Shown: piece after piece, positions 1 to 32,022 of the stretch
Layout: the number at the start of each line of letters is the position of its first letter
How positions within the stretch are numbered: position 1 is the stretch's first letter
Assembly (NCBI GenBank): GCA_016191015.1
Contig: JACPPM010000135.1
Span: 1-32,022 of the forward strand
Reading direction: 5' to 3'
DNA from: Acidobacteriota bacterium
GTDB lineage: Bacteria > Acidobacteriota > CAIWXX01
Length of the DNA: 32,022 bases
Notes under the pieces: model-generated
What the model was told of the DNA's origin: nothing
Database searches by the model: none
Seen by the model: the letters and a program-made list of their open reading frames with translations, nothing else
Position numbers and translations under genes: made by a program

Positions 1-92
1 ATCTGCGTAATCTGCGCGGAAATCTGCGCCATCTGCGGTTTCGCACGGAAAGGCCTCGCCCGAGTCGGCGCCTCGACTTAGCCGCAGCCCTG
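1..92 (+). mobile_element. MITE copy A, right part only (cut by window edge)
   Basis: Bases 1-92 match the last 92 bases of the two complete MITE copies at 4514-4726 and 12240-12452, with only a few differences. They include the ATCTGCG-rich stretch and the right terminus GCCGCAGCCCTG. The left half lies outside the window, so its flanking duplication cannot be checked; the expected right-hand duplicate would begin at base 93. No coding function is apparent. Confidence 0.85.
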
Positions 93-174
93 GTTTAGCC
101 GGCTAGCCGTTGCATTCTCCCGCTGAACCCACTAGACTCACCCTCTTTTGGTGTGGGCACGACTGGAGGTGCGT

Positions 175-1788
175 ATGGCCGGCCTCATGAGACGGGGCAT
201 CGAAATATATGGATCAGGGGGACTCCCTCTGCTCGCCCAGCGCGGCAGGCAGTTCCTGCGGCGACGCTATCACAGAACCGTCGCATGGCTGGAGAGGGCC
301 GGAGCTGACATTCAACTTCTGGACCCGCCGCCCCAGGTTGTGGCGGGATGCATGTACAAGGTCCTCGTGGCGGTCCGCAACACAAGCCGCGTCACCTGGA
401 ACCATATCGAGGACCAGGGCGCGCGCTTCACGGTCGTCGCCGTCGTCACCGCCGAGGATGGCATTGCCGTCGAGGGGCTCCACAGCGCGCTCCCCAGTGA
501 GTTTCCGTCGGGGGAGACCCGCGAGGTGGGTGTCACGATTGAGGTGCCGCGTAAACCCGGCCGCGCCACTCTCCGCGTCGACCTGGTCCGTGAGAACTGT
601 TTCTGGTTTTCGGAGCTGGGCAGCCAGCCTGCCGAAATTCCTGTCGAAATCCTGAACCATACTCACGAGCTTTTCGAAAGCCGGATCCCCGCGCTCGACG
701 TCACCATGGACATCACCAACAAGTGTCCTTTGAAGTGCATTCAATGCCGCAAGACATATTTCGAGACGCTCGAGGAGCAGCAGGACATGGACTTCGAGCA
801 TTTCAAGCGGGTCGCCGCCGAGATCTTTCCGCACGCAAGATCCGTGACGCTCTCGAGTGCGGGTGAGCCATTGATGACGAGGAATTTCCTGGATGCCATC
901 GCGTTGACGCGCAGCTTTGGGGTGGAGGACGTCACATTCATCACCAGCGGGATGCACTTGAACAAGGCCCGCGCCGAAAAGGTGGTCGACATGGGGGTGA
1001 GCCGTGTCGAATTCTCGCTCGATGGCGCGAGCCCCGAGGTTTACAACCGGATCCGGGTCGGTGGCAATTTCGACAAGGTCGTCGAAAATATCCGGTACCT
1101 CAACGAGTACAAGATGAAACGAAAGAGCGCGCGCCCGATGCTCCGCTTCAACTGGGTGCTGATGAAAAGCAACATCCACGAGATCCCGGCGTTCATCGAT
1201 CTGGCCGCTCGGCTCGGAGTCGAGGAGGTCCAGACGCAACACATGGTCGCCTTCGTCGACAGCATCAAGAACGAATCGCTGGTATTCTCCAAAGAACAGT
1301 CGAACCATTACATCCAGCAGGCACGGGAACGCGCGCGCAGGCTCGGGATCCGCTTCTATCATCCGCGACTGTTCACTCTGAATGGAAACGGCACCACCGA
1401 TGCTGCGGCCGAAGCCAACCCCACGGTTCCGATGCCGGTCGACGACGGCGCGAATGTCGTTGCGAAGACAGGTGAGATCTACACGCCCGAAGACCAGATC
1501 AGCTTCGAGCGCAAGACACACACGACGGTCACAGACGGCCTCCAGCTCTGCACCGACCCATGGCGCAAAATTTACCTCGATTGGTCCGGCATGGTGTACC
1601 CCTGCTGCATGTGGAAAGAGGAGCCCCTCGGGAGCATCCTCACCCATAGTTTCAAGGAGATCTGGCATTCAGATCGCTACCGCGCGCTCCGTGACGGCCT
1701 CCTCACGGGCCACCTCGGCAAGAGCTGCGCCGAATGCACCGTCATCACCGGCGGGGATGTCGACAGCGAGAAGTCTTACTTCTTCTGA
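175..1788 (+). CDS. Radical SAM/SPASM protein with N-terminal Ig-like module
   Basis: This 537-residue protein should reductively cleave S-adenosylmethionine at a [4Fe-4S] cluster; its substrate is unknown. A basic helical N-terminus is followed by an Ig-like beta-sandwich module (about 50-160) with T-W-N, a PSGE turn and the ending DLVRENCFWFSELG. The radical SAM domain has CX3CX2C at C184, C188 and C191, and a GGEP-like SAGEP near 229. A C-terminal SPASM-type region has cysteines near 459, 477, 478, 518 and 521, probably for auxiliary Fe-S clusters. The ATG at 175 is chosen because GGAGGT lies 4 bases before it; a TTG at 148 would add nine residues. No precursor peptide gene is visible next to it, so a peptide-maturase role is not supported. 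The homologous N-terminus of the minus-strand gene at 2293-4131 suggests a related pair. Confidence 0.87.
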   Translation: MAGLMRRGIEIYGSGGLPLLAQRGRQFLRRRYHRTVAWLERAGADIQLLDPPPQVVAGCMYKVLVAVRNTSRVTWNHIEDQGARFTVVAVVTAEDGIAVEGLHSALPSEFPSGETREVGVTIEVPRKPGRATLRVDLVRENCFWFSELGSQPAEIPVEILNHTHELFESRIPALDVTMDITNKCPLKCIQCRKTYFETLEEQQDMDFEHFKRVAAEIFPHARSVTLSSAGEPLMTRNFLDAIALTRSFGVEDVTFITSGMHLNKARAEKVVDMGVSRVEFSLDGASPEVYNRIRVGGNFDKVVENIRYLNEYKMKRKSARPMLRFNWVLMKSNIHEIPAFIDLAARLGVEEVQTQHMVAFVDSIKNESLVFSKEQSNHYIQQARERARRLGIRFYHPRLFTLNGNGTTDAAAEANPTVPMPVDDGANVVAKTGEIYTPEDQISFERKTHTTVTDGLQLCTDPWRKIYLDWSGMVYPCCMWKEEPLGSILTHSFKEIWHSDRYRALRDGLLTGHLGKSCAECTVITGGDVDSEKSYFF

Positions 1789-1839
1789 GATCGCGACTGC
1801 GGACGGGGTTAGCGGCGCTCGGTCGGGGAGCGTTGCTTG

Positions 1840-2200
1840 AGCTGGTCGCCCTGATGGCCCTGGGATTAGATTTCGTGGATTCGACGGTCTGGAGGGGTCA
1901 TGGTGAGCGAGATCAGTGCATCGCCTGTAGGGTGTGCGGGTTTTCTCGACAGGCACGGTACGATCATCGAGGATGTCCAATACGCCAATTCGCTGGACCA
2001 GCTCACGATCTATCCCGAGACAATCGGCGCCCCGCATGAGGTGAAGCAGGCGGGCCTCCGCCTGATCGTCGTCTCAAACCAGTCCGGTGTCGCACCGGGG
2101 GCCGGTCGACCCGTCATTCCCCGATGAAGCGCCACGTCGGCTCTGTGAGACGCTCGTCCGAAACGGCGCTCCCATCCTCGACGAAGGCCACGTCGGCCCA
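1840..2200 (+). pseudogene. Decayed partial copy of gmhB and its leader
   Basis: This stretch aligns closely with about 4742-5100, the leader and 5' half of intact gmhB, including the start region (ATG at 1900) and the shared block GGTACGATCATCGAGGATGT. The reading frame from 1900 stops at 2127 after 75 codons. An extra base in the segment after 2090 shifts the frame relative to gmhB. The phosphatase motif DRDGT has become DRHGT, so the second catalytic aspartate is lost. Similarity fades after about 2200; the zinc-site and GDxxxD regions are absent. It cannot make an active phosphatase and looks like the remnant of a local duplication. Confidence 0.85.
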
Positions 2201-2292
2201 GCAGTGCTTGCTGGCGTGCGCACAAGGGGCAGGAGCCGAGGTTCCCGCGTCAGCGCGTCTGCATGCAGAGTGACCTACAGCCCGGCTCCCTC

Positions 2293-4131
2293 TCACTCGA
2301 GTACCACTACATCCTGGATAGCCGGAGCGTTGCCGGCGCTTTCGAACCAGCCGGTACATTCACACAGCATATCCAATTTCAGCCTGTAGCGGCCCGGGAC
2401 AGACGGAGCCGTCCACCGAAAGGGCACAAGGACCGCTTCGCCCGGGTTCACGGCCCTCTCCAGATCGGCGATCGTGCTGGAGCCTTGGACCGGGTCGCCC
2501 TTGTCATCGTGACACATTGCGCCCAGGCGGATCTGGCGACGATTCGTGTCGGAACGATGTTCCCATCTTACCGCGCCTGAGTTGTGCACCTCCACGGAAT
2601 CAGCAACGACGGCGCTGGGCGCGACCTTGATCGGCTGTCGCTCCGGAAACCGACACCTCAAGGTCTTGCCCTCGATCGCATTGCCCAGCCCGGCCCACAG
2701 CTCGTGTTTGATGCTGTCATAGGCCGGTGTCCCCGGGACGAACCGTTCAGAGTACCCGTCCTCAGGATCCCGTGTCGTTTCCCAACACAGGCGATCCACC
2801 CCAATCTCCCGTGCCAACGTCCGGGCCCGATTCATCTCCTCATCGCTATCGTTCCAGCGGAAAAGGAGGTATCGCCAATTGACGATCGGACGTTCGCGGG
2901 CGAGCGCTTTCCTGATCGCGACCAGTCTCCTCATGATGTTGAGCACCTTGTCGAAGTCGCCGCCACGACGATAGATCGAATACACCTTCTGGCTCGCGCC
3001 ATCAACAGAAAACGTGATCTCGTCCATTCCCGCCAGTACAAGCTCTCTCAGCTTCTCATCAGTGTTCAGCGGAAGACCGTTGGTGCTTCCGAAGAAGTAT
3101 ATATGCGGATGGCGCGTCTTGGCGTACCGAATCATGTCCAGCGCTCTGGGATGAAGAAAACTCTCGCCGTAGTTGAAGAACTCCAATCGGTGCAGCGTGG
3201 GTCCCAGCTCGTCGATCACCTTCGTATACAGCTCCCACGGTAACAGCCTTATGCTTCGTGTGTCGGTGATGCCGTTCTCGTGGTTGCAACAGGCCTTCAA
3301 ACAGTTCAGGTTGCAGGCCACGCACGGCTCGACGAACAGCCGCCATGGCAGATAGGAGAGCCTCACGCCTTCCGGGAGAGGAACACTCGAGCGTTCCGCC
3401 CCCATGAGGCGGCAATGAACGCACATGTGGGGATCATTGGAATGGAGAGCCGATCGGATTTCCTGGAAGATCGGTCCATTCCATATATTTGAAACCGAGG
3501 AGCTCTGGACGTTGCCGATGGGGGCCTTCTTGAATGGATCCGCACAACCGCACACGATCGTACCGTCCGACATGAGGACCACTGTCTCCCATGGCCACTT
3601 ACAAAAGTACCTCTGGTTCGGCTTCAGGACCAGGGCATGGGGCGCCACGCGAACAGCTGTCTCAGCGGGCTTCCGGCCCAGATCGGAAAGCCAATAGCAT
3701 CCCTCCTGCACAAGGTCGAAGCGCACGGGATAGACGCCCATGGCAGCGGGTGGGGCGACCGATATCTCGACCTCGACCTCGTCGCCTGGCCGGACGTTGG
3801 CAGGCAGGACCGTATGAGGCTGACCTTCACGAAGGATCCCACCGTCGTCCAGGACCGATGCCAGGGCGAATCGCGGAGCCTGTGAGCCCTCGCGGTTCCA
3901 GATCGCCCTGCTCAGGTTCTTGACCCTCACGCGGATCTTGAAAGGAGCGAGCCCCACTTCATCAGGTACGTCTAACGGCTGGATCTGCGCGGCCATCCAG
4001 TTCATTCTCGCGGCCAGCTTATGGTAACGCCTAGAGAGCGCCCTGTGCCCCTTGTTCCAGAACGCGATGACCTTCGTACGAGCGTGACCCGTCCTGATGA
4101 CCGAAGTGACGCGCCTATTCCGATCGTGCAT
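2293..4131 (-). CDS. Radical SAM protein with N-terminal SPASM-like region and two Ig-like modules
   Basis: The 612-residue product shares its N-terminus with the protein at 175-1788: a basic helix containing RRYHK, then an Ig-like module (about 55-160) ending DLVQEGCYWLSDLG. Next comes a cysteine-containing region (C177, C194, C196, C237, C240) with the W-P-W, G-x-I/V-x-C-G-C and I-G-N pattern of SPASM domains, here placed before the radical SAM core. The core begins at about 260 with FVEPCVACNLNCLKAC. Its cysteines give CX3CX3C (C273, C277, C281) instead of the usual CX3CX2C; C270 and C282 are also nearby. A GGEP-like NYGES sits near 320. A second Ig-like module occupies about 503-612. The ATG at 4131 follows a G-rich ribosome-binding site. 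Substrate unknown; the membership is clear, but activity with this cluster motif is not certain. Confidence 0.83.
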   Translation of the reverse strand: MHDRNRRVTSVIRTGHARTKVIAFWNKGHRALSRRYHKLAARMNWMAAQIQPLDVPDEVGLAPFKIRVRVKNLSRAIWNREGSQAPRFALASVLDDGGILREGQPHTVLPANVRPGDEVEVEISVAPPAAMGVYPVRFDLVQEGCYWLSDLGRKPAETAVRVAPHALVLKPNQRYFCKWPWETVVLMSDGTIVCGCADPFKKAPIGNVQSSSVSNIWNGPIFQEIRSALHSNDPHMCVHCRLMGAERSSVPLPEGVRLSYLPWRLFVEPCVACNLNCLKACCNHENGITDTRSIRLLPWELYTKVIDELGPTLHRLEFFNYGESFLHPRALDMIRYAKTRHPHIYFFGSTNGLPLNTDEKLRELVLAGMDEITFSVDGASQKVYSIYRRGGDFDKVLNIMRRLVAIRKALARERPIVNWRYLLFRWNDSDEEMNRARTLAREIGVDRLCWETTRDPEDGYSERFVPGTPAYDSIKHELWAGLGNAIEGKTLRCRFPERQPIKVAPSAVVADSVEVHNSGAVRWEHRSDTNRRQIRLGAMCHDDKGDPVQGSSTIADLERAVNPGEAVLVPFRWTAPSVPGRYRLKLDMLCECTGWFESAGNAPAIQDVVVLE

Positions 4132-4513
4132 AATCCCCCCCTGGCGCGTCCGGAAGACCGCCTACTCTCCTATATCGAAGGACCCCCGGGCGGCAGGCGA
4201 AAGCCTCTCGTGCCCGGGGGACACATAGATTCCTGTAAGTCCACGCACGGATGACACCCGGTTTGGACCCAGCCATCGGCAAAGCTCTCTGCGGGGACCC
4301 CCCGTGACAGCCGTTCGCGCGCGAACCGGTTCTGCGCACCCTTCCGCAGATCGATGCTATCACCCTGCATCGACCACCCAGCATTTGCTACCACGGCTCC
4401 TCGCGCACCCATGGAGTGAAGATACTTCCGCCCGAGCTTCAAGTCAAACAAAGGATGAGGCTGGGGAGGTCCCAGAATCCATGGTTAGGCTTCGCCACAA
4501 CCCCGGGGGACCC
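4132..4513. other. Intergenic stretch before MITE copy B
   Basis: This lies between the minus-strand radical SAM gene and the MITE. It holds the strong hairpin at 4183-4220 and the left flanking duplication of the MITE (CGGGGGACCC, 4504-4513). A minus-strand open frame of about 94 codons (4170-4451) has no recognisable motif and only moderate third-position GC, so it is not called as a gene. The promoter of the radical SAM gene must lie here, but no convincing -35/-10 pair was found. Confidence 0.5.
4183..4220. other. Strong stem-loop, possible leader structure or terminator
   Basis: The outer arms CCCCCGGGC (4183-4191) and GCCCGGGGG (4212-4220) are perfectly complementary. An inner stem AGGC/GCCT (4195-4198, 4203-4206) closes a four-base GAAA loop when read on the plus strand. 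It lies 52 bases upstream of the minus-strand radical SAM start, so it may sit in that gene's leader. No T-run follows on either strand, so a classical intrinsic terminator is not supported. Confidence 0.5.
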
Positions 4514-4726
4514 CAAGGCTACGGCAAAGTCCCGGAAACCGCAGATTTCACAGATTGACTCGCAGATGTCGCCGATTGCTTCGCGCCGACCCGAGAGTGA
4601 GGAGCAAGTTGCTCGTCGGTTGAATGCTGGAAGAATCTGCGTAGTCTGCGCGGAAATCTGCGCCATCTGCGGTTTCGCACGGAACGGCCTCGCCCGAGTC
4701 GGCGCCTCGACTTTGCCGCAGCCCTG
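4514..4726 (+). mobile_element. MITE copy B, complete, 213 bp
   Basis: The termini form an 18-base inverted repeat: 4514-4531 CAAGGCTACGGCAAAGTC against the complement of 4709-4726, CAGGGCTGCGGCAAAGTC (16 of 18 match). A second, inner inverted pair is GAAACCGCAGAT (4535-4546) and ATCTGCGGTTTC (4665-4676). Flanks CGGGGGACCC (4504-4513) and CGGGGAACCC (4727-4736) agree at 9 of 10 bases, as expected of a target-site duplication. It is the same length as copy C and about 96% identical to it by eye. No gene lies inside, so a transposase would have to act in trans. Confidence 0.88.
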
Positions 4727-4803
4727 CGGGGAACCCAGCCTCGAGCTTGTCGCCCGGATAGCGCTGGTATAGGATTTCGTGGTTTCGACGGTCTGGAGGG
4801 GAC

Positions 4804-5415
4804 ATGGAGAGCGAGATCAGTGCATCGTCTGGTGGCCGTGCGGTCTTTCTCGACAGGGACGGTACGATCATCGAGGATGTCGGGTACGCCAGCTCGCTCG
4901 ACCAGCTCGCGATCTATCCGGAGACAATCGGCGCGCTGCATGAGTTAAAGGAGGCGGGCTTCCGCCTCATCGTCGTCTCTAACCAGTCGGGGGTCGCCCG
5001 GGGGCTGATCGACCCGTCATTCCCCGATGAAGCGCTCCGTCGCCTCCGTGAGACGCTCACCTGGAACGGCGCCCCCCTCCTAGACGGCGGCTACCACTGC
5101 CCGCACCACCCCGAGGCGGAGGTCGAGCAGTTTCGCCGGGACTGCGAATGCAGGAAGCCTGAGCCGGGCATGCTGCTGGACGCCGCCCGGGATTTTGATG
5201 TCGACCTGTCGCGCTCGTACGTAGTGGGCGACCACTTCAGCGACGTCGAAACCGCGCACCGCGTCGGCGCATCCGGCGTCCTCGTGCTCACGGGACATGG
5301 CATGCATCACGTCACGAAGCTCGATCAGGTTGAACCGATCGCGCGGCCTGACTTCGTCGCTACGGACATTCTCGAGGCGGCTCGCTGGATCATCCTCCAT
5401 CGGCAACACCGATGA
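4804..5415 (+). CDS. gmhB: D-glycero-beta-D-manno-heptose 1,7-bisphosphate 7-phosphatase
   Basis: This 203-residue HAD-superfamily phosphatase removes the C7 phosphate of heptose 1,7-bisphosphate in ADP-heptose synthesis for lipopolysaccharide. Visible motifs are the nucleophile motif DRDGT (D17, D19), VVSNQSG near 57-63, the zinc site with C99, H101, C114 and C116, R-K-P with K118, and GDxxxxD near 142-147. The length is normal for GmhB. The ATG follows GGAGGGG at a good distance. It heads an overlapping operon: its stop overlaps the ATG of the heptose kinase gene (ATGA). A broken copy of its 5' half lies at 1840-2200, and a MITE sits immediately upstream. The related histidinol-phosphate phosphatase activity is a less likely alternative given the neighbours. 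Confidence 0.93.
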   Translation: MESEISASSGGRAVFLDRDGTIIEDVGYASSLDQLAIYPETIGALHELKEAGFRLIVVSNQSGVARGLIDPSFPDEALRRLRETLTWNGAPLLDGGYHCPHHPEAEVEQFRRDCECRKPEPGMLLDAARDFDVDLSRSYVVGDHFSDVETAHRVGASGVLVLTGHGMHHVTKLDQVEPIARPDFVATDILEAARWIILHRQHR

Positions 5416-6425
5416 GCAGAGTCCTGACGGTTCTGGAGCGATTTCCGGGCACTCGCGTCGCCGTCGTGGCCGACCTGATCGCCGATGAGTTCCTCTACGG
5501 CCAGATCAGCCGTGTTTCGCGGGAAGCCCCTGTCCTCATCCTCCGGCACAGCGAGACGCGGATCGTCCCCGGGGGCGGCGGCAACGCGGTGTACAACCTG
5601 CGCGCGCTGGGTGCTGTTCCCGTGCCGTTCGGCTGCGTCGGGCGCGACGACGCCGGCAACGCTCTGATCGCCGCGTTCCGCGCTGCGGGCATCTCCACCA
5701 GACACATCGGGCGCATTCGCGGTGGAACGACGACCCGCAAGACCCGAATCCTCGCCAGCCTTCCCCTCTCGAACCGCCAACAGGTTCTCCGGATTGATCG
5801 CGAAGCCTCTGTGCCCCCGCGGGAGGCCGAGATCGACGCGTTCGCCCGCGACGTCGTGCCGACCTGTGCCGGCTTGTTGTTGTCCGACTATGGAGTCGGC
5901 TCGGTTCCGCCGACGATTGCAGCACATCCTGCTGTCCGCGCCTTCGTCCGTCGCCGTCCTGTCACGGTCGACTCTCGCTACGAGCTCCTTCGGTTCACCC
6001 GCCTCACGGCAGCCACGCCGAACGAAGGCGAGGTCGCCGCCGCGCTCGGTGGTCAGATCGGAGAGGACCCGGAGGCGCTCAACAGGGCGGGCCGGAGACT
6101 CCTGTCACGCTTGCAGTCGCAGGCCGTGGTCATCACGCGAGGGAACAAAGGTATGTCCGTGTTCGAACGCGGGAAGCGGCCGGCGCACCTCCCGATATAC
6201 GGAGGTGAGGAGATCGCTGATGTCACCGGCGCCGGCGACACGGTGATCGCGACTTTCACGCTCGCCCTCTGCTGCGGCGCGTCATTTGTCGAGGCCGCGC
6301 AGATCGCCAACTATGCCGGCGGCATCGTCGTCATGAAACGCGGAACGGCCACGGTGAGCCTGGATGAGCTGCGTGCCGCGGCGCGGGACAATCCGGGGCA
6401 GGGATCCGGGGACTGTGGACCGTAG
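5412..6425 (+). CDS. rfaE1: D-glycero-beta-D-manno-heptose 7-phosphate kinase (PfkB family)
   Basis: This 337-residue cytosolic kinase phosphorylates C1 of heptose 7-phosphate, making the substrate of GmhB. It belongs to the PfkB/ribokinase family: a GGGGNAVYN sugar-binding segment near 54-62, and the C-terminal signature DVTGAGDT with the catalytic base D276. It matches the kinase half of bifunctional HldE, whose adenylyltransferase half is here the separate next gene (a split arrangement, also called hldA). The ATG overlaps the gmhB stop by four bases, so translational coupling is likely. Confidence 0.92.
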
Positions 6426-6903
6426 GAAAGTTGTCGCGCTCAGGGCGCTGAGAAAGCGCGTTGCGATCGCTCGAAGAGCCGGCATGAAGGTCGCGTTGGC
6501 GAACGGCAGCTTCGATCTCCTGCATGTCGGGCACGTCCGCTACTTGCAGGCGGCGAAGCGGTTGAGCGATGTGCTGGTAGTCTGCGTCAACTCGGACCGC
6601 TCCGTGCGTGGCTACAAGGGACCGGGGCGCCCGGTTCAGCCCGAGCGGGAACGGGCCGAGCTGGTGGCGGCTTTGGCCTGCGTCGATTTCGTCACGATTT
6701 TCGATGACCCCGACGTCAATCGGCTGCTCGAGCTGCTCCGCCCCGACTTCCACTGCAAAGGTACCGACTACACGGCCGAAACGGTGCCTGAGAAGGATAT
6801 GGCCAGGAGGATCGGCACGAGGGTCCGCATCTGTGGTGATCCGAAGGACCACTCCACCCGAGATCTGATTGCCCGGATCGGCCGCCTCGCGCGCCGCTGC
6901 TGA
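6415..6903 (+). CDS. rfaE2: D-glycero-beta-D-manno-heptose 1-phosphate adenylyltransferase
   Basis: This product of about 162 residues transfers AMP from ATP to heptose 1-phosphate, giving ADP-heptose. The nucleotidyltransferase signature [12 protein letters not shown] (HVGH at 37-40) and the downstream K-G-T-D-Y segment match the C-terminal half of HldE. The GTG at 6415 is preferred: it overlaps the kinase gene by 11 bases and puts the conserved core at the usual distance. The upstream ATG at 6364 would overlap by 62 bases and add 17 unconserved residues. It is also known as hldC. Confidence 0.9.
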
Positions 6904-7871
6904 TGTCGCGGAAGATTCTGATCATTCGAAAATCGTCGCTGGGAGACCTTGTCCACACGATTCCCGCCTTCAATGCTCTGCGTGCGGCCCACGCGGATGC
7001 GGAGATCCATTGGGCTGTTACAAAGGCCGGGGTTCCCCTGCTTCAGCGCGTGAAGAGGATTGATGCGATCAGGGAGTTTTCCGGATCGTTTCTGAGAGGT
7101 CTGCGTTCCGAGCAGTTCGACGTGACGATCGACTTCCAGGGTCTCTTGAAGACGGCCGCGGCGTCATGGCTGGCCGGAGGGCGCCGCATCGGGTTCGCGC
7201 GCGGCCACACCCGCGAATGGGGCTGCCAGATCTTCTACACGGATGCCGTTGTCCCGCGCGGTGCTCATGTCATCGAGAAGAACCTGTCTCTTGCCGAGCA
7301 CGCCGGTGCGTCGCCCGCCACGGGAGCTTTTAGTTTCGGCGAGCTGGTGACGGATGAAGAGCGAGAGCGGATCGATCAGGAGCTGCTCCGACTCGACGTT
7401 GCACCGGGGTTCGTGTTGATAAACCCCGGGGCCGCGTGGGCGAACAAGAGGTGGAGTCCACGGAAGTTCGGCGAGGTCGCGAGCAGGCTTGCGGGCCGAC
7501 AGGTGCTCGTCTCGTACGGCCCGGGCGAACGGGGCATAGCGGAGGAGGTGGTGGCGTCGAGCGCTGGGGCGGCGATGCTGGCCTTCCCGACTAGCTTCCT
7601 CGAATTCGGAGCGCTGGCAGCGCGGAGCAGTCTGTTGATTACCGGAGACACAGGACCGATGCATCTGGCATCGGCCATCGGAGCGCGAGTGCTCGGCCTC
7701 TTCGCCCCCACCAACCCCTATCGCAACGGTCCATGGAACGATGCCGATCGCTGGATCGTCGCGGACACGCGCTGTGATTTCTGCTATCGCCGGGCATGCC
7801 CGTGGGAGAACTGCATCGACTCGATCACAATCGATCGTGTGGCTGATCTGGCCAGGGAGATGTTGGGGTGA
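6903..7871 (+). CDS. ADP-heptose:LPS heptosyltransferase-like glycosyltransferase (GT9)
   Basis: This 322-residue GT-B enzyme probably transfers heptose from ADP-heptose to a lipopolysaccharide core or similar glycan at the inner face of the membrane. The N-terminal ILIIRKSSLGDLVHTIP and the late donor-site segment GDTGPMHLASA are GT9 hallmarks. A cysteine-rich end, CDFCYRRACPWENC, is also common in the family. The ATG overlaps the preceding TGA (TGATG). Whether it is heptosyltransferase I, II or another cannot be read from the sequence. Confidence 0.9.
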   Translation: MSRKILIIRKSSLGDLVHTIPAFNALRAAHADAEIHWAVTKAGVPLLQRVKRIDAIREFSGSFLRGLRSEQFDVTIDFQGLLKTAAASWLAGGRRIGFARGHTREWGCQIFYTDAVVPRGAHVIEKNLSLAEHAGASPATGAFSFGELVTDEERERIDQELLRLDVAPGFVLINPGAAWANKRWSPRKFGEVASRLAGRQVLVSYGPGERGIAEEVVASSAGAAMLAFPTSFLEFGALAARSSLLITGDTGPMHLASAIGARVLGLFAPTNPYRNGPWNDADRWIVADTRCDFCYRRACPWENCIDSITIDRVADLAREMLG

Positions 7872-8419
7872 TGGGGTCGATCAAAGGGCGAATCGCGAGG
7901 GTGCGGGTACCCGCCGGGGGCATCGTCGCACTCGCCGTCGTCCTCTTCGCGCACCCGACGCGCCTGTCCATGCTGTCTGGGATCGCGGTGACGCTGGCCG
8001 GGGAGGCGGTTCGCATCTGGGCCTCTGGCTACATCCGGAAGAACACCCGTCTGGCCACGGACGGCCCCTATGGCTACACCCGCAATCCGCTCTACGTCGG
8101 CAATCTGCTCATCGGCCTCGGTGTCGTCATCGCAGCCGGGAATCCGTGGATGGCTCTCCTCTTCGCTCTCTATTATGCCGTTTGCTACGGCGCAACGATT
8201 CGATGCGAATCCGAGGTTCTGGCGCGCCTATTCGGAGACGAGTTCGAGAGGTACCGCACAGAAGTACCAGGGTTCTTTCCGCGGCTGAGGGCTACGGGAG
8301 AGAGTGGAGGCGGGTTCGATCGACGCCTCATCTGGCAAAACCGCGAGTACCGGGCGATCGCCGCGGTGGTCGCCGTTTATTGTCTCATCGCCCTCCGTTC
8401 TCTCCTGCGCTGGCCGTGA
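7871..8419 (+). CDS. ICMT/PEMT-like membrane methyltransferase
   Basis: This 182-residue membrane protein resembles isoprenylcysteine carboxyl methyltransferase and related small phospholipid or isoprenoid methyltransferases. The signature is clear: GPYGYTRNPLYVGN (residues about 65-80), then an acidic stretch and LFGDEFERYRTEVPGFFPRL. There are several hydrophobic segments, including one near the C-terminus. The ATG at 7871 overlaps the previous stop; a GTG at 7868 is also possible. Bacteria generally lack prenylated CAAX proteins, so the true acceptor is unknown; the operon suggests an envelope lipid or lipid-linked glycan. Confidence 0.83.
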   Translation: MGSIKGRIARVRVPAGGIVALAVVLFAHPTRLSMLSGIAVTLAGEAVRIWASGYIRKNTRLATDGPYGYTRNPLYVGNLLIGLGVVIAAGNPWMALLFALYYAVCYGATIRCESEVLARLFGDEFERYRTEVPGFFPRLRATGESGGGFDRRLIWQNREYRAIAAVVAVYCLIALRSLLRWP

Positions 8420-9216
8420 GTCGCTCGACCATGATCCCGTCCCTGCTCGCCTGCGCACTCCTCTCGGCCGCAGCACTTCAGGGAAACGAACTGCCCGGAG
8501 GACTGAGGGTCTATGAGAAGGAGGAGCTGGTCTATTCGCTGAGCTGGTGGATTCTGGGAGCGGGTGAGGCTGCACTCACGCTCGACCCCACAGCAAGCTA
8601 CGGTCCCAGACCCTCCCTGCATCTGACCTACATCGTCAAAAGCGGCGGACTGGCCGGGAAGTTCTTCAAGGTGAATGACCGGATCGATTCTTATCTGGAC
8701 CCGACTACTGGCTGTTCGATGGCGATCGAGAAACGCCTGCAGGAAGGAAAACGTGTCGAGGACCGACTCGTCGAATTCGATTATGCGAGCGGCCGGGCGA
8801 AGACGACGAAGTATGAGACCGCGAGCGGAAGCATCCGAAACCCGGTCGACATCACCACGACGGCAATCAGTGGATGCCTCAACGACATTCTCGCCGCGCT
8901 GTATGCGATCAGGTCACACGCACCTCTTGTCCCCGGAAGCTCGTTCGAAGTCCCCACGTTCGACCGCGGCGAAGCCTATTCGATGACCGTGCAGGTGCTC
9001 AAGAAGGAAAGCATCTCTATCAGACTCGGCCGATTTGACACCTTCGTCGTCGAACCGCAACCGAGGTTCGGTGGCGCCTTCCAGAAAAAGGGCAAGCTGA
9101 GGATCTGGCTTCAGGACGCGCCCGCCCGACTTCCGGTGCTCATCAAAAGCGAAGCGGCGGTCGGCAGCGTGAAGGCAGAGCTCAAGCGGATCGTTCGCAC
9201 CGGGCCCGTCATGTAA
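8416..9216 (+). CDS. DUF3108 secreted protein
   Basis: The 266-residue product begins with a short signal peptide (about 1-21, ending in ...ALQG), followed by a beta-rich DUF3108-type domain starting with Y-E-K-E-E-L-V-Y-S-L-S-W and G-A-G-E-A near 40-55. The family is periplasmic or envelope-associated and has no established activity. The GTG at 8416 overlaps the upstream stop (GTGA); an ATG at 8431 is an alternative that keeps the signal peptide. Its place at the end of a heptose/LPS operon suggests an envelope role. Confidence 0.82.
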   Translation: MSRSTMIPSLLACALLSAAALQGNELPGGLRVYEKEELVYSLSWWILGAGEAALTLDPTASYGPRPSLHLTYIVKSGGLAGKFFKVNDRIDSYLDPTTGCSMAIEKRLQEGKRVEDRLVEFDYASGRAKTTKYETASGSIRNPVDITTTAISGCLNDILAALYAIRSHAPLVPGSSFEVPTFDRGEAYSMTVQVLKKESISIRLGRFDTFVVEPQPRFGGAFQKKGKLRIWLQDAPARLPVLIKSEAAVGSVKAELKRIVRTGPVM

Positions 9217-9218
9217 CG

Positions 9219-9257
9219 GGCACCGCCCGCCGTGTGACGGACACGGCCCGCCGTGCC
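9219..9257. terminator. Hairpin between convergent operons
   Basis: Arms 9219-9235 (GGCACCGCCCGCCGTGT) and 9241-9257 can pair at 14 of 17 positions around a five-base loop. It fills the gap between the DUF3108 stop and the stop of the convergent DUF507 gene, so it may stop transcription from both sides. No strong T-run follows on either strand. Confidence 0.55.
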
Positions 9258-9258
9258 C

Positions 9259-9591
9259 CTACTCGGAGAACCGACGCAACCGCGAGACTTCCTCCTCGAA
9301 GTACTTCTTGTAGAGGATGTCCCACTCGCGGCTGCCTTCGATGATCGGCCGCTTGTGCGTTTCGATCTTTCTCTTTACGACTCGATCGATATCGTTGTCT
9401 CGCTTCATCTCATCATTGATAACCCGTACCACCGTCAGGCGGATCTCGTTCGGATCATCGTGAAACTCAACCAGATCATCCTCTGACAGGAACTTCGAGA
9501 TGACGTGGGAGAGGCGAGTTATCTTCTCTTTTGAAAGCTTCGTGCTGACGAATGGCAAATCGGGCGCGTGCATATGCAAATGTCCCAACAT
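9259..9591 (-). CDS. DUF507 family protein, second copy
   Basis: This 110-residue product is a second DUF507 protein directly downstream of the first. Its core begins at KLSKEKITRLSHVISKFL and is rich in charged helices. The ATG overlaps the upstream stop (TAATG). The first 18 or so residues (MLGHLHMHAPDLPFVST) precede the usual DUF507 start, so translation may begin later. The function of the family is not established. The likely arrangement is a two-gene operon from the promoter at 9900-9928. Confidence 0.78.
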   Translation of the reverse strand: MLGHLHMHAPDLPFVSTKLSKEKITRLSHVISKFLSEDDLVEFHDDPNEIRLTVVRVINDEMKRDNDIDRVVKRKIETHKRPIIEGSREWDILYKKYFEEEVSRLRRFSE

Positions 9592-9869
9592 TATAGAATC
9601 AGCTTCCGTTCGCGGACCAGCTTGTCCTTTACCATCTTGAACATGGTCTGGTACTCGACGTTACCTGTGCGAATCTCGTCCGAGTGCTTGTTGAGGATCT
9701 CACGAACCTCGTCATTGAGCCTATCTTCGATCTGCAGTTCGACCGTAATCGCCTCGGCAATGCGATCGATGACCCCTTCTCTGTCATCAACCTCGATCTT
9801 GCCCTCCTGGAGCAGGGTTCGAATAATGTGAAACGCCATCAGTTCGACCTGCTCTCGTGTCAATCGCAT
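9591..9869 (-). CDS. DUF507 family protein, first copy
   Basis: This 92-residue, mostly helical, charged protein begins MRLTREQVELMAFHI, the usual start of DUF507 proteins. A GAGAGGG ribosome-binding site lies about seven bases before the ATG. It is followed with a one-base overlap by a divergent second DUF507 copy. No enzymatic motif is visible and no function is known for the family. Tandem copies suggest a heterodimer or two related roles, which is only inference. Confidence 0.82.
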   Translation of the reverse strand: MRLTREQVELMAFHIIRTLLQEGKIEVDDREGVIDRIAEAITVELQIEDRLNDEVREILNKHSDEIRTGNVEYQTMFKMVKDKLVRERKLIL

Positions 9870-9899
9870 ATCTAAACCCTCTCATACGACAATCATTGA

Positions 9900-9928
9900 A
9901 TGCTAGCACGGTTCATGCCGCCTGGCAA
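9900..9928 (-). promoter_or_regulatory. Sigma70-type promoter for the DUF507 pair
   Basis: Read on the minus strand, a -35 box TTGCCA (9923-9928) and a -10 box TAGCAT (9900-9905) are 17 bases apart. The -10 box is 30 bases upstream of the DUF507 start at 9869. Spacing and position are ideal and both boxes are close to consensus. Confidence 0.6.
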
Positions 9929-10050
9929 CTGGATTGATTCCTGGTTGGGCAAAAAGAAGGCGAAAATCTGTGACATGCATCACAGCCGATGCAACTTCCG
10001 CTGCCTGGTGGCCGGGTGGCGTCGACGCGGTGCCAGGTAGGCGCTGGCCG

Positions 10051-10776
10051 CTAGACGTCTGCGCGGTACTTGCCGAGAAGGCTCCAGGCTCTCACCCGGA
10101 GCAGATCGTAGAGCATCCCGGCGGAGTCGCTGAATACCATGACGCGGCTGGCTGGTGAGTTGATCCAGCGGACCGGGACCTCGGTGATGCGGAATCCGCG
10201 CCTGCCGGCCAGGTAGAGGATCTCGACGTCGAACCCGAAGTCATCGATCCTGGCCAGGCCGAACAGCTCCCGCGCAACGGGGCCTCTGAAGAGTTTGAAT
10301 CCGCACTGAGTGTCGTGGATGCCTGACATCAACGTCACGCGGATGAGCAGATTGTAGGTCTTGCCCATGAGCTCGCGGAGGCGTGGTTGGTGCACTTCGA
10401 TGCGCGATCCCGGCAACGCTCGCGATCCGACCGCGATGTCACTGCCGTTGAGAATAGCTTTCTCGAGCACCTCGAGCTCCTCGATCGGCGTCGAAAGGTC
10501 CGCGTCCGAGAAGAGCACCAGATCGCCACGGGAGCCGGCCACGCCGTGCCTCACGGCCGCACCTTTACCTCTATTGCGGCCGAGGCTCATGAGACGGCAA
10601 TGCGGATGCAGGTGCGCGAGCTCGGCGGCCAGCCGCGCCGTGGCGTCCCGACTCCCGTCATCGACGACGATGATCTCGTATTCCCGGCCGCCGGCCGCGA
10701 AGTACTCGCTCACACGGGCGATCGTCGCTCCAAGTCGGCGCTCCTCGTTGTACGCCGGGATGACGCAGGAGATCAC
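10051..10776 (-). CDS. Family 2 glycosyltransferase, dolichyl-phosphate-glucose synthase type
   Basis: This 241-residue GT-A enzyme begins [16 protein letters not shown] and has the nucleotide-sugar motifs VVDDGS (near 37-42) and DADLSTP (91-97). The DTQCGFKLF segment (155-163) and the I-T-E-V-P-V-R-W ending are typical of the DPG synthase subgroup, which charges polyprenyl phosphate with a hexose. No membrane segments are obvious. The GTG start overlaps the upstream stop by four bases (GTGA), so it is coupled to the glycosyltransferase-methyltransferase gene. The sugar is not readable. Confidence 0.87.
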
Positions 10777-12167
10777 GACGCCGGTTTCTCACACACGGCG
10801 ATCAGGGACAGGCCGACGGGGAACCGCAGCAGGCGCTCGAACTTGAAGAGGAAGAGGAGCCTGTCGTAGAGGCGGACCTGGATCGGGGAAAGCGATGTCC
10901 GCCGGAAGATCTTGCCGTTCAGAAACCACCCGAAGATCCCGAGGAAATTGAAGGATTCGTGTCGCACCATGCGGAATCCCGCCTCCTGAACTCGGGCCGC
11001 CAGCGTCTTGCGGGTGTAGCGCCGGTGATGACCGATTGCCGAGTCGAGGGAGCAGTAGAGCGAGGGGTGGGATGGGACGAGGAGGATGAGCTTTCCACCC
11101 GGCTGCAAGGCGTCGCGAAGCCGTTGCAGAGCCCCCAGGTCGTCCTTGATGTGTTCGAGGACGTTGAGGCAGATGACGGTGTCGAGCTGTCCTCCGGCGA
11201 AGCGAGCCGGATCGAAACTCTCGAGGTCCAGCTCCTCGACACGACAGTTAGGCAGCGGGCCGAACTGTCGTTTCAGGATCTGGAGATGATCGGGATCCAC
11301 ATCCGAGGCGATCACGAGATCTTTCTTGAGGAAGTAGCGGGTGAGATTTCCCCTGCCCGACCCGACCTCGAGCAGCCTGTTGCCCGTGTCCTGCTGGATC
11401 CGTTCGAATATCCATCGGTTGAATCGTGTGGCCTTCTCGAGAGCTTCGAGATTCTTGGCGCCGGGATCGGGCGAGGCGGAAGAGAACAGGGAGAATCTGA
11501 CGATGTGCCATAGCGCCGAAAGGCCGTCCTTCCAGGTGATCTTCTTCCCTTCCTCGTAGGAACGCCCGTGGTACGAGATCGGCACCTCGTAGATCCGCAC
11601 CTTCATCTTCGCGATCTTCGCGGTGATCTCGGGCTCGAAGCCGAACCGCTTGCTCTGCACGTGGATCGACTGGATGATCTCACGCCTGAAGACTTTGTAG
11701 CAGGTCTCCATGTCGGTGAGGTTCAGGTTTGTCATCATGTTGGAGAAGAGTGTGAGCAGGCTGTTGCCGACGGTGTGCCAGAAGTACAAGACACGGCGCG
11801 GGCTACCCGTGAAACGCGACCCGTAGACCACATCGGCTTCTCCGTCGACGATCGGGGCGAGGAGTTTCGGGTAGTCCCTGGGATCGTATTCGAGATCGGC
11901 GTCCTGGATGATCACGAGATCCCCGGCAGCCTCTTTGAAGCCCCGAGCGAGCGCGGCACCCTTCCCTTGGTTCTTCTCCTGGTAAATCACGCGGACTCCC
12001 GGCCGCCCCTCAACCTTGGTCCTTAGAATATCTCCGGTGCCATCGGTCGAGGAGTCGTCGACAAGCACGATCTCCTTGTCGACATCGACCTCCTCGACCC
12101 GCCGCAGGAGCTCGAGGATCGTCGTCCTCTCGTTATAGACCGGAATCACCACTGTCAGCAGCGCCAT
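10773..12167 (-). CDS. Glycosyltransferase family 2 fused to a SAM methyltransferase
   Basis: In this 464-residue protein, residues 1 to about 230 are a DPM1-like glycosyltransferase: [25 protein letters not shown] (89-96), DMETCYK (152-158). Residues about 250-464 are a class I methyltransferase with [11 protein letters not shown] (266-276), a later LNVLEH and [12 protein letters not shown]. It probably builds a lipid-linked glycan and methylates a related substrate. The ATG at 12167 starts exactly at the conserved core (MALLTVVIP). The frame stays open upstream into MITE copy C, so an automatic start call there would add a false N-terminus. Confidence 0.87.
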
Positions 12168-12239
12168 GGCGCGGTAGAGTCTATTGGATACGGTCTCGGA
12201 TGGGCAAGTGGCACTTGACAACGTCGCCATGAACCACGC

Positions 12240-12452
12240 CAAGGCTACGGCAAAGTCCCGGAAACCGCAGATTTCACAGATTGACTCGCAGATGTCGCCG
12301 ATTGCTTCGCGCCGACCCGAGAGCGAGGTGCAAGTTGCTCGTCGGTTGAGTGCTGGAAGTATCTGCGTAATCTGCCCGCAAATCTGCGCCATCTGCGGTT
12401 TCGCACGGAACGGCCTCGCCCGAGTCGCCGCCTCGACTTTGCCGCAGCCCTG
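12240..12452 (+). mobile_element. MITE copy C, complete, 213 bp
   Basis: This copy has the same termini, inner repeats and length as copy B. It is flanked by a perfect 10-base direct repeat, TGAACCACGC at 12230-12239 and 12453-12462, a clear target-site duplication. The perfect repeat suggests a recent insertion. It lies between the glycosyltransferase-methyltransferase start and a promoter for the next gene. Confidence 0.92.
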
Positions 12453-12470
12453 TGAACCACGCGCGCTGGC

Positions 12471-12500
12471 TTGACGAGGCTACCTGCGGATTTCTATAGT
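12471..12500 (+). promoter_or_regulatory. Sigma70-type promoter upstream of the propeller gene
   Basis: TTGACG (12471-12476) and TATAGT (12495-12500) are separated by 18 bases, each one mismatch from consensus. The promoter begins 18 bases after the MITE end. It implies a leader of about 280 bases before the propeller gene. Confidence 0.6.
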
Positions 12501-12610
12501 CTGTACATGACCTCGCAATCAAATACCAGGTACCCGTGCAGAGCTAGCCCCACTGGGTGGGGTGGCGCCCGCTGGTGTCTAGGAGATTGAGTGTTGACAC
12601 GAATTGGCAA

Positions 12611-12632
12611 AACTCTCGAGCGAGCGAGAGTT
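12611..12632 (+). other. Perfect 8-bp stem-loop in the propeller gene leader
   Basis: AACTCTCG (12611-12618) pairs perfectly with CGAGAGTT (12625-12632) around a six-base loop. It lies inside the predicted leader RNA. A role as attenuator, protein-binding site or stability element cannot be told apart; no T-run follows. Confidence 0.45.
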
Positions 12633-12765
12633 GCGAGACTCCTGCCGGGAACGCGGGAAGGGAGGAGTGCAGGAACGGACCGGTTCTCCAAGACGCTCAG
12701 GGTGGCACGGAACGCTCACACGCTCCACGCTCTACGCTCTCACGCGCGGCGGAGACGCAACCTCC

Positions 12766-12793
12766 TTGGTTGCGGCTCCGACGCGTTAGGATG
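12766..12793 (+). repeat. 28-bp short repeat, copy 1
   Basis: This segment (TTGGTTGCGGCTCCG, one variable base, then CGCGTTAGGATG) recurs on the opposite strand at 31879-31906 with one mismatch. The preceding bases from 12751 form the opposite arm of a hairpin around it. Its last three bases are the ATG chosen as the start of the propeller gene. Confidence 0.7.
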
Positions 12794-15427
12794 AGGCCGG
12801 TGGAGCCAACCAATCGCTCCCGCCGCACCTCCACTCCCCGATTCGCTCCGATCGCCGCCGTTGCTCTCATCGGCTGCTGTCTCGGGGGACGGACGGGGTT
12901 CGCACTCGATCCCGAGAAGGCCGTCACCCAGTATGTGCACGACATCTGGAGCAAAGAGAACGGCCTCCCGCACAATACGATCGAGGATATCGTTCAGACT
13001 CCGGACGGGTATATCTGGATCGCGACACTCGGTGGTCTCGTGCGGTTTGACGGAGTGAAATTCACCGTTTTCAACGCCGGGAACACGAAGGGGTTCGTCA
13101 ATGATCGTGTCACGGCGCTGGCTGTGACTGAAGACGGTAGCCTCTGGTGCGGCACCGAAGAAGGCTCACTGCTCCGGCTTGAGGACGGAATTTTCACCAA
13201 CGTCGGGCCGCTGGGCGACACTGTCCCGATCCCGGTCTACGCCCTCCTCCCAAGCCGGGATGGGTCGCTTTGGGTTGGGACATACGGCGGAGGGCTTCGC
13301 CGCCTGAAGGATGGAAAATCCTCGGCGTACACGACCGAGGAAGGTCTGCCCAACGACATCGTTCTCTCGCTATACGAGGACGCCGAGGGCAGCCTATGGG
13401 CCGGCACGGACGGCGGCGGTCTTGTCAGGATCAAGGGCGGTGAGATGAGCGTGTACACGCGCCGGAATGGCCTATCGAGCGACTACGTGTACGCGATTTG
13501 TGGGGATCGGGATGGGAGTCTTTGGATCGGCACGTACGGCGGTGGTCTCGATCGCCTTCGAGATGGCAGCGTTGACGTCTACAGGGTCAAGGACGGCCTC
13601 TCCAGCGAGTTCATCTCCGCGTTGTACCCGGACCGGGACGGGAACCTGTGGATCGGCTCATACGGTGGAGGGCTGGACAGAATGAGGAATGGACGGTTTT
13701 CTTCCTACACGAAGAAGAACGGCCTCTCCAACAACATTGTGATTACGTTCTTCGAGGACGCGGGCGGCGGATTGTGGATCGGTACGCGCGGTGGCCTGGA
13801 GCGTCTGACGGGTGGTGCTTTCACGACCTACAGCACGGCTGAGGGGATGTCCGATGACACGGCACTCGCAGTCTACCAGGACCGTGAGGGCAGCATGTGG
13901 GTCGGCACGAGGGGCGGGCTGAACCGGTTGAAGGACGGGGCATTTACGACCTACACAACGGCGAACGGGCTTTCGATCGACACCGTCGCGGCCCTCAGCG
14001 AAGACCTGTCCGGTAACCTGTGGGTCGGCACATCGGGCGGCGGATTGAATCGCATGAGAAACGGCGTATTCACCACCCTCACGACGAAAGACGGCCTGCC
14101 CGACGACATCATCTGGACGGTCATGGCGGATCGAAGCAACAGAGTATGGATCGGCACTCCGTCGGGGCTTGCCGTGCTTGAGAATGGGAGCGTCAGGGTC
14201 TACACGGCAAAGGACGGCCTGACGAACGAGAGAGTGATGGCGCTTCACGAGGACCGCAGAGGCGATCTCTGGATAGGCACGGACGGCGGCGGGATTTGCA
14301 TCCTCCGGGAGGGTCATTTCACATCGTACACGATGAAGGACGGGCTGTCTGGGGACTACGTGTCGACCTTCTACGAGGATCGCGAGGGGACCCTGTGGAT
14401 CGGAACGTGGGGTGGGGGGCTGAGTCGATTCAAGGACGGGCGATTCACCACCTGCACCCTGAAACAGGGGCTCACCCAACCCATCATCCATCAGGTGATC
14501 GAGGACGACCGGGGGAGTTTCTGGATCCGGGGCAATGAGAGCATCGCCCGTGTCGACAGGAAGGAGCTCGAGGACTGCGCCGCGGGCAGTCGAGAGAACG
14601 TCAAGCTGGTGGCATACGGCAGGAAAGACGGAATCAAGAGGGAGGAGAGCGACGATGCCGCGTATCAACCTGCCGCTTGGAAAGATCGAGACGGCAGATT
14701 GTGGTTCGTCACGATCGAAGGGGTCGTGTCGGTCAATCCGGATGAGATCATCAGCAACGAGCGGCCTCCTACCGTCTACACGGAAAACCTGATCGCTGAC
14801 CACGAGACCTTCGTGCCAGCCAAGGCGATGCCCCTGCTCGTACCTCCCGGGACGAGAAGGTTCGAATTTCACTATACCGGACTCAGTCCGATCGGACCCG
14901 AGAAGATCCGTTTCAAGTTCAAGTTGGACGGACTCGACGACGATTGGACCGACGCTGGTACAGCCCGAGTTGCTTCGTACACACATCTGCCGCCTGGACC
15001 GTACGTTTTCCGCGTGATCGCGTGCAACAGCGACGGGATCTGGAACCGCGAAGGCGCGTCCCTGAGCTTTCGCGTGCTGCCGTACTTTTTCCAGACCCGA
15101 TGGTTCTACGGGGGGTGCGGTGTCTTTTTGCTCCTTCTAGGCCCAGGCATCCACCTGTTCCGTGTCCGGCATCTGAGAGCCCGCCAGAAGCAACTGGCCT
15201 CCCAGGTCGAGGCGGCCATGAGCCAGATCAGGGTGTTGAAGGGGCTGCTGCCTATCTGCGCATCGTGCAAGCGCATTCGCGATGATGCGGGATACTGGAA
15301 CCAGATGGAGGTTTACGTCCGGGACCACTCAGAGGCTGAGTTCAGCCACGGCATCTGCCCCGATTGCATGGAGAGGCTCTACCCAGGTTACAGCGGGAAG
15401 AACCACGACAACTCAGTGGACGGGTAG
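12791..15427 (+). CDS. Two-component-type propeller sensor protein with Y_Y_Y domain and CxxC tail, no kinase
   Basis: The 878-residue protein has a signal peptide or anchor (about 15-39) and then about fifteen Reg_prop beta-propeller repeats of the form D-G-S-L-W-I-G-T-x-G-G-G-L, covering about 45-640. A Y_Y_Y domain follows (about 695-760), then one transmembrane helix (near 770-790) and a short coiled coil. This is the extracellular and linker layout of hybrid two-component sensors. A histidine kinase, receiver or output domain should come next; instead the protein ends with about 60 residues holding C823-A-S-C826 and C856-P-D-C859, a likely metal-binding pair. The ATG at 12791 is chosen because the signal peptide starts there; GTG at 12800 is possible. 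Function: probably extracellular ligand sensing with an unknown partner. Confidence 0.87.
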   Translation: MRPVEPTNRSRRTSTPRFAPIAAVALIGCCLGGRTGFALDPEKAVTQYVHDIWSKENGLPHNTIEDIVQTPDGYIWIATLGGLVRFDGVKFTVFNAGNTKGFVNDRVTALAVTEDGSLWCGTEEGSLLRLEDGIFTNVGPLGDTVPIPVYALLPSRDGSLWVGTYGGGLRRLKDGKSSAYTTEEGLPNDIVLSLYEDAEGSLWAGTDGGGLVRIKGGEMSVYTRRNGLSSDYVYAICGDRDGSLWIGTYGGGLDRLRDGSVDVYRVKDGLSSEFISALYPDRDGNLWIGSYGGGLDRMRNGRFSSYTKKNGLSNNIVITFFEDAGGGLWIGTRGGLERLTGGAFTTYSTAEGMSDDTALAVYQDREGSMWVGTRGGLNRLKDGAFTTYTTANGLSIDTVAALSEDLSGNLWVGTSGGGLNRMRNGVFTTLTTKDGLPDDIIWTVMADRSNRVWIGTPSGLAVLENGSVRVYTAKDGLTNERVMALHEDRRGDLWIGTDGGGICILREGHFTSYTMKDGLSGDYVSTFYEDREGTLWIGTWGGGLSRFKDGRFTTCTLKQGLTQPIIHQVIEDDRGSFWIRGNESIARVDRKELEDCAAGSRENVKLVAYGRKDGIKREESDDAAYQPAAWKDRDGRLWFVTIEGVVSVNPDEIISNERPPTVYTENLIADHETFVPAKAMPLLVPPGTRRFEFHYTGLSPIGPEKIRFKFKLDGLDDDWTDAGTARVASYTHLPPGPYVFRVIACNSDGIWNREGASLSFRVLPYFFQTRWFYGGCGVFLLLLGPGIHLFRVRHLRARQKQLASQVEAAMSQIRVLKGLLPICASCKRIRDDAGYWNQMEVYVRDHSEAEFSHGICPDCMERLYPGYSGKNHDNSVDG

Positions 15428-15493
15428 GGCCGCCGCATGACTCCTCCCCACCACTTCCAGACCGCCTCCACGACGGCGACCGGGCGGATTCGA

Positions 15494-17470
15494 TCAGAAC
15501 TTGAAGTCGACGGTGACCGTTTCGGAGGAGACGATTTTTGCCGACTTCTTGACCTGCTTGCTCCCGCGCTTGCCGATGAGCTGATAGTCGGCGGCCGGGA
15601 GAACGCTCAGGATGTAGGAGCCATCGGCGCCTGATGTCACGGTCTGCACAATCCCGTACTTCTTGTGCTTCACCGTGATCTGGATCCCGGCGAGCGGCGT
15701 GCCCTTCTTGTCCGTCGTCTTGCCCTGCAAGGCGCCGCCGGTCAGCGCGTTGTAGGTCAGCCCGCGATCTTCGACGGCGTCGTTGAAGAAATCGGCCCAC
15801 GCGGTGCGAAAGCCTTCGAGCTTCGATAGATCGGTGCCGCTGGCGGACGCTCCATCGGGCACGAGCAGCACCCAGCCTTCGTTGAATACGTGCTGCGCCT
15901 TGTCCCACGACGGATCGCGCACGCCTTCGGCCTGGATGACCTGCCCGACGTTGACGTTCACACGGTTCCCAAAAATTGTGACGCCCGTGTCGGGCTCCCT
16001 ACTTGGATCGACGCTGGCGTTCGCGACGTAGAAGCTGTCGGGAACCGAGGAGGAGGTCCGTAGGCCGATCAGATACTGGTCCAGCGCCGAGTAGCGGTCA
16101 ACAGTTGCGATCGTCGTGAACGTGCCGTTTCCGTTATCCTGGATGTCGTTGCCCTCCATGACGGACGCGTCCGAATCGTAGTTGAACGACCAATGAGAGC
16201 TGTCGCGACCGAGCAAGTTTTCGGTGCGCACGCTGTTTTCCATGATCTGGGGGAAGGCGAGCCAGAGGTGTCCGACTTCCTGGCCGAGAAGCGAGACCGT
16301 GTTGTTCTCACCGACACGCGGGACAAGCTGATACGGGTTCGTCGGGTACTTGCCGAGATAATCCATTACAACAATGCTCCGACAGCGGCCCTGGCTGCCG
16401 ACGAACGAGCTGAAGTCGAAGATGTCGCGCCCAATACCACGCGTCTGGTTCTTGAGGGCCTGCTCGAAAGCAAAGGCCCCGGATTCGGGAGAGATGATCT
16501 GGATGTCCCGGTTCGCGACCCAGAGGAGAACCGTGTCGTAAGAGTCGGTGTGCGAGCCCAGGAAACTCCGCACGATGGAAAAGTGGTCGATGTCTCGTTC
16601 GTTTGCGAACAACTCGCCGATGGCGCCTGAGATTGAGGCGATCGGGGCATCGTCGGAATAGTCCGCGATCTGCGGGATGTCGTTCCCGGAAAGGCCTGGG
16701 GTGATCCCGACGATCCCGAGCGTCGGGGACATCGTGCTGGTCCAATTGAATTGGATGTCACCGGTCTTGTAGAGCACCACCTGGAAGCGGTTGGGTGGGA
16801 GCACCGACGAAGAATCGTACTCGGGGACATTGTTCCAGGTGATGACGACACGATCGGCCAGCTTTGCCATCGTCACCTCGCCGCCCTGCTGGGGGTTCAG
16901 GTCGTCAAAAAGAGGTGCGATCCGCGGCATCGAATTGAACCGCGTGAAATTGCGATCGCTCGACTCGTTGTCACCCTTCTCCATCGTGAAGTTGCCGTCG
17001 GTGTTGAGGTAGGCGCTCGTGTAAGTCTTGTCGAAGAACTTGAAGGAGAATCCGAGCTGGATGAGCTCGGAATCGTCGTCGGTGAGGTCCAGCTTTGTCC
17101 CGGCAGCGCCGTCGAACTTCGCACCGGAGAACTGGGCTGTGTACGTCCCATCGGCATTTCGCTTGAAGCGGAGTGAGCGCTGCTTGAGATCGAACGGATT
17201 GGCCTCGATCAGGATCCCGCTCTCGCGCGAGGCCTCGATCACCGAGATGTTCCCGATGTCGCGATTGCCGGGCGAGGCGAATGTCGCCGGCATCCCCTGC
17301 CGTTCGAGCTGCTTCAGGTGGTACAGATGCCGTGCCACCTCGGCACCCGCAGGCCCGCGAGTCGTGCCGCAGAAGTGGCCCGCCCGACGCTCCGCCTCCG
17401 TCCACGGCCGCGCAGTCGCCGCCGAAGCGAGAACGAGCATGAAACTGATGATCGTCCCAACTCTCCGCAT
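15494..17470 (-). CDS. Secreted protein with zincin-like centre and carboxypeptidase-regulatory-like end
   Basis: The 658-residue product has a signal peptide (1-21). A beta-rich region (about 85-290) resembles nidogen-type extracellular domains. The middle holds LLGQEVGHLW (QEVGH at 397-401), in the position and context of an HExxH zinc-peptidase motif, followed by SHWSFNYDSDASVMEGN and YSALDQYLIGL. The C-terminal 75 residues form a carboxypeptidase-regulatory-like beta-sandwich (G-T-P-L-A-G-I, then D-G-S-Y-I-L). The first histidine of HExxH is glutamine, so proteolysis is doubtful. The ATG follows GGGGGAG. It is convergent with the propeller gene. Confidence 0.72.
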   Translation of the reverse strand: MRRVGTIISFMLVLASAATARPWTEAERRAGHFCGTTRGPAGAEVARHLYHLKQLERQGMPATFASPGNRDIGNISVIEASRESGILIEANPFDLKQRSLRFKRNADGTYTAQFSGAKFDGAAGTKLDLTDDDSELIQLGFSFKFFDKTYTSAYLNTDGNFTMEKGDNESSDRNFTRFNSMPRIAPLFDDLNPQQGGEVTMAKLADRVVITWNNVPEYDSSSVLPPNRFQVVLYKTGDIQFNWTSTMSPTLGIVGITPGLSGNDIPQIADYSDDAPIASISGAIGELFANERDIDHFSIVRSFLGSHTDSYDTVLLWVANRDIQIISPESGAFAFEQALKNQTRGIGRDIFDFSSFVGSQGRCRSIVVMDYLGKYPTNPYQLVPRVGENNTVSLLGQEVGHLWLAFPQIMENSVRTENLLGRDSSHWSFNYDSDASVMEGNDIQDNGNGTFTTIATVDRYSALDQYLIGLRTSSSVPDSFYVANASVDPSREPDTGVTIFGNRVNVNVGQVIQAEGVRDPSWDKAQHVFNEGWVLLVPDGASASGTDLSKLEGFRTAWADFFNDAVEDRGLTYNALTGGALQGKTTDKKGTPLAGIQITVKHKKYGIVQTVTSGADGSYILSVLPAADYQLIGKRGSKQVKKSAKIVSSETVTVDFKF

Positions 17471-17494
17471 GTGCTCCCCCCTCTGAAGAAGTAG

Positions 17495-17522
17495 ACACGA
17501 GAGCCTAGCATACCTCTCGTGT
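17495..17522. promoter_or_regulatory. Palindromic operator-like site upstream of the secreted zincin-like gene
   Basis: ACACGAGAG (17495-17503) and CTCTCGTGT (17514-17522) form a perfect 9-base inverted repeat with a 10-base centre. On the minus strand the centre contains TATGCT, a possible -10 box, so a bound repressor would cover the promoter. It lies 24 bases upstream of the start at 17470. A leader hairpin is the alternative. Confidence 0.5.
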
Positions 17523-17652
17523 TGTTCAAACCATCTGATCTGGAGTCAATGATCAAGGCGGCGGCAAGGTCAGGTCGGCGGGGGATTCTGGCCGGTTCGC
17601 ACCTGGGCACGTACCGGTGATTGGTGAATTTCGGGATTATTGCCGCGGCGCG

Positions 17653-18099
17653 TCAGTGTCCCTGCTGCTTCAAGTGAGCTTCCGCACGCTTGGCCATCTC
17701 TTCGGGCGGAACATCTTCCTTGTGCGTGGCGATCCACCAGAGATTGCCTGACGGATCCCTCACACCGGCGTTGCGGTCACCGTAGAACTGGTCCGCGGGT
17801 TCCATCACTGAGGCGGCGCCGGCCTGGAGCGCGCGCTCGTACACCGCGTCGGTATCATCGACGTACACATACATCGAACAAGGTTGCGCCTTCCACTCTC
17901 CCCTGGCCTCGCCCATCATCACGACCGAGTCGCCGATCTTCACTTCGGCATGCATGATGCCCCCGTCGGGTTGAGTCATCCTCTCGATCTCCTTGCCGTC
18001 GAATGCCTGCTTCATGAAGTCGATCACCTTGGCCGCATTCTCGACAAGCAGATACGGGGTCACCGTGTGAAAGCCCTCGGGTATCGCGTTGTTTGCCAC
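17653..18099 (-). CDS. VOC (glyoxalase/bleomycin-resistance) superfamily protein, PhnB-like
   Basis: This 148-residue cytosolic protein has paired beta-alpha-beta-beta-beta units: VTPYLLVENAAKVIDFMKQAF at the start, GGIMHAEVKIGD in the middle, and D-R-N-A-G-V-R-D-P-S-G-N-L-W at the end. This is the pattern of PhnB/YdcG-type VOC proteins; the substrate is unknown. It starts at GTG (18099) behind AAGGAGAG. It stands alone between unrelated genes. Confidence 0.87.
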   Translation of the reverse strand: MANNAIPEGFHTVTPYLLVENAAKVIDFMKQAFDGKEIERMTQPDGGIMHAEVKIGDSVVMMGEARGEWKAQPCSMYVYVDDTDAVYERALQAGAASVMEPADQFYGDRNAGVRDPSGNLWWIATHKEDVPPEEMAKRAEAHLKQQGH

Positions 18100-18181
18100 A
18101 TTCTCTCCTTTGCTGCGTGCCCGTTCGCACGATCAGATCGTCATTAATCGACCAACAGAACATAGCGCGCTTCGCGCGCAA

Positions 18182-18283
18182 TTGGAATGATGGAATAATG
18201 GGTTCCGGGAGTGAGCAGCGGCGGCGATGGGGCTTTCTTGGCACGAGGCCGCTATGGCGCGGCCGAGGCCCCCATCATTCCAA
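18182..18283. repeat. Inverted repeat of GGAATGATGG units
   Basis: TTGGAATGATGG at 18182-18193 is repeated in perfect inverse at 18272-18283, and both arms continue with similar GGAAT-containing units (GGAATAATGG; CCACTATTCC). The arms are 78 bases apart. It lies in the 264-base gap upstream of the VOC gene and looks like a dispersed non-coding repeat or a remnant of a small element. Confidence 0.6.
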
Positions 18284-18363
18284 CATTCCACTATTCCTCT
18301 CGCTCCGTCCACAGACTCGCCGCGAGCCATTGATTGCCAACTGGTTGTAGAGTTTCCGAGACG

Positions 18364-18828
18364 TCAGCGTGCCTCGATCGCTGCCCCGCATGAGGCGCAG
18401 AATTGGTCCCCTTCCTGGAGGACCGCCTGGCAGGCCGAGCATTTCTGGCGGAGGGGCTTCCCGCATTTCGGGCAAAACACGGAGTCCTTTGGAGCGGCGC
18501 ATCCGCACGACGGGCATCGTGTCGGAAGCGGGGTTCGGACGACGAGATAGACGATGAGCCCGATGAAGTATGGGGCGAAGACCGAGATCAGCGTCCAGAG
18601 GACCGGGCTCATGCCGCGCCGTTCGGCGTCATGATAGACATAGTGGCCGAGCGCGATCAGGGCGAAAACCATGAAGAGCGCCAAGGCGATCGCCACGTAG
18701 ATGAGCACCAGTTCCCCGCCCGCGGGTGATTTCACGCCCGAAACAAAGCCGTAGACCGCGAGGCAGAGCAACACTGCGAGCACGCCGACATAATAGACGC
18801 CCAGTCGTTTGAGAAACCGATTTTCCAT
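18364..18828 (-). CDS. Membrane protein with three TM helices and double zinc ribbon
   Basis: The 154-residue product has three hydrophobic helices (about 11-31, 40-60, 77-97) followed by two zinc ribbons with CPSC (105-108), CPKC (119-122), CSAC (130-133) and CASC (144-147). It is the last gene after the ECF sigma and anti-sigma genes on the same strand, 25 bases from the anti-sigma stop, so it may be part of the regulon or a signalling partner. No known function is recognised. Confidence 0.8.
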   Translation of the reverse strand: MENRFLKRLGVYYVGVLAVLLCLAVYGFVSGVKSPAGGELVLIYVAIALALFMVFALIALGHYVYHDAERRGMSPVLWTLISVFAPYFIGLIVYLVVRTPLPTRCPSCGCAAPKDSVFCPKCGKPLRQKCSACQAVLQEGDQFCASCGAAIEAR

Positions 18829-18853
18829 TTCATTCCTCCGTATCCATGTTCAT

Positions 18854-19321
18854 TCAAGTATTGAGATGTGCGCCGCGTCTGATCAGTGTAACGCCGCATG
18901 CGCAGGTGACGACCGTGCCCGTCATCAGCGTCGCGAGGATCGCCGATGCGACGGCCAGCACGGGAGAAGAGATCCACTGTTCGAGGATGGTGGCCCCCAG
19001 CCACACAGGAGCACCGAAGGAGGCCAAGAGGCTCAAGATCGCCACCGGCACCAGTCCGGGCAGGACCCATCGAGCCGACGGATCCGGCATCCGGGCGATC
19101 GCCCGCAACGTTCGCTGACGGACGGCGCGCGTATAGAGGGGGGCGACACGGAAAACCTCCGGCGCGACTCCGAGCCCCTCCCCGTAGCGTGCACACGCGG
19201 GACACGCGTCGAGGTGGTCTTGCAGTTTCGCCGGAACACCGCCGGCACTCTCTTCACATGCGCGCGCGAGCAACTCGCGGCGGACGCGTTCGCAATTCGA
19301 GCTCTCAGCGCTCATCAGCAT
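18854..19321 (-). CDS. Anti-sigma factor, zinc-binding (ZAS) type, membrane bound
   Basis: This 155-residue protein has the anti-sigma zinc motif HxxxCxxC (H36, C40, C43) in a cytosolic N-terminal helix region, with further cysteines at 10 and 22. Two hydrophobic segments (about 87-110 and 119-142) anchor it in the membrane. It should hold the ECF sigma factor inactive until a signal arrives. It overlaps the sigma gene by 17 bases, which supports coupled expression. Confidence 0.83.
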   Translation of the reverse strand: MLMSAESSNCERVRRELLARACEESAGGVPAKLQDHLDACPACARYGEGLGVAPEVFRVAPLYTRAVRQRTLRAIARMPDPSARWVLPGLVPVAILSLLASFGAPVWLGATILEQWISSPVLAVASAILATLMTGTVVTCACGVTLIRRGAHLNT

Positions 19322-19883
19322 GTCCTCCGATGTCCCGATACAGCAGCGCCACGCGATCGAGAGCGCGTTTCAACCGGCTCTTCACCGTCCCCATCGGCAG
19401 CCCCAGGCTCCTCGTGAGCTCCTCATAGGATTCGTCCCTGAAGAATCGGAACCAGAGGATCTCACGATGTTCGGGTTGGAGCCCTGCCAGGAGCCTGCCG
19501 GCGATGTCACGATTCAGGACTCGATCCACGAATTGCGGATCACGATCTGCGCAATCTGTCCTGTCCGGCTCCCGGTCGTCTCCGCCGAGGGAGAGCCATC
19601 GACCCTTCCGGCGCCTGGCCATGTCGTAGGCGCAATTGCGCGCGATCCGGAAAAGCCATGGGGCGAGCTCTCTCTCGACGTCGAACCTGCCTATGCCCTC
19701 CATCACGCGAACCCAGGTGTCCTGGAAGGCGTCTTCGGCCGTTTCTCTCGTCCCCGTAACTGCGCAAAGGTACCTCATGAGATTCTCTCCGTGTCGATCC
19801 ATCAGATGCACCAGCACATCCCTTTCACCGGCCTTGAGTCGCCTGACCAGCTCTTTCTCACCCCGATCCGGCTCAGGCTTCAT
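19305..19883 (-). CDS. ECF sigma-70 family RNA polymerase sigma factor
   Basis: The 192-residue product has region 2 (AEDAFQDTWVRVMEGIGRFD, then A-P-W-L-F-R-I-A-R-N) and region 4 (L-Q-P-E-H-R-E-I-L-W through LGLPMGTVKSRLKRALDRV), typical of ECF sigma factors. It directs RNA polymerase to an extracytoplasmic-stress or envelope regulon. It lies just upstream of its anti-sigma gene. A GGAAC-type promoter at 19918-19944 suggests autoregulation. Confidence 0.92.
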   Translation of the reverse strand: MKPEPDRGEKELVRRLKAGERDVLVHLMDRHGENLMRYLCAVTGTRETAEDAFQDTWVRVMEGIGRFDVERELAPWLFRIARNCAYDMARRRKGRWLSLGGDDREPDRTDCADRDPQFVDRVLNRDIAGRLLAGLQPEHREILWFRFFRDESYEELTRSLGLPMGTVKSRLKRALDRVALLYRDIGGHADER

Positions 19884-19917
19884 TCGCTCCTCTCAACCGG
19901 CGTTTCGTTCACACCAC

Positions 19918-19944
19918 TTACGCCCGCGCCCATTGGGATGTTCC
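19918..19944 (-). promoter_or_regulatory. Candidate ECF-type promoter of the sigma gene
   Basis: Read on the minus strand, GGAAC (19940-19944) is followed after 17 bases by CGTAA (19918-19922), 34 bases before the sigma gene ATG. GGAAC with a CGT-containing -10 is the pattern many autoregulated ECF sigma factors recognise. Confidence 0.45.
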
Positions 19945-20010
19945 TGCTCAACAAAGAAATCGCAAAAGCCAAGGAGCGCGCGGAGAGGCCCGATTCGTGC
20001 CGATGCGGCT

Positions 20011-22377
20011 CTAGCCTCCACCGGCGCCGCTCACCATCGCGGGCCCCTGTCGCTCTCGCATGCGGACGAGCGAAGCCGGGATCGTATCGATGCCCACTCG
20101 ACCGTGACGGTCGACGCGGCCGAAGGCGAGCGTGCCGGTAGGGCATTCCTGGACGCACGCCGAACATCTCACGCACTCGGGATCCTGCATCGGCAGCCCC
20201 TTGTTGGCGAAGTTCATGATATCGATCCCCTGGTGGCAGACCGAGGTGCAGACGTTGCACGAGATGCACTTTGATTTCTCGGCAAGAATCCGGAACTGGC
20301 TGAATCGGGCGTAGAGGTGCATGAGCGCCGCGAGTGGACAAGCGAAGCGGCACCAGACCCGCCCGCTGAACCAGAAGTACATGCCGACCCCCACGATCCC
20401 GGCCAGAAAGATATCCACGATGTGGTAGTAGTTGAGCTGGACGCCGAGGAAGGACCAGTCAGAGAGCATTCCGCGAAAGACTCGCCGGGCCCACACACCC
20501 GCGGTGGAGTGAGGGCTCGCCCATCCGACGATGCGCAGACCGAAAACGATGAACGCTGCAGCCAGTATGACCTGCCCGGTCATGTTGAGCCGGTTCCAGA
20601 GCGGGCCGTGAGGCATTTTGGTCCGGTGTCTGTCGCCGAGAGTCTCTGCAAGCGCTCCGCACGAACAGATCCAGCCGCAGTATGCGCCCTTCCCCCAGCG
20701 CCACACGATCAGCGGGATGATGAAGAAGGTTTGCAGCGAGCCGATGATGAGCCACCACCACATCGGCTGCTCGGTGAAGAAATTCCAGACGAAGAGGGGC
20801 CAGGCGAGGACGAGCCCGAACGCCCGCCAGTATGCCCGGCCGTGCCCACCCTGCGCAGCGGGGAACAGGTTGTCGGCCACCGTCTTGCCGATTCCGTCGT
20901 CGAAGAAGCCGTTGTGACCCAGGTAGGGCAGGAGGACATAAGGCAACAGAAAGAGGGGGACGATCTGTACGGCCATCAGCGTCAGGGTCTGGAGCTTCAC
21001 GTAGGCAGTTTTTCGCCGTCGAATCCTCCCGATTCCAAACGCCACGACGCAGGAGCAGTAGGCGAGCGAATAGTAGAAAGATGGATCGCGAAAGGTGATC
21101 GTCATGGTTCCCGGCAACGAAGACGGGTCTCCGGACGCGCCGATGTTGAAGGGGAACCAATGGTGCCGCTGAAAGAGAGCGTTGAGCTCGCCGCTCGATT
21201 TCCAGTTGTAGAGAAATACGCAAAATGCGAAAAACAGAAGAAAGCTCGCCCACGTCCGCGCTCTCCATTCGCCGCGGATCGTGATGCCCGAGCGGCGGAA
21301 GAATTCGAGCGGTGCTTCGCGGCCGATCATGGCGAATACGACGTCGTTAGGTAGAACGATCTCAGTGCCGGCCTCGTTCTTCAGGGTCACCGAGTCCCGG
21401 CGAATCTCCCTCACCGTCGACCCCATCAGGAGCCGCAGGGATCCTGCGGGCTTGTCACCGCGCATCAGGGAACCGGCGGCCGTCGTCACGCGGTCGGACA
21501 CCGGTCTCTCGACCGCCACCTCTGCCTCAGGGTTCTTCTCGAGCGCACGGATCTGCTGGATGTTTTCGGGCTTGGGACGGGAGAGCTCCTTGTTGCGGTA
21601 GCTGAGGGTCACGTGAGCTCCGCACGAGGCGAGGGCGATTGCGGTTTCGAGCGCCGAGTCACCTCCTCCGACCACCAGCGCCTGCATTCCCGCAAAATCC
21701 TTGGGGTCGTACAGGCGATTGTAGACCTTGTCAAGCTGTTCGCCGGGGACGTTCATCTTGCGGTAGTTGCCGCTGCGCCCGATGGCGATGATCGCGCGAC
21801 GCGCGCGCACGGGCGGCCTTTCCTTGCCGACGTGCAGCAGAATCTCGTCACCCTTGCGTTCGAGACGCTCGATCCGCAGCGGGACAGCCTCGATCCCCGC
21901 CGCCGTTCGTTGCGCCTCCAGCTCGTCGAGCAATCCCTCCTTGACCTCCGCCGTCAGGCGCATCTGTCCGGCAGGCACCATCTCGGTCGGGTATGTGTAG
22001 ATGGGCTTGCCCTTCGGGAAATTTACAATTGTAGAAAAAACCTGAGTCGCCTCGAAGACTCTGAAGCTCAATCCAGATTTCCGTGCCTCCAACGCGGCGG
22101 AGACCCCGGACACCCCGGCGCCGATGATGGCCAGATCGAGGACATCGGGATTCCTCTGGCCGCCGCGGCTGAGCCCCGGTTCCCGCAGTATCGCCTGCAC
22201 GGCTCGCGCACCCGTGTCAGCGGAGAACTTCAGGAGCGGTATGCCCGTGAGATCTCCCACGATCCGCACACCAGGAAGTGAGGTCTCGCCCTCCGGGCCG
22301 GCGACGGGCAGCTTCTCGATCACGCCCGCCGGCCAGCGGGTATGAAGCCAATTCATGTATCTACTCACAATCCACAT
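20011..22377 (-). CDS. FAD/NAD(P) oxidoreductase fused to NapH/CcoG-like membrane ferredoxin
   Basis: In this 788-residue fusion, residues 76-370 are a thioredoxin-reductase-like flavoprotein with the FAD motif GAGVSG (86-91) and the NAD(P) motif GGGDSA (237-242). A GD motif usually found in the C-terminal part of such enzymes (V-R-I-V-G-D-L-T-G, 37-45) is at the N-terminus. Residues about 375-685 are membrane segments with Y-C-G-W-I-C-S-C-G (567-574) and C676-R-F-A-C-P, as in NapH/CcoG electron-transfer proteins. Two [4Fe-4S] motifs follow: C704, C707, C710, C714 and C735, C738, C741, C745. Electrons probably pass from NAD(P)H through FAD and Fe-S clusters to a membrane partner. No CxxC redox pair is seen in the flavoprotein. 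The ATG follows GGAGGAG. Confidence 0.85.
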   Translation of the reverse strand: MWIVSRYMNWLHTRWPAGVIEKLPVAGPEGETSLPGVRIVGDLTGIPLLKFSADTGARAVQAILREPGLSRGGQRNPDVLDLAIIGAGVSGVSAALEARKSGLSFRVFEATQVFSTIVNFPKGKPIYTYPTEMVPAGQMRLTAEVKEGLLDELEAQRTAAGIEAVPLRIERLERKGDEILLHVGKERPPVRARRAIIAIGRSGNYRKMNVPGEQLDKVYNRLYDPKDFAGMQALVVGGGDSALETAIALASCGAHVTLSYRNKELSRPKPENIQQIRALEKNPEAEVAVERPVSDRVTTAAGSLMRGDKPAGSLRLLMGSTVREIRRDSVTLKNEAGTEIVLPNDVVFAMIGREAPLEFFRRSGITIRGEWRARTWASFLLFFAFCVFLYNWKSSGELNALFQRHHWFPFNIGASGDPSSLPGTMTITFRDPSFYYSLAYCSCVVAFGIGRIRRRKTAYVKLQTLTLMAVQIVPLFLLPYVLLPYLGHNGFFDDGIGKTVADNLFPAAQGGHGRAYWRAFGLVLAWPLFVWNFFTEQPMWWWLIIGSLQTFFIIPLIVWRWGKGAYCGWICSCGALAETLGDRHRTKMPHGPLWNRLNMTGQVILAAAFIVFGLRIVGWASPHSTAGVWARRVFRGMLSDWSFLGVQLNYYHIVDIFLAGIVGVGMYFWFSGRVWCRFACPLAALMHLYARFSQFRILAEKSKCISCNVCTSVCHQGIDIMNFANKGLPMQDPECVRCSACVQECPTGTLAFGRVDRHGRVGIDTIPASLVRMRERQGPAMVSGAGGG

Positions 22378-22589
22378 CGAGCTCTCCTCCCACTTCAGGA
22401 TAGCAGTTCGACGGGGATTTGGCTGGCCTTCCTGCGACTCCCCTGTTCAAGAAGGGTCCGGTTCGCCGCGAGCTCGGAAACCCGCGCGGATCGCGAGCCT
22501 GCCAACAGATCCCAGCCTTGAACGCATTGCCGCCGGATTCACTCGAACCGTCCCGGGGCAGCGCCGGAGCTCTCTGCGAGGAGAAAGGC

Positions 22590-22621
22590 GGGCGCGAGGG
22601 GAGATCCCGTCCCCCGCGCCC
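22590..22621 (-). terminator. Candidate terminator of the OmpA-family gene
   Basis: On the minus strand, a GC-rich stem with 12- and 13-base arms (GGGCGCGGGGGA and TCCCCTCGCGCCC, one bulge) follows the stop at 22644 by about 20 bases. Only a short T-run (CCTTTCTCC) comes after it, so the terminator strength is uncertain. Confidence 0.5.
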
Positions 22622-22643
22622 TCACATTCACGATCCCCCTGAC

Positions 22644-24245
22644 CTACCGACCTCGGCCGGTCGTCAGCGGAACGCCAATGACGTCACCGGACACGACCAT
22701 CTCGACGCGCCGGTTCATCCGTCGGCCCGCCGAGGTGGCATTCGATTCGATCGGCTCCTCCTCACCGAATCCGCGCGAGGAGATACGATCCATCGGGATG
22801 CCCTGCATTTCCAGGTACTCCGCGACGTTGGATGCTCGGTCCTCGGAGAGTGTTTGGTTGAAGAACGCCGTCCCGGTGCTGTCGGCATGCCCTTCGCAGA
22901 CGATCGAAAGGCCCGGATAGTTCAGGACGATCCCCGCAAAGCGTGCGAGCTTCTCGCGCGCCTCCGGCCGTAAACTGGATCTGCCGGTATCGAACAACAC
23001 ATCCCCGATGTTCACGATCAGACCGCGGGCGGTGTCGCGCGTCTCCAGGATCTCGTTGAACTGGGCAAGGAGTTTGGAGCGGAGCGCCGCCCTGTCCGCT
23101 TCGGCTTGCAAGCGCGCCTGTTCGGCGACGAGCTTCGCCCTCTCCGCCGCCTCTCGCTCGCCACGCTCCCTCTCCGCCACGAGCTCAGCCTGCCTCTGCG
23201 AAGCCTCGGCCGCCGCTCGCTCGGAGCGTTCCCTTTCGGCAACGAGCTCAGCCTGCCTCTGCGAGGCCTCTGCGGCGACTCGCTGCTGTTCCGCATTCAG
23301 CCTACGCTGCTCAGCCACGGCCTTCTGCCGCTCAGCTTCGGCCTTCTGCTGTTCGGCAGCCGCTCGCTTCTGTGCCTCAGCGTCGATCGCCGCCTGCTTC
23401 GCCGTCTGTTCGATCTCGGCCTGACGACGCTGAACCGCGATCATTCGGCTCTCCTCGGCGGTCTGCACGGCGCTACGAGCTTGAGTGACCACGGTCTTCT
23501 TTGTCAGGTCCAGCTGGTACGAATCCTCGGCCTGTTGGAGCTGTTGTGCAGCCTTGACGAATGTGTCCGACGCGTATTTCTCGGCGTCGGCCAGATCGGC
23601 TATCTGCACGGCATTGCGCGCCTGCCTCAGGTCGAGTGGATCCCTCGGGTTCCCGCCGGGGCCGGTGGCCCCTGGAGCGTTTGCCGCCGCGTAAACGCCG
23701 CGTGGCATCAGCTCGTATTGGACGTTGACCGAGGTGGCTTTCCCCTTGGTATCCTCTTGCAGGACGTTCTCTACGACGACGACATCGCTTGGGAGCATGA
23801 CCGCGTAGTACGGCTCAGCGGTCACGTACAGCCCGAATGACTGCATCTCAACGGAGCACTCGACCTTCGTCTCCTCTCCATCGATGCGCAGCTCACCCAG
23901 GTTCTTCGGCTGCCCCTGAGGCGATACCGCCCAGAGAACGTACGTGAGATACTCCGGTCCCAGCAGGTAGGGCTGACCGAGTCCTTTCAGCTCGACTTTG
24001 ACCTGAGCCGGTCCACGGGATTTCATCTTGATCTCAGCCTCGCCGCGTGCACGGGGCATCAGAGGCGTTCCGACCATATCGACCTTCGTGCCCGTATCGG
24101 ACAGGAAGCTGATCGCAACGGCGCTGCGGGATGTCAATGACATCACCTTCCGGCCTTCCGCCGGCTGTGCCTCCGTTGCGACTGGTGCGACCAATCCCGA
24201 CACGAACAAGACGAGAAGTGACATGCTCAATATTGTTTTTCTCAT
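22644..24245 (-). CDS. OmpA-family protein with coiled-coil middle
   Basis: The 533-residue protein has a signal peptide (about 1-26), an N-terminal beta-rich domain (to about 190), a long Ala/Glu/Arg/Gln-rich coiled coil (about 225-400) and a C-terminal OmpA domain with VNIGDVLFDTGRSSLRPEAR, GHADSTG and LSEDRASNVAEYL, the usual peptidoglycan-binding layout. It probably ties an envelope structure to the cell wall. The coiled coil contains an exact 63-base duplication. The ATG at 24245 is chosen over GTG at 24248 because AGGAGG is five bases before it. Confidence 0.88.
   Translation of the reverse strand: MRKTILSMSLLVLFVSGLVAPVATEAQPAEGRKVMSLTSRSAVAISFLSDTGTKVDMVGTPLMPRARGEAEIKMKSRGPAQVKVELKGLGQPYLLGPEYLTYVLWAVSPQGQPKNLGELRIDGEETKVECSVEMQSFGLYVTAEPYYAVMLPSDVVVVENVLQEDTKGKATSVNVQYELMPRGVYAAANAPGATGPGGNPRDPLDLRQARNAVQIADLADAEKYASDTFVKAAQQLQQAEDSYQLDLTKKTVVTQARSAVQTAEESRMIAVQRRQAEIEQTAKQAAIDAEAQKRAAAEQQKAEAERQKAVAEQRRLNAEQQRVAAEASQRQAELVAERERSERAAAEASQRQAELVAERERGEREAAERAKLVAEQARLQAEADRAALRSKLLAQFNEILETRDTARGLIVNIGDVLFDTGRSSLRPEAREKLARFAGIVLNYPGLSIVCEGHADSTGTAFFNQTLSEDRASNVAEYLEMQGIPMDRISSRGFGEEEPIESNATSAGRRMNRRVEMVVSGDVIGVPLTTGRGR
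23154..23279 (-). repeat. 63-bp tandem duplication inside the OmpA-family gene
   Basis: The segment ACGAGCTCAGCCTGCCTCTG occurs twice, 63 bases apart (from 23179 and 23242). It encodes two consecutive 21-residue units, AAEASQRQAELVAERER plus four residues. This lengthens the coiled coil by whole heptads (21 = 3 x 7), keeping the register. Confidence 0.8.
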
Positions 24246-24250
24246 CACAT

Positions 24251-24268
24251 CCTCCTTTGATGAGGAGG
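24251..24268 (-). promoter_or_regulatory. Hairpin hiding the OmpA-family ribosome-binding site
   Basis: On the minus strand the leader reads CCTCCTCATCAAAGGAGG: CCTCCT pairs perfectly with the Shine-Dalgarno AGGAGG around a six-base loop, five bases before the ATG at 24245. The pairing would block ribosome binding until opened. Confidence 0.55.
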
Positions 24269-24300
24269 ATCGTCAGCGCCTCCGCGCGACGACCCCGAAT

Positions 24301-24331
24301 GTGCCACCCGGCCCAACGAGGCCGGGCGCAC
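24301..24331 (-). other. GC-rich hairpin in the OmpA-family leader region
   Basis: GTGCCACCCGGCC (24301-24313) pairs with GGCCGGGCGCAC (24320-24331) with one bulge around a six-base loop. It is about 55 bases upstream of the OmpA-family start. There is no T-run; its role is unknown. Confidence 0.5.
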
Positions 24332-24493
24332 TTCCTACTCCCCTCCGAACATAGGTCCTCCCCCAGCGCCCAGTAGTGATCGGGAACACACGGCAATCAA
24401 ACCGACTTCGGGAACGGTTTGTCGTAGCTCGACACGGTGCGTCCCCTGCGTCGATCGGGAGATCCGAGGGCTCGCGTCCGCCGAGGCGGTATA

Positions 24494-26059
24494 ATGAGCC
24501 TGATGCGTGAGATGTCCCGCTGGTGGCCGATCGTCACCATCGGCCTCATCGTGGGATTCCCGGTGGCCTGTGCGAGGGTCTCGGAGAGATCGGGTGGGGA
24601 GCCCCCTCTGGCGCTGCGCATCGCCGTGGAATCCGATGTGCACGGGTTCGATCCCCATCTGGAAAACGAAGTCGGCACCCTCTCGGTCCTCGACAACATC
24701 TTCGAGCCGCTTGTGCGCCCGGATCAACAGATGAGGGTCCAGCCGTGCCTGGCGACGAACTGGGAGACGCCGAATGAGTTGACCTGGCGAGCGCACCTGC
24801 GCGAAGGGGTGAGATTCCACGATGGGGTTGAGATGACCAGCGAGGACGTCAAGTATTCCTACGACAGGATACTTCAATCTCCGGAGACCACGTACAGGGC
24901 TCTCGCGAGCAGCATGGTGGGGATCGATGTGATCGACCGCTACACGATCGATCTGAAGCTCCGGGACCCGTATAACGTGGTCGTCGATCTGGGGGGAGTT
25001 CCGATTCTTCCGTCCGCCTACATACGGAATCATGGCCTCGCGGGGTTCAGCGAACATCCGATCGGCACCGGGCCCTACATGCTTTCGGGGTGGGATCGTG
25101 GGCGGGAGATCAGGCTCACGGCATTCGCCGACTACTGGCGCCGCCTCGCAGCCTACGAGCAGGTCGTATTCTCCGTCATCCCCCGCTCCGAGTATCGCCT
25201 GCGGGCGATCGAGCACGGGATCGTGGACATCGCGTATCGGATCCCGTCGAAGCCCGCGCCCGACAACGGCTACAGGCTGCATGTTCAGCCATCACCGACC
25301 GTGTACTACCTGGCCTTCGACGTGTCGCACGATCGTTCGCCCTATGTCGATACGCCGACGAATCCATTCAGAGATCCCGGGGTGCGGCGCGCTTTTCAGC
25401 TGGCTGTGAATGTCGAGAATCTGGTGGATCGCGTGCTGGCGGGCAGGGCCGTGCGGGCGAGCCAGTTGGTGGCGCCGGGAGTTTTTGGCTACAACCCGGC
25501 AATCACACCTCCCGAGCCGGACCGGGGAACGGCACGGGGGCTTCTCAGGCGGGCGGGATTCCCCAACGGGTTTACTGCCACCCTCGACATCATCGACAGC
25601 CGCGCCGCCGTGGGCGAGTTTCTGAAGTCTGAGCTTGAAACTATCGGCGTGCGGCTTAGCCTTAATCTGATCTCGCGAGATGCCTTCTACAAGAAGATCT
25701 ATGCGGATCACGACAGTTCGCTCTACCTGGTAGGCTGGTCATGCAGCAGCGGGGATGCGAACTCGCTATTCCAATACGGCTTGCACACTCTGGACGTGTC
25801 GAGGCGCCTCGGCCTGCAAAACGTGACCGGCTATTCCAACTCGCGGCTCGACCAGATGATTGAAGTGACATCCCGGATCGCCGAGCCGGTGGAGCGACTG
25901 GAGATGCTGCAACAGACGATGGACCTCGCAATGTCGGACCTCCCCTGGCTACCGCTGTGGGTTGGCCAGAGCGTTTACGGAATCCGTTCGTCGGTCCTCT
26001 ACACTCCACGGCTGGACGATCACATCGACGCGTTCGATGCACGGCCCCGCGGAGACTAG
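24494..26059 (+). CDS. Solute-binding lipoprotein of a peptide/nickel ABC transporter (family 5)
   Basis: The 521-residue product has a lipoprotein signal with lipobox PVAC (C near 24). The family-5 binding-protein fold follows: D-V-H-G-F-D-P-H-L near 50, NIFEPLVR, W-R-A-H-L-R-E-G-V-R-F-H-D-G and S-E-D-V-K-Y-S-Y-D-R-I. It would capture oligopeptides or a similar solute outside the inner membrane. The ATG at 24494 follows GAGG; upstream in-frame sequence is unlike a signal peptide. No permease or ATPase gene is adjacent. Confidence 0.9.
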   Translation: MSLMREMSRWWPIVTIGLIVGFPVACARVSERSGGEPPLALRIAVESDVHGFDPHLENEVGTLSVLDNIFEPLVRPDQQMRVQPCLATNWETPNELTWRAHLREGVRFHDGVEMTSEDVKYSYDRILQSPETTYRALASSMVGIDVIDRYTIDLKLRDPYNVVVDLGGVPILPSAYIRNHGLAGFSEHPIGTGPYMLSGWDRGREIRLTAFADYWRRLAAYEQVVFSVIPRSEYRLRAIEHGIVDIAYRIPSKPAPDNGYRLHVQPSPTVYYLAFDVSHDRSPYVDTPTNPFRDPGVRRAFQLAVNVENLVDRVLAGRAVRASQLVAPGVFGYNPAITPPEPDRGTARGLLRRAGFPNGFTATLDIIDSRAAVGEFLKSELETIGVRLSLNLISRDAFYKKIYADHDSSLYLVGWSCSSGDANSLFQYGLHTLDVSRRLGLQNVTGYSNSRLDQMIEVTSRIAEPVERLEMLQQTMDLAMSDLPWLPLWVGQSVYGIRSSVLYTPRLDDHIDAFDARPRGD

Positions 26060-26074
26060 CTTTGGGTCCGACTG

Positions 26075-27601
26075 TCAGCTCCAGAATCCATGCAATCGTG
26101 AACCGGCGATCTGGCAGAAGCGAAGTGCTGGGTGCTGAGTGCTGGATGGGGATCTGGAGGCCCGATAGCACTCAGCATCGGGGCGATCGAGCCCGCCCTG
26201 CCGCACTCGGACTGACGTCAACTGTCCCTGATCGTCCAGTGCACTCCACGAGTCGTACGTGAACTTCTTCGACTTCGAGGTCCCGCCGCCACATGGATTA
26301 TAGACAGTGATCTTTGCCTTGCCCGGCTTCGCGAAGTAGCTGGCGGGTACGATCGCTGTGAGCTTCTTCGAGCTCTTGTAGGTCGTCTTCAGAGCGATTC
26401 CCTTCCATTTCACCACGGAGTACTTGATGAAACTCTCACCCGCCACCGTCAGCTTGTAGTCCTTTGACTGGCCGGCGATATGTGCCGACGAGGGCTTGAG
26501 GCTGGTGAGGGTCGGCTTGGCTGCTGATTTCCTCTGGGCGAGGACAGCGGCCACGATCTGATCGGCATAGGCCCTTCTGTTCGTGGCATACTCGCTATTG
26601 TCTCCGATGGCTTTCTCGTAATCCCAATTGTGCACGAAGTTGATCAATGCCGTTCTCAACGTGGGCTTCCCATCCATCTTGTCGAGTGTCGCGCCGAGGT
26701 CGATCGGCAGGTACCTGCCCTCCTTCTGCACGGCTCGATCAATGAGCTCATCGTAGGTGGCGAGCACCCCATCGTCCGCGCGGCCGGTGCCTCCGCCGCT
26801 CCCGAACTCCTGCCCGTGAACGTCGCTGTTCTTCGGATTCGTGGGCACGTAGTAGCAGGCACCGACCGTCGACGGGAGGATCGTGTGAGTTCCCCAGAGG
26901 TAGGGTTGGTTGAGGGCGTCGAGGGCTGCCAGGCAATCGCCATGGCTGTATGAATCCCCGAGACTGTGGAGAAACGTGCCGAAGGCCGCCAGCGATCCGG
27001 CGGCGACGCCAGTGTCGATCTCCTCCCACTGAGTGATTCGACAATCCGCGTTCAGAACATTGTCCGCCGGATCCCCCCAGGCGTACGCGGCATAACCGAA
27101 TAGGTTCGGCGTCCTCCCCCATGCCCAGTCATGCAGCGCGCCAAGTTCCTCCGGCGTGTCGTGCGGAAAGTGGAAGAAGGGCGAATAGGGTCCGAACCGC
27201 GAGGTCGTGCAGCCACTGTCATAGGTCATGGGCCAGACGACCGTGCCCGCACCGGCTCCGCCCGGGCACGAAGCGGCCGGTGTCGGACCCGGCTTCACCG
27301 ATCCGAGGCAGTTCGTATATGTCACGCTGCCTCCCGGACCCAACTTCTCCGAATCGACCAGCTGATCCCAGAGAGCGATCAAGGCCGCATCCGCGTCGCT
27401 GAAGCCGGCAGCAAGCGCCATGGCATAGGTGAGATCGGCGTGAATCGAGCTCACCGCATCGTCGGTGACCTCTCCCGTCGCCGGATCCCGGAAAAACAGC
27501 GACTCCTCTGCATAGCTCCGCACCTCTCGCGGACCAGCCACCAGCCACGCTGCGATGCAGAACCCGACACGGATGATGCTCGGCAGATCAGCCGTCCTCA
27601 T
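26075..27601 (-). CDS. Secreted phospholipase C-like protein with IPT/TIG-like domain
   Basis: The 508-residue product has a signal peptide (about 1-29). A helical domain contains HxxxDxxxH-type motifs, notably FLHSLGDSYSHGDC (about 205-220) and H-D-W near 140-150, as in zinc-dependent phospholipase C / S1-P1 nuclease-like proteins. An Ig-like IPT/TIG domain (about 375-460, starting KPTLTSLKPSSA) follows. The last 45 or so residues look unlike the rest and are encoded over an inverted repeat at 26133-26177. The ATG at 27601 follows GGAGGGG; the open frame extends 48 codons upstream without support. Activity is not proven by motif alone. Confidence 0.68.
   Translation of the reverse strand: MRTADLPSIIRVGFCIAAWLVAGPREVRSYAEESLFFRDPATGEVTDDAVSSIHADLTYAMALAAGFSDADAALIALWDQLVDSEKLGPGGSVTYTNCLGSVKPGPTPAASCPGGAGAGTVVWPMTYDSGCTTSRFGPYSPFFHFPHDTPEELGALHDWAWGRTPNLFGYAAYAWGDPADNVLNADCRITQWEEIDTGVAAGSLAAFGTFLHSLGDSYSHGDCLAALDALNQPYLWGTHTILPSTVGACYYVPTNPKNSDVHGQEFGSGGGTGRADDGVLATYDELIDRAVQKEGRYLPIDLGATLDKMDGKPTLRTALINFVHNWDYEKAIGDNSEYATNRRAYADQIVAAVLAQRKSAAKPTLTSLKPSSAHIAGQSKDYKLTVAGESFIKYSVVKWKGIALKTTYKSSKKLTAIVPASYFAKPGKAKITVYNPCGGGTSKSKKFTYDSWSALDDQGQLTSVRVRQGGLDRPDAECYRASRSPSSTQHPALRFCQIAGSRLHGFWS
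26133..26177. repeat. Inverted repeat TGCTGAGTGCT between convergent genes
   Basis: TGCTGAGTGCT (26133-26143) and AGCACTCAGCA (26167-26177) are perfect inverse copies, and a further related GTGCTGG lies just before. It has the look of an intergenic repeat or terminator, yet it falls inside the C-terminal codons of the phospholipase C-like gene. Confidence 0.65.
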
Positions 27602-27918
27602 ATGATCCCCTCCCCGTTCCTGCCGGTTCGCCGGCACGTTTCTCAGTGTACTCAACCCAGCGTCGTCCGTGCGATCGTCTCCGAGAGGTGTCGTCTTTCG
27701 GGTAGTTCTCACAATGACAATGAATCTCGCGCCACTATGCCACACCGATGCGCCGAGGGCAATTCGGGTCCCGGACTCCGATTACGAGCGTGAGGAGGGC
27801 AGATTCCGGGTTTGCATCTCCCGCCTCCCTCTGTAGAATGGAATTAGCGACCCGGGCATCAGCGGTGTCGCCGGGCCAGACGAGTCGCGCAGGTTCAGCC
27901 CCTGCCAAGGAAGGACCA
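27602..27918. other. Divergent intergenic region
   Basis: This 317-base gap separates the minus-strand phospholipase C-like gene from the plus-strand BNR-repeat gene. It contains the plus-strand promoter at 27811-27839 and the small palindrome GCCGGTTCGCCGGC near 27621-27634. The minus-strand promoter was not identified. No additional gene is supported. Confidence 0.5.
27811..27839 (+). promoter_or_regulatory. Candidate promoter of the BNR-repeat gene
   Basis: TTTGCA (27811-27816) and TAGAAT (27834-27839) are 17 bases apart, about 80 bases before the ATG at 27919. The -10 box is good, the -35 box moderate. Confidence 0.45.
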
Positions 27919-30483
27919 ATGAGAACCCTCTCGGGCGTATTGGCCGGAGTCGCCGTTGCACTGGTGACCCTGGGTCAGGTATTCGACACGCCGCGCGCGG
28001 ATTCCGGGATACCGGCACCGGACACCAACGATGGGGCCAAAGCCGGCGACGGCGAGTGGCAACCGATCAACAGCGGTCTCGACAATGCGGATGTGTACGC
28101 GCTCGCGGTTGATCCCAAGTCGCCGTCCACAGTGTACGCGGGTACGAGCGGGGGTGGGGTCTTCAAGACGAGCGATGGCGCTCTTCACTGGAGATCGGTC
28201 AATATCGGCCTGGAGGTCAGGGAAATCGCGGCGCTCGCTGTGGATCCCGCCAACACACTCGTCGTCTATTGCGGAACCGGAGGCGGTGGCGTGTACCGCA
28301 GTGACGACGGGGGCGAGGGTTGGGCCGAGTCGAATCGAGGGTTAGCAGAAGCGTACGTCTATGCGCTGGCCGTCGATCCGGCCAACTCATCGGTCGTATA
28401 TGCCGGGACGTATTCACAAGGAGTATTCAAGAGTACCAACGGTGGCAAGCAGTGGAAACGGGCGGACGCCGGCCTGACCACCAGGGACGTCAGATCGCTC
28501 GCGATTGATCCGCTGAACGCCAGCACCATCTACGCCGGCACGAATGAAGGCGGGGTCTTCAAGAGCACGAATGGCGGGCAGTCCTGGACGCCCTCGAGCA
28601 CCGGCCTCGGCGATCTCTACGTCGCCGGGTTGGCGGTCAATCCAGTGAGCTCCGGCACGATATTCGCCGGCACCGCGATCGGCGTCTACAGGAGTACCAA
28701 CGGCGGGGCCTCGTGGGCGGCGGTCAGGAATGGCATGCCAGAGACCTACATCACGAGTCTCGTGATAGACCCTGCCAACCCGTCTACGGTCTATGCCGGG
28801 GCCGGTGGCGGGGTGTACAAGAGCACGAACGGCGGCGGGAGCTGGAAAGATGTCGGGCGTGGAAGCAGGATCCTCGACGTCAATGTCATCGTCATCGATC
28901 CGAAGACGCCCTCGACGGCATATCTCGGAACGTATCAGGGATCCGGGCTTTTCAAGACGACGACCGGCGGGGGACGGTGGCGCGCGGCGGTATCAGGATT
29001 GTCGAGCGGAAACATCAGAGGGATCGCCATCGATCCGGTCGACCCGGCCGGTATCTACGTGGCGACTTCGGGGGGAGTTTTTCGGACGGCTGATTCCGGA
29101 GCGAGCTGGGCAGCCACAAACCTGGGATTGCGCTCGTTGGACATCGGAGACGTCGTGGTCGACCCGATGAAGACATCCGTCATCTATGCGGGGACCAACG
29201 GGGGCGGTGTCCACAAGAGCGTGAACCGCGGTGGGAAGTGGAAGGCGATTAATCGGGGATTCGACAACGGATATATCTATCCGTTGGCCGTGGATCCGGT
29301 GGCGCCGAGCAGGCTTTATGCCGGAACCTACGACGGTCTCTTCAGAAGCACTAATGGCGGAGCGACCTGGAGTCGGGCCCAGACCGGGCTGCCCGAGGAC
29401 TCCGTGCTGGCGCTGGCGATCGACCCCGCGGCTCCGACCACGCTCTATGTGGGTCTCTACCAGGGCGGCCTGTTCAAGAGTGTCGATGGAGGCGATACCT
29501 GGACCGCGGCCAACCACGGACTGGAAAGCAACTACGTGCGGGACATTGCCATCGATCCGGTGGCACCGGCGAACGTTTATGCAGCCACAGATGACATGGG
29601 GGTTTTCAAAAGCACCGACGGTGGGGCGAATTGGGTCGCGATCAACACCGGCTTGCCCCTGCCCTCCGTCTACTCGCTGGTCGTCGACCCGCGCAATCCC
29701 GCGACGACCTATGCTGGAGTCGACAATGGCGTCTATCGCAGCACCAACGGTGGCGCTTCGTGGAAGCTGATGAACCGGGGCCTCGAGTACGACCGCGTCC
29801 TCGCCCTGGCCGTCGATGCGGCATCACCCGCGAACGTCTATGCTGCGACGAGAGGTCGCGGACTATTTCGGTGGTCGGCGACCTGTGATCTCGGCTGCGA
29901 CGCGATCGTCCCGTCGTCGACGAATATAGGTGCCGCGGTCACCTTCGAAGCGACAATCGAGACGGACTGCGGGGCGCCCGTCTCCTATCTGTGGCGGTTT
30001 GGGGATGGCGCAACATCCGGAAAGAAGACCTCCGTCCACGCGTACTCGAAGGCCGGGACGTTTTCCTGGTCTTTGACTGCGGACACCACGGCAACAGCCG
30101 CTTGCACCAGCTCAGGTCAGATCACGATCACCGTCCAGCCACTTCCAGATCTCACGGGCACATGGACCGACTTCACCACGGACCCCACCACCGGCCAGAT
30201 CATCGCAACGTTTGCCTGCAAGAACATCGCCGTGAACGCCAGCGGGTCACCATTCACAACGCAACTCTATTTCTCACCGACTCCGACAGTCGGTGCGGAT
30301 TCGGTCCTCGTGGAGACCGCCATTGTCCAGGCACTCGGACCCGGTGAGGAATCTGGCAAGATCGTGGCCAAGAGTACACGCGGGTCCCACGCCTACGTGG
30401 TCGCGGTCGTGGATTCCGGCGAGACCACGGCGGAGGGTCAGGAGGACAACAACACCGTCAGCGCACCGATCCCGAACCTGTGA
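27919..30483 (+). CDS. Secreted BNR/WD40-like repeat protein with PKD and CARDB-like domains
   Basis: The 854-residue protein has a signal peptide (about 1-28) and about fourteen repeats of roughly 43 residues with the consensus D-P[25 protein letters not shown], filling about 45-650. These fold as beta-propeller blades of the BNR/sortilin type. A PKD domain (about 660-740, with YLWRFGDG) and a CARDB-like domain (about 741-854, with DLTGTW and E-D-N-N-T-V) follow. It is probably extracellular and involved in binding glycans or proteins; no catalytic residues are recognised. The ATG at 27919 follows AAGGA. Confidence 0.84.
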
Positions 30484-30500
30484 GCGAAGAGGAGAAAAAG

Positions 30501-31481
<981 letters not shown>

Positions 31482-31497
31482 CGGAGGCGAGGCTGAG

Positions 31498-31857
31498 ATG
31501 CCCTTCTGCCCAAAATGCCTCGGCGATTATGTCGTGGGAATCCAAGCCTGTCCGGACTGTGGGCTGGCTCTCGTCGAAACGCCGCCTCTCGATGAACGCG
31601 ATCTCGGAGGTGGCGACGTCGATCTGGTAGAGGTCTTCCACGGCCCCTTCTGGCAGGTCGCACTCGTGCGTGGACTGCTCGACGAACAACAGATCCAGAC
31701 AGTGGTGTACGAAACCGCGCCCCTCAGCGGATTGCTGGGCCAGGTTCAACCACCGTACCAGCGGTTGATGATGAGCCGCGTCGACTACGAAGGTCGTCTC
31801 GAAGACGTGAAGCTGTGCTGCGAGCTCGTGGCGGAAGCGGATGAGCGGTCCCCGTAG
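31498..31857 (+). CDS. Zinc-ribbon plus DUF2007-like protein
   Basis: This 119-residue protein begins with a zinc ribbon (C-P-K-C and C-P-D-C within the first 21 residues). It continues with a DUF2007-type domain: L-V-E-V-F-H-G-P-F-W-Q-V-A-L-V-R-G-L-L-D, then a segment on short- and long-range substitution of a ligand-binding fold. DUF2007 is annotated as a putative signal-transducing domain without proven function. It follows the reductase gene by 16 bases and has GGAGG upstream, so the two may be co-transcribed. Confidence 0.8.
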   Translation: MPFCPKCLGDYVVGIQACPDCGLALVETPPLDERDLGGGDVDLVEVFHGPFWQVALVRGLLDEQQIQTVVYETAPLSGLLGQVQPPYQRLMMSRVDYEGRLEDVKLCCELVAEADERSP

Positions 31858-31878
31858 CTGACAATTTCCGAGTGCAAC

Positions 31879-31906
31879 CATCCTAACGCGGCGGAGCCGC
31901 AACCAA
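31879..31906 (-). repeat. 28-bp short repeat, copy 2
   Basis: This is the inverse complement of 12766-12793 with one mismatch. Within it GCGGC-GGA-GCCGC can fold into a small hairpin. It sits 22 bases after the last gene's stop; the remaining bases to 32022 show AGGAAG-type short repeats and no gene. Confidence 0.7.
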
Positions 31907-32022
31907 ACAGGCAAGACCCATGCACGCTGCAAGACCCTTCCGAGCACCTCTCAGGAAAGCAGGAAGTTAGGAAGGCAGGAAGGGGTCTGTTCGATGCCAC
32001 CCTGAGCTCCGGAGATGACTGC

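Follow-up and report, generated by a model that had tools for sequence, protein, structure and literature searches.

The window (the whole stretch of 32,022 nucleotides of acidobacterial DNA analysed here) encodes a 788-residue membrane protein that, judged from its sequence, is a true circular permutation of a thioredoxin reductase (TrxR)-type flavin enzyme. In linear relatives the counterpart of its residues 18-72 lies at the C-terminus, immediately behind the position matched by residue 372, i.e., the end of the FAD domain has been moved to the front of the chain. As a mobile redox module, the permuted head stands ahead of a NapH-like membrane module here and, in other proteins, behind ferredoxin and octahaem-cytochrome modules. 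The fold and the membrane module are known; the chain order is new, and the partners are several.

Layout of the gene and the protein

The open reading frame and its features are the following, all on the minus strand.

20011..22377 (-): permuted flavoprotein/NapH-like membrane fusion, 788 aa
22384..22391 (-): ribosome-binding-site-like GGGAGGAG before the ATG at 22377 (from the sequence)
22324..22377 (-): residues 1-18, conserved N-terminal helix 'RY..WLHT.WPAG' (alignment, AlphaFold2 model)
22180..22308 (-): residues 24-66, GD-type FAD block, normally C-terminal; strand 37-39, helices 41-44 and 49-65
21262..22149 (-): residues 77-372, FAD (N-terminal part) and NAD(P) domains, YpdA/TrxR-like, lacking conserved Cys
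22105..22122 (-): residues 86-91, GAGVSG, FAD dinucleotide motif (GxGxxG)
21652..21669 (-): residues 237-242, GGGDSA, NAD(P) dinucleotide motif
20374..21261 (-): residues 373-668, NapH-like membrane module, six TM helices suggested
20659..20679 (-): residues 567-573, CGWICSC, first membrane cysteine motif, invariant cysteines
20335..20352 (-): residues 676-681, CRFACP, CX3CP motif, invariant cysteines
20143..20268 (-): residues 704-745, two [4Fe-4S] ferredoxin motifs

Matches in Pfam and NCBIfam cover residues 81-368 (Pyr_redox/YpdA-like) and 539-752 (NapH-like, ferredoxin-type), and none of the flavoprotein models in these two collections reaches residues 1-78. Since the domain models miss these first 78 residues (the Pfam match ends at position 282 of 305), annotation truncates or misnames the protein. 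Rfam gave no match, and no promoter-like site was found near the gene.

Evidence for the circular permutation

The protein has the GxGxxG motif for FAD, the GxGxxA/G motif for NAD(P) and the GD-type motif, each invariant or almost so, in permuted order: instead of lying C-terminal to the NAD(P) domain as usual, the GD block occupies residues 24-66 (with TSLPGVRIVGDLTGIPLLKFSADTGARAVQAI at residues 32-63). The initial annotation had put this motif at residues 37-60, before GAGVSG, and had let the flavoprotein end at about 370 with no second GD motif; both limits were right to within a few residues, the membrane half starting at about 373. Pyr_redox_3 (Pfam) covers positions 2-282 of 305 in the window protein and 1-305 in the linear relative L017, and the missing end is the GD segment found at the front. 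Taken alone, residues 18-72 match the C-terminal GD segments of the linear proteins L016 (307-349), L017 (291-331) and L018 (271-314) with 12.5-13.4 bits, against 6.7 for the best of 200 shuffles. In the same alignment residue 372 falls on residue 287 of L017 and residue 24 on its residue 291, so that the two cut ends meet. When the block was moved back behind residues 77-372, a new lipoamide-dehydrogenase profile match appeared that spans the restored junction, and the TrxR score rose from 56.6 to 64.0 bits.

From 20 permuted proteins a profile of the GD block was built; searched against 177,635 distinct PDB sequences, it gave 80 matches at E<=0.1. The 60 matches listed (of 80) were without exception pyridine-nucleotide flavoenzymes aligned at their C-terminal GD motif, among them dihydrolipoyl dehydrogenases, glutathione, trypanothione, thioredoxin and CoA-disulfide reductases and glutamate synthase small subunits. 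A motif search over 72 homologues detected no further GD motif beyond residue 330 (seven loose regular-expression matches lay in the NAD domain or in membrane segments), and hence none after residue 345, where it had been named beforehand as the finding that would speak for a normal domain order. The circular permutation is thus backed by sequence homology, an exact junction, conservation and the profile match regained in the restored order. The other way to read the block, as a chance GD-like segment ahead of a degenerate flavoprotein that has lost the end of its FAD domain, could appeal to its shortness and to the weakness of the individual PDB matches (best E 0.00035), but all those listed fall on the GD motif of flavoenzymes, the 200 shuffles all score lower, and the block is kept over the 72 homologues and in further architectures. 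We regard such a coincidence as very improbable and already contradicted by the sequences.

Conservation and predicted structure

As to whether the order is conserved, about 70 full-length homologues from many phyla (34-73% identical) share it. In the alignment of 72 sequences used for the conservation counts, G36, G41, G45, P47, L48 and K50 are invariant and D42 is present in 71. A scan of GTDB contigs yielded 80 loci, in Verrucomicrobiota, Planctomycetota, Myxococcota, Latescibacterota, Gemmatimonadota and others, and nearly all of these aligned with the window protein from end to end and in the same order. The closest relative within the phylum (L006, G025:C142:14559-16904) has one TAA inside the matched stretch, in a frame open almost throughout; this is possibly just the natural stop.

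AlphaFold2, run on the homologue alignment, gave a model with pLDDT 88 and pTM 0.82. The GD block is modelled at high pLDDT with the strand and helices listed above, followed by a strand at 79-85, i.e., the secondary-structure pattern expected of a GD segment. To this extent the model agrees with the proposal that residues 30-60 complete the FAD domain; for the packing itself, we infer from the homology that the segment, although read first, should fold back beside the GxGxxG strand.

Relatives and chemistry of the flavoprotein head

The nearest PDB folds of the model are those of the bacillithiol disulfide reductase Bdr/YpdA (PDB 7a76, 7a7b; TIGR04018), which is the closest kin of residues 77-372 in both sequence and fold. 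However, Bdr/YpdA has the linear order and the redox-active cysteine of GGGPCG, whereas the window protein is permuted, has GAGVSG with the cysteine replaced, and is fused to a membrane module; its score against TIGR04018 (116.8 bits) is below the curated cut-off of 339.9. The CxxC of the NADPH domain that characterizes TrxR (TIGR01292) is absent as well. There is no conserved cysteine in residues 1-375, the sole candidate, C252, being present in 37 of the 72 homologues. A function as a disulfide reductase, of either the thioredoxin or the bacillithiol type, was rejected for this reason, and the sequence makes disulfide chemistry in the flavoprotein half unlikely.

The NapH-like membrane module

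That the flavoprotein runs directly into a membrane part of the NapH/CcoG kind, as first proposed, agrees with the match to TIGR02163 (NapH/MauN; E 2e-15, residues 539-752), the NapH-like part starting at about 373. The window protein resembles NapH/MauN in its NapH-type core, in the pair of membrane cysteine motifs located where helices end and in the two [4Fe-4S] motifs of its C-terminal part. It differs in its suggested six TM helices, in its first motif, which is CxxxCxC and lacks the P (the second CX3CP and both ferredoxin motifs are present), and in its score of 56.9 bits, far under the curated cut-off of 213.05. It also has an N-terminal FAD/NAD(P) head where NapH/MauN and their wider kin NosR, CcoG and RdhC have FMN_bind or nothing; Pfam gave no FMN_bind match (a trait of NosR/RdhC) at E<=0.01. 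All 13 conserved cysteines of the protein sit in the membrane half (C567, C571, C573, C676, C680 and the eight ferredoxin cysteines), each present in 71-72 of the 72 homologues. The positions of the helices and the charges around them suggest that the head, both membrane cysteine motifs and the ferredoxin domain are all cytoplasmic.

Folded alone, the membrane half reached pLDDT 90, and Foldseek found no PDB match to it at E<=0.001; as no solved structure resembles it, a quinone site cannot be argued from structure. A published account of Wolinella NapH (PMC5928378) describes a membrane subunit that oxidises quinol, with cysteine motifs that play a part in binding its partner and in transferring electrons; by analogy, the module of the window protein may contact the quinone pool.

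The permuted unit in other architectures

Of 297 genomes from the window's phylum, about 49 gave a match over the whole permuted unit when searched with a profile spanning the junction; three further matches covered the GxGxxG side alone, which is what linear proteins should give. The unit was seen in three architectures. Type I consists of a TM anchor, two [4Fe-4S] motifs and the permuted flavoprotein. Type II is the permuted flavoprotein followed by the NapH-like membrane module (the window protein and the diverged L007, L008, L164 and L168). In type III eight CxxCH haem motifs, a TM segment and two [4Fe-4S] motifs precede the permuted flavoprotein (L158-L163, L165 and L166, some with a further TM segment and an N-terminal FHA domain); the relatives L167 and L170 lack most of the haem motifs. 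Type III single chains (for example L158:275-3598, L159:3070-6501 and L160:2351-5500) could possibly form a trans-membrane wire from NAD(P)H to haem. The window's own genome holds a second permuted flavoprotein, a type I copy of 431 aa (L002:354-1646, G000:C1), and one Phycisphaeraceae genome has two different type II fusions close together (L044:2920-5286 and 5992-8391).

The initial annotation had supposed that the FAD-domain end moved to the front so that a membrane domain could be attached. This is not supported: types I and III carry their partner at the N-terminus and leave the C-terminus free, so the permutation is not explained by the fusion to NapH. In a tree built on the shared core, with the GD block left out, all permuted units fell in one clade with 100/100 support together with two linear proteins, L017 and L018, which have the GD block at its usual C-terminal place, followed by a cNMP-binding domain and cysteine-rich ferredoxin-like sequence. 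A single clade of permuted units is neither rejected nor established by this tree (p-AU 0.29). The permuted unit is a widespread building block, apparently undescribed, that bacteria pair with several electron-carrying modules.

Genomic setting

The neighbours in the window are an OmpA-like gene and, at 18854-19883 (minus strand), an ECF sigma factor with a downstream, overlapping, anti-sigma-like gene that has a zinc-finger-like HxxxCxxC and whose product is probably the anti-sigma factor of that sigma factor. An operon function read from these neighbours was rejected, as they are not conserved around the homologues. The commonest neighbour around homologues is DUF547, at 17 loci, and arsenosugar genes (arsS TIGR04167, arsM, TIGR04282/04283, TIGR04169) are found near a subset of them. 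DUF547 lies close to the permuted fusion at L036, L042, L052, L058, L066, L089 and L091, and likewise at L093, L094, L096, L100, L101 and L105; several DUF547 loci also have arsenosugar genes alongside (arsS, arsM, TIGR04282/04283). Within the class of G098, arsS was present in 14 of 18 carriers vs. 29 of 132 non-carriers (Fisher p 5e-6, uncorrected for shared ancestry), and it was found in 32-33 of the 50 genomes holding the 80 loci of the GTDB scan, a count likewise uncorrected for shared ancestry. The genome of the window has arsS on another contig, beside an arsM-like gene.

A possible electron route and its alternatives

The best evidence for a path from NAD(P)H through FAD and Fe-S to the membrane comes from an unfused counterpart. 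In three genomes (G032, G058 and G025) a separate NapH-like gene overlaps the frame of a linear Pyr_redox_2 NAD(P)H flavoprotein (NirB/HcaD/PadH-like; L173:3244-6002, L176:1565-4802, L177:378-3063). These pairs combine an NAD(P)H flavoprotein with a NapH-like protein as the window protein does (35% identity in the membrane half), but as two genes and with a linear flavoprotein from another branch. In G032 a NuoE/F-like NADH subunit gene is located near the pair, and genes of the arsM, DUF547 and arsS types are found no more than 12 kb away. The proposed single-chain route from NAD(P)H to membrane Fe-S foreseen in the initial annotation is supported indirectly by these pairs, by the motifs and by the cysteine pattern.

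We consider it fairly probable that the protein is an inner-membrane NAD(P)H oxidoreductase with a permuted head and a NapH-type module, linked in several lineages to arsenosugar and DUF547 genes. The cytoplasmic head, a flavoprotein of the YpdA/TrxR branch with its FAD/NAD(P) unit in circularly permuted order, has no conserved redox cysteines; its flavin would most likely accept hydride from NAD(P)H and give off electrons one at a time to the pair of C-terminal [4Fe-4S] clusters and to the cysteine motifs in the NapH-type module. From this module the electrons would reach an acceptor that lies in the membrane or across it, the likeliest being the quinone pool or a maturation partner linked to quinone. 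The protein may, in several lineages, serve a pathway linked to the arsenosugar and DUF547 genes with which it is associated.

In a different reading, which we hold to be rather unlikely, the protein with its permuted head would not be a dehydrogenase linked to quinone; it would reduce metals or serve maturation at the membrane, either as a CcoG-like cupric reductase or as an electron donor to a DUF547/arsenosugar enzyme. Modules of the NapH/CcoG type include copper reductases, CcoG among them, and the neighbourhood of DUF547 and arsenosugar genes and the co-occurrence with arsS would fit a dedicated donor; however, arsS was not detected in about a third of carriers, the neighbours vary among lineages and no metal-site motif was identified. 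Electrons could also run the other way, with quinol or ferredoxin oxidised at the membrane module and NAD(P)+ reduced through the flavoprotein, as might be thought from the quinol-oxidising NapH of Wolinella (PMC5928378) and from the ferredoxin-NADP reductases that figure among TrxR-type flavoproteins (PMC9137726). Such a flow would be uphill from quinol, and no energy-coupling module was seen, which makes it quite improbable.

Significance

Few redox enzymes are commoner than the two-domain FAD/NAD(P) reductases. In open-access full text we found no report of a naturally permuted flavoprotein of the TrxR/YpdA type. We give an even chance to the broader reading in which the permuted FAD/NAD(P) unit is an undescribed superfamily, a plug-in NAD(P)H port wired to NapH-type modules, ferredoxin anchors or trans-membrane octahaem cytochromes, and the window protein stands for a single-chain membrane NAD(P)H dehydrogenase of a new class. 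Should the proposed route be correct, the protein would be a compact single-chain link from NAD(P)H to the membrane and a candidate for supplying electrons to arsenosugar-associated gene clusters.
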